Part shown: in pieces, positions 1-64,000 of the stretch
Position numbering within the stretch: the stretch's first letter is position 1
Layout: each line of letters opens with the position of its first letter
Assembly (NCBI GenBank): GCA_914767715.1
Contig: OU612069.1
Location: 20,581,387-20,645,386, forward strand
DNA from: Membranipora membranacea
Taxonomy: Eukaryota > Bryozoa > Gymnolaemata > Cheilostomatida > Membraniporidae
DNA length: 64,000 bases
Direction: 5' to 3'
Notes under the pieces: generated by a model
What the model saw: only the letters and a program-made list of their open reading frames with translations
What the model was told of the DNA's origin: nothing
The model's database searches: none
Made by a program: the position numbers and the translations under genes

Positions 1-3000
1 CGGAAGGATCCTGATGTGTAACAATATCACCACGCTCGGATTTGCAGTATTTCTTAACGGTACCTGAAACAAGAAACATGATAATGTGTAAAACAAAGAA
101 CAATCTTCCTGACTACTTAGATGTTACAGCCGAAGACAAATCAACCAAATTTTACCTGTGTCAGTATTGGCTATGAAAAATGCCCCTTGATCGTGATCAG
201 TTATCATCAGAAGTTCTTTATAATGTGGATGTTGTGAGACATGGCCATTTCCTGCTTCCATATACAGAGTTGAACTTGTAATTTTGTGAGTGGCTCCAGG
301 ATCAGCACCATCATTTCTCAAGCTGCAATATAAACCACTTTTATTGAAACTTTTATTGGCATCATAATCAGTTTTAAGAAAACAATGCGTTTTGTTATGT
401 GCCACAAGAAAAAATGAAAAATAGAAATTTGTAAAGGTATGTGAATTGAGCTAATAGGTAATGGAGAGATAATTGCTAACTTGTCTTTTAAAAATTGATA
501 GAGTATTTGATGATCTAATAAATCCAACAAAATGCTAACGGAATGATAAAACTGATTTGATACCTTTATGACATTTGATATCTGAATGCTCTATTCCGTA
601 ATGTGAAAGGATGCCAACACTACGATTTTACGATGTGTTGTCTTCACTAGGTATTTCTATTAGATCGGAGTTATCCTCTCCCTGAACTGAATATAAACCA
701 TGGTCACATAACTCTATAAATACCCTTATTTGACTCTGCGCATGCATACAATTATTGTCAGGGCTTTCAACCAATCAGGTTTTTGGGTTTGACTATGGCG
801 ACTCAGGGGATATTTGACTATGAACTAAAAACTTCTCATATTCATATTAGATGGTTAATCCTCTCAGTGTTGTCTCATTATACGATTATAAAGAAACATC
901 TTGATGTTGTAATGTATGAAACACATAAACCAGCATACAGTTAATAGTGATAATGATGATGATCTTAAATCTAAAACAAAACAATATCTGCAGAGCCCTC
1001 AATTGCTCTCTAGTATTCGGCTTCCGGACCTGTTAGGATGGCTTACGGAGCATCCATCTCCTCAGTTGTTTATGAACAGGGTGTTTCACGCCTTTGAAAG
1101 GGCACTACCCGACACACAGTTATGCAAAACCCAAGGGTTGAATCCACCCTGGTTTAGAGCCCTGAGATTGTGTTGTACAGTAACAATGTGAACAGCAGCT
1201 CTAAACAGTGCGGGAGGCTGATATCGCCAATAGACTCTATGAGAGCTTCCAATGCAAATTAAAGATATTGGATCTTCTAGGCATATTTAAAATATTGAAT
1301 ATATGTAAAAGTTAATCTATTTTAACCTGTTTTGATAATTTAAACCTCACCTCTTGTTTAAATTAAACTGCTCTGTTAGGAAGTTATGTGAGTTGATTGA
1401 TAGTTTTCTAACCTCAGACATGGCCCACCTGGCTGTATATGGTGTCAAGCAAATAACATGAGGAAATGATTAGGCACTGGGTGTAAGCACTTGAGTTGCG
1501 GTGTCAATGGTAAACATGGTGCAGAGGGTCGGCTGTGTGCCCTAATAGTAATATCAGCCAAGTAAGGAGTAAGGACACATGACGCAGGTTAAAGATAGGT
1601 CTGTTATTTCTGACGGTGTCTGCCAATGATATGCGGAGTGCTAGTTGAATAATCAGGAGAGGTGCTGCCACCAATGTCAGAGTGAGTTATTTTAAAGTGT
1701 CTAGGGAAGCAAAAAACAACCACCGTTCATATCAAAGCTCTGCCATTGCAATGAACAAAAAAGTAAATGTTTGTGCAGGGCTATATCCTAGTATACAGCC
1801 ACACCAGCCAGCTTTGACCCCAAAGATTGCAGAATACCTGGCCTATTTTCATTCGCTCTTAATATTATGTAAATAAGAAATATTAGATGATGTGTGTATT
1901 AAAATTGAAAATTTTGTATCTGTATGAATAGACAGTCAATAAACAACTCTATTCAACTTGTAGGAATCATAATCTTACATGTGAGTTGTATCAACCAGAA
2001 ATAATCAAAGGTTTTGTCGACAAACCATCTGTCATAAAACACAAATTGAATTGAGGCAAAATTTACTCAAGATTTAGTAATTCCTACTAATCTGTGATTT
2101 TCTCTTGTTTTAAATTAGCAAGAGCTCCATAGTTTTTTTCACCATAACATTAAGCTGAATTTAATTGATTGATTGATAAACACATCATTGATATACAAGC
2201 AGCTGATCAAGGTGCTGTCATGTGGAGTTAAAGTGGAATATTATTAATGTCATACTTTATCCAGCCAACAAGCCTTTGATTGTATGATGAGATAGATCAT
2301 AACGCAAAAATCCTGAAGACTTCAGCTCAGACAGTTTCCATGATGCATTTCTAGGTTTACTATTTTAATTGTTTAGAAATCTGCTTGTGAACTTTTATTA
2401 GACACTCCTCCAAATCCCAGACAATTTAATTTCTGTGGCGATGAATTGCTTTCTAAGCTTACAGTGCCCCCCCCCCCAAAGCCTTCAGCTGTCCTCCTTG
2501 GGCGCTTCAAGCCCTTGGCTTGCCACTAAGCTGCACGGGATAGACAGGAATAGCAGGTCATAACTTGAAGCTAGAAATACCCCTGTTGTGGTGATTAAAT
2601 TTGGTTTGCGATGAAATATTTTGCAATTCAAATCAATCGAACGTTGACAACACTGATACATACAATTACTGAAAGTGTTTCAGTTCAATGGTAAAATATG
2701 AAATTGGAAATCTTTTTTGAAAGACTGCTGTAGTGGTTTAACAACTGTTGGTTTGCGGCTTGACTTGTTTGGTTTTGTGATTCCTTATCAGCTTAATTAG
2801 CCTCTAATTTTTATTAATTCATGGGCGAACAACTCCAAATTCAAATCATAATAATCTAGTGAAGAAAACGCATCGAAAAATCGTAGTGCAACGGGAACAT
2901 GAAGGAGTCCTCTATATTTTTCTGGTCAGGTAATAACAAACAACTTACCTGAATAGTTTGGTCACTTCGTACCCAGTGAAAGTATAATGGTCACGTGATT

Positions 3001-6000
3001 CTTGATGCTTGACAGTCATGTTTATAAAGTTATAGGTAGTCACACCTGTAAAACATGATTCAAATCAGCTCAGATGCCAGACCCATCGAATAAATGTGCG
3101 CCCTGTTACGCTAGACTAATAATAGTCAATTTTTTGATTCACAATGAGTCAGAGAGTCAAATGTAATAGCATCGCCAAATAATAGATATTGTCTCAAAAG
3201 AAGACGAACCACAAATGATTGTGTTAGCAAAAAAGCGCATACACAGAATTCAATTAATTTAGTATTATATATTTCAGTACTTTTTTTATCATGACTTAAA
3301 TTGAACTTCTCATGATCTTTTAAGCTAAGTAACTTGGCTATTAAATTTGAAGATCGATTACCTCGTTGAAAGATGTTCAGTGAAAAATGAGTTATCGACC
3401 ATCAAACCTCAATAATTTCTGTAACCGACAAGCATAACATTCAGATCTAGAAAAATGCATTTCCATGGTGATTGCTTCTGATAGATAGAAAGCAATTATT
3501 TGGCTCACTAGCTAGACCTCTCAACAACTTTGTGCGACATTCATTAATCCCTGTTGCCGGCTTCTGTTAGATTAGAACAACATAGTTATATTTTTATTTA
3601 TTGATGTCTGCTAAAATTTTAAAATCAAAGTTGTTTAAAATATCTTGTTGACCTATCTATGTGTATGGTATTCATATGGTGATTAAAACCATTTTCTCAC
3701 CATATTGGACCTTCTGATACACCAGAAACTCATCGTGGGCGCTCCTTGTAAGCATTCCAGCTTCCATACTATGAGTGTGGAATGAACTCATCTGTTCACG
3801 GTCCGATAATCTCCTCATGTTCCTTCCATTCCATGAGAAAATGTAAATTCCCTGCAGAATATGATAACAACCTGATGTTCCCTGATGTTGACCGTTGTGA
3901 TAGCTTCTACTCGTCAAGGAAGGTTGATTTATTGAGGGCTTAAATTTCCTACTATCATCTAAAGAAGGAAAACTGAATATACACCAATTGAACTGACCAA
4001 ATGGGATTTATGAGTTCCATTCACATCATAGCAGTTGATCAATATCATGCCACTCAGCGCCACCTCGCTTGAAATGAATTAATTTCAAGCACAGAACTTA
4101 CATTTTTGAACGATGATTGATGATTGATTATGTTGATGAAAAATACCCAAGCCCATCTGCTATCAAGAAATACCATCCCAACAACCCCTGGCGACAGTCC
4201 CTGTCCTATACCAAGCGTTCCATTGCCACATGTTCCTTTTCCTTGAATAACCGCGAGGTACAATATTGACAATTAATATGCATACAACTTGGAAGTTCGA
4301 TGTGAAAGCAACTTTAGGACAAGCCTACAGATGTGTTTTGACTCTTGACATTATCTTTAACTTCTTTATGGTTGTAGCAGGATTAAATTGGATGACATGC
4401 TAATGATTGTGATAAGTATGAGGCGAACTGCAAAGTTAACAAAATAATATCATGTTCAAATCCTACAATTATCCGTATTGTACTGTACAGATAGTCGTTG
4501 AGTTTGTTGTACTGAGCCTATTCACTAATTATCACTCGAAAATATTCCCAGATATCTGAAATTCGGTATCATTATTGACCGCAGCATGTCAGAGAACTAC
4601 TGAAATTCTCAAAACCAATCTAGCGTTCAGTTCAAATGAACATGCTACCAAAACTTATTTATTATTACCTATGACTGTTGTCACCGCGTTGTTCCACATA
4701 TAAATTCTTCGTGCACACGACCTTGAATCAACAAAGTATATAAACTTTCCATCCTTACTCATAACCCCATGGTCTGGATATTTCAATTGTGCCGATGCCC
4801 CTATGCCGTCCCGATATGCAAAACTGCTGTCTGATCTCCTTGCACAGTTACCGGCAATGTCTAAAATAGAGAATCTTTCTCGGTGGTCTCATCTTCAAAC
4901 AAATATAGTCACAAATTTTGATAGGATAAAATCAGACACCATGTCCAGATGAGCCTTATTTATTACCAGACAATGAACCTAGGTTACATGACTACTGCAC
5001 ACAAAGCTGGGTCTAATGATGCCGGGAGAAATGGAGCAGCATACAATTTTAAGCTGCAGCTTCTGAATAAATTCTCTGGAATAAACCTAAATCTGAAGAA
5101 GTGAGATAGCATTGGGGAAATGAGTAATAGTATATATATAAGTCATTCAGTTTATTTGCCGCAGTGGTTAGCGTGTCTGCCACTTGACCAGCCGGTTGTG
5201 GGTTCAAACCCCTTCCGGGACCGAAAGTCATTTCGACTTTGACTGATCACACAGTCCCTTCGGATCAGGAGTATAAATAATGGAGGTCTTCTGGATGCGC
5301 AACACCATTGTGCATGCAGATTGAAGAACCCTCCTGTATTGGTATAGCTCTATACAGGAGGATGCTGTCATCAACCACTGCAGCTCCGGCCTTGTAGCTC
5401 TATGCTTCACGCTTTGTTAAAGCTATCAGTGATTGAAAAGTGACACTAACGACTCCGAAACCTAGTCGTCACTATAAACCTCTTCCTCTGCCGCACCTCA
5501 GTGCAGTCATCGCCGACCTAAACCGACAGCAACATATATTATATATATATTAGTCCTGAAGACACCAACAGTTAGCTTTCAGTTTACTTTAACGGCTTGG
5601 GATCAAGAATCTGAAAGTGTTTACACGTGTAGATAGGTTGTCTAAATACTATGTCATAGTTTCTACACCTCTCAGTTTGCCAGTTTTAACTCAAAAATGT
5701 TGGAGGAGATAAATCCTAATAATTGACCATTGAATCCCATTATTTTGCCTTAGAATACCAAAAGATTCCCATTTAGTCCATTTTAAGCTCAGTTTAAAAG
5801 GAATTGGAGCAATATTGTAAATGCTACTGCAGGGTGAAATTTTATGAGACACGGTACAATTATCACTCAAAGTCAAGTCAACTCCAATCAAATCTATATC
5901 CAGAGAGATGTGAGTGCATCTTAGTGAGAGTTTAAAAGGCTGCAGCCACCAAATTCAATCCAATAGAGGGAATTATAGTGTATATGCTATGACCTCTCTT

Positions 6001-9000
6001 AATCAACCATTGCTATAAGAGTTTGCAATTCGGTTTGTGAGAGGGCTGGATTGAGAGAAGCTGACAAAGGAAGAAGCAGCTACTGGAGCTTCAAGGGTAA
6101 AATTTTCAACCACTTGCATTACTCCTTGGTTATCATGAAACCACCGCATTCACCACTTGCAGACATAATTCATTCACCTTATAGCTTGCAAAATAACTCA
6201 GTGGCTATCAAATTCTTTTGGTAATGTTATTTGTATTGGTATTGACCTAATCATTCTGTTCTGTCTGATGATCTGAAGCTATGAACTAGGCCACATGACT
6301 GCTTCTCGAGAACCAAATTTACCCAATAGGCTACCACCTCGTAACATCTCAAAAGCCCATGCAGTCCTTCAAGACTGCATGCAGGCTCTGCACGATATTA
6401 TATTTGCACAGCTGCTGTCATTGGTGTTTTTTAGCCTGTCTTGACAAGCCTCCCCTATACACCTGGTTATCTATTTTTTCCCACCCAGTGCCTCAGCGGT
6501 TGAGGATTGGATATCCACGCAGAGTGTTTGAAGTGGAAATATGAGGTATGTGGATGCCAACCAGGCCGGGGGTCCAGGGGGCCACCTATGCCCCCGTCTG
6601 GGACGTGGGCGGAGTCCTTGCCGCCGGAGCCCTGTGGTGATTACAATTGAAAATGCATCAAAAATAGCCATATTTTGGAAAACACATATTGATGTACTTA
6701 CCAGCTGGTGGTTACCTGAGTTATGATATAAAGGGGGGTTGCATCCCCCTAGACAAAGTAGGAAGGGGGGCACCATCCCCTTACATCTCCCCTAAATTCT
6801 AAAATTATCTACGCATAAACATGTCAATGAGACCTTCACACTATCATCCATTAGTTGTCCAGTTTATCAGGTTCATTAGCCTATTTCTCTGGTCTATATA
6901 TTTACAGAATAATTCAGAGCGGCTAAAAGTCTAAGACTGCGAGAACTATCAGAGCCCTGCGCTTATTATTCAAAAGACGTCACCAAGAATGGAAACACTT
7001 TTTATAATATGAATAGAGAGAGACTGAATGTTATTAGAATATTTTCAAATCAAAACAAGAAGCATTATGACATGTGCTATTCAGGCCTACCATACAGAAT
7101 AAAATCTTTCTCTAATTTTCCTTCTTGGTGATATTATAAATTTTCATAGGGAAGACAATGTAACGGTATGGTACTCCCATTTGACTCATTCTGATTCTTC
7201 TCTTCTGTTCAGACATTAGCCAATGTCATTGAATACATTATATACACTGACTCTTCATTCTGCTTGCAGGATAGCCTTGTGACATAGTCTATCTCTGCAG
7301 CACAGCAGTGGTGGCGCTGCCTTCCATCAAGAAAGGCAACTCCCAGGGTTCAAGGTTATGAGATATCAAAACCAGTGTTCCATTTAGGCCCAAATATTTC
7401 TAAATTATGGGTTTCCATTGTTTTCCCAATTTTGGTACTCAGACTAGGTGAATTAGTTCAAGCCCTATGCTGCAGAGACGAACGTATGCCTCAACAGTTC
7501 GCACATGCGCAGACTGCTGACTCTTAGTTAAGCTGTAAAATCTTCTCTGGGCGTGCTTCAACACGGTTGTCAGAGGCAATCAGCCCCATCTAATTTATAT
7601 TGTGCGAGCTGATAGAAATTGGTTGGATGCACGCCGTAGGGGTTTTTAAACAAAGCAATTTATGTAGTATCTAGGTATATATACAGTATATATACAGTAT
7701 ATATACAGTATATATACAGTATATATACAGTATATATACAGTATATATACAGTATATATACAGTATATATACAGTACATATACAGTATGTATATTGTAAT
7801 AACAAGGCTCGAAAGGTGAGGTTTCAAGTCAGACATTACACAACAGGCAAAACAATGGGATTATATAGCAATAATTAGAGTTATCCCCTCCATTTTTTTT
7901 AAGTTTAAAAATTTAATTGCTCTTTAACTGACTAGCTTAGAGGTGTAGAACTAAGGCATTATATTGACACAATCGATCTTCACATATGAATGCTGCCAAA
8001 TTGTTGCCCACTTCAGTTATAATGAACTGAACGATAGCTTTTCGTTAAGAGGTTTAGAAACCAGATATTTGAAATCAGCATAAAATTCTGATCTAGAATA
8101 ATTTAATTCCATATTGCCACCATTTCGTTAAAGTAAACCCCTTTTTTGAGCACTTATAGCTAGGTGTCTTCTGGACTATATGGAGCTGTTTTTCTCTTTT
8201 CTTTGTTTTATCTTTTGCTTTGAAATGAGAACAGTCTTCTCTTCAGGTTTCATTCAAACTGACCAAATATTTTCTTCAGGTTTGAGATAACCAAAATCCA
8301 ATCTTCAGTAAAATAAGCTTGGATCCCCATTAAATAAACCGCGGTTTGATGATTCCAAACATTATGCTTCAGCTTGTATCAATTTCAAGGATACTAAATA
8401 TGGAGGGAATTTATGAATATAGTGGTACTGATGGTATAAAGTAACTTTCTCAAGCTAAACTTTTTCATAATTTCAATACTATACTCACTCTTCACTGGTT
8501 TAATCCTATTCCGCAGGTAGAAAATCGATATACAACCTTCACCCTTGTTGTCGTCGTACCCGTTAGCATTACCCACAATGATCTGTTTTGTGTCAAATTT
8601 GCTTGGCTAGAACAAATAAATCAACATCCGAGCAACACACTGTCATGTTTGATCAGTATTTATCTAAGATGTAGAGAATGGAAGTACCCTATGGAAGAAA
8701 AATATTTGCTAAACGAAAATGGCCAAGAGTGGAAATGCTTGAACAAGTTATTCCTTATTCCCTATTCAGAATTGGCCAAAATAAACTCATGCTAATATCT
8801 GCTCTTCTAATCATTGGCTAGGCATAGCAAAACCATAAGTTTACTCACAAACATAAAGTTATCGACGAAATCAAGACTAGGAACTCCAGTGACAATTGGT
8901 AACTCCCACCCAGCAGCCCTCAAGTTCAGAAATGTCATGTTTGGCCATTCCCGACACCTGGACAGATCAAAATCAAAAGTGTAAATACCATTTGTATGAT

Positions 9001-9037
9001 AATACATTTGTGTGATGAGATGTTTAGTTATGAACAA
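1..9037 (-). CDS. NHL-repeat beta-propeller protein, multi-exon, 3' end beyond window
   Basis: Eight exons read on the minus strand: 8849-9037, 8489-8582, 4669-4860, 4102-4241, 3701-3851, 2949-3045, 156-322 and 1-63 (partial). Every junction has AG/GT borders and all seven joins keep phase (0, 1, 1, 0, 1, 2, 1), which is hard to get by chance. Exon 4669-4860 encodes an NHL-type repeat: an IAGNC strand lead-in, then DGIGASAQLKYPDHGVMSKD and a FIYFVDS strand. Exon 4102-4241 carries a second, weaker repeat (GNGTLGIGQGLSPG). NHL repeats build beta-propellers that bind proteins or RNA. Here several N-x-T sites and scattered cysteines suggest an extracellular form, which is inference. The 5' end is unclear: an ATG at 9073 reads straight into the first exon with a hydrophobic MLSRLLSSVLLQLF start, yet a good acceptor also sits at 9038. 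The terminal exons lie left of position 1. I do not recognise a named orthologue. Confidence 0.82.
5147..5545 (+). repeat. tRNA-derived SINE in an NHL-gene intron
   Basis: The head holds a pol III A box (TGGTTAGCGTG, 5165-5175) and a B box (GGTTCAAACCC, 5201-5211) at tRNA-like spacing. A tRNA-unrelated body of about 300 bases and a short AT repeat tail (about 5532-5550) follow. It lies antisense to the host NHL gene, inside the intron between exons 8489-8582 and 4669-4860. Confidence 0.75.
6470..6790. repeat. GC-rich interspersed repeat
   Basis: An island of high GC in AT-rich intron DNA, with runs such as GGCCGGGGGTCCAGGGGGCC near 6565 and a GGGG/CCCC-rich end near 6733-6780. Similar GC islands occur at 52.5 and 61.7 kb. 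The family is not identified. It has no convincing coding frame, although both strands stay open for about 60 codons because of base composition. Confidence 0.5.
7675..7790. repeat. 11-bp tandem repeat (CAGTATATATA)n
   Basis: About ten direct copies of an 11-bp unit, CAGTATATATA, almost perfect except for the last two copies (CAGTACATATA and similar). The array lies in an intron of the NHL gene. The unit is close to one helical turn. Confidence 0.9.
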
Positions 9038-9073
9038 CTGCAATAAGACAGAAGACAACAAACGCGACAACAT
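9038..9073 (-). other. Alternative start of the NHL gene (ATG at 9073) or intron acceptor
   Basis: From the ATG at 9073, twelve codons run in frame into the exon that begins at 9037. They encode a short hydrophobic stretch that could be a signal peptide, and the base at -3 is A. The same bases end in a pyrimidine-rich tract followed by CAG, so they could instead be the acceptor of an intron whose upstream exon lies further right. The sequence alone does not decide between the two. Confidence 0.4.
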
Positions 9074-12000
9074 TTTTATTTTTTTCTTAAATATACTATG
9101 TGGGAATCTTAATAAATCTGAGAAACGAGGACTTGGATAATATTAGACTAAGATCATCCCAGTAATAGCAATATTCAAAGAGTTGTTAGGGAAACCTTTC
9201 CTCTGTTTAATGTTACTTACAATATGTTATGGAATAAAACTGTCACAATCAAGAAAGCTAGCTGCCAGAAACCTGCCATTCCTTGCCATCCCATTCCTAC
9301 TAGCTGCTGTATACTAATCAGTGCGAGTTGTTCTCAATATTGCGCACAGTTTTTGGTATGTTCAAAATATGTGAGACATCTTGATTGTTGGAAGGCCAGC
9401 TCACAGTAAACTCAAACTTCCCTTGTGTTTCCTGAGTAGAACTGTTCCAAATTATTTACCTGTACCCCAAAGTTCATTCACTTTAATGGACCCAGAATCA
9501 ACAAGCCACTGAGTTAGAAATAAAGCTTAACTTCTACAGATTGTAATGGAGAGAAGTAGGATATAGGCAGGCTTACCGGTTCAAACTCCACTACCTGGAA
9601 GATTAATTCCAAGCACTTTCTGATTGCAAAATAGCTGTATGGCTATATGGAAGGGTCAGGAGTCAGTTAAGGAGCCAGCTGAAAGACCGCTGAAGGACAG
9701 TAGAAAAATAATTTAAACAAAGCACTTTCCCTCAAGACGCTTACAGTGAGTGATGATTTACTGCATCTCAACACTGAGTGGTTCTCCAAAAGCTGTCTAG
9801 ACCGTTTTATCATAGCATTTTGAGAGAGACACTCTAACTAATAAAATGTTCCTTAAAAAGCGCTGCTGCCGTTCTGTGATGTGGGGCAGTGCATTGATCG
9901 TGAAGCGTTGATTACCGCTCCATACAGGAAGGAGGATCAGGCGGTTACTCTGTCGGTAGCTTTGATTGTTGTATCAAGATGGTTCTATGGTGGTAAGCTG
10001 GAAGCATATTCTGATTTGGCATGGGCTGACAATTCAGATGACTGATCAGCCACCTAAAGCTCTGTGTTTGAACTATGTGATGCATCAATCTACAGGTCAG
10101 GCAAATCAAAGAGTGTCGTAGCCGTCTCAATGGATCAGTCAAATATAACGTAGCCGAGCATGCTGCTCGGTTGAAACCACACTATGTTGATATCAGAGGT
10201 CTCAAGAATCTCGCTATTCTCACTCATATTAACAATCAGTCGCCAATCATAATCACCCGAAACAACACCAGTGCTAAAAGTACATTTCACATGGCAATAC
10301 TGAATGCCAATACTGCAGTGAGGCGATAGGGTCGTAAGGTATCATTCAGACAACATGCTGTTTGTCTGAGTCTTAGATTGCCAGCGTGTTAACCGCACCA
10401 TTTGCTCACCCCTCGTTAGGTAAATTGCGCAATATGCTAAACGAGTGGGAGCAAAGAAACCCGATAGCCAAATGTCATGACTCTTATATTGACTTCATAT
10501 GCAGTTTTTATGTATTACATCTTTCTTATTTTCTTCAATCAAGCTAAGTAGTGATATTGTTCATACAGTAGTTTGATCCATCAACATGTGTTTGTATTTT
10601 ATGTTTATAAACGAGAACCTAAATCTCATGAGTAATTAGGAGTTGTGTTCACAATATCTGTGGAGAAATTTTCTCATTGTTTGTGCCGATGAATGACACA
10701 CATGTTGGCTAAAATTCTCAGGACAGATTTTTGACACCGATATAGTTTGCCTATTATTTATTTAGGTGCTGAGAATTGGATAAATTGATATTCTATACAC
10801 AAATTGGCTGTGGATGAACTGAAACAAATCTGACTAGCTGCAAATATTGAGAATTGTTTCTATACAACTGAAAACTCTTAATACTTCTAGTCTAGCTAAT
10901 CTATCAGTTGAATATATGACATGGTCACTCCATATGAGGAATTCATTAATATGCGTCTATATGAATTCATGTATCGGTGGTATAATACATGGCATAGCTA
11001 TTTGTTATGATATATAGTATATGAGTATATCCAAGGAACAATAGAGAGGAGTGGAAACTCAGCATTTCAGTTACCCTATGTTGCCTCTGCCGCTATATTT
11101 CATAGCGGAGACAACTCCTCATAATGCAAATATAAGCACAGCGTAATTTTGCCGCCATATGATGTCATAATTAGATTTGGCCAATCATTTTATGTCTTTT
11201 AGATCTTATTCATTACTTAGCAAAGTTATAACGCTTTAAAACAAGGTTTGGGGAGCTCAAAGAAAGCCCTCATTGGTAATTTTAGTTAGACTAATATGTA
11301 AAGGTCAGGGTGAGAACGAAATTTAGACATTACAGCATGATGTAAGGAATACTTGTGCTTAGTAAAAGCTCTGAATTAAGGTATCATGGTGAACTAATGT
11401 GCAGTTTTCTCAATACCAACAGTACAAAAATAAGTTATTGATGTCTTAGTTGAAGCAGAATATTTATTTGTATCATCTTATCGAAAGACTAGTGTTTGTG
11501 TGGAGGTATTTGCTGAATGGTTTACACATTTATCATATCGTCAATATTTTACATAATGGCTGCCATCTATCATCCTATTCAGCCTTATAAGAGCTCCATC
11601 ATGACATCTAGTTAGATGATTGAGCTTATTAACATATCTTTTATGGATTGACATAGCATTTTATAGTCAATATATCAATCATATTTGAAGAGATATCAGC
11701 CAATATTTCTCAAGTGGGAAAATTAAGCAAATCTTAATCTAGCCGTGATTTCATAGAGAACAGGAAGTGTCATTGTACTTCATTGGTATATCACTCTATG
11801 TGTGTGGTTCGAAATAAATCTTTTGTTTTTGATTACTTTAATTTGCTGATCAAGATACAACTGAATGTATAAAATAGATCTGATATTAAATAATGCAATA
11901 ACAAGTATAGTGCCATAGTAATAGTGATCATAGTGAGTCAAAACTTTAACATCATTATGAAAGAGACATGTCAGCTAGAAATCAATATACATACACTGGC

Positions 12001-12180
12001 CATATATGATGAAGAGGCTGTTCCCAGCTTTAGCTGTTTGGTACTTCAATCACTCTGACGTTATTACAGTTCTCTCTGTTACAAACTGAGTCGTAACTAT
12101 TTATACATATCCATCCAAAATCGTCCTGTGTATGCTGATAAATTGAGAGCAAGCCCATCTTAATTTATTCAGTTCGATTG
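9074..12180. other. Intergenic, no gene seen
   Basis: I see no exon with matching splice sites and coding character in this 3.1-kb stretch. A degenerate repeat-like patch lies at about 9880-10410. The rest is AT-rich sequence with many stops in all frames. Confidence 0.5.
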
Positions 12181-12187
12181 TGTTATG

Positions 12188-13047
12188 TATGTATGTATGT
12201 GTTTTTATTTGGTCTCAATCTCTGAGAAAAAAAACTGTCTCTGTAGGGTGCTCTGTAAAAATTATTAAAACTGTTGATTCTGTAAAAATAAATAAAATGA
12301 TAAGACCATAAAAAAATACTATTACTTTTTGAAGACACTATTTAGGTATTTGATACATTCTGCTCTAAAACATTTGGCACGGATCTGCACGCGGAACTTG
12401 ACTGATTGATATCTGCCTGACGGCAGCTGGTTAAGACGGAGTAGTGGTTCAACTTCGGTGGCAATCATACGGAGGCTCTTTACTTTCAGTATATTAGAGT
12501 AAAGGTCGTCTACGGGTGTGAACGTAAGTTCGCCTGATAGCTAACCTGCAGTTCTTATCACAGATTTTAACTTTTTCTTAGAGTCTGCACTCAGATGACT
12601 ATATAGCACAACCAGGTGGTAGGTGATTACTGACTCTATGAAGGACTTGTAGCAGGTCGTTATTAGTTTCTCAGTGACACCGAGATGGTATAGCTTGGCG
12701 ATTATATGTAGCCTTTGGCGAGCTTTCGCTGTAGTTTTCAAGGTGTTCAGAGTAAAATCCAGTTTGTTGGTAATAATGGTGCCTAAGTATGTAAATTGTT
12801 CTACCTGCTCAATTGAAGTATTGTTTACAAGCAGTTGTGGGTAGCTTGGGTTATCCCTTGCATTGCACATGACCATTTCTTTTGTTTTCTTTGCATTGAG
12901 TATTAGGTCATTATCCGCGCACCATGAGTTGATGGTATTAGTCATTGTTTGAAGTTCAGATGGTCGGTTTTCTGTCAACAATTCAATGATCACAGTGTCG
13001 TCGGCATATTTTACTAGTTTGATGTTGCCTTCCTTGTTTTGCTAAGG
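12188..13047 (-). pseudogene. CR1/L2/Rex-like LINE, 5'-truncated reverse transcriptase and tail
   Basis: Reads right to left. A YADDT catalytic box of the reverse transcriptase lies at about 13000-13015, followed by the usual downstream motif (LNAKKTKEMV, about 12875-12905) and the FTYLG block. A TAG at about 12541-12543 interrupts the frame, but the same frame continues through LPSGRYQSVKFRVQ, the typical C-terminal end of CR1/Jockey-type proteins, and stops near 12325. The tail ends in a short ACAT tetranucleotide run at 12185-12200, as LINEs of this group do. Upstream of the YADD box the frame meets a stop near 13040, so the copy is truncated and dead. Confidence 0.85.
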
Positions 13048-13162
13048 AACAAGAAGGCTGAATTCCTACCCTCCTATCAAGAGAACAGTAATTAATCAGT
13101 AATCTATGCTATACAATGGGTGGTCAATTCAGCAGCCCTACATTCAATTGAGAAAATGCAGC

Positions 13163-13209
13163 TACTTTAGTATTGTTTGGTAATAGGCTTGTTACCAAAC
13201 AATACTAAA
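13163..13209. repeat. Perfect 18-bp hairpin arms
   Basis: TTTAGTATTGTTTGGTAA and its inverse complement lie about ten bases apart. They sit just left of the hAT remnant and may be the end of a MITE, but no partner end was found. Confidence 0.6.
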
Positions 13210-14066
13210 TGTTAAACAGCATTAGGAACACACACTAAACAGAGTATTGTTAGAAATATGACTGAGTGACCACTCTTAGCTGGGGAATTGAAGCTAAACT
13301 CTTCAGTTTTTGGTAACAAAACAACACTGCTGAAGGAGAAAAAAATTTGAGAGAGAGAAAAGGCAAGTGTGTGTGGCTCAGCTCAGCAATCAAAGAAAAT
13401 GAAAGGATTTCGTAATTTGGTTGGGTTTTGGAGAATGATGAGTCAGACCAATCTGTTCCTGTTTATGAAAAGAAGGTAGGCCAATGTTTTATGAATAAAT
13501 TAAAACTTGAATCTAAAACACAAGTGACAAATACAACAATCTGTTGAGTGTTAGAATTTTTTTGGACCGAAAGTGAAATGAAGTGAAGCAGTGAAAGATG
13601 ATGAATGGAATCTATTTTTTGGAATTGTATTGTGGTTGTCATTACAGAAGGTTATTAATAAAGTGAGTGTGCAACTGTGCAGTGTAGTGAAGTAGATGTA
13701 GATAGCTTTTTTTTTATTATAATTTTTGAGTTGGATTGAAGCAGGTCCCTGAACAATTCAAGACAGTCATTTAACAGTTGAGTTGGACTAGCCACTAGCC
13801 ACTCACTTACCAAGCCTGGCAAAGCATTTTTTCCCTTGCTACCAGTCCAGTCACCCAAATCATGATGATCATGTTGTCATTTGATTTCAGAAAAAGAAGT
13901 AATCAAGATTGAGAGATGGAACAGTGTTTTCCACCACCTGAGAATGTTCCAGCACCTTAACTTAGGAAAGATGATGCCGTACATGAGGTAAGTAAGGCTT
14001 TTTCATCTTAGTTCTTGGTTTCTCTGCCTGCTCTATGCACTTACAATTATCTGACACTGTCAATAA

Positions 14067-14342
14067 ATGGGTTTAACCCTTCCTGTCTCCAGTGTTGACT
14101 ATGAGAGGGGATTCTCAAGCATGAGCGCTATATGTACAGAGCTGAGAAACTCCCTCACAGTAGAGCACATAAACAGTATCATGTTTATCTCTCTGGTAGG
14201 ACCACCTGTGAAGAAGTTCAACCCTAAGCGTTATGTCAAGGTTTGGCTGAAATCCCACAGATCAGCAGAGTTCTTCAAAAGCAAGAAAGCTTACACAAAC
14301 CAGCAACAGGAAAGGTACCAGCCTCTATGGGAAGTGTTGTAG
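14067..14342 (+). pseudogene. hAT transposase C-terminal dimerisation domain
   Basis: The frame from about 14085 carries SSVDYERGFSSMSAICTELR followed by RNSLTVEHINSIMFISLVGP and a basic tail ending at 14342. This matches the C-terminal dimerisation region of hAT-family transposases and the related ZNF862/KIAA1586-type host proteins (family knowledge). The catalytic upstream part is not seen on either side, so this is a fragment. The first codons may be intronic, because a pyrimidine tract and CAG end at 14091. Confidence 0.78.
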
Positions 14343-14615
14343 ACTCACAGAACTGTTAAACTGTTTAGTTTAATATTGTTTACTACAATAATGAAAATAA
14401 TATAATTAATAAAAGCAGTACAGCCAATGCAACTTAAATCAGAAAAATTCATTCTAATTTAATTTATGTCAGAATTTGATCAGTGTGACCAAATTGGTCT
14501 GACCCTGCAGAGTATAATTGGTGAGTAAATAAGTTGAATTTTATAATTGATATAAGTATCAGTTTAGTTAGTTCATGGTTTCATTGTGTTGGCCGCGCAC
14601 AGCTTGGGTTTGACC

Positions 14616-14634
14616 TAAGTTTCCCGCGGCCCAC
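14616..14634 (+). repeat. Possible hAT right terminal inverted repeat
   Basis: GTTTCCCGCGGCCCACTG read inward from the right is CAGTGGGCCGCGGG, like the CAGTG start of many hAT ends. The matching left end was not found, so the element would be incomplete. Confidence 0.3.
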
Positions 14635-14639
14635 TGTAT

Positions 14640-16830
14640 TGCACAGGATTGGGGTAAAATGGGGGTAGAATTTTTTTCCAATTGTTAGAGTTGGCGTATG
14701 AAAAATTTCCTCACAACACCACTGGTTATAATATCTTTTGTGTAGATGTCTCTTTATTTGGTAATACAATGCACATTTCATATGGAGATCATCTAAAATG
14801 ATTCATATCGAAGCTGCTTGCAGGCATTCGTTGTAGCTGTTTTGGTATTACAAAGTGTTCTATTTTAAATTATGCACTGATCCTATAATTGCTGCAGTAC
14901 AGTACAGCTTTTAATAACATATATTTCCATAACAATAGATTTAAACTCAAACCATCATAACATTTTTATAAACATCAGTGTCAGCCGAGTTACCAACTAA
15001 GGCACATCACTTAACAAAGAAACTTTATACCTTTGTACCTTTATAACTTCTCCTATTCTACTTTATGCTCAGTTCATTAAAAGTATTGGCTGAATTTAGT
15101 GATTATCTCCTCCTGACCAAACTTTGAGCTTTACTCTAGGGAAGTGTATTTATCATAGGTGAATTAGACCCACATGCAATTATGCATTATACCAATATAA
15201 ACCCAATGAGCAACAATAATATTTAAAAAAATATTATTTCTCAAAGAGATCTACAAAAAACAGCCTTTACTAACAAGGTAATGTATCGCAACCCTACTTC
15301 CAATAGTCTGATTTCTTCCAAATTTTTTTTGGTCGTTTAGAATAGGGCTGTCCAAAAATGACGATTTTTGCATCATTGTAAATTGCATACAAGCAAAATG
15401 TAACATGCATATCTATTTTTTAAAAGTATGCCTGATGTATGTTAACGATTGCGCAATACGCCAGAGACCTTAGCCTTTGATATACTCTCTTTGTCTAAAC
15501 AAAGCCCCATCTATAACAAGCGTTCAATTCAATCAATGTATGAGGCACAATTCCTTTGTCCCAAATGCCACAATTACACTTATAATCCACTACAGTTTGC
15601 CTAATACTGTTAATACTAAAGATACTACATTTTACAAAATATTCTGATTATAAAATAAATTATTGAAGGTGCTGATTCAAACCGAGTAATTTAGCAGAAA
15701 ATTTCATCATTCAACATCAAATGTGGAAATGAGTCTTGGGCACAATTGGTCTTGTTTGGTTTCCCATCTTATTACAATGTTTAACATCTCAACAAGATTT
15801 TATATTCATGTGTAGTTAAGTTGTAATTTCCATGTATATATAGGTTTGCTCACCTTTGTCAAACAACAGATTGTCGGGGAAAGTGCATGAGTTTTATACT
15901 ATTCAATTGACTTGCTCCACGACCAGTAGAGCCTCCCTGAGCCAAGCATAGCAAGCCAGTGAAACCATGACGTGAATGGTTATTAATATTATTATAATCT
16001 CATATGACACATGCCTCCACAATATACTGACTCTGTCGGTCCGAAAAGATCTTCCTTGTACTTTTGTGATGGCTTATTTAGTCAAACGGCAATGCATCTT
16101 TAAATTTAGAAATCGTGGCTAAATAGATTATATTTTAGTTGCTTCGATTATTTATTAATGCAGAAAGAGTGCTAAGAAGAATGAAATTGATTTAAGAGTT
16201 GGTGGTATACACTAAGAGTGTCAGTCGCTAAGCACGCATGTATTGAAGGTCATGGGTTTGGTTAGTCCCCAGGGCTTGACAATAGGCAGGCATGGGTAAC
16301 TCTTTGATTACAGATTTTTGCAAGAAACTTATCTATGAATACTAAATTGCAATCTATCTATTATGATAAAGGGAAGGTTACCAAAATATGTGCATGTCTT
16401 GGTACTGAGCATAGGGATTCATAAGTTAAAATTGAGATAGGAGCTGGAAAATGTTTAACACAGCATAATTTATTATTCTAGCAATTTCAATTGTAAGCAG
16501 AGGCTGTACACACAGCATTCTTCTCATATAGGGTTATCATGTGCTGCTTTTCATAATGATGTGTAATTGTGTGGCTAATTAAGATTGTTTTAAAAACAGG
16601 CGCTTGAGCTATTGTTTGGTGACAAGATTAAGTGGACATAATCTCATAATTGTGTTGGTTTGCGTTGTCGCAATGTCTCTCTGTTAAGTCCTACAATCAA
16701 ATGATTTGTTATGTAGTGCTCTCATATTTAGGCATACCAGGAGGGATTGCTGGCATTAGGCTTACAAAACAATGACTAATAATTTAGGCTAGCGCAATAT
16801 AATTTTGAATATAATCATGGGCTAAGACTC
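14640..16830. other. Intergenic, no gene seen
   Basis: AT-rich sequence without supportable exons. A weak tRNA-like patch lies near 16215-16285 (GCTAAGCACGCATG and later GGGTTTGG), which may be an old SINE. Confidence 0.4.
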
Positions 16831-16837
16831 CTGTAAC

Positions 16838-17202
16838 TAGTGCTGTCACAATACGATTCATATCCGGAATACCTAATCGATCACACCTCATTATCGCGAT
16901 TTAATAAGGTGACAGCTGAAGTCGATTGCACAGCGGTAAATTCATTGTCACGGTTACTATGGTCGATATATGGTTATTACGATTCCTCTTTTCATTCACA
17001 CAATACCTTATCACACCTTATCACAATACCATATATTGATACCTAAAATCGAAAATACCGATAAGGAGAAATCGAAAATTGAAATTGGGACAAGGGTTGG
17101 TTGAGAGCGAAGGTGTAAAATCGAAAAATCGAAGTCGGGAAAATCGATGCCACAATCAGAATCGAGGCAGTCCTAGCCAAATACAAAATCGTGACAGCGC
17201 TA
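16838..17202. mobile_element. Non-autonomous hAT MITE with 8-bp target duplication
   Basis: The ends are inverted copies: TAGTGCTGTCACAAT on the left and the complement of TAGCGCTGTCACGAT on the right. Both are flanked by CCTGTAAC (16830-16837 and 17203-17210), the 8-bp duplication expected of hAT transposition. The interior is 365 bp with many ATCGA-type words (AAATCGAAAA, GGAAAATCGATGCC) and no transposase frame. Open frames here on both strands are incidental. Confidence 0.9.
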
Positions 17203-17210
17203 CCTGTAAC

Positions 17211-18735
17211 TCCTTGCTCTCTGTATGGCATCACAGCCCTCAACATAGTGAACAATAATAACCTCATGACAGGTAGATACCATAGTAAATACCTTTCATA
17301 CTGTGATTTATCTGGATACCCAACTAACCATAATGACTTCAAGCTGTTGATGGCATATGGCCAAGTAGCGATTGGTGACTGCATTTGGGAATATTCTAGC
17401 TCAAATTAAGCTGCAAAATGAAATCCCTCTCATGCCTTCTCTGGTGTTTACCTGATCATAATCGAATCGTAACTAGAAAGTATTTTATATCCGATATAAT
17501 ATGCCTCTATAATATCAATACTACTACTATTAGGGGTTCTTTGAGGGAAGGATTTGGGATTTGAAACGTGACACTTATTTTTGCTCAAATCAGAAGCACT
17601 GCCCAATCTACTCTCAAACATTTTGCTTGAAAGACAGTAATTTATTTTTGAAACAACCCTGTTAAACTTCACTAATATTTAATTGACATTGTTTCCTCGA
17701 TTAATCCTTGTTTGAAATGTGATAGTGTCAGGCCTTGATGTGTATTTCGTAGGATTAAACTATTTTATAATTGTTTGATGGGTATCCTTGGCTCAAACTT
17801 TGTTCATATCACTGGTTAAGGTGGGTTGATTCAAGTACCAGTAGATGAATTATGCGACCTCATTTAATCCAACCGCTCAAAAACTATTACCCAGTCCAGA
17901 AAAAATTAAAAGCAGTAGTATTGAATTTGGATTGGAAATTGTAAATCAAATATCTATTGCTAACTATTCTATTATTATCTTGCAAGTATAAGGGTTTATG
18001 GAGAGTTTTTTAACGACATTAACACAATTGATTGTTCTGCTTGGTGCTTGGTGCTTGGTGCTTGAATTTTCGATCCTAGATTCTTCTTCTGTAAAGAATT
18101 CTCTATGTTTAGCCGGATACAAGGACGGGATATGAAAAATTGGGCAAAGTGGGATAACTTCTAGTTCATAATAAGAATAAGATTGTATGAAAATGAGAAG
18201 ATAACTCTACAGCAACTTGAAGCTAAAATACTTTTAATGAACTGAGTGGAGTTTTAAGCCTACACTATTTGATACTTTGCAAAATGTAAGTAATACTATT
18301 GTGATGAATTTATTATATTTGATATAGGTGATTTGAAACATTATCGCAATTTGATGTAAAATTCTAATGACAATGTTTTTTATATAAATGCAGCAGCACC
18401 ATTTTTTTCAATGTTCAAAACTTATTGTTGGTAATTGATTTGTAGATGATCGCACTCAATGACTTCTCAATCACAATAGATTCTGTGATATTAATATACT
18501 ATCTGAATAATACTTAGCAGCTGAATAAACTAATGTTTGTTAGTTTATAATTATTGCCAGCTTTTATCCAATCTGTTCTATTTTTATGTCACAAGCTTAC
18601 TAATTTATATACCGTTATCAATGTCATGTCATTGACCTATTTACATACACACACGTTTTAATCACATTTTCCTTATTATACAGGGTACAATAATAAAAGC
18701 AATAATTCAACATCACTTCGCTATTGTTGCCATCA
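17211..18735. other. Intergenic, no gene seen
   Basis: AT-rich sequence without exon signals. A four-copy 7-bp repeat (GCTTGGT) lies at 18039-18064. Confidence 0.4.
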
Positions 18736-18736
18736 T

Positions 18737-19265
18737 TCAGTCCACAATCATTAACCCAGTACAGTGGCTATTGAGCTCAGTGTAGATCATTTTAATTGCG
18801 AGTCGTTTTATGCATTTGAGGTCTTTCTTACATTCATGTGAAGTGAAGTTAAACCAGGATGGTGATGCATAATGTACTGTTGGCAGAATGTTTGATTTGT
18901 AGGTATGAAGAAGGCTTTGTTTACTAACCCCATAACTTTTAACTTTAGTAAGGTCATGGCACATTGATCTAACGCTGCTAGTGACGTTATCAACATGGTT
19001 GTTTAATTTCAAGTTACAACACACAGTTTCTCCAAGTAGCTTGAAAGTGTTGACATTTTCAACCTGTTTATTTGCTATGGTGATGGTTGGAGTATCTGGT
19101 GGTTTATTGAGGCTGATAACCATTGATTTAGTTTGTTGGAGTTGATGTTAGTTGGGTACGTGGATAACACTACAGCCTACACTGATAGCTCCAGCTAGAT
19201 CAGTGTATGCTGTAGTGTTGTCCACGTACTGTATAGATGTCTTCAGAATCCTTCTCTGAAGAGAC
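18737..19265 (-). pseudogene. Second LINE reverse transcriptase fragment, broken
   Basis: Reads right to left. It has a degenerate catalytic box YVDNTTAYTD (second D of the YxDD box replaced by N) near 19200-19230, an in-frame TAA near 19150, then QQTKSMVISLN, TFKLLGETV and TVHYASPSWF, the downstream blocks of CR1/Jockey-type enzymes. The stretch carrying the catalytic box overlaps a near-perfect inverted repeat (19156-19229), so part of the box is present in both orientations. Confidence 0.75.
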
Positions 19266-19585
19266 GATTTAGATTTTGATTGAAATTTGTTTTATAATGA
19301 TTAATCTTTGAAGATTCTTGCAAAGGGCAGCAAGCTAAACAGTCATTAGTCTATTCCATGCTTGCTCCTAGTGTGTTGCAATTATATGTACAACTCTGAA
19401 ATACAAAACTTACAGACACAGCATAACATTGTGGCCTACAAAATCAAAGAACTTACATCCACCACAGTATCCTTGGTTAAGAGAAGATATCTGAGTTGGA
19501 AACTATTGTTGTTCAAAAAGTTTAAGAATTTGAATAAAGCAACAGAATTATCATGGTGGGAGTCATACTTCTACAGGAGATAACT

Positions 19586-19650
19586 ATGCAGCCGCCTGTA
19601 CACAAGGCACCTAACCGATCAGGCCAGCTCATCATTTGAGTGACCAGCTA
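19586..19650 (-). repeat. tRNA-like SINE fragment
   Basis: On the minus strand the segment reads GGCCTGATCGGTTAGGTGCC, like a pol III A box region of the SINE family at 21.1 and 53.2 kb. It lies where the third exon of the neighbouring decayed peptide gene would be expected, as a SINE also sits in that intron of the intact copy. Confidence 0.35.
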
Positions 19651-19738
19651 AGATGCTCATTAAAATGCTCACTTCAAATACTATTCATGTGGAGACTAAG
19701 ACAAATTTGATAACTCATTACATGCAAGTTGAACTAAC

Positions 19739-20172
19739 GTTAGCATCTGGTATTGCACCAAACATCAGCAAAACCATCAGCACAGAAATCGGCCAATCTT
19801 TCATTGTGTTTATAGGGAAGCAAATATCCTATAAAATGTGAACATTCAACAGAATAAAAACAATGTAAACTATCAGTGTTTCACAATGTGGTATATGATG
19901 TTTTATTTGTGACATGTAATGTGGCCGAATGCCTATTAATGACTTTGCCTCAAATGCAAAAAACAAAACAACTTTGAGGTAGCACTTTCAAACTTTCAAC
20001 TAAGTGCTCAATCCTTTATTTTGTACTCAATTTTGAACTACATTATGCTAATGTGTGACTTCTGTTCAATTAGTTGATATAGAATACAAATCAAACAGAT
20101 GCACTTACACAAGCTAGTCAAAGAAAAAGATATTTCTTGTAACTCACTAATTTATGTGATGAGCTTTGTACC
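19739..20172 (-). pseudogene. Decayed paralogue of the secreted Cys-hairpin peptide gene
   Basis: A 5' non-coding exon (about 20148-20172, donor GTGAGT) lies below a TATAAA at 20199-20204. An acceptor at 19829 opens an exon with ATG at 19804 and a 22-codon signal-peptide segment (charged start, then VLMVLLMFGAI) ending at 19739. The layout, acceptor context (ATTTTATAG then GATATTTGC) and signal segment match the intact gene at 53 kb. The donor here is GTTAGT rather than GTAAGT, the exon is six codons shorter, and no Cys-bearing last exon is visible downstream, so I infer a dead or incomplete copy. If unspliced, the frame stops six codons on. Confidence 0.62.
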
Positions 20173-20520
20173 GAGGGTTGCTACATCAAAAAATCGACTT
20201 TATAGTCAAATACACTATGGAGCTTACAAGGACATTTAAGGATATAATTGCCACTTGGCAAATAAAAAGTATGATGTCAAAGCAACCATTCTTAGAAATA
20301 GTTGAGAATTAAAGACAGAGCAGGATGCGGATCAGAAGGTCACTCATATGAACACGGATGCAAATAGATACCATAATTGCTTGATAATGAGAGTTCGCTT
20401 AATAGTAATTTTATAAATAGAAGTATTCGATTCGTAATTATGGTACTATTGGCTGTTTTGTCACTATCGGGAGATACCAACTTGTAGGGAGAATGCATAT
20501 TGTCGGTTAATTGATGATCA
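19893..20520. repeat. Duplicated promoter block, copy A
   Basis: Closely matches 61060-61614 continuing at 62016-62045. It covers the 5' exon, TATA box and first intron of the peptide-gene paralogue. This copy keeps the uninterrupted site AGGGAGAA (20486-20493) into which an element inserted in the other copy. It also has about 55 bases near 20390-20445 that are absent from copy B. Confidence 0.85.
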
Positions 20521-20529
20521 TTCCATTGT

Positions 20530-21080
20530 ATCCATCAACTACTGCTAGACACAGCCAACTTTGTCTGCAAAGACAAGGAATTGTTGGTGAGAGAATTATG
20601 ATGGCAGGTTGATGTAGAAGTAATCCTATTGATTGTCAGGATCTATGGAGGTATACCAATATGAGATGCCAGTAGCCAATGCAATGGCTTTATTGCTTCA
20701 ATGGCCACCGATTAGTAAAACTCATAAAATGAATACACTTATTATTCAATTAGGTCAACATATTGCACTGCTCCTCTAAATAAATTGACAAATTAGGCTG
20801 AATCCAACTCGAAAGCACAGCTGTCAGAGATATTGAACCCTCTAAATATTGTCAGGTGCATTTGAAATTGGAATGTATTGATTTGAAGTTTGAAAGTATT
20901 TTTTCGAAATAATTGTAGGACGAATGTGTTATAAATGCAATGGTTTCGTAAATTTGGGCACAGATATTTAGAATTTTCAACCCATAGTCAGCAATGTGAA
21001 ATAAGAAGTATACCATCATTTTGAGAGGACTATTCAAAGAATCAAAGGTCCTGAAGTGGGACTTTTGAGGTGACAAATCA
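20530..21080. other. Intergenic, no gene seen
   Basis: Upstream flank of the decayed peptide gene. No exon or repeat boundary could be supported. Confidence 0.4.
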
Positions 21081-21087
21081 GCATAGT

Positions 21088-21250
21088 TTGCATGTTAAGC
21101 AATGGGGAGAGGTATACACCCGAGGTTGCTTGGGGCTGGAACAATCAACAATGAATGCTCCCCCAGTGGGGCTCGAACCAGCAACTCCTGAGGCACTAAT
21201 CGCCTTGCAGTGAATAGCAAGCGCGCTAACCGATTGCGGCATCTCACCAT
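21088..21250 (-). repeat. tRNA-derived SINE
   Basis: On the minus strand: A box TCGGTTAGCGCGC (about 21221-21233) and B box GGTTCGAGCCC (about 21169-21179), followed by a body ending near 21090. Same family as the SINE at 53.2 kb, sharing the TTGCTATTCACTGCAAGGCG core. Confidence 0.75.
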
Positions 21251-21559
21251 TCCCAAAAAAGAATAGGACGCTGTCGCTTATTAGATAGCCCACTATTCAC
21301 TACTCGGAGTTGTGTTCTCTCATCCCACAGCACATTCCAATCCACCATTGCCACCCTATGAAACACAGCGTACATGTTAAGGTTATTGGCCTTACATGGC
21401 CAATTGCTAGGACCCCTTGTAGTGGGTTTAGCTGTCTTTCCAGCTTGTCAGCTTGGTGAAATAACTAGAGGTGTTGAACCAAATGACGACTATATCAGTG
21501 CCAATTAGCTCACAGATTGCTGGCAGGTTGCAGAAACATCCACAGCAAAATATAGCAGT

Positions 21560-21650
21560 CTGTCGACTGTAGTGGGATGAAATTCAAATCCAAGGTATGG
21601 CGTTGACCTAGCGCTCATACCAACTGAGCCACTTGTTAACAATCGGAGAC
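21560..21650 (-). repeat. tRNA-like SINE head
   Basis: The minus strand reads AGTGGCTCAGTTGGTATGAG, a good A-box arm, then a B-box-like GGATTTGAATTTC. The tail probably extends left to about 21350. This is a different SINE family from the one just upstream. Confidence 0.6.
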
Positions 21651-22247
21651 TCAGACTGATTTGTGTTGGACCATTTGTCATTTTTTTGCTAATATTTTAC
21701 ATTTACATAGTGTGATGTTCCTAAGATGAAGTTGTGCCAGTTATTGAACATGCAATGTTGAGATTTGAAATATTTTGGTTCAACCAATAGAAGCGATTCA
21801 AGTGATAGCAATGATTTCATTGACAGATAACATTATGGTAATGACATCAGATCAATTCAATCCAAGTGGGAGAGTTCAAGGTTTTAAATTGAGATTGATC
21901 AAGTTTTGAAAGCAGCATGTTTGTTGAAATAGGTGGGAGGAGGATAAAGATAAATACTGAAAGCTATGCGCTCTTAGGCATAGGTGCAAGCTTACCTGGA
22001 AGTCTTTTTCAGTGATGGTGTCTTTTTTTAGGGCCAACAGATTTTACTCAGGTGCTAAAATTTACTTTTACTTTCCAAACATAAATTATAGTAGGGCTGA
22101 AAATGAAAAACATGATTATAAGTCCTGTCTGTTACTAGCGTGTCCTCGAGTTGAGTTTGAGTGTACTGATGATGATGCTGGCTAAGATATTGGATGTTGT
22201 TATTGTGTCTGATGTTGGTATAGAAAATTCTCCTGTTTGCTACTGTA

Positions 22248-22540
22248 GATGTGACATCTGCACTCCCTTGGTTGCAATCGTCCTCGATTGCTATGACATG
22301 TCACATGATCTGGCATCTAGATGCAACATCTGCACCCCCTTGGTTGCAATCGTACTCGATTGCTATGACATGTCACATGATCTGGCATCTAGATGCAACA
22401 TCTGCACCACCTTTATTGCAATCGCCTAGATTGCTATGACATGTTTTCCGCTCCATGCTATTGATGCGACATCTGTATTCCCTGGCTGCGATCATCCCTG
22501 ATCGCCGTGACATGTCACATGATTTGACAAGTCGTCTGCT
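22248..22540. repeat. About 88-bp tandem repeat, 3-4 copies
   Basis: Each unit contains GCAACATCTGCACCCCCTTG, ATTGCTATGACATGTCACAT and GATCTGGCATC. The first two copies are nearly identical; the third and fourth have diverged. Open frames across the array follow from the unit length, not from a gene. Confidence 0.85.
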
Positions 22541-22559
22541 TCCTGTAGTCCGTAACATT

Positions 22560-23290
22560 ATGGCTAGCCTGGGTACTGGAGGTCGCCAACCTCTCCCAGT
22601 GTTCTTTCTCCTTTGTTTCTGCTTGTCCTGACGCTCCAGATTGGTCTGGTGCATCTGACGCTCCTTGCTATTTTCCAGCTGCTTCAGGTCATCCTGTCCA
22701 CCTTGTCCATCCTATCCATTGAATTCCACATCTCTAGGTTTTCCTGTCCACCTCGTGCTCCTGGTTGTCCATCTTAACCATCGAATCCTACATCTCTAGG
22801 TTGTACAGTACAGCTTTAGGTGTGCTAGTAGCTCCTACAAAATCCTCTCCTCTAACCACAAGCCTCGTTAAGTATTGGCCTACTCACTTCCTGCTCAATC
22901 TCTGCCCTGTTGTAAGTCTAAACTGACCTGTTTTTTGTCACCTGAAACTATATTTGTGTCACCAAATGCAATTCATAGCAAAAGATGACATCAGAGAAGA
23001 CACATGGGTTACAATGCAGAGGTCAGTTTTTTTTCAATGATTTCACCAAGTTCTGTTTCCCTCACTGATAAATTACCATTTCTCACTTCATATTATTATA
23101 ACTGTATTCAATTTAATCATTTTTTGTAGATATACACACCAAGGAGTAAGACTCCTTGTAATACAATATAAAATTTACTCACCACCTTTCAAAAATTCAC
23201 ATATTGTGTCCTCTTATTTAAACACAAGACAACTCTCAATTCAAATGAACCCATAAAAAAGATGGAATCTCTAAAAGTTAAACAGGAAGT
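22560..23290. other. Intergenic, no gene seen
   Basis: Contains a short internal duplication (TCCACCT, CCATCTTAACCATCGAAT and TCTCTAGGTT words at 22690-22800). No exon found. Confidence 0.35.
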
Positions 23291-23295
23291 GGGTG

Positions 23296-23406
23296 TTTGC
23301 CAACTACGGAAGACGAACGATGACATAAAGAATTTTTTTTTTCTATACAGAAAAAAAATTCTGTGTCATCCCTCGGCTTCGGTATTTGCCCGGACTATGA
23401 CATATA
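23296..23406 (+). repeat. Hairpin-bearing repeat, copy 1
   Basis: Shares TACGGAAGACGA, TGTGTCATCCCTCGGCTTCG and TTTGCCCGG with 36092-36205 in the opposite orientation. The centre is an inverted repeat (ATGACATAAAGAATTTTTTT against AAAAAAATTCTGTGTCAT), so it is probably a small MITE. Confidence 0.7.
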
Positions 23407-23596
23407 AAATTTAGTATACCTGCAGGTAAAATAATTCACATGTCTCACCTCGTCTACACACAAAAAGGGGACAACTCTAATCGATAGACTGTCATATAAG
23501 TATTACTCAATCGGAATAATGTAATTGCTGTGGGTGTGGCTTAAATGTGAAGTGTAATATGTGGCTTATCTTTATGTTGTTCTCAGATTACATCTT

Positions 23597-24780
23597 GCTT
23601 TCCCAGTGGGCACACACCAAAATAACACTAGTGGTGATATGGTAAAAACTCTACGTAGCAGTTTTACGTGTGGTACACGTGACAGCCGGGTGTAATTAAC
23701 ACCAGACCAGTCAAACACGTGTTGACCACGTGTGGCTATGGTGTTGTTTACCCCTGAATCTTCAAAATAATCTATCACTTAATATACCGGTGGTTGTTAC
23801 TTGAAATTACAGTAAAATCTAAGGCTTCTAATCTGTCAGATTTCAATTATTTCAAAAATGTTTAAATGGCCAGCTCAACCACCCACAAACATGGTGATCA
23901 CGTGTTGAAATGGTCAAGACTTTCACCTGACCAGACTAACCCGTGTTGACCACGTGTGGCTATGGTGTTGTTTACCCCTGATTCTTCAAAATAATCAATC
24001 ACTTAATATACCGGTGGTTGTTACTTGAAATTACAGTAAAATCTAAGGCTTCTAATCTGTCAGATTTCAGTTATTTCAAAAATGTTTAAATGGCCAGCTC
24101 AACCACCCACAAACGTGGTGATCACGTGTTGAAATGGTCAAGACTTTCACCTGACCAGACTAACCCGTGTTGACCACGTGTGGCTATGGTGTTGTTTACC
24201 CCTGATTCTTCAAAATAATCAATCACTTAATATACCGGTGGTTGTTACTTGAAATTACAGTAAAATCTAAGGCTTCTAATCTGTCAGATTTCAGTTATTT
24301 CAAAAATGTTTAAATGGCCAGCTCAACCACCCACAAACGTGGTTATCACGTGTTGAAATGGTAAAGACGTTCACCTGACCAGACTAACCCGTGTGGACCA
24401 CATGTGGCTATGGTGTTCTATGCCAATTAACTATCCGAGAAATTACACCAAATACAATGGGGATAGCGACATGAAAATTGTAGTTATAAATATGACTTCT
24501 TATCAGTTAGATTTAAATGTTATTTCCAATGTTAAAATGCCCAGATCAACCACCCACAAACGTGGTGATCACGTGTTGAAATGGTACAGACTTTCACCTG
24601 ACCAGACTAACCCGTGTGGACCACGTGTGGCTATGGTGTTTTATGCCAATAAACTATCCAAGAAAACAACACCAAATATAATGGGGGTAGTGATGTGAAT
24701 TTATAGTAATAAACAAGGCTTCTAATCAGTAAGATCGAAGTTATTTCAAATTGTTTAAATGGCAAGAGCAAGATTATTAT
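23597..24780. repeat. 224-bp CACGTG-rich satellite led by a CCCAGTGGGC end
   Basis: TTCCCAGTGGGCAC at about 23597 leads into five units of 223-224 bp, whose GTTGACC (or GTGGACC) marks fall at 23721, 23945, 24169, 24393 and 24616. Units 1-3 are nearly identical; units 4-5 carry a different interior. Each unit has two palindromic cores, GACCACGTGTGG and GATCACGTGTTG. A CCCAGTGGGC motif in opposite orientation ends a related repeat at 30.56 kb. This looks like a transposon with internal tandem repeats. No coding. Confidence 0.85.
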
Positions 24781-24789
24781 TGAAAGCAA

Positions 24790-25490
24790 CACTGCATTAT
24801 GAGTCATTATAGTATTCACCCACTAAAATCCTGTATGGCTGGCTGAGTAAATAGTATTTTCACTGGTTGAGTAAATAGTATTTGGAATAAAGCCCACTGC
24901 CAATTGTTAGACTAATATGCTCTACATTGGAACAAAAGGAGTTATTCAATTCCTGTGTCAGGCTGTTGTTGTTGAGAGGCACCACCATGCTACAGCCATT
25001 GCCACGTCTCCAAGGCTGAGAGGATTACCATAAAGCACAACACTTTATTTGTGAATAGGGAGCCTAGCTTAGCGTAGGAATGCCACGTAGCTGTGGTATA
25101 CTACAATCCTATCAAAGGCCTAGTTTACTATGCTTTGCTATTGTAGGAAAATATTGAAGTAAATTTTGCGCAAGATGGAACATACCATACTTCAGCTACC
25201 GATGACTGGGGTGTGATAGATTATGGTGCCAGGACGTCAATTATATTTGCCATAGCTCTAGGTGGCTTTGGAGGTCAAAGTGTACATAATCGCATTGCAA
25301 ACTGAATGCATGATGTCTCCTACCAGAAAATTAATCAGGTTTCGTGCATGTCTAAACTTCGCAACTCAGCTGTGCACCTTAGATAGATACTTTGCCTGCT
25401 CAGCAAAGTTTTCAATGTAGATTGGTACAACTATCAATAACTTTGGATTTGTGCCACCTAGTGATGTCTTCTTTACCAAATAGCAAAGTC
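24790..25490. other. Intergenic, no gene seen
   Basis: Flank between the satellite and the LTR element. No exon found. Confidence 0.35.
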
Positions 25491-25497
25491 ATGTTGA

Positions 25498-27377
25498 TGT
25501 GACGGCACTAAACCTCTATGCCGCACACTGAGCGGTTACTAGGGTGAATTGACGAGACTTTCAATTGCACACCAGCATCTTTATTGCTCTCTCAAACAAC
25601 ACACACTAAACTGAGTAAAAACTATCTCTTATATAGTATTACCAAAAGGATGTGAAAATAGGATATCATATGGTATCAATTAAATTGCAAAAACTAGGTA
25701 ATAGCAAAGTGATATTTAATTGGCTCACACTCATCAAGATGGCAAAGTGTAACACCACACATCAGGTCCCAGCCCATAAGTTGATCATTATTAATGTAAT
25801 AAATGTCCATTAAAATGTCATTATTTCTGCCACTGGAAGTTAATAAAAAATGTTTATCATTATGGCATTTCCAGTGACAGCCAGAACGGTCACTATCATG
25901 ACCTGATACATGACAGGTGATGGCTGTTACACCTCCCCTATTTAGATATCTTATCCTTTCTCCAGATTGTTGTTGTCTTCTATTGTTTGTATGTCGGGTA
26001 ATATGTAACTGTGTTGCTGAAGTGTTTCCTTGTTGAATCTGTTGTGTACTTCTTTTTTTATTTTAGTTTTTCTTGTCATTTTGACTCCGTACTGCTTCTA
26101 CAGCCGGCTCTTCCCACCGAGTGGATACGGTGTTCCAGACTGTAGCTTCGAGTGTCTCGATGATTATTTGCTTTGTGTTTATTTATTTAATACTTATTTC
26201 ATAGCTTTTCTTTCGATAGTTTTCGTCAATGTTTAGATAGGTGTGAAGATCTCTCACGTTGTGACAAATTATAATGCTGTCAAGCAGTAAGCCCTACTCT
26301 GCAGAGGAATCCACCAAACTGCAGGACCACAGGACATCCGCCAGCCTCCTCATGGCGTTTAAGAATCCTTCGGCATCTTCCTGGCCGGTACTTGAATACA
26401 CTGTTAAATGAAATGTCAGCTCTGTGGTTGCTTAGAGTGGTCGACAGCAAATAAAATTCCAAGTACGTTTAGTTATCAACACCTACATATTCATAGATGA
26501 AAGCAAATGATACCAAAGTCCATTTTTCTCTCTCCATTTTCACTATGACAACAGTTAATTTTGTCTAGGCTAGATTATAGTCTCCTTAGCTGTAAGGTTT
26601 CCATCTCTATTCTCCATAATAGTTCATTTCTGCCCTCATCTCCATTCACCTGCTTTCCATTCACCATCTTTGTCTGATTTTCAGCTGCTGCCTCCTCCGC
26701 TTGCCTCTCGAGGTGCCCGAAGTCCTCAGTTTGCCTTCGGTCGACACACCACAGTTCCTGCACCTCTCCCTCCATTGCTGCAATAACGCCATATGCTTCT
26801 AGAGTCTTCAGGTCGCATTCATCACTGGCCCTCACTCCTGTCTCCTCTGTCAATTCTCTCTCACCCTTGCTGCTCATTCTAGCAGACTCCTTCACCGCTC
26901 AGGTTTGCCAACAACAAAAAGTACCCGTACTCGCAGAGCCAAATGTGACGGCACTAAACCTCTATGCCGCACACTGAGCGGTTACTAGGGTGAATTGACG
27001 AGACTTTTAATTGCACACCAGCATCTTTATTGCTCTCTCAAACAACACACACTAAACTGAGTAAAAACTATCTCTTATATAGTATTACCAAAAGGATGTG
27101 AAAATAGGATATCATATGGTATCAATTAAATTGCAAAAACTAGGTAATAGCAAAGTGATATTTAATTGGCCCACACTCATCAAGATGGCAAAGCGTAACA
27201 CCACACATCAGGACCCAGCCCATAAGTTGATCATTATTAATGTAATAAATGTCCATTAAAATGTCATTATTTCTGCCACTGGAAGTTAATAAAAAATGTT
27301 TATCATTATGGCATTTCCAGTGACAGCCAGAACGGTCACTATCATGACCTGATACATGACAGGTGATGGCTGTTACA
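25498..27377 (-). mobile_element. Small non-autonomous LTR retrotransposon, minus orientation
   Basis: Two direct 434-bp LTRs (25498-25931 and 26944-27377) begin TG and end CA, and flank only 1012 bp. The 4-bp target duplication TTGA lies at 25494-25497 and 27378-27381. I count about four mismatches between the LTRs (for example at 25561/27007), so the insertion is young. Orientation is set by two signals. A purine tract AAATAGGGGAGG on the minus strand touches the left LTR (25932-25943). A primer site TGGCTCTGCGAGTACGGG (26924-26941, minus) sits two bases inside the right LTR and would pair with a tRNA ending in CCA. There is no protease, reverse transcriptase or integrase, so it depends on enzymes from elsewhere. 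Confidence 0.93.
26575..26895 (-). CDS. Short ORF inside the LTR element, gag-like remnant
   Basis: A 106-residue frame whose ATG follows the primer binding site by 28 bases, in the element's own orientation. It is Glu-rich and helical in character (EAAAENQTK, GEVQELW), with no zinc knuckle and no enzyme motif. Position and composition suggest a leftover gag N-terminus. Function is not demonstrated. Confidence 0.5.
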   Translation of the reverse strand: MKESARMSSKGERELTEETGVRASDECDLKTLEAYGVIAAMEGEVQELWCVDRRQTEDFGHLERQAEEAAAENQTKMVNGKQVNGDEGRNELLWRIEMETLQLRRL

Positions 27378-27389
27378 TTGAGTCAACAT

Positions 27390-29420
27390 CAGCAAATATT
27401 TGGTTACAGGTTTGGGGTAGGACACATTGTGCATTTTTATTGTAGCCCATGGCAAGTGATCATTTAGGCATCTAAAACACAAAACATATCTGTCTAATTT
27501 CTGTTATATATTATAGTAATTTTAACGAGTTTGAGACTAACAAACACCCTCTCTGGCATGCCAGGTCGGTGGCGTAAGGTATTTAAGCTTGATCCGCAAC
27601 AAATCATTTATATTTCACATATTCCAGAGCCTGAAAGAGGAATTTGGTTGCCATTTGAAAAAGGGTTATGTGACACAGATATAACTTTAAAATTTTGTCA
27701 ACCTTACAACTTGACTTTACAATTTTGCAGTGCAAAATTGCCCAGAGTTGGTGTGACAAACAGCATTTTAGTCCTACTATCTAAATATCATTACATTGCC
27801 AATGTCTACACCTACTATTATCATCATTGCTATTATACAATTCCTATACAGTACCTTTACACAGATACTAAATATACAATGCTACGACACAATTATAATT
27901 GTTTTGCTTTACACACTTGGTCAATTAATCCCCTGCACTGTGACTTTGCTCTATGCTCATTTCATTGGTCGACTAGCAAAGTGCACTGAATTGTGGGAAG
28001 GGTTATTAGCTAGCGCTTAGTTTGAATTGTAGAACTGGTGTAACTACTACCACTACTAGTGCAGCCCTTCATAAATCTATTGGTGCTGGTATAAATGCTG
28101 TGGAATCATCATGCATCATCTTCACTTGATGTTGTTACTCAAACTTATCACAACTAAACTATCTACTAGTAGAGAGACAATTATTATCAGCACAACTCTC
28201 ATTGGAATATCGACCCTGCATCTCCTCTGGATCATATCTAACTACTTACAACTACCACCGTGATTGAAGTTGAAAGTCTTCTTGGAACAGTACAACTACC
28301 AACCACCGTGATTGCTAACAGACTCGTTTGAAGGGTGAGTGACTGGCCTCAGACGAGTCAGTATTTGTACTACCATTTCATCTTGTAGGCCTACTACTCA
28401 CTCTTGCTTGCATGACTTATTCTACGACAATCAATATTGTGTAGATGGGGCACTGGCTGGCCACGCCACACATGCTGATAGTATCTCCTGATGATATCTT
28501 GTGTCGTATATATTACTTAGGCCTAGTAGTATTTCATAGTATAGTCATTCAATGACTTTACAACCTGCTTGTTTCTTGGCTGTACATTATTGCAATGTGA
28601 GAGTAGGCTAATGCCCGATCCAATAGTTTGGTTTAAAAACGTTGATTCTTCTTATGAAGTCGGATGAGTAATTATTGACACTGTTATGGCAATCAATTTT
28701 AATATGTTATCGAATGGTATATCCATGTTCAACTTATGGATATGTAGTTGATGCAAATATTACCATGCTACTGGTATAATAAGTTATGGGGGATTCCAGT
28801 TGTATATTACTACTCGCTTGTGAATTTAGCCCATGCCATTCATGTCGTTAGGTCGTCGTCTTATAATGCTCTCACATGTGTCTTTTTAATGCTCTCACAT
28901 GTCATGTCATTCCGCTCACTTATTGTCATCGGTGTGGAGAATTGCTACCCGTTGCAGTTCATAGTTAGAATGACTGGATATGTTAGGAAAGGACTCAATG
29001 CATAGGCCTACCTACCTTTGTGACAAAACATTATGTCAAGTGTGATGTCACATTTCAACATCGTCAAATTTATTTGAATGTCCAAAAGTTAGTCATTTCA
29101 AATTAAATCCCTGTGCTCCATTTGCTGCAACCAGACATGCATCAGAGTTGAAAGCTTTCTCATTAACACTGGCCCCAACTTGCTTGTTATCTTTTAGAAA
29201 GCGGCGGCTGGTGGAAATATATATCTGAATTGAATAGTACTTTAATAGTACTCTGTTTCCATTGTTGGCAACTATCTTATCCGTAGTGTATAGTGTAGAA
29301 TAATATACCCATGTCTGTGAGACTTCTAGTTCATAATATTGTTCTGTGAGTCTCAGCTCCATTGTGTTAATTTCACACTTCACACAACATACTGCAATTG
29401 ATAATGTATTGTTTTGCCTA
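27390..29420. other. Mostly intergenic or upstream intron sequence
   Basis: An open plus frame at 27531-27989 has no recognisable domain. A possible plus-strand donor (AAGG then GTGAGT) lies near 28338, but the sequence before it is not coding, so at most it ends a 5' untranslated exon. Upstream exons of the gene at 29428 should lie here or further left but I could not place them. Confidence 0.35.
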
Positions 29421-29427
29421 TTTGTAG

Positions 29428-29772
29428 ATTCTCTTCTGATCAGATATAGGCACTCTGGGGCGACAGAGGAGAAGATCAGCCGAGAGATGGCCGAGGTGAT
29501 TAAGCAAGCAAGCAACCGCGTCAAAAACGAGTTGAAGAAGATGGTAGGTAGAGAGAATTTATAATTGTTAGTAGTCTGTAGTTAGTCTGCCATCAAATTG
29601 TTCCCATTAGCATCTCACAAGGTTACTTGCAGGGTATTGAGTGTCTTTACGCAAGTTGGGTCAATCTAAGGTGAGGCGATAAATATGGCAACATAAATGT
29701 ATTGGTACAGCAGTCAATGTTATTTTCTTTCTTGTATTCTAGGCTGGGCGAAGCAGTGGCACTGGAAGCTAG
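29428..29772 (+). CDS. Last two exons of a coiled-coil protein gene
   Basis: Exon 29428-29543 follows TTTTGCCTATTTGTAG and ends at GTAGGT. Exon 29743-29772 follows TTCTTTCTTGTATTCTAG and ends in a TAG stop. Phases agree (2 bases in, 0 out, 0 in). The first exon encodes a charged helix (TEEKISREMAEVIKQASNRV) and the second a short Gly/Ser tail of nine residues. The heptad-like pattern suggests a coiled coil at the C-terminus of a larger protein. The family is not recognised, and upstream exons were not found. Confidence 0.7.
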
Positions 29773-30104
29773 TCAGACAGACGTAACTACCAGCAACGCC
29801 TGATATTCATGTTTCCTCTCATTCTCTTTTTTATCTGATATTTATATATTAATTACCCATGTTCAATTTAATTCAATCTGCCGCCTTAATTCATTTTAAT
29901 GCCTATTCTCGAAACAGATATTTCAACCCGGTTAACATTTTGTTCTTACTACCCAATTAATTGTCACTCGCATATAATGTTTTTTATTTGATGTATATAT
30001 TGTGGTATACCCAAACAAGGCTGTAAAATGACTATTACGCCACTATTCTGCTGCATATAACCAGAAACAGAATTCAAAAAGAACAATACATCCTCTCATG
30101 TTAA

Positions 30105-30110
30105 ATAAAC
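30105..30110 (+). terminator. Possible poly(A) signal AATAAA
   Basis: An AATAAA about 330 bases after the stop codon of the coiled-coil gene. It is the first good candidate in the right orientation. Use is not shown. Confidence 0.3.
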
Positions 30111-30174
30111 AAGTATGCAAAGTAGATGTGCTGATTAGGTGAAATTAAAGCAGAATAATACAAACAACACCGCA

Positions 30175-30575
30175 ATGCCACGTGATATAGCCGGACATAC
30201 AACGTGGAGGTGTTGATATGGTTAAGTTCAATCAGACCAATTCGGACAACACCACGTCACCACGTTATATAACCGAGTATGCAATGTGGAGGTGTTCATA
30301 TGGTTAAGTTTAACCAGACTTATTCAGACAACACCACATCACCACGTAATATAACCCTGTGTGCAATGTAGAGGTGTTGATCTGGTATATCTCAATTTTT
30401 GCCCCACGAGATAATGTCGTGTTATTCACGTGTTCACAACATGGTGGTGTTGGTTTGGTACATTTCTACGTGGAAATCCGTTACATATACCACCGGATTT
30501 TCACCAAACCAGCACGTGTTGAGTCCGTAAAATACACGGGTTCCCAACGTGTTTTTGCCCACTGGGTTTGTCAAG
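30175..30575. repeat. ACGTGG-rich repeat ending in GCCCACTGGG
   Basis: Three degenerate units of about 90 bp (ACGTGGAGGTGTTGATATGG, then AATGTGGAGGTG, then AATGTAGAGGTG) followed by a different section, ending in TTGCCCACTGGGTT at about 30557-30570. The terminal motif is the complement of the one opening the 23.6-kb satellite. Confidence 0.65.
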
Positions 30576-30579
30576 CAGA

Positions 30580-33130
30580 CAATTAAATCAACCGCATAAC
30601 ATCCTTTAAGATTTTAAATTGGACACTGACAGGTGCAATCCAATGACTTTTGATGAGTAGTACACACCTCAGCAGTGACAGCAAAAAATTAGTCAATTTC
30701 AGTCCTTGGGCTTGGTCACAGATATACATAGCAACCCTTGTTTAGACCAGTGGAATGGTGTATCAATGAACTAAACATTGGGTGCATCATACCCTTTTTT
30801 CTGATCTGATGCCATCATATCTCCCCTTTTTTTGGAAAATCCAATCCAAGTACAGTTCAACAAGGGTGTATTCTTCTGCAATCTGTTACCAAACTGAATA
30901 GGGTGCTTGATTCAAATATAGCAGGACACTATTTACAATTTACAGGAATGGAGATCTCCAACTGCCAATGGAAGCAAAAACATGCACAAACAGAGACCTT
31001 TTGCGAAATATGATACATGTTGCTCAACTCAGTCTTCAAAATAGCAAAAACATGAGAGATCCAAAGCCAAAAAAAGATTTTTCTTCAAGGCTCATAGTCA
31101 TGCAACTATTAGAAGAGACACGGAATATACCGCTACATCACCATTTTAATCGAAAGAGATTAAGTTAAGTTAAAGCGTCATTTGCTACTTGGTAGTGCAT
31201 CCAAGGAGTGAGAGGGACTCATTGTCAGGTCTTCAGGTAGTAAAATGAATGAATGAATGAGTAGTCAATGATATAACAATTCACATTAACAGGTACATAA
31301 GTTGTGAAAACCTGACAAAAACAATTGATCGATATACAATACGAATACTGAAGGCCTTGTATGTATAATTACTACCCACAAACATGTAATGTAATGTAAA
31401 TCACTTTTTATTTAGCTGCTCTCCAGCAATCTTTACAGGAATATAACATAGATACATATACATATTCAATTTAGCGCACTCCTGTACAAGGTATTGCCAT
31501 TAATAGTAGACAAGGAACCAATATTGATGAGCTTCTGTTTGTAAATTTATTGCAGTACCATCTAATAATTGTTTTTTTTAAACTTATTTTATCCAAATCA
31601 TACATTGGCCGAGTGTGACATACACTCAGAAAATAGATGCACCCTAAATGGACAAGGCCTGTTAGTGAAAATGCAAATGTGCAGGTAACATTCTTTTAGG
31701 ACCGCAATCACCAGCAATCACATTCAATGTCTTTTTCCGTGCTGCCTGAAACAATAAATACATGCAACGTGATAAAACTCATGAAATCATGGAATTTTCC
31801 TGGAGTATATGATGTTTGTTTTTGGGTATAAATCACACTTCACATGGTTAATTTTGGCTGAACAATGGCAAACTTCAGACACAGAAACTCCAAGCTTGAC
31901 GGTGCTTTAGATAAGTACAGTACAGTATTGAGTTCTTGCTGTGTTTTCTAACTGTAACAAATTTAGGTTTCATAATCTGGTTGTTGATTTATGAACTTTT
32001 TGAAATGGAGGCACTGTTTCAGTACAGGAAAATACATGTCTATTTACACGCTATTGATGAATCACCCTCAGTTCACCATCACCGTTCAACATCAGGTTAA
32101 CTTCCACACAGTGGTCATTTTTCAAAATGAAATGTGGAGAAATAATCCCAATACATAACTCTTCTCACAAAAAAACCCCAAGTCTGTCCCCATTACATGG
32201 CACTCTTACAGAATGACAATCTTGGGAACATATGCAGGATAAGGCATAGCAATACAGGGTGCGAGGGCTGCCTTACACAATGAACCTTATTCTCAGTTCT
32301 CTGGGGCCTGCACCCAGTGACCAAGCACCCTGATTGAGTTTGCTAATATAATTAATTAATATCGCAAACAAACATAAGTATCTCTATGATTCGCTCTGTG
32401 TTTAGAGATTACCTGAAGGCCCCAGTCCCCAAGATTTTATCTGTAAATGATAAAGGGGTAGTACTAGTACCAAAGACAAATTCCCAAGTTTTGAATTTTT
32501 GCCAAGTCCTAATGAATTGACTGAATAGTGTAAAAATAGGAGTTGTATGTTTATAGCATGGACAGAATGTCAGGGCTAAGAGTTGTTTTTATTTTAAAAA
32601 GATGCTTCAATACGCAATCATTGCACACCCATCATACTATTACTAACCTGCTTTGTCTTGCTCAAACTTTTTGATAAGCTAGTTCTCCAGCTGTTTTTGT
32701 GGGCCTGTTTGCTCCAGGTTCAAAGAACAGCATAATATGCTACAAATAAGTGTATGTCCTACTTCTTGAAACCTTGAATAAACACTGTTGAACTATTTCA
32801 CCACTACGCACCACACTGTACCCTGATAATAAAACATCGCAAAGTAAGAATTATGACAAGGCTTCAGAGAGTATACAGTACACACTAGTTTGAGTGCTCA
32901 ATGCATAGTTTGCTTTGGTTGCTGAAAATGTCATTCCATCATTGAAACCCTGACCTAACCCAGCACTGTTTCGGTTAGGGTAATGAAAATGGAATTTCAA
33001 TTCCAGTGACCCAAGCAAAGTCTGAGCCCACAAATTAGTCTCCCATATAATATTATCAGCTCAGTATCCTTACCCTCTGCAAACATTGATTCCTGCTGTG
33101 AAAATTTGTTAGGAGTTCTCTTTCTTCAGC
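30580..33130. other. No gene supported; possible decayed exons on the minus strand
   Basis: Two stretches look exon-like on the minus strand (about 31680-31750 after TTTATTGTTTCAG, and about 32650-32715 before GTTAGT). Each needs a stop read through or has no partner, so I do not annotate them as coding. A GAAT tetranucleotide run lies near 31243-31260. Confidence 0.3.
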
Positions 33131-33133
33131 TGA

Positions 33134-36100
33134 TTAAGTCTCTGGTTGCTTTCTGTTCTTGTTTGGTGTTTCCTGGTGCTGCTGGACAAGAGGCAGCAGA
33201 GTAAGAGCTTGCATTGATGGAAGGGTTTCTCCTAATTTAGCAGGTTTCTGTTGAAAGAAAACTAATTGATATTAGATTATACACAGCTAACTGAGCGTAG
33301 GGAGGTATTAAAGAAATACGATGATCAAAAAACACAGGAAAAGGGAGTGTTGATTGATTAGATTGTTGACATATGCGGAAGGATTTTTTCAAAGAAAAAT
33401 AATTGAGATAAGAACAAAGAACTAAACAATGAACTAAGTAGGGAGATTCAGACACCATGTGCCTCTTATTGGGGCCTTGACACTGTGTGTTGGACTGTAC
33501 ATAGTCTGATTTTGGTGGGTGGGATGTTCTCAAATGTCTCATACAGAGTATAAACAGATAAAGCTCTTATCGAGATTGTAATGTTGGGGGAGTGGGGTGT
33601 CGCTTTTCATGTAATAAATCCGCATCTTATTCAGCCTCTTCAACAGTTTTCAAGTTTTTATAATAATTTCGCTTGTTATAAATAAAATCTAATCTAGTCT
33701 TCAGCTGTGAGACACATATGTGTAAAAATCAGAGCTGTCAAATATATAATATTCACTTTTTTTGCAATACATTGCCACTTTCGGGGGGGGGGGGGGGCAA
33801 TGAGAATATGCTTTCATAAGATTAATGATACAACTCGTTTAATCAACGCACACTTGTTCAGAGTTAGGGTGGGCAAGCTAGGCTATTGTCTGGAGAGCTC
33901 ACATCCTTTACCAGCATGAGTAGTGACTGGAATTTGAACCTGCAACTCTCAAATTCTAACCACTACACCACCCTGTCGAGAATATGGATTTAACAGCTAT
34001 GCCTACATAGAAATAATCAAGTTAACCAATGCGACAGCGAGGATGAGAGGGTGTGAGAGTTTGAACTGTAGCAGAGACAGGAAAAATGATTGACCAGCTA
34101 ACAGGATAGATTTCACTTACACCTTGTATTCACTCTGAGGTCACTTTACAGAGGTGTTATATAGTAAATTATCTGCAAGATGACAGTATGGATTTACATA
34201 TTAATCCAATCCATGATGACATCAAGCCTACACCTATACATGCTTTGCAAATTTGTATCATAACAATCAATTAAAAACTAAATTTTGTAAAACAACCTGT
34301 TACCATTGTCGACTGGAAACCAGGGCAGTCATTAACATTACCATCTTTACAAGTCCCAAGTTCCACCTGAAAGATTCACATAACAAAACTGTCTGTTAAA
34401 TTTTTATGCTTGTGATTCACGCAAAATTTGGTTACGATTAAGCAATTAGCTGTTGAGAATCGAGATCATGATGCAAGCTGATCAAGTTCATGTTGGCCAG
34501 CCAGCCAGAGTTATGGTTGGTTGGGGCCATTGAATTGTACTATTCTTAGAATAGCATTTTCAACTCACCATTCTCCAATCAGGGAGCTGTATTTTCCAAT
34601 AGACATTCTCACAATTTTCATTTGACATCGAGAGCAGTCCCTAGTAGCTTTTTGGAGTTTGCGCAATGTTTGATTATTAAAAAAATCAATTTTCTGTGAG
34701 CAACAATTTGTATAAACTAGTGTCTTTTTCTTTTATTTGGTTGTTATTTTGAACAAAAAAACTTTTATTTATGCCTGTCTTGATAATATAAAACAATAAA
34801 ACACTATGAAACAAATCCATAAATCAATGAATATTTTATTAGAGACTGCATTATATCCGGAAGAATGCATCTTGTTGTAAAGGTTTTAGTCAGGTGACTG
34901 TCACGTGGTCATACAGTAAAGATGGCACCCTCTACTAGGGACAGCCAATCACATAGCATTTCACATAGCAAATCACATAGACATCTATAAACTTAAATTA
35001 TAATAGGATTGAGGAGTTCATAAAATCAAGTAAGTATTCCTACATTAAGTGATTACTGTTTATAAGGCTATGAGTGAGCTGCTGTTCCAGGATTGAGTTC
35101 AGTGGTTGGGGCGCATGCTGATGGCTTCAGAGCTGTCTAACTAACTTAAGGATCCTCTGACGCGCCTTTCGGGGAAAGCATGAGGCAGATGATAAGCAGA
35201 TTACAGTGATTATGTCTGGTAATGTAGGTTGTCAATATCTCAACGTTGGTATATTTGTAGGTTAGATGAGAAAAAGGTGCCGTTTGGTTACAAAGGAAGA
35301 TATCAGACCTAGAAGAGGCAGTGACACATCACCACCAAAATAAGAATACATATAGCTATGCTCCAAAGGAGGTGACCCTCTGCAAGAGTCCGATGGATAA
35401 ATATCATTGTCAATCACAATATTGAATATTATTATCGCTCCAGTGACTCACTCCGATCATCATCATCATGTAATCTATGTGTGTAGTCACATACATATGA
35501 CCAAGGAATGGAGTAACAGGCTACTCCTTGATATGACCAATACAAACCACCAAGGTTGGTTACATGTATGTGATTAAGTCCTGTGCAATTACTGTAGTTA
35601 CAATTATTACTGACTACTCACATCACATAATGGATTTTTTCATGTCCACATGAGGATTGGTGATTTGCACCTCCAATGTACTTACCCTAATGAACAATGA
35701 AAGAGGAGGGAGTTCATTGCAATCATCATCAGATCGGATCATTACTTTCAAGCACCTATAGATAGCCATATAGTATCATACTCATATTATATTTGGTTTG
35801 CATATTCCATAGAACTCCCGGCTCCTCATCTTCTCGGCTTATCCTGCTCAGGCTTGACTATAACTACTACCTACATTGAGATGCTTTGCTATTCTATTGT
35901 CAACTTTCAGAGAACTGAGTGACTTTGTTATAGCCGCCAAGAATAGACACGCCCACTAAACCTGTTACCGATTGCATAAGAGCTCTTATTCAGGCTAGGA
36001 TAATTCATCCTTACTGGGAGTTACCCTCTCTCTTCGTGTAGCCGAGTACTGACAAACTTTTTTTTACCTGCTGATTATCAAAGTTTTCCCTGTCATAGCC

Positions 36101-36522
36101 CGGGCAAATAGCGAAGCCGAGGGATGACACACAATTTTTTTCTTGGGAAAAATAAAAATGATTGTTTGTCATTGCTCGTCTTCCGTAGCCAACTCAACAG
36201 CAAGACTGCAAACTCTTTTTCTTTGGAGCTGAAACTGACAAGCAGTAGAGTAGATGTTCCCAGTCTAGACACTTATTTTGAAGTTGGATATTCTGATTGA
36301 GCCTCCCTACCCATAATGAGTAAGTTTAAAGAAATTACATTCTACATCAGCCCAAAGAGGTACAGCAAGTACTAGCAGGGCATTTAAATAGTGGTGAATA
36401 TAGTTATTAGTTACAGTTGAGTTAGTACTAAAATTGATGCCAGCATTCAAATCACGAGTCATGTTGTCAAGATGCTGGAGGACAGTCTGATAGTTAGTAA
36501 CCTTCCTATGGTGACATTGTAC
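33134..36522 (-). CDS. Five-exon gene for a Cys-containing, N-glycosylatable protein
   Basis: Exons on the minus strand: 36311-36522, 35686-35755, 34569-34640, 34304-34366 and 33134-33247 (stop TAA at 33134-33136). All four joins keep phase (2, 0, 0, 0) at AG/GT borders; the donor after the first is GTAGGG. The first exon is a 70-codon open stretch with sites NMT, NFS and NST and two cysteines. Later exons carry paired cysteines (CLKVMIRSDDDC, ENCENVYW, GTCKDGNVNDCPG) and the last is a Gln/Lys-rich tail. The sites and cysteines suggest an extracellular or lumenal protein, which is inference. I recognise no family. The start lies further right, perhaps including 39219-39283. The acceptor of exon 34569-34640 has a weak pyrimidine tract. 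Confidence 0.68.
33783..33797. repeat. Poly-G run
   Basis: About 14-15 consecutive G in AT-rich DNA, likely length-variable. Similar C or G runs lie near 2467, 59418 and 61709. Confidence 0.8.
33880..33985 (-). repeat. tRNA-like SINE head
   Basis: On the minus strand: TGGTGTAGTGGTTAGAATTT followed by a B-box-like GGTTCAAATTCC. It sits within an intron of the gene at 33-36.5 kb. Confidence 0.6.
36092..36205 (-). repeat. Hairpin-bearing repeat, copy 2
   Basis: Reverse-complement match of 23296-23406, with the same outer words (GTCATCCCTCGGCTTCG and TACGGAAGACGA) and a diverged AT-rich hairpin centre. It lies in an intron of the gene at 33-36.5 kb. Confidence 0.7.
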
Positions 36523-36529
36523 CTAGAGT

Positions 36530-39210
36530 AGAGAAGCAGATAGGACCAACCCCATGACTGCAATACTTGTTAATCTGACCTTCACAAAATCAAGTATTAT
36601 TGTGATTGCTGCATGATGTCAATCATGTCAATTGTTATTGAAATATTTGATTGGATTCAATAACCAACAAAGGCAGGTGTCCCCTCCCATTTTACTTATC
36701 CCCTGACTGAGTTAGATAGGCTCACTTTTATAATGCACTATGTTATATCATAGTCGCTTGTGACTTAGGCCCAGTCATCTAGTGAATGGGAAACCCATCC
36801 ATTATACTAGATTTCCCAGTATGAGGGTGATAAGGCATGGTGAGGCACCCAAATTTCAGTACTATTAATTTAAATCACTTTAAACCAATTAAACCGTTAA
36901 TGCCTCGATACTACAACTACAGAAACCCAAGGTAAGTTAATAATGACCATTTCAATTGTTCTTATCCTATTATTAACACTGCTGTCCTCTACATACAATA
37001 GACCACAAATGACAATTATAAGCGGTGAAACCCATCCTTAATTTTACAAATTATCTCTGCCTGGCGGTAAAAGATAGTTTCTTGTCTTAGTCTATACAAC
37101 CTGATCAACAAGGTGAGGTCTCGGAACGCGTAGGTAAAAATTCAACCATTCTGGGGATCATCACTAATCCTGTGCCTAAACCTTCATCAAAACTGGGATT
37201 CCATAACTTGCCCACTGCTTCAGCTCTAAAAAAAATCTCAATAAATAATTTTCAAAGAAAAATTGGGAATTTTGAGTTGTCTCATGTTTTAGTAGAGTTG
37301 TTCGATTTAAAATACCTTTCTTTTGTGAGTCCTTTTTTGCTACCCATGGTCGTCGTGGTAGTCACAACCTGACAAGGGCTTCAATCCTCAGACTAACTTA
37401 CATATCAAAGTGAATAAAACTAGTAAAACCAAGTTCTGTTTAACCAAAAAGTATACATAATATATTGTCCTGTGGACCCACAGGCTATCAACCAGCAGAT
37501 ATCATTTCTCAGGGGCATTGTAGACAACCAATTGACTTCCTTTTGAATATATACCTTACATAATTAATTTGATCATTATGTGCACAGAAAGTCCGAAATC
37601 ATCTCTAAATCTGTAGCTAGAGGATGTACCAACTCAAGCCCTAGAAAATGTTGAAACTTTTTTTATTTGTAGTCATGAGATCCTGAGGCCCTCGGATATG
37701 AACAAGCAGTGGAAACTCTTTGGGCAACAAATAAAGCCTTGACATTAAGATGCTACCTCGTACTGATTACCAATTGCCGGTAAATCACTGAACTTTCTTT
37801 TATCAGTTATCTCTGTTGGTGGTGGTCCAACCAAGTTGAGATTTTAACTATATTTAAGCTAAGTCTTAATTTTGGAGCTAATTTTCCATGTAGACCCACT
37901 TTGATGTTTGATGTAGGCGATCTCTAATTCCTACAACACTCCTATCTAGTTTGCAAACCCCAATTTATGTTGGTACCCAGAATCTCATGACTGACTCAAT
38001 TATCTATTATGTGCCAAAGGGACAATGCCTTACGTCATTAATAGGCAGAGCCCATCTTATTTTTAGTGCAATATGCACTTGAATTTCTTCATGTCAGCTA
38101 CTGAAAATATAGTAATTTAGGTTGGATTTACCATGAAATTTCAAATTTTACCACACAGTTAAATGTTCATCAATGTTCACTCACTGCTACCAACTTATAG
38201 TTAGCATTCAGCTTAATCACATTTCCCCAATAAATTATTCTCAAAAGATCTATTACTAAATACTATTGGGATCACATTGTATACAGGTCTTATCTATCAA
38301 ATTATTTACCCTTGAGACCATGCTAAGCTCGCATTTATTTTCACGCATACTGTGGGGACATCAATCATTCTTACCTATTTCTGCCATGTGAACGCAAATG
38401 TTTTAAAAGCTTGTCTCCCAGGCACACAAACAACTTTAAGGCATCTTTTAATGACAGGCCAAATATCAGAGTTTCTCAAACAAGGAAAGCTAGATGCAGT
38501 TAACAACTTTCAGACTAAAATACTCCTCAAAATCATGAACAACAAAATAACTCAACATTAACTCAACGTGATAATTTTTCTAAACACAAAATTTAACACA
38601 TAAATTTCACGGGTGATGACTCCTCTGATGGAACAGATATAAAGGCTTCGGAAACCATCAAGCTGAATATCAATTTGTGCACTTTTAATAGACAATGGAT
38701 GACTGCCTCCACATTCATGGACGTCCAACCCATTCCGAAAGAGTAGTCACCAGCACTGGATCCCGGCCCTAAATCTCCTCATAGTTTCTTCACATAATTT
38801 TCTCTTATAATTTCCTCATAATTTTCCTCATAATTTCTCATCATAATTTCTTCAAATAATATTCTCTCATAATTTTTTCTCATAATTTCTTCTAATAATT
38901 TTCTCTCATAATCGTTGGCCTGGGTCTGAAGTTTTCTGGTAGTCGGGGCTGTCTGTCTCGGTCGATACCTCAAAACAAGGCAGTCTCAACTCCTCAGCAA
39001 AACAGCCTCAGGTCCTTAAATGATTATGAGAATTCCAAATAATGACAAAAAAAGAAATTTTTTTTCCGAGAATTTCAAGATTTAAAATCAATTTTATTGC
39101 ATCAAAGTCTACTAACTTTCCTCCTACTCACATGCGAATTTGATTTGAGAATTTCCTAGGTACACCCTTGAACTGCGACCCCTACTCCTAATTAAAGTGA
39201 GATAGTTCCA
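36530..39210. other. Presumed intron or upstream flank, no exon placed
   Basis: I see no exon that would continue the 36.5-kb gene upstream. Minus-strand patches near 38600-38770 stay open in two frames but have no usable splice sites. Confidence 0.3.
38785..38915. repeat. Degenerate TCATAATTT tandem repeat
   Basis: About ten imperfect copies of CTCATAATTTTCT-like units of 11-14 bp. They force a repetitive Asn-Tyr-Glu open frame on the minus strand that I do not consider a gene. Confidence 0.8.
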
Positions 39211-39218
39211 TGACTTAC

Positions 39219-39283
39219 TGTGGTTTTCTTGTGATAAGAGGAAGATCATTTTTATGCAATTAATAATCCAGCTGGTTGTGAAC
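39219..39283 (-). CDS. Probable single exon, perhaps of the gene at 33-36.5 kb
   Basis: AG acceptor (CTATATTACAG) and GTAAGT donor enclose 65 bases with one open frame (SWIINCIKMIFLLSQENH). It starts after one base of a codon and ends after one base, so it cannot join directly to the exon at 36522, which opens at a codon boundary. At least one exon would be missing between them. It could equally be chance. Confidence 0.35.
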
Positions 39284-39289
39284 CTGTAA

Positions 39290-40330
39290 TATAGAAAATA
39301 GCATAGTGTGAGTTACAAAGCCAATAAATCATGGTTTAATTATCAGTACAATGGTGTACAGATTTTGTATACCATAGAGTACTTGACACCAGCGTATAAA
39401 TGCTAATCCATAAATGATATGCATCTTTACTTGGATTTATTTTTAATCACGCTTGTCTCCGATACAGGGTGTGAATCAATGAATACTGTCACTGAATACT
39501 GGTAAAAATCATTTACATTTCTGTACATATAGATTTGCTCGATATACTGACGGAGATGATACTTATGATGTCTACTTACGATATCAAAAAAGTAAAGAGC
39601 TAGATAAAGTAAGGAGTTAATCAAACAGAAACAATAGTCTGAAGGTCGTGAGATCTCTCCTCACTCGGTGAGCACCAATTTTGGGATTCCGGGTTGTGGA
39701 GTCACCACATTAACTCTCCGCTACTGAGATATGTGCTCACGAGCTCGGCATGATGATTCTCACTATGTGACACTGACTTTTTTACATGTGATCTCATTTG
39801 ATTCAAGATTAAAAACCTGACTCAAGAGTATGTCTTTTAATTCTTTCAAGTTTAGAATCAAACGCAATTCAACTTAACAGTACATGTCTAATTTCAACAA
39901 GTTATTCTTTCTAGTTGATGATGCCATGCATGCTCAATTTAATTCATTTAACTAAATTAATTGATGATACAAATAATCCAACCAAATGTTATACTGTGCC
40001 ATTATCAAATAATAACTCATTGATCACAATATAAAGTAGCTAGTCAAGTGCATACATTTAGTTTCCATTTCCTTTCAGATCACACATTTTTTAGTATTAT
40101 TTTGTACTGTCTACTACTACTGTCTACTAGTTAAATTTAAGTGAAGGAAAATAGAAACCCAACAATTCCAAAGGTAGGTCCACTACAATTTAACAAAGCT
40201 CGGACCGAAGACTTTGAAACATATTTAATGTTAGTCAAACAGGAATATATTACCTTATCTGGATTCTCACTGCCTGTGACCAGGGAGAATGGTGTGACCT
40301 GTGACTGTGACTGAGCACATTTTCAGATCT
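39290..40330. other. Intergenic, no gene seen
   Basis: AT-rich sequence, no exon. A CTCACTCGGTGAGCACC patch near 39660 may be a decayed tRNA-like fragment. Confidence 0.3.
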
Positions 40331-40367
40331 TGATGATGCATGGGAACTTGTAGCCTGTCTTGACAGG

Positions 40368-40470
40368 CTAGGGCCCCTGGGACTTACATGCCTCTACTTT
40401 GCCAATGGGGTCTTTGATACTGGAAATTGACAATGTAAAGGCATGTATGTAAGAGTCCCAGGGGCCCATG
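40368..40470. repeat. Foldback repeat with 20-bp arms
   Basis: GGGCCCCTGGGACTTACATG at about 40371 is matched by its complement (CATGTATGTAAGAGTCCCAGGGGCCC) at 40443-40468, with a short insertion in one arm. A MITE-sized hairpin. Confidence 0.7.
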
Positions 40471-40489
40471 GATTGATTGTAATTGTTTA

Positions 40490-40640
40490 AAGTGTATGTC
40501 ACCTATGGCGGCCCATAGCACCTTTATTAATGCGCATTAGTTAACATGCTAACTCGCTAATGCGCAATAGTTAACATGCTTACTCACTAACTCGCTAATG
40601 CGCATTAGTTAACTTGCTAACTCGCTAACTCGCAGTGTGT
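40490..40640 (+). repeat. Repeat with ATGCGCATTAGTTAAC units, copy 1
   Basis: Begins with GTCACCTATGGCGGCCCATA and GCACCTTTATTA, then three units of ATGCGCATTAGTTAACATGC and CTAACTCGCTA words. The reverse complement is at 52300-52415. Confidence 0.75.
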
Positions 40641-41218
40641 TGCTAATTAAACCTGTTTTGGGTAATGACTGTAATTTCAAAGATGGGCTTTGTGATAGGC
40701 ACTTACACCACTACCATACCTGCCAGGACCCTGGAACTATTTCAAACTACTTACATGGGAGATTGTGAGATTCCAATTCTTCTTGATCAATCATTGAGTC
40801 AATGTCTTAGGTCTGTTGTATTATTATTTACATCCCATGTTGGTCATGTGATCGCACTCTTATGTGGAGGACACAAATGGATTGTGGCTCTTTGGTATTG
40901 GAGTTAGTTAGTGGATCCCCATGAGGAGCCTGAAGCAGACAAATTAATTAAGAAACTTATACATAGATAGCTAAATGAGTTAGGCTGGCCAGCTATAAAG
41001 AACCACAAGAAGAACACTTACCAGGTAACATTACTTTACATCAAGGTATCACTCACTCATTTTGGCCAAAGTTGCATGCATGGATAGCCATGGATTTACA
41101 TGCAACAGCCCATGGCCATTGGAATGGGTCTTGATGGATGGCCCTAACCTAGACTGCTCTGCAGGTTTTCTATCCAATCCACAGGTCTACTCCAAAACCT
41201 GGGATTTCACTCCAGAAT

Positions 41219-41331
41219 CCCTATTATCACACCTCAAATAACACAGGTTGGATCACAGGTCTACTCCAAAATCCCAGGTTTTGGAGTAGACCTGTGATCC
41301 AACCTGTGTTATTTGAGGTGTGAAAATAGGG
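41219..41331. repeat. Near-perfect 53-bp-arm palindrome
   Basis: CCCTATTATCACACCTCAAA and onwards to CTACTCCAAAA is followed, after about seven bases, by its reverse complement ending GTGTGAAAATAGGG. I count one mismatch. A partial third copy of the inner word (ACAGGTCTACTCCAAAACCT) lies just left, at 41181-41200. Confidence 0.85.
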
Positions 41332-41416
41332 TGACTCAAAATTAGTAACTGGAGTTTTGGCAGGTCTGGTACTTCATTACAGTCAATGTTGTATGACAAA
41401 TTTCCATCCATCATTT

Positions 41417-41552
41417 TGTTATGCGCAGTTCTAAAAATGCGCAGTTTTAAGAATGCGCAGTTTTAAGAATGCGCAGTTTTAAGAATGCGCAGTTCTAAGA
41501 ATGCGCAGTTCTAGAAATGCGCAGTTATAACAATGCGCATTTATAATAATGT
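41417..41552. repeat. 16-bp tandem repeat (ATGCGCAGTTTTAAGA)n
   Basis: About eight direct 16-bp units, central ones nearly identical and outer ones drifting (ATGCGCAGTTATAACA, ATGCGCATTTATAATA). Each carries a TGCGCA palindrome. Confidence 0.9.
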
Positions 41553-41813
41553 GGGATGTTTTGTGTACTTTTCATTCAGTGGTTACTTGATTATGTATTT
41601 TGGTTTCTCACCTTGTTCATGTTACTGTCATCTCAAGTGGATCACCCTATTCTTTCAAAGAATAGACAACTCTCCTTTAGTTGCCTCACCTTTAGATTTT
41701 GCGTGACATATGATGTGATATTATTTCTTGGTAATAAAATTATGATGGCTAATTTAGTCCAGCTCCAAACCTCATATTACGTTTGTCTTTGTTTGATATA
41801 TTGTTCCAATGTT

Positions 41814-43537
41814 CCGGTGTAGTATTGTAAACTGTCCCTTGCGCGAAAACAACCCCGGGACACTTAACAATATTGTAAACTGTCCCGGGGACACTTTACA
41901 ATAAAAACAGGCCTATTGTAAACTGTCCCCCCATATTGTAATCTGTCCCCCCTATTGTAAACTGTCCCCCCTATTTGTGACTGTCCATATCAAGGGCCCA
42001 GCTGTTTATCACCATTCTAAATGGGTCAGATCATCTAACTGGAGCATACCATGATGTTCTGGCTGCCACTATGATGGCCAAAGTTGTACCATGGGATGGT
42101 GGTGGTATCTCATTGACATTATGAATGAGTGTATAAAGACACTTTTCATGTGGTACTTGATAGATCTATTTTTCGCAAACACTAGTTGTTATATGAAGCT
42201 CCTATGATTCAGAGATGTCTGGTTTGCGAAGAAAGGTGCACTAAGCCAACAGTGAAAAAATGTGTAGTTACCACATCACAGAATGTGCTGGGGTGGTTTT
42301 TTTCGCGCGGCTCATGAACTTGCAAAGAATGACATATCATCCGTAGTGTCATTAAGTTCTAACCTTTCAATCTAAAATTTGGTAGACAGTCACCTCATGA
42401 CAATCACATTATGGCTGCCAAATCATGGTTCATTATGTTTGAGACTTTTTGACAGGTAATATTTATAAGACAGTTTGGAAGGTGGTTGTTTTCGCGCGGC
42501 TTAAGCAATTGGTTTATATGCAGGGTTACAGTGTTAAGTATGACAAGTAATGCAGCAGAAACATTTTCAGCAGGACAAACACAAAAATACCGAATAGCAG
42601 TGCCATACTAGATGGGTGTTTGGGGGGAGGGGGGGTTGTTTTTGCGCGGCTCATTGAGCTTCTGTGAAACGTAAAACACCTGTTATGCTCATTACATTGC
42701 GATGCATTCATCCGAAAATGGACAAAATAGTATCATTATGACGCCTACACTATGGTTGTAAAACAACATAAGATGCCACCTGTCATTTTCGAGCATACAG
42801 TTTAAAAAAGTACTGTTGGGGGATGGTTGTTTTCGCATGGCTTAAGCAAAGCTTTGTTGAGGTGTAGCAAAAATTCTGGCCTCAACTTATTACGTAAGCA
42901 GCACTAGTACACATTGCCGCTAGTTGGTTTGTACAGCCATCACTGCATGAGAGAGTATATCATCATCAAGGTGCCTAAGTATGATTTTGATAATAGTTCT
43001 TACTTCGGCAATGGTAACTGTTTGCAAGGCACTCCAAGAACAGCGCATTCTGTGATGTGGTAACTACACATTTTTTCACTGTTGGCTTAGTGCACCTTTC
43101 TTCGCAAACCAAACGTCTCTGAATCATAGGAGCTTCATATAACAACTAGTGTTTGCGAAAAATAGATCTATCAAGTACCACATGAAAAAGTGTCTTTATA
43201 CACTCATTCATAATGTCAATGAGATACCACCACCATCCCATGGTACAAACTTGGCCATCATAGTGGCAGCCAGAACATCATGGTATGCTTCAGTTAGATG
43301 ATCTGACCCATTTAGAATGGTGATAAACAGCTGGGCCTTTGATATGGACAGTAACAAATAGGGGGGACAGTTTACAATAGGGGGGGACAGTTTACAATAG
43401 GGGGGACAGTTTACAATAGGGGGGGACAGTTTACATAGGCCTGTTTTTATTGTAAAGTGTCCCCGGGACAGTTTACAATATTGTAAAGTGTCCCGGGGTT
43501 GTTTTCGCGCGGGGGACAGTTTACAATACTACACCGG
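41814..43537. mobile_element. 1.7-kb foldback element with about 480-bp inverted arms
   Basis: Left arm 41814-42289 and right arm 43042-43537 are inverted copies at high identity, around a 752-bp centre. The ends read CCGGTGTAGTATTGTAAACT in both directions. Inside each end are several short copies of TATTGTAAACTGTCCCCC. A motif close to GGTTGTTTTCGCGCGGCT occurs once near each tip and four times in the centre (about 42296, 42485, 42634 and 42826). No open frame suggests a transposase. I could not fix a target duplication. Confidence 0.85.
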
Positions 43538-43559
43538 GACCTAAGTTGTTTCCGCTTAC

Positions 43560-45370
43560 GGTTTTAATAATCTTTTATAGATATTCCATACTATGTCTCC
43601 ATTACATTAATCTTTGATAATCTTTTTCCTACAGTGAAACCGCTGCATATAGTGTAGTGACTAGCCTACAGAACTGTTGGGTTAGTCCAGAACATAAAAC
43701 ATGTCTATATACTTGGGTCGAATTATGAAGAGAGAGTATCCAAGACTGCACAAATCCGCACAACACTTGTACAGTTTCTTCTCACAACGGGGAGAATTCT
43801 CCCTGCCTCAAAGCTAAATAATGATACTTTAGATGGTTATGGTATGTCACAAACTCCGTGCCCTGTTTGATGATGTCATTGCGTTGTTACCGTCTTAATT
43901 GTTGGGCTAGGAGCTGAAAAGGCACAAGAGGGGCACATTCACCACAAACCCGATTCCATCCGTTTCAACTTCTAACAAATGTAATGCCTTTAATCAGGTG
44001 TCTGCTGGAACACAATTCTTGTGTGATATGTAACATGGTGCTATGTTTTTTTTTCTCACACGTTGTGTGCAGATTTAGTAAAACAAAACAGGATTTACAT
44101 GTCTTCGAAACTTTAATTTTCCGAACATGTTTTAAAAGGTACAATACGAGTGTTATAATATGCATACTCTGGGATGTATAGTTACACACACAAATCTTGA
44201 AACATGAAATAGAAACTTTCAAATTTGCACATCACTTGTGTATTGTCTTGCTATCTGATTATAGTCTGTACAAAAATATGTAAACGTACATAGGAAAATG
44301 TAGTATTTATTATTTATATTATATATTAAACGTGCATGTTGAGATCAGCTGCAGAAATACTTAAAAGTATTTAATTTTTCTGACATGTATCCACTAAAAT
44401 TAAAATATTGAATATGACTATGTGAAAGTATAACTGTCCGATAACATAATGCCATAGGTTATCAAAAATATAAATATGCTAGCTAATATCTTCATCTTGA
44501 TTCTGAACAATCTGTTATATTCCTATACAGACAGTTAATTTTCTGGTAGCCAAGTACTATATACTAATTGTTTGCGAAGGAAGGTAAAGAAATACATGCA
44601 CACGTAATAGGACATACATATGTATGCCAAAATTGATCGTTTCTGGACTTGTTGATATGTCGTCATCGAAACATGTCTGTTTTATAGACAAGCACTGCAT
44701 CTTTAGGTGAAGTGATGCCTCCAAGTACATCACTTGCAACATGTCTACAAAATTATTGATATTGTTATAACTATGTGCAGTATATGTACAGTATATGGCA
44801 TGTTTATGAATTATACTAAGTTACACACAATAAACATAGCGAATTATTATCATATAAATGACATGTTGGACATTTATAAACCATATTATAAATGTGTTGC
44901 TTTTCTCATTACTCAAGATTCAATTATGAGTTGCCTACCCCTTGAATATTTTCATCAATGGGGTGATGACTACTTTATTAACTATCTTATGACACTGCGA
45001 CGAGTACAGTACAGCAGAGCCTGGAGTCAAATGCGATTAAATCGTTGAAATCGGGATCTGTTATATTACATAAATGTAACATAATTTCCTTGCAAATTGC
45101 TTCCTGAAGATTTCAAGTGGCTTCTCTGCCTCACCTTCACGTTTTGCCCTATGGAAAATTTAATCAACTAACCTCTCATATTAGGAGAACTAAAAAATTT
45201 TCAACAACTATTATAGGTTGCCATCTGCTCCATTGGCATGAACCTGATAATAAGAAGGCATATCATTCCAGGGCCTGATTATTGTCTTATTTCTAACTGC
45301 AAAGAAAATGTTTAAGTAATAAATTTTTTATATATTCCTTGACTTGACCACTGTAAGAGGGTAGAGCAAA
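43560..45370. other. Intergenic, no gene seen
   Basis: AT-rich sequence 3' of the AAA-like gene. Open frames at 43965-44222, 43984-44181 and 44734-45048 lack splice or start context and look like chance. Confidence 0.35.
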
Positions 45371-45372
45371 GT

Positions 45373-45378
45373 TTTATT
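45373..45378 (-). terminator. Poly(A) signal of the AAA-like gene
   Basis: AATAAA on the minus strand, 46 bases past the TAG stop. The spacing and the good final exon support real transcript termination here. Confidence 0.55.
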
Positions 45379-45423
45379 AAAATTTTATGGCCAATGTCTA
45401 GAGCATGCTTATCCTTAATCCAT

Positions 45424-48400
45424 CTACTTCATCTGCATCACGATGTCAGCTGGCGATTTCCCCTCAGTGATTTCTGCCAAATCACTAATATTTAGCCCAC
45501 TCACATCTGTCGGAATAGTATTGTGATGCAACCCAAGAACCAATCTCTCTAAGAGCTTTTCTCTGGTCTCCTAAAATTATTGCGAATAAATAATTAATAG
45601 CTGTAGCTGTAAAGCTGTACACAATGAAATCATAAATTAGTGATGTCATGACATCAGGGAGCGAGAAACAGTCACAGCACCCATACTGTTTCTCGGGAAT
45701 ACCTTACTTCCTAATATATAGATGTATAAACACCGTCTTTTATTTCGATGGACACCCCCAGTGGTCTAAGTGGACTTTTTCCTTTGTAGGAACTCAATTC
45801 TCTGGGTTGAAAATTGTTTTGAGAATTCTTTGCAATTTCTAGATCAAATTATGAAGAAATATGGATCTGTAATAGTATGATTGATTTCTGGGCAAAAGAC
45901 ACAACTTCACACTGTTTTTGCACAGAATCCAGTGGGAACTATATTATAAAGTTTGCCCCTCTATATTTCTTTGTGGGAACACAGTTCCCACTCACTCAGA
46001 ACACTGGAGATCCCCCGTAGATATCCACTGAAAAATCCACTAGATATCCTTGATCACAAAACATTTTTATAGCTCCACACACAACCAACCAGCAGTTGCT
46101 GGTGCATCATCACAGAGTCAGTGTCACAGATCCAGCCCGGAAGGTGAGTTGACTGTAGTAATAGTTTTAAGACCTATTAGTTCAGGGTATAGCTCTCACA
46201 CGTCAAAATATAGCTGATTTAATCCTGGCTGGCTTACCTTATCAGACATCCCAATGTGGATAATGCTACCCAGCCTCCGTATGAAGGCTGGGTCGATCCC
46301 TTCCCTCAGGTTTGAGGTTGCCATCACAGGCACTTGTTCGGCAAGCCCTTGAAATAACATAAAGAATTATAACTGCCATTATTATTGGGATATGTATGGG
46401 TCTAAGTCGTCATTGCGGAGAGGGTTACCCCTCTAGATTACAGGTACAATGGTTTGCCTGATGTTTGGTGCTGCCATTTATATAACATCATAATGACAAT
46501 CTAGCTCGTCATCTCCGAGTTCCATTAAAATTTCTTGATTTAAATGACTAGGCGACTTGCACAGTACAGCCATGACAGTAAGACAACAGCCATTGCTGCA
46601 GCACGTCAGCTTTCAAATTAAACTCATCGGTGATTTTCCAGGTTGTTTAGTTTATTGCAAAATAACTGTTTAATGATAAATATATACATTTATGATGAAA
46701 AATTTTCTTTATCAAAGTAAAAATGGAGGAGGAGAAAAATTTAATTGGTTTGATAGCTTTGCTGCAGGAGTCATCGCTCTCACCATTCAGAGTAAGCTCT
46801 ATGATTTTCTAAAAAGGAGAATAACTACACAGTTGGTTTCCTACAATGCATTTGGTCCAACTACACTGATACAGCAGGGATATATTGCTTCTTTCAAGAC
46901 TCCTTTGTATTCTAAGGAGTTGTCCTCTCTTGTTCAGAGGTCTAAAGTCAATAGTTGAACGATTCGTTAGATTGAATGGCAACAGAGCCAGATGGTACAC
47001 TCAAAGTAGGGCTCATATAGTAAAAAGTGATCACGCACTTGGAATTTGCCTAGCAGTGACCTTTGTTATCTGTTTGTTATTTTTGCAGAGATACTAAGCT
47101 AGGACTTACTTGAAAGACCCCACACAATCTTTAGTGTTTCAAGCAAACTTGACTACCTGAAAATGCCAATCTTAAAATCTGTGTGTCATGTCATTGTACT
47201 GATCCAGATAGCATATCTTGACAAGCTTTGTTGGTGCCCCCTCCTCAACCAACATAACCAACATCAATGTTGTCATGACAGGCCATTAGCCGGTTTACTT
47301 ACATCTTTTTTTAAGACACTGAAGTTAACGTCGCCCTTCTGATTAGGTGCAGCCCTATAAAGATCCCCCATCTTCTCGATCACTACAGTATCATTGTAGC
47401 CCAGTGCCCTCACAGCACCTTTGAAAGATAGATATATCCATTACTAGCAGGCAGCAAAGGCAGTGCATGCAAGCAAACAAAATTGGGGTAAAACATAGCA
47501 TAACATAACATTATTTCGTAAAGAACATAATGGGGTGCTTTGTCCTGTATGTGAAGGAAGACTTTTGTCAGATTGATGAATTATTGTGCCTGAATGTGTT
47601 GGTGTTGGCAGTAAGTTACAGCCTAATAAAGCTAGAGATTGGCCTTAGCCTAGCTCAACTAAGTTTCGGTAATTTCTATTTATCTAAACCAAGTTCTCTC
47701 AAACTCTTCTCCTTGACAAACCCCCCTCAGAAAAATTAAAAATGCTCCAGTTATAAGACACCCCACAGCTATAAGACACCCCACAGCTATAAGACACCGT
47801 GTCTTATAAGTGAATCATATCAGTAGTTGATGTTTGGAAGCTCTCCATCTTTGAATCAAGCGTCTATTAATGTTCAATTCCCTTGCAGTCTTGTCAAGGT
47901 TGTTATTCTTCTCAACTGTTCTCAATACTTCCAGTTTCTGCTGAATGGTGTTTTAGGTTCTTGGCATGTTTTATTTATTTTGAAAGACTGTGAGAGAGAT
48001 ATGATATGCTGATTGTTGAAAATTTTGAATTTTGTGGCACACATTCACTCACTACAAATGAGTAGTTTTGGGGAAAAAGCTGCCCTCAATGGGTTTTGAA
48101 CACACAACTTCATGATTACATATCGCACACTTAACCACTGAGCTATTCAGCTTCGGTGATTATAAAAGGTTTTAGTCCAAGCTAAATATAAAATGATAGT
48201 CGCGTCTATATGCTACTCTCTTACAGCCGCCTTCACTTATAAATCGCGCGATCTACAGGTGAGGGTACAAACAACTCACTTTCAATCCTCTGATTTGAGG
48301 TGTATCCGAATTCCACACACAATTGTGAGTATATCTGCAATAAGAATTAGTATGAGGATACAACACAAATAGGTCTTTATGGCCAATGCAATATCATTTT

Positions 48401-50351
48401 CTTCCTTCGAATCTCAAACTTTGAATGATTAAGAATTTCGTTTCCCCATACCCAGGTGAAACCTATACAGGTTCATACTTCAGATTGAATAACGGGTTGT
48501 GAGCTGGTATATCACCTATCTCTTCAAAGTCTTAGAAGGAACTGGGATATGATCTCATGTATTTCATAATTTTAAAATATCTATCTGAAATAAATTTGAT
48601 GATATAATGGACATATCAAACTCTGTTAAAAGCTATAAATTACGGATCAAGGTTCAATACAGTTCAATCAGGAGTTGTCCAGCGCTTTTACAGAGGGGGG
48701 CAAATCATAAGAAATCTACGCATTTTATTACAAATAGGGTTGTGTGGTTTCAGTATACCATTGTTAAGCTGACAATGCAACCAATAAGTCTCTTCAAGCT
48801 CAAATCTAGTTTCATAACAAAGGTAGCGAGTGGGTCCCAACTCCGAAGTTTTAACACCAAACATGACTGAGCTATTATATTACGGAAATAACCGTGTCTT
48901 TTCTGATCAAGTTGTTCACATTTATCACCAGCAACATAATTGATTAATCTGCAGTGACCTAGGCCAATCTTTGGGTTTGAATTTATTTAGATATTTGAGC
49001 AACTTATGTGAAAGGGGATTTCAGATGATGAGTTTTCTGAAAACTTAAGCTTGTCTTTATTCCTTTTCAAATTGCCCTGCTATAGGTTCAATCCATCTTC
49101 ATCTTACTGCAATGAACGTGTTTTAAAGAGTGCACTGAAATATTGAACCACCTATGCGCGTGTCTGAGGCATTCCAAATAAATGTTAGAAACAAATGCAG
49201 ATCTCAGTTTCAGTCCAAAATTGCCTTACTATTTATCTGTCTCAATCTTATCCTTTCATTCAAACAATACTGCTCAAGTTTCAAGATCAACTGGATACTG
49301 TATTATTGAGACTAAGCAAGACCAAGCAAGACTAAGCAAAGAAAAGGCTTACTTACATGTACCAGTCGGTGCTTCTTGAGTAGAACTTATTGGCTTTTCT
49401 TTTCTTTTTTTGGGGTCAAAATGAGTCCTTCATCTAAAAACAAAGTAATGTTGTGTTATCAATTGGTGAAATGTCGGGTACTAATTCTGAAGTCGCATTT
49501 TCACTCTTTGTAAATTAACAACACAAGTGGCAGCTTATAATGTAACTATGGGTTAACAACGAAACGGATAGGATCCATGATATTCATCTTGGACAGGAAC
49601 CATCTCAAAATTGAAACCTTGGTGGCCAATAACTGTCAACAGATGTTTGTTGATATTGCAGATACCTAAAAAAATAACGTATAGTTGCTCATAGATGGTT
49701 GGAGTTGTCATCCCCTTTTCCGTGACATTGCAACTCCAAGACGATTTCAATAACGTAGACCTGGGGGGTCTTTCAATTAGAAACAGCCGAAATCACAATG
49801 TTACCACTCACTCACTGAGTGAGCGATACCTGCTAGGGGTCTCGCTTTCAGATTGCTGATCACTTGATGGAACTATATACAATCTGAGTTAGTGATTTGG
49901 GAGCGATTTTCTCTAATTGAAAGACCAAGTGAGTGATAATATTGAGCGATGTTTTAGTAAAGGATCACCCTTTCTAATTGAAAGACCCCCCTGGCTAATA
50001 ATGATGACTTCTTCCTGTGCCACCAGCTACCAAACTGGGCTACTTTATTGTGTTGCCAAAATCAGTGATGGCAAATCATTTTATCAGATGTTTTGGGAAG
50101 AGGCTGACTTGAATTTCATTATAATATTATATCTATTCTGAGTCAGATTCATCTGGTGGGCCCGCTACTATGATTATTCTTTGATCGGTCTCTAGGTTGG
50201 TAATGTATTTTATCTCATGAATAAATCTTAAATTATAACTCACCAAAAGCAGTCTTTGGATCTAATGTTGGTAGTGATAAAGGTATACCATTGCCGTCAT
50301 GTCTACCATTGTTATCATTTGTATCATCGCTCTCTTCTCCATCACCATCAT
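45424..50351 (-). CDS. AAA-ATPase-like gene, C-terminal half, with an in-frame stop
   Basis: Minus-strand exons: 50244-50351, 49357-49433, 48280-48334, 47303-47418, probably 47110-47152, then 46238-46347 and 45424-45570 (stop TAG at 45424-45426). Phases agree at each join. The last two exons show the AAA second-half signature: VPVMATSNLREGIDPAFIRR (sensor 1 Asn and the DpAfxRR arginine region), IIHIGMSDK, REKLLERL, then DLAEITEGKSPADIV of the helical lid. Exon 50244-50351 is an Asp-rich linker, and exons 48334-47303 may be a UBA-like helical bundle (weak). Walker A and B are not visible in the window. The frame of exon 49357-49433 contains a TAA at 49387-49389, so this is either a pseudogene, an allele with a nonsense change, or a mis-joined model. 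More 5' exons should lie right of 50351. Confidence 0.66.
47757..47812. repeat. Short tandem repeat with palindrome
   Basis: Three copies of CAGCTATAAGACACCCCA-like 19-mers, ending in ATAAGACACCGTGTCTTAT, an inverted pair. Confidence 0.8.
48003..48190 (-). repeat. tRNA-derived SINE, copy 1
   Basis: On the minus strand: GAATAGCTCAGTGGTTAAGT (A box region) and GTGTGTTCAAAACCCATT (B box). A closely similar copy lies at 52681-52862 in the same orientation. This copy sits between AAA-like exons. Confidence 0.8.
49387..49389 (-). other. In-frame TAA in the AAA-like gene
   Basis: The codon interrupts an otherwise open exon (49357-49433) whose phase fits both neighbouring exons. A run of seven A lies just upstream (about 49405-49411). 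A one-base change there would remove the stop but break phase with the next exon, so a substitution is more likely than an indel. Confidence 0.6.
49553..49665 (-). CDS. Possible alternative exon inside the AAA-like gene
   Basis: After an AG acceptor (GTTATTTTTTTAG) a 36-codon frame ends in TAA (HLLTVIGHQGFNFEMVPVQD inside). It starts with two bases of a codon, which fits the donor at 50244, so it could be an alternative last exon. With a weak donor just before its stop it could instead be an internal exon. Unrecognised. Confidence 0.4.
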
Positions 50352-50359
50352 CTTTAAAA

Positions 50360-52180
50360 TATTACAATTGAATTATTTTCTTAGTCCAAGGATTTCACTG
50401 GGCACAAAATTGTTATTTTGAGGACCCTAACAAACCGCTGGTCATTCTTACTGTATTGCCAATTGTATTGACAAGGGGTTTGAGTGCAAAAATCTATGAT
50501 GGTGTTCATTTTAGGATACATTTAAATATATATATTACAGTATAAAGCGGAAAATAGGGTAAATCAAGGTGTGAAGTAACTGTTTTTTTTACCAATTTAC
50601 TGCGTCTATTCCCGCCAGCCGGATAATATTGGCAATTCATTATTAGGGCCCTGTTTTAATTAAAGTTGCCAAAGGCCTGGTCTTCAGTCAGGGGTTCAAG
50701 ACCGTTTCAATAAAAGCAATTAAATCTTATTGGTCAAATCCAATGCTCTCTGGGGGCAGAGGACAAATTGTATCCGAACTGGGCTGGCCTCTACAATGAC
50801 AATACTTTGACCAGATTGTTTACCAAACTTTGAACTACTAAGAGTAAAGGCTTAGACCCAAAGCTCAAATCAAGGCTAAATATCTTAAAACAAGGTGTGA
50901 AGACTGGGATTTTGGATGTGAAGAAGGTAAAGCTTATAAATGGCATAGTATGGTTACGGTAATGGTCCCATCCTGACAATCCCAGGGAGGGTAGGCTACT
51001 CCCATAAAATTACCCACTAGGCTCGTGTTTGTGAATCACATTGACAATCACTCTGAATACATGGGCGCCTGAAGAGAAAAAGTGATGCAATTTCCACTTA
51101 CCTTGAGAAAAAGACCAAAAAAACATAAAACCAGGGGTATGTAACAAATATCTTACTATAAAAGATAATTTGGCTGAATATTTGTGTGCGACCTGGTGGT
51201 GTGACCTGGGCATCATTGCATGAGCATTGCACTTCATTTGTTGAAACCTCTTTTTAAGCCTTTAAGAATATGATTGGGATTGTAGGCACTCTCTGAAGTT
51301 CTAGAACTTGAACTCAATCCCTAAGTTGGCATAAGCTTTTTAAACATGCCGGGATTTACTTGTCCTCCAAATATATATAATGTAAATATCCAATATATGT
51401 TGCATTAGATTAGATATTTCTAGATTTCTCTCACATTGATCATGAGACGAAACCATACCAATAGAACCACAACAATGACCCTTGCAACTTGGCCTACAAC
51501 TAACCCAACTTATATATCTTCCTTAATACCTTGATTAGAGCGACATGAGCAAATAATTGAATCATTGACAAAAAACATGTTTTCAACTTAAATCATGTCC
51601 ATCACACTCACAAGCTCAACTATGTTATGGGTTATCATCTGCTAGAGAAATAGTGTCAACAAACCTAAGCAAACATATCCAAATCCTAACAACAGGACTG
51701 CTTGCAATGCAAAAATAGTTGCACATAAAATTGGTCTGCTGAAACTATAGCTAAGATAGACATCCCAGTAAAATTTTGGTGATCACTCCCTGATAACACT
51801 AGTGACATAGGCCTATGAACAGCTTAGTAGATACTTCATTAACACACAGTTGACACCACAATATGTAGTAGTAACTGTGCAAAATCATTCTGAGGTAGGC
51901 CTTCTACTATACTATGCAAATTTCAATATTATATAATACTCACTGAGTTTGAAAGGTTATCATTTGAGTACATATATATATAACTGATGGGATAGTCGGC
52001 AAACTTTGTCCATCATGCTCTAATCTTGTACCAAACCAGACAGTTATAGCCTTACCATACTCAGTGATGAATGGTATGAGGATACAGGTGTCATTTACAC
52101 TGAAACTCCATCAGCAACAACACAACAAAATACATTGCTTGGCTTAAATCATTTTTTGTGGAGGAATAGTAGAGCAGAGA
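50360..52180. other. No exon placed
   Basis: Should hold upstream exons of the AAA-like gene if it is complete, but I found none with coding character. A minus-strand GTAAGT at about 51096-51101 lacks an open exon before it. Confidence 0.3.
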
Positions 52181-52187
52181 TTAGTAT

Positions 52188-52236
52188 GACCTCTGTGATT
52201 GGTCTTATTTTGAAAGTAAGACCAATCACAGAGGCC
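52188..52236. repeat. 20-bp-arm perfect hairpin
   Basis: GACCTCTGTGATTGGTCTTA and its complement (final base differs) around a nine-base loop. Confidence 0.85.
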
Positions 52237-52299
52237 ATATCAAGACAGTGATAGCCCGCACATGCATAAAGACAAAAATATTTCTGGAAATCTTTAATC

Positions 52300-52415
52300 T
52301 CTTAATGCGCATTAGGGAGTTAGCGAGTTAGCATGTTAACTAATGCGCATTAGCGAGTTAGCATGTTAACTAATGGGAATAAATAAAGGTGCTATGGGCC
52401 GCCATATGTCACCTC
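52300..52415 (-). repeat. Repeat with ATGCGCATTAGTTAAC units, copy 2
   Basis: Reverse complement of 40490-40640, including the CACCTTTATTTATTCC and GGCGGCCCATAGCACC words. Two units are kept. Confidence 0.75.
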
Positions 52416-52494
52416 AGTTTGATATTTTAGTACTAGTACAAACATGAAATTATTTGGGGTCAAATATACCATTTTAGCCCTTCCTAGTGGCTGG

Positions 52495-52630
52495 AAACGC
52501 TCTCAGAGCTTCTGCAGACGGGGCTCCGTCCCGTACCCCGTTGGGGGGCTCACACCGCCCCCCCAAACCCCCAGGTGGGTGACTCGGGTGCTTCGCACCC
52601 TCGAAGCACCACGTTGTGGTGCAGTATCGC
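52495..52630. repeat. GC-rich repeat island
   Basis: Contains short hairpins (GACGGGGCTCCGTCCCG, GGGTGCTTCGCACCC, CACCACGTTGTGGTG). No coding sense. Similar in style to 61.68-61.76 kb. Confidence 0.55.
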
Positions 52631-52680
52631 CGTAAAATGGAATCTCCCTATTTTGTATTTAGATTACTTGGCAAGTATGT

Positions 52681-52862
52681 ATGATATGCTGATTGTTGAA
52701 AAATTTGAATTTTTTGGCACACATTCACTCACTACAAATGAGTAGTTTTGGGGAAAAAGCTGCCCTCAGTGGGTTTTGAACTCACAACTTCATGATTACA
52801 AGTCACACACATTTCCACTGAGCTATTCAGCTTCGGTGATTAGGTTTTAGTCCAAATTAAAT
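52681..52862 (-). repeat. tRNA-derived SINE, copy 2
   Basis: Matches 48003-48190 from ATATGCTGATTGTTGAAA to TTTTAGTCCAA with scattered substitutions and a short gap (lacking TATAAAA near 52845). It lies just past the 3' end of the secreted-peptide gene. Confidence 0.8.
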
Positions 52863-52896
52863 ATAAAAGAGACAGTGATCTATGCTTTGAAAGATA

Positions 52897-52902
52897 TTTA
52901 TT
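52897..52902 (-). terminator. Poly(A) signal of the secreted-peptide gene
   Basis: AATAAA on the minus strand 85 bases after the stop codon, the first such signal downstream. Confidence 0.55.
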
Positions 52903-52987
52903 TTAAAGTTATTAATCCATTGTATAACCAAATTTCATATTAATCCTAAAAACAAAGTCATTTCTCTATTTGTAATTTAAGAAGTTA

Positions 52988-53514
52988 TTAGCAGTGTTTT
53001 TCACACGATTCAACCTCGCTGGTGCTTCCAGCTCCGGCGCAAGCAGCTACACATTTCTGAAACAAAAAAGTGACATACATAGAATAAAGTTTGACATTAG
53101 ATTGCGGCCGACAACACCAAGCAAGTGATATTCACCCACCATGACATTCTTGATTGATAGAAGGTTCCAAGTGGGAAATATCGAGGGTCAAAGAATAACA
53201 TAATTTGGATGAAGCGGCAGAGGACTGGAACGATCAAATTTGAAAGCTCTCTAAGTGGGATCGAACCAACAACTCCTCGGTCACAAATCGCCTTGCAGTG
53301 AATAGCAAGCGCCCTAACCGCTTACGCCATCACATCTCATTTTCCTAGAGTGTTTAAATAAAAATGCTCATCATAATGCTTAATAAAAATGTAGAGAATT
53401 GAAAGTTCATTACATGCAAGTTTAACTTACTTGTGCATCTCCGACTGTGCTTGCTTCTGCGATTGTGCCAAACATAAGCAAAACCATCACAATAGAAATC
53501 AGCCAAGCTCTCAT
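52988..53514 (-). CDS. Small secreted peptide precursor with C-x3-C...C-x3-C
   Basis: Two coding exons encode a 50-residue precursor: 53431-53514 (28 codons, ATG at 53514) and 52988-53056 (22 codons plus TAA), joined at GTAAGT and a TTTTTTGTTTCAG acceptor in phase 0. Residues 1-21 form a signal peptide: Arg at 2, hydrophobic core about 5-15, small residues before a likely cut after Ala21. The last exon holds four cysteines at 30, 34, 46 and 50 of the precursor, spaced C-x3-C-x11-C-x3-C. This spacing is known from helical-hairpin disulfide peptides, which include antimicrobial peptides and some potassium-channel toxins, so a defence or effector role is plausible but only inferred. A 5' non-coding exon (about 53811-53850) lies upstream; a SINE sits in the coding intron. 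No similarity search was possible. Confidence 0.72.
53205..53345 (-). repeat. tRNA-derived SINE in the secreted-peptide gene intron
   Basis: Minus-strand B box GGTTCGATCCC (about 53257-53267) and an A box region GCGGTTAGGGCGC near 53310-53322. Shares TGCTATTCACTGCAAGGCGA with the SINE at 21.1 kb. Same strand as the host gene. Confidence 0.75.
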
Positions 53515-53810
53515 CGTGTTATGTAGGCAGGCAAATATCCTATAAAATGTGAACACTCAATGTACAAAAGGAAATAGTTGTATATTAGTATTTCAAAATA
53601 ACCATAGATATTGACATAGACATTTGATATTGCACTTACAATCCTTCAACAAGGTGTTATATCTTTTATCCTTTATTTGGGTATTGAAATTCATTATGCT
53701 AATATGTGATTTCTGTTAAATCAGTCAGCGTAGAATAGTTTTCTGAATACAATTCAAAAAGAGGCATCAACAAAAACAAGTCAAAGAAGAAGCTATTTAT
53801 TTTAACTCAC

Positions 53811-53850
53811 CAAGTAATGTGATGATGTTCGTATCCACAGACGCGAGTTT
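53811..53850 (-). other. 5' non-coding exon of the secreted-peptide gene
   Basis: Lies 27-32 bases below the TATA box and ends CATTACTTG before GTGAGT. The next acceptor is at 53540 (ATTTTATAG), 25 bases before the ATG at 53514. The exon end, donor and acceptor context are shared with the copies at 20.15 and 61.32 kb, which supports the boundaries. Confidence 0.62.
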
Positions 53851-53876
53851 GAGCTCATGACATAACGACGCCTACT

Positions 53877-53882
53877 TTTATA
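53877..53882 (-). promoter_or_regulatory. TATA box of the secreted-peptide gene
   Basis: TATAAA in GGCTATAAAAGTAGG, about 30 bases upstream of the inferred transcript start. The paralogous copies keep TATAAA at 20199-20204 and 61370-61375. Confidence 0.65.
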
Positions 53883-54478
53883 GCCACCTTGACTGCAGAG
53901 CTTTCATCATCAGCATAGGATATGATTGACAGTTGGCAGGATGCTAGCCAATGTGTAGTTCTTTCGTGGAAGTATGAAGAGCACTCAAGCTTGGAAAGGG
54001 GAACAGGATACAGATTGGTTGATTGTTTTGTCATTTCATGTATGAACCAATATCTACATCAGCGATATCAAATTCTAAGATTCTATTGTAATGTTAAAAA
54101 AAAGCTTATTGATTATTCCGTTAAAAAAAGTATTCGATTTATTCCTGGCGTCTCCTGTCTTTAACATGATACATACTTGAAGGCAAAGACAATGACTTTT
54201 TTTTTGAAATTTTTATTCATAATCATTCTGTAGACAAACTGGCTATTGTTAATTGATTGATGATCAGTTTATTGCAAAAGCAGATTCCCAAAAATGGTGT
54301 TTGGCAAAAAAAGGATAAGAAGGACACATACAGATTATTTGTTAAGTTTGAAGTTAAGAATACTACTTTGTCATTTAAAGACTTTGGAAGGACCACAGCA
54401 ATATATTGTCTGGCAGCTATTTCTGCAGTAATCATATTATATTTACACATTTAGAAAAATCAGAGCACTTCTTGGTAC

Positions 54479-54803
54479 AAATTATGTATAGTTGATAGAA
54501 ATTGTCCTCCCTTCTCACCTATGAGCTATGAGGTATCTACGGGGCCTAGTTTTGTCTCGACCTAATAAACTACCACGGTGAAATACCTTCAATTACCATT
54601 CTTTTCCACACATGTTCAACATAATTATAATTCCATTGTCAGGAGACATTTCAAAACGGTAGATGACTTCATTCTTAATTTATACTGTTGTCTCTAGTCC
54701 ATAGAAATGATAGTTTATTGGGTTGGTACAGCCCTAGGCCTCATAGATACCTCATACCTCATAGATGAGAAGGGAGGACAATTTCTAACACGATACATAA
54801 TTT
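54479..54803. mobile_element. 325-bp MITE with about 70-bp inverted ends
   Basis: Left end AAATTATGTATAGTTGATAG and right end complement AAATTATGTATCGTGTTAGA continue as inverted copies through GAAATTGTCCTCCCTTCTCA to GGCCTAG. The centre has no open frame. It lies about 0.6 kb upstream of the secreted-peptide promoter. Target duplication not resolved. Confidence 0.8.
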
Positions 54804-55064
54804 ATATGCAGATGTACTCTGAATTGTCTAAGTGTGAAATTAACGTGTAACTACTGCAGAACCAGCTGCCTGACTAGTTTTTGCTGTGGTTCTTGAGTCT
54901 TTAAGATGATGAACATTGTGTCATAAACAACTTTCAAGGCACATGTATATGGTGTGCCTAAAATGCCCCAAGGAGTACCTCTCTGACAAGTCACAGGTAA
55001 ATTGATTATAATAAATGTAAATATTTGCATAGCTATGATCTAAAATCTCTCATCATGAATTGAT

Positions 55065-55430
55065 GCCAAATTAGATTAGATTAGATTTAGATTTATTAGG
55101 TGTTTTTGTCAAAGACAAAATACAATTATTCATGGAATGCTCTGTTGTTTAAAACTTTCATACTAGTTGGTACAAAACTCTGTAAAAATCTGCTCGTACG
55201 TATCTTAGGCATTATGTAATTACTCCTTGGACAACTATAACAATGATTTAAAATGTGATCATTGAACTCAATAAAATCGGTGGCTAGTTTTTAAATGCGT
55301 TGGGCCACAAAATCGTCCAGTTTAGCACGGTCATTAGCATTAGATGAAAAATACCAAAGCTCGATATTGTATGCTAAAATCGGAAAAATTAGAGTTTTGA
55401 TATCTAAATTATCAGGAATAATCAAGCCAA
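55065..55430 (-). pseudogene. LINE 3' end, CR1/L2-like
   Basis: Right to left: LIFPILAYNIELW, a stop, then RTSRFLQSFVPTSMKVLNNR, the typical last block of CR1/L2-type proteins, a stop, and a tail ending in (TCTAA)n at about 55070-55085. Only the very 3' part survives. Confidence 0.75.
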
Positions 55431-55456
55431 GCTTGTGTTTTTGTCCCTGTGGTTCA

Positions 55457-55848
55457 TGATAGGTAAGCAATACATAAAATGAGATATTCTAAGGATTTCA
55501 AACAACAGACATGCTAGCAACATGTTACTCAAAAATTCTAAATAGCTGACAGCACACACGCATTCGCTGGTCCTGTTAGCAAATTTCTTCCTATAATTTT
55601 GGCTATACAAATACCTAGGTCAGGGTGAATTTACCCTCTAGAATGCTTAAAAACTTGCCATCCCACAATATTTAATATTCCACGTCAGAGTGAGGTTTTG
55701 AAAAAAGCTCTGCTAGGATAAATGACTGATGTTTATACCATACATATATACACTAGGGATAGTGTGTTTCCAAAGACCCCACAGGGGATACAACAGGACC
55801 TGGCCTAATGCTCAAGTTCACTGTGTCCACTTCAATTATTTTAATAAC
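55457..55848. repeat. Local duplicate block R1, copy 1
   Basis: About 390 bp nearly identical to 56340-56733, and partly to 57548-57745. Starts at GATAGGTAAGCAATACATAA. Open frames in it are shared by the copies but show no domain. Confidence 0.85.
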
Positions 55849-55983
55849 CAATGACATGATGCACAAAATTGTTTCAATTGGCAACAATTCTATAACTTAC
55901 AACAATCATCTGTCTTAAATGTTCATTTTCATTGATGAAGTACGTATTGTTGTTTGAGTGATCCTCAATTAATTGCAATCATT

Positions 55984-56340
55984 AACTATCAACTTCACAT
56001 TGCAGCAAATTAAGTAGGCATTCCATTTTAAAAAGGGAACAGGATGCAGAATGTTTGATATTTTGTGCCATACCTTACTAAGGCCGGTGATAAAAATGTA
56101 GTTTATTACATAAAAGCTGAGATTGTAAATAGGCATGATGGATTGAAGTGAGGAGTTAAATCTTAGCTGACAGAAAGTTTTCATAATCAAGTGGTCATTG
56201 ATTCAGAAAATAATTTGGGAAATTCATACTAACACAAGCCCATGAAAATATACCTAGTACTGGTGGTCATCAAAATACACGACAGCCTACTAACTAAGCA
56301 TTTGAGAAACTATTATCCAAAGATTGTACGACATTTACAT
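55984..56340. repeat. Local duplicate block R2, copy 1
   Basis: Shares ACATTGCAGCAAATTAAGTA, AAAAAGGGAACAGGATGCAG and TTCATAATCAAGTGGTCATT with 57108-57548 and 62045-62605. It keeps the first part of the longer 62-kb copy and lacks its central part. Confidence 0.8.
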
Positions 56341-56733
56341 GATAGGTAAGCAATACATAAAATGAGATATTCTAAGGCTTTCAAACAACAGACATGCTAG
56401 CAACCTGTTGCTCATAAATTCTAAATTGCTGACAGCACACACGCATTCGCTGGTCCTGTTAGCAAATTTCTTCCTATAATTTTGGCTATACAAATACCTA
56501 GGTCAGGGGGAATTTACCCTCTACACTGCTTAAAAACTTGCCATCCCACAATATTTAATATTCCATGTCAGAGTAAGGTTGTGAAGAAAGCTCTGCTAGG
56601 ATAAATGACTGATACTTATATCCTACATATATACACTAGGGATAGTGTGTTTCCAAAGACCCCACAGGGGATACAACAGCACCTGGCCTAATGCTCCAGT
56701 TCACTGAGTCCACTTCAATTATTTTAATAACCA
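56340..56733. repeat. Local duplicate block R1, copy 2
   Basis: Same direction as copy 1, with about ten single-base differences. A third, shorter copy is at 57548-57745, so the block is a local direct repeat. Confidence 0.85.
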
Positions 56734-57107
56734 ATGTATCTGTAGGTAATTTTTGCGCTAACACAAAAATATTCTAGTAATATTAAGAGTCAAAGCAGGA
56801 TATCAACAAATGGAAAGTCGTGTCATAGGTATTGCAAAATAAGTCCGAGTCACAATGTCAATGTCTATAGTGCTTACATATTGGCTTGGCAGGAAAATAC
56901 TAACCCTGCCTAGCCAAAGCAGAAAACTGTTGTGCATTGTTGTACTTGACTTTGCTGATGAAGCGTCCTCAATAAGTCTAATATTCTACCGTAATGTCTG
57001 ATATATTCCTGACACCGACAGCTGTCACTTCACTGACATGATGCACAAAATTGTTTCAATTGGCAACAATTCTATAACTTCCAAGAATCATCTGTCTGTC
57101 TATCAAC

Positions 57108-57548
57108 ATCACATTGCAGCAAATTAAGTAGGCATTCCATTTTACTGTAAAATTTGGACGTTCTCTTTCGGTTGGAATTTTCCCAACTAAGTGATCAGTT
57201 TGTCATGTTATTCTATTTATTCAGACGAAATCTGCAACTAGAATTGTATAACAGGTGATATTTAAAGATTCGTTAGGAATACAACAGCACATTTTGAGAT
57301 TCAAACATGTAGTTTATTACATGAAAGCTGAGATTGTAAATAGGCATGATGGATTGAAGTGAGGAGTTAAATCTGAGCTGACAGAAAGTTTTCATAATCA
57401 AGTGGTCATTGATTCTGAAAATAATTTGGGAAATTCATACTAACACATGCCCATGAAAATATACCTAGTACTGGTGGTCATCAAAATACACGACAGCCTA
57501 ATAACTAAGCATTTGAGAAACTATTATCCAAAGATTGATCGACATTTA
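57108..57548. repeat. Local duplicate block R2, copy 2
   Basis: Keeps the central part of the 62-kb copy (GTAAAATTTGGACGTTCTCT and following) but lacks the AAAAAGGGAACAGG part kept in copy 1. Confidence 0.8.
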
Positions 57549-57745
57549 CATGATAGGTAAGCAATACATAAAATGAGATATTCTAAGGCTTTCAAACAAC
57601 AGACATGCTAGCAACCTGTTGCTCATAAATTCTAAATTGCTGACAGCACACACGCATTCGCTGGTCCTGGTTCTTCCTATTTTTTTAGCTATACAAACAC
57701 CTAGGTTAGGCGGAATTTACCCTCTAGACTGCTTAAAAACTTGTA
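57548..57745. repeat. Local duplicate block R1, copy 3 (partial)
   Basis: Matches the first 200 bases of R1, with a small deletion after TCGCTGGTCCTG. It breaks off where the block shared with 63.04 kb begins (about 57755). Confidence 0.8.
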
Positions 57746-57759
57746 AAATCCGTAATTTC

Positions 57760-58010
57760 TAAAATACAGAGCAGAGAAGATTAACATATTTAATAAATTG
57801 CAAAATTTCTAAGATTGGATGAATGGGAAAGTTGGCATTGTATTATATTTTTTGTAAGAAGCTTGACATCATCAACATTGCTATAACGTGAGAGAGATCC
57901 CAGATTGAAAGTTCACAGAAAGTTCTGTTTCTGTTTTAAAGTAAAAAACTTTTAGCCTCATTGAAAAATCTACTTGACTAAGCAGTTGCCAACAAGTTTC
58001 ATAATTATGC
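57760..58010. repeat. Duplicate block R3, copy 1
   Basis: About 250 bp matching 63035-63300, from CCGTAATTTCTAAAATACAG to GCAGTTGCCAACAAGTTTC. On the minus strand both keep most of a frame ending in CTCTCACGTTATAG, but copy 2 has a stop (TGA) where copy 1 has TCA. Confidence 0.8.
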
Positions 58011-58019
58011 CGAATCTTA

Positions 58020-61000
58020 GTCATCAACTCTGGTGTGACCTCATGCCCAGGCTTTCCAATCTCATGAGTGAATATTGAAGGGGTCGAATTCAATGTCTCG
58101 TAGTGCTCCAAGATGGTCAATTTTGGGCTCATTTTGATGCATGATTAGCTGGAGAAACAGCCTTTATAATCCCAATCTGAAACTCAAAAAATTAATCACA
58201 AGACTGCTCTCTGCTGTCTCCACCCTTCAGACATCCAATAAACTTAGAAAACATCAAATCATTAGAAGAAAAAATTTGAGGACCATTGATAACACAAACT
58301 GGGTTACTGATAACATTGTATATAGATCAAACTTACATCGAAACTTTAGGTTAAATAAGGTTACAAAGATTAAAATAAAAGATATATTTTAAAGTTTTCT
58401 CTCATGGATGAGGCTTTAGGGTCAGATAATATCCTGTTCGTATATCCTATTTGTACATTCGTATATCCTGTTTGTACATCGTACATTCGTGCGACCTGCC
58501 ATGCACTGGAGCAAAGCAATCAAATCTCCTAATGCCAACTTGATTGGAACATAATATCAATGAAAATGTCTAGACTAGTAACCAAAAAGACCAAAACAGA
58601 ACACGACCTCTACAAGATATCGTCATTGTGCAGCTATTCTAGTACCCATAGTCACACATGGGAGCCCTTACATCCTCAACCACTCCTTTAAAGAACAACT
58701 GAGATCCAATGATAAATTTTAAGTGGGTGACATTGGCAAAAATAGTGCAGTGTCATCTAACATAGATATTTGAAGATGAAATGGCATAGATCATTGTATC
58801 CTGACGTTGATAAAAGTAACAAGAATAGATATTTTTATGTAATCATTTTCAATTGCTTTGATTAGCCCTTGAATTTTAATTTGATTAAATAATAGAATAT
58901 AATAAAAAATGACTGCTTTTTCCATGACACTTCGTCCCTGACACCAAATTTCATTGCATTTGATAGAGTTCACATATATTTTGACACAATTTCATTGTAA
59001 TTTATTTTGTTTGTAATAGGAATTACTATTTTTGGATTCATTTTTCTTATGAAATATGAGGCAAGATTTTGGTTAGCCCAATAAGGTTAGCAAATGCAGT
59101 TTTACGGCGACGATCAAGGGAAGTCACTCTGAAAAATATAACATAACATACATATAATACATACAATATAATCATTCGTAGTCATAAAAAATATTCTCAT
59201 GAAATATACCAATAACTATATTGTATTATTTTTTGTTTACATAACAGTTTTGACACATATAAAGCATTCAACGAAGTACTTTATGCACACAAATCAACAC
59301 CAGGCAAGTTTTACATCCTCTGTCGTGTGCTTTTTCCTGATAGCGAGTTGGAGCGTGACAGAGTAATGAGTCATGTTACAATCCTTTTAACATTTGGGCT
59401 AACATGCCCCTGTTCCCCCCCCCCCCGAGCCCCTGTTGCACCCTCATTGCAACATAATAGTACCAACACAACCCTTGCCCCACCACTTTACAAGTCATAG
59501 GTACAGCCCTGCTGCAAATCGTCATCATAGAAATACATCTTGTTATGCAAGGTTTGTCCTGCTTACTTGTGTATCGCTCAATTACTGCATTTAGATAAAG
59601 AAGGGGCCCAGTATTTGTGGTGATTAATTCAAGGTAAGGCCACACGTTCTCATGCAAATTTCTACTTATTTTTGCAAATTTAATTTCGTACTATTGTCAA
59701 CCTGCCGCACATGATTCTCATCTCCGAAAATTGTATGAGCGCAATCCTCCTGCGCAAATACGAATCAACTGTGATATGAAATAAAAAGATTTATTCCAAG
59801 GAAAAGCTGTTACTCGCTGTTGATACCAACCGCCCAGTGATTCAGCTTCTATGTATGCCTCAACCATCTCCTAATAATTGTTTCAATTTGATACTCATAA
59901 TTCACCGTATCCCTTCCCCTCTTACTCCAGGTACAAAATTAAGAGAGAAACTCTACATATTGATCATCCACTCCATCTTTTTACCAAAGTTGTGTTTGCA
60001 TAGATATGACCTTGGCTTTTCAATCAAAACAGGCAGCCAGTCAGATAGCATTTTGTGAAAACTTATACTATCTGGTTACATGCATTGTTAACATACAACG
60101 TTCCACAAATTGTTGGAATCCCAATCCGAACGAAAGTGTACGTGAAATTTACTCCTGATTGCGAGAAAACAACCCCTTATGACTTTACTTTTAGACAGAT
60201 TTTTCTTTTGGTTGTACTAACAAGTAAATTCAGTGACAAGTTTATGACATGGCAGTCTAGAACCCTATATGTTTCAACTCTGGCTTAAGATATTTGCTAT
60301 TGAATTGTGTTAAATGCAGATTTGAAGTCCCAAAAGTAAACACCACATATAGCATACGAGGCATTCAGGTCTATAAAGTAAGTGACACCTCAGTTCCTGT
60401 ATTGGGTGAACTGGCTTGCTCTGTATGCAACTATTTGCCATGGGTAGTGGTCAGTGATGTATTGCTATAGAAGAATTTGGAAAAACGCATTGTGATGGTG
60501 TGACGTGTTTCAATTCCTTATTTTGCCAGACAGTTGTGGTTTCCCATAGTTTTACAAGTTTGGCAAGCATTCATTATTCCCTCCATAATAAACAAAATAT
60601 GATTTTTTCACAAAATAACAATAATAACTAGCTTTAATTATTAAGTAGGCTGTGTCTAATTATGAACAAAAGGATTTTTTTTTTTTTCTTAATCTTTGTA
60701 AATCAATATAATTTTGACTCTCTGGAATCACTGATGACTCCCTCTCTTTTATTTCCATGACTCAGATCTCTTTGTTGATTACAAGTTTGAAGGGGGGGTA
60801 GTCGGACAAAGGGGGTGGCAAGAGTCTATTTTGGTCTCTGTCAGCAACAACCCTTTATTAAATTAATGGACATCTAATGAAGCATATCTTTACTGCTTTT
60901 GAGGATATACGATGTGTGATCCGCTGAATGCAAAGGAACACTTCATTCTACCAAATTTTATGATCCCCTATAGTTTTGTTGCATACTCTAAAGTACTAAC

Positions 61001-61050
61001 TTGGGGCAATGCTTTCAAAGCCTTTCCATTGCATTCAACTTATGCTACCA
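58020..61050. other. Mostly no gene seen
   Basis: A minus frame at 57881-58132 overlaps block R3 and a plus frame at 58141-58392 follows it; neither has a recognisable domain or good splice context. A poly-C run lies near 59418. The rest is AT-rich with no exon I can support. Confidence 0.35.
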
Positions 61051-61059
61051 TTTTTCAGT

Positions 61060-61614
61060 GTATATGATGTTTTATTTGTGACATGTAATGTGGCCGAATG
61101 CCTATTAATGACTTTGTCTCAAATACAAAAAAAAACAAAACAACTTTGAGGTAGCACTTTCAAACTTTCAACTAAGTGCTCAATCCTTTATTTGTACTCA
61201 ATTTTGAACTACATTATGCTAATGTGTGACTTCTGTTCAATTAGTTGATATAGAATACAAATCAAACAGATGCACTTACACAAACTAGTCAAAGAAAAAG
61301 ATATTTCTTGTAACTCACTAAGTTATGTGATGAGCTTTGTACCGAGGGTTGCTACATCAAAAAATCGACTTTATAGTCAAATACACTACAGAGCTTACGA
61401 GGATATTTTAGGATATAATTGCCACTTGGCAAATAAAAAGTATGATGTCAAAGCAACCATTCCTAGAAATAGTTGAGAATTAAAGACAGAGCAGGATGCG
61501 GATCAGAAGGTCACTCATATGGACACGGATGCAAATAGATACCATAATTGTTTGATAATTCTTGTACTATTGGCTGTTTCGTCACTATCGGGAGATACAA
61601 ACTTGTAGGGAGAA
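61060..61614. repeat. Duplicated promoter block, copy B
   Basis: Matches 19893-20485 closely. On the minus strand it keeps the TATA box (61370-61375) and the donor GTGAGT (61313-61318) of the 5' exon. Homology stops at 61060, just before the signal-peptide exon should begin, so this promoter no longer drives a peptide exon in this window. It continues at 62016 after an inserted element. Confidence 0.85.
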
Positions 61615-62015
61615 CAGGGGCGTATATTCTAAAAAAATTCACTCACTGACTTTTTAGAGATGGGCATAATGATCGGGCGCAGCCCGATTCACACGCCGTA
61701 GGCGTGGCGGGGGGGGGGTGCGGGAGGGGCGCTTAAGCGCCCTCCGACCACGGAAATTTTTGCATATCGGTAGCAAATAGTGCAAGCAGAGAGGTATTTC
61801 AATAGCTCACTGAGCTGTTGGGTACTTTCAGAAAACAACTCAATAGCAGTAGAAGATTACGGTAAAAATGCTCCATTTATAAAGCACCCATTTGAAAAAA
61901 AACTGACCTTGATGGGATTCGAACACACAGTGATTTATAGGCAGACGCTCTACACATTGAGCTATTCAGCCATTCACGAAAATCTATGGGCCGTGATTGA
62001 TAATATACCCCACTG
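61615..62015. mobile_element. 401-bp hAT-like MITE containing a tRNA-like segment
   Basis: Ends CAGGGGCGTATATT and, inverted, CAGTGGGGTATATT are flanked by AGGGAGAA on both sides (61607-61614 and 62016-62023). The uninterrupted AGGGAGAA persists in the paralogous block at 20486-20493, which confirms the insertion. Inside is a GC-rich stretch with hairpins (GGGCGCAGCCC, CACGCCGTAGGCGTG, GGGCGCTTAAGCGCCC) at about 61675-61745. Next to it is a tRNA-like segment on the minus strand (about 61905-61975) with GAATAGCTCAATGTGTAGAG and GTGTTCGAATCCC. Confidence 0.88.
61900..61980 (-). repeat. tRNA-like segment inside the MITE
   Basis: A-box arm TAGCTCAATGTGTAGAGCG and B box GTTCGAATCCC at normal tRNA spacing. 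It lacks a clean acceptor stem, so it is more likely SINE-derived than a working tRNA gene. Confidence 0.55.
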
Positions 62016-62044
62016 AGGGAGAATACGTATTGTCGATTAATTGA

Positions 62045-62605
62045 TTAACTATCATCATCACATTGCAGCAAATCAAGTAGGCACTCCACTTTAAAAAGGG
62101 AACAGGATGCAGAATGTTTGATATTTTGTGTCATACCTTACTAAGGCTGGTACAGGATCACAAAATCAGGACTGTTTCGGCTTTTTGGGGTTCAGTTAGT
62201 TTTCGAGTGTAAAATTTGGACGTTCTCTTTTGGTTTGAATCTTCCCAACCAAGTGATCATTTTGTCATGTTATTCTATTTATTCAGACAAAATCTGCGAC
62301 TCGAATTGTATAACCGGTGATATTTATAGATTCATTACAACAGCACATTTTGAGATTCAAACATGTAGTTTATTACATGAAGCTGATATTGTAAATAGGC
62401 ATGATGGAGGAGGTGAGGAGATAAATCTGAGCTGACAGAAAGTTTTCATAATCAAGTGGTCATTGATTCAGATAATAATTTGGGAAATTCATACTAACAC
62501 AGGCCCATAAAAATATACCTAGTACTGGTGGTCATCAAAATACACGACAGCCTAGTAAGTAAGCATTTGAGAAACTATTATCCAAAGATTGTCGACATTT
62601 ACATG
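62045..62605. repeat. Local duplicate block R2, copy 3 (longest)
   Basis: Contains both parts that are split between the copies at 56 and 57 kb. It follows directly on the promoter copy at 61 kb. Confidence 0.8.
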
Positions 62606-62780
62606 AAAGCTGAAATTACAATTAGGCACGAAGGATTAATATAAGGCTTTACTTTGACTGTCAGAAAATGTCTTATCAATGATCACAGTGGAAATCAGGT
62701 TTACACTACTATATTGAAGTTGAAAATTAATTTAAGCGTAAATGAAATAGTGAATGTCTGGTTGTGTTTCTCTTGAGCAA

Positions 62781-62918
62781 TCAAAATGTACAGTTTTTGT
62801 TTCCAAGCAAATGGCTTGGCATCCGTTTGCGTCGCACAACACCAACAACACTATCAAGTTGTCTCCCTCTCAATTTAACTTTATCAACTGTCTCGTGTAA
62901 ATACGCCGTGCAGGACGG
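62781..62918 (-). pseudogene. In-frame continuation past the TAA
   Basis: Forty-five sense codons between TAA and TGA with coding-like composition, rich in Arg, Lys and Val. It would belong to the preceding exon if the stop were not there. Confidence 0.4.
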
Positions 62919-63650
62919 TTACCGATAAGATGGAGGATGGCATACTCCTTCATCCTCTGAAGACATAAGGTCTGGATGTAGCTGTAGGTTAATGATGTCG
63001 TCCATGCTCAAACCCAGGCCTTTCTTGATCCTCGTAATCCTATTCCGTAATCTCTAAAATACAGAGCAGAGAAGATAAACATATTTAATAAATTGCAAAA
63101 GTTCTAGGAGCGGATCGATGGGAAAGTAGGCATTGTATTATAAATTCTTTGTAAGAAGCTTGGCATCATCAATATAGCTATAACGTGAGAGGGATCCCAG
63201 ATTTAAACTTCACAATAAGCTCTGTTTCTGTTTTAAAGTCAAAAACTTTTTGCCTCATTCAGATATCTACTTGACTAAGCAGTTGCCAACAAGTTTCTAC
63301 AGCAGCCATCCTAAGAAATAATCCCTGATCACAATTAGCCGTCAGCGCGGTCAATACAGTCTAAAAATTCCTATCTAATGATATGACAAATTGGCTACAT
63401 CATTTCGCTTTTGATTGATAAGAATCAAATATTTGCACATAATAAATTCACCTACATTTTTCTTTTTTGTTGACTTAGATCGGCTATCCTTTCTTTTGTC
63501 TGTATCTTTAATTCTGTGCCTTGCTGCATCGTATTTCCGTCTAGTCATCAGCATCATATCCCTGTCCGTATCCTTTCTATCGGAATTGGCAGCTGACGAA
63601 TACTGCGGGCATACTCGAGAGCCACTTCCTGGTTCGCAGTATGTTTGTAT
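62919..63650 (-). CDS. Two exons of a basic, Lys/Arg-rich protein, stop in the second
   Basis: Exon 63456-63650 (65 codons, acceptor CTATCTTTCTCTAG, donor GTAGGT) is strongly charged (RRKYDAARHRIKDTDKRKDS). Exon 62919-63053 follows CTGTATTTTAG in the same phase and reads RIKKGLGLSMDD, then LQLHPDLMSSEDEG, and meets TAA at 62919-62921. The same frame stays open for 45 more codons (LHETVDKVKLRGRQLD, VRRKRMPSH) to a TGA at 62781-62783, as if the TAA were a recent nonsense change. The HPDxMSSEDE motif reminds me of transposon-associated proteins in marine invertebrates, but this is memory, not a search. Upstream exons lie right of 63650 or beyond the window. Confidence 0.5.
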
Positions 63651-64000
63651 CTAGAGAAAGATAGTGAACAGTGAGCACAAGCGATAATATGTCAGCAGCA
63701 ATGCTTGCATTCCAATCTTTTCTGAAATATAAGTAGCCTAGATGAGATTATCAATCTGTTTTGATTAATAGTATATAGAAATATATATAAATTTTGTCCA
63801 ATAAATTTTAGTCCAGTTGAATAGCACCAAATTAGCAGGGAAAAATATTGATGCTGATCAGAAAAACTGAGTTTTTATTGATGGTTGCAGATTGCATCAT
63901 AATTGAACAAAAATTCTTTGTTAAATCATACATGGAATAAACCTTTAAATAACCAAAGAAACTGCTCCAGGTTATAAGCTTCGAAATGAGCCTGAGAACA

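Follow-up and report, generated by a model that had tools for sequence, protein, structure and literature searches.

A candidate three-exon gene lies on the minus strand of Membranipora membranacea chromosome 5, within a 64-kb stretch of DNA that was analysed as a whole (hereafter, the window); its parts are listed in Table 1. An earlier note, made from the letters of the window, had described here a TATA box, a 5' exon with GTGAGT, an acceptor 25 bases ahead of an ATG, a phase-0 intron bounded by GTAAGT and TTTCAG, and a last exon with the cysteine pattern C-x3-C-x11-C-x3-C that ends in TAA and is followed by AATAAA, and on re-reading the sequence we found each of these where it had been placed. 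Exon 2 would code for a signal peptide and the beginning of the mature peptide, while the pyrimidine-rich acceptor of exon 3, the stop codon and the AATAAA all fall inside 160 bases. Splice sites were judged by consensus alone, the donors being scored against a 9-base consensus; the exon-1 donor matches it at 7/9 bases and the exon-2 donor at 8/9, values that are equalled or bettered by 4.0% and 0.66%, respectively, of the 29,015 GT sites counted in 264 kb, made up of the window and its two flanks of 100 kb. A sigma-70 promoter scan was set aside, having been made for bacteria. Intron 2 holds a short repeat that is tRNA-like by eye (53222-53334, minus strand; 82% to 21133-21246), to which at least 76 of the 77 genome matches listed belong, often arranged in tandem at a spacing of about 404 bases. 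Rfam (at gathering cut-offs) and ARAGORN gave no match in the window, this repeat included. A second repeat, again tRNA-like by eye, lies directly 3' of the gene (52680-52868; 91% to 48000-48193), and an inverted repeat lies upstream of the gene (54371-54575 / 54708-54909; 78% over about 200 bases).

Table 1. Parts of the candidate gene (copy A) and extent of its two further copies; positions are those of the window, except in the first row, which gives chromosome positions
Feature	Position	Strand	Remarks
Gene locus, Membranipora membranacea (bryozoan, sea mat), chromosome 5	20,634,283-20,635,268		
TATA box TATAAAA, copy A	53882-53876	-	Read in the sequence; TATAAA at the matching place in copies B and C
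Exon 1, non-coding, copy A	53811..53852	-	Start inferred about 30 bases past the TATA box; end set by donor TTG/GTGAGT (final exon base 53811)
Intron 1, in 5' untranslated region, copy A	53540..53810	-	271 bases, GTGAGT...TTTTATAG
Exon 2, copy A	53431..53539	-	Acceptor TTTTATAG, exon from 53539; 25 bases 5' UTR, ATG 53514, 28 codons (coding part 53514-53431)
Intron 2, phase 0, copy A	53057..53430	-	374 bases; CAA/GTAAGT donor, TTTGTTTCAG acceptor; holds tRNA-like repeat
Exon 3, copy A	52988..53056	-	22 codons, C-x3-C-x11-C-x3-C, TAA 52990-52988
Poly(A) signal AATAAA, copy A	52897..52902	-	Read in the sequence
Copy B	19330..20207	-	TATA box; exon 1 as far as 20148; exon 2 at 19828-19739, with ATG 19804; exon 3 from 19395; low end set at 66 bases into exon 3
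Copy C	61060..61559	-	Limited to promoter, exon 1 and initial part of intron 1; 97% identity with copy B

Copy B was found 33 kb from copy A and can be aligned with it over a stretch that begins at the TATA box and reaches into exon 3. Its signal exon (19804-19739) was recovered at E 8e-06 to 2e-05 when the exon peptides were compared with the window, and 13 of the 22 aligned residues of the two signal exons are identical. Copies A, B and C have one and the same exon-1 donor, GTGAGTTA, a 25-base stretch over the exon-2 acceptor is identical in A and B, and both acceptors are present in copy B, with the TTTCAGA of exon 3 kept. At its end, exon 2 of copy B is shorter than that of copy A by 18 bases, six codons whose absence keeps the frame, and exon 3 of copy B has an in-frame TAG (19353-19351) after 14 codons as well as a 10-base gap. 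Its second donor reads GTTAGT, which we considered as a weakened site; since this matches the consensus at 7/9 bases, the score also of copy A's exon-1 donor, it was not counted as broken. Copy B is probably a dead paralogue. Its intron 2 may hold a decayed copy of the copy A repeat, judged by eye (BLAST did not detect the repeat there), and a palindromic element (19156-19229) lies 3' of copy B, past the end of the A/B homology. Genome searches with the precursor and with exon-2 DNA returned copies A and B only (copy B at E 0.69 with the precursor), and a search with the exon-1 region of copy C returned copies C and B only; as this last search missed copy A (72% identical), older copies would be missed too. 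A fourth copy did not turn up in the window or in the 100 kb on either side of it, and copy A is the sole intact member found by genome-wide searches of limited sensitivity. Just beyond copy C lies one of the duplicated stretches (62033-62609 versus 55965-57556) that are 89-94% identical.

A layout of this kind was set against chance in the same 264 kb. Under strict rules (a signal-like ATG exon and GTRAG, then an acceptor rich in pyrimidines and a last exon whose cysteines number exactly four, spaced C-x3-C...C-x3-C) a single model was found, that of copy A, whereas 20 sequences of equal length simulated by a first-order Markov model held none; under looser rules (a signal-like exon plus GTRAGT) there were three, copy A scoring highest at 10.43 versus 6.05 and 4.38. 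The rules of both scans were written with the candidate already known, which makes the outcome look more surprising than it is. The motif by itself is no rarity: two instances of C-x3-C-x8-14-C-x3-C appear when the window is read in all six frames, and the second occurrence spans an intron-exon border of copy B. Comparison of the 50-residue precursor with 5.8 billion proteins gave no candidate with enough common words to be scored, and an alignment of the precursor with the truncated copy B product likewise gave none, in searches by which short peptides are easily missed. Pfam gave no match, nor did the PDB sequences when searched with the 22-residue core. Searched with the alignment, the PDB sequences returned four non-significant rows, namely two tryptase inhibitors (E 0.64 and 0.71), CD69 (E 1.2) and the potassium-channel toxin alpha-KTx 18.1 (E 1.4); although this toxin would agree with a toxin role for the peptide, it was not used, given its E-value.

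The presence of a paralogue with a like layout and a conserved signal exon suggests that the gene is real, which we consider likely; the earlier proposal, that three exons here code for a secreted peptide with four cysteines, draws support from the layout, from the second copy and from the retained frame. Our working explanation, to which as a whole we give a probability of roughly 0.6, is that copy A is a genuine and probably functional gene whose predicted product is a secreted hairpin peptide that binds a protein target. The transcript would be spliced from three exons and give a precursor of 50 residues, in which the first 28 residues, including a hydrophobic core and an AEA site, precede KC-x3-C-x11-C-x3-C; all four cysteines of the precursor belong to this pattern, and there is no fifth. 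In a home-made rule scan, cleavage scored best after residue 19. We prefer cleavage between AEA and S, after residue 21, as the most likely, and removal of the signal peptide there would leave a mature peptide of 29 residues, made up of STVGDAQ and the 22-residue four-cysteine core, with a predicted charge at pH 7 of -2.48 (-1.19 for the core) and with no Tyr, Phe, Leu or Arg. Its calculated average mass is 2829.1 Da in reduced form and would be about 2825.1 Da once two disulfides had formed. In the secretory pathway, bonds that we guess to be Cys1-Cys4 and Cys2-Cys3 would hold two short helices side by side, and the peptide would be released into the coelomic fluid or at the colony surface. 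The peptide being acidic, binding to a protein is likelier than lysis, and we suppose that it would act on a receptor, a channel or an enzyme (the target is a guess) and not by piercing membranes; a role in defence or deterrence is likewise a guess. The same precursor might instead yield a small signalling peptide of the colony, a neuropeptide or hormone, in keeping with a signal peptide ahead of a short, acidic four-cysteine peptide of which few copies were found. Read from the sequence, however, the precursor contains neither a dibasic cleavage site nor a C-terminal amidation glycine, and we think a signalling role unlikely.

The exact form of the mature peptide depends on exon 3, the least conserved part of the gene between copies A and B. 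In a MAFFT alignment, identities were 25/42 in exon 1, 184/257 in intron 1, 52/66 in the coding part of exon 2 (the best-kept part), 201/341 in intron 2 and 31/66 in exon 3, and a pairwise aligner gave exon 3 37/62 with gaps and 24/66 without. Exon 3 reached alignment z-scores of 1.6 to 2.5, compared with 5.7 in exon 1 and a range of 6.0 to 10.1 across exon 2 and three stretches of intron, and the stretch past exon 3 does not align (z -0.1). Because exon 3 barely aligns between the copies, copy B supports the gene but leaves the precise mature peptide unconfirmed. We considered whether exon 3, being less alike than the introns, is under positive selection, and do not claim it: decay or a breakpoint explains its divergence equally well, given that no alignment continues past exon 3 and that copy B has both a stop and a 10-base gap there. 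A real gene with a different last exon, or with extra exons, would make a longer mature peptide or one with another cysteine pattern, and besides the poor conservation of exon 3 such a gene has in its favour that the splice sites were called by consensus and that the strict scan sought only four-cysteine last exons. The close grouping of acceptor, stop and AATAAA around exon 3 and the retention of its acceptor in copy B speak against it, and we judge it distinctly unlikely.

We have also weighed whether copy A could be a dead or never-expressed relic of a real ancestral gene whose frame is intact by luck, as might be expected where copy B is broken, copy C is truncated and no relatives were found outside among 5.8 billion proteins. 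Against this, the frame, both donors, both acceptors, the TATA box and the AATAAA of copy A are jointly intact. In a neutral simulation of 20,000 runs, which assigned a single lineage half of the intron divergence and half of the gap rate, the frame alone was retained in 3.5% of runs (0.035) and the frame plus the eight splice bases in 0.57% (0.0057), figures that rest on the MAFFT alignment with its weak intron 2. The pairwise aligner found less divergence in the introns (193/252 and 232/314) than did MAFFT, and with these higher identities the odds of neutral retention would rise. We regard a relic as quite improbable, and the statistics provide modest evidence that copy A is maintained by selection.

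With respect to the fold, the earlier note had suggested a helical hairpin. AlphaFold2, given a single sequence in the exon-3 frame of which the leading 8 residues are intron-derived, returned a helix-turn-helix (helices 3-15 and 20-29 of a model that includes those 8 residues) with a pLDDT of 82 and a pTM of only 0.38, and a Foldseek search with this model gave no significant structural match. Its top row was a plant alpha-hairpinin at E 3.8, and 13 of the 16 rows, which we take not to be alpha-hairpinin-like (transducer helices, encapsulin cargo, polymerase and others), were set aside as generic helical pairs. A helical-hairpin fold of the peptide is plausible, with low certainty.

With known disulfide-stabilized helical hairpins the bryozoan peptide shares C1-x3-C2-xn-C3-x3-C4 and the lack of any other cysteine. 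Plant alpha-hairpinins (BWI-2c, VhTI, EcAMP1 and others) are cut from long multi-module or vicilin-linked precursors (PMC7191063), whereas the predicted bryozoan precursor has a single module in 50 residues; in addition, the bryozoan gene is that of an animal and has an intron between signal and mature part, and no sequence kinship with the plant peptides could be detected, in comparisons where short peptides are easily missed. Trypsin-inhibiting alpha-hairpinins are described as having Arg at the reactive site (PMC7191063), a residue absent from the 29 predicted here. Closer in size are kappa-hefutoxins and OmTx of scorpions and vil14a and flf14a-c of cone snails, peptides of 22-27 residues with the same cysteine motif, among which the potassium-channel toxins act through a functional dyad of Lys with Tyr, Phe or Leu (PMC7191063). 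The bryozoan core has 22 residues within its predicted 29, but the dyad partner is missing, and no sequence kinship with these hairpins was found in the protein and PDB sequence searches. The antimicrobial or channel-toxin role hinted at by the earlier note is unsupported, the peptide being acidic and without Tyr, Phe, Leu or Arg, features that speak against a trypsin inhibitor as well. A membrane-active antimicrobial peptide of the classic sort, which the hairpin motif shared with plant alpha-hairpinins would allow, is very improbable, since the negative charge of the bryozoan peptide contrasts with the net positive charge given as a common trait of antimicrobial peptides in two reviews (PMC7191063, PMC11591084).

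A wider reading is that the gene represents a bryozoan-specific family of secreted helical hairpins, independent of those of plants, scorpions and cone snails, in which a conserved signal exon is joined to a fast-changing mature exon, as in venom and immune peptides, and whose products might be used against predators, competitors or microbes or in colony recognition; we put this forward as a doubtful possibility. If transcribed, the gene would code for a candidate cysteine peptide secreted by a bryozoan, and the simple hairpin would have appeared again in an unrelated lineage. A thin search by titles of the open-licence PubMed Central literature found no description of a bryozoan secreted cysteine peptide. 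The locus also illustrates how a paralogue can reveal a gene whose pieces are 22 to 28 codons long. Public poly(A) RNA-seq from the same M. membranacea specimen exists (ERR6464929; PMC10290214), and a test of the gene would therefore be cheap; for the peptide itself, the places to look in a bryozoan are in our view coelomic fluid or the whole colony, and not skin or glands, as had been suggested. Elsewhere in the window, a reverse transcriptase fragment (RVT_1, E 2e-08) lies at 12541-13041 on the minus strand.
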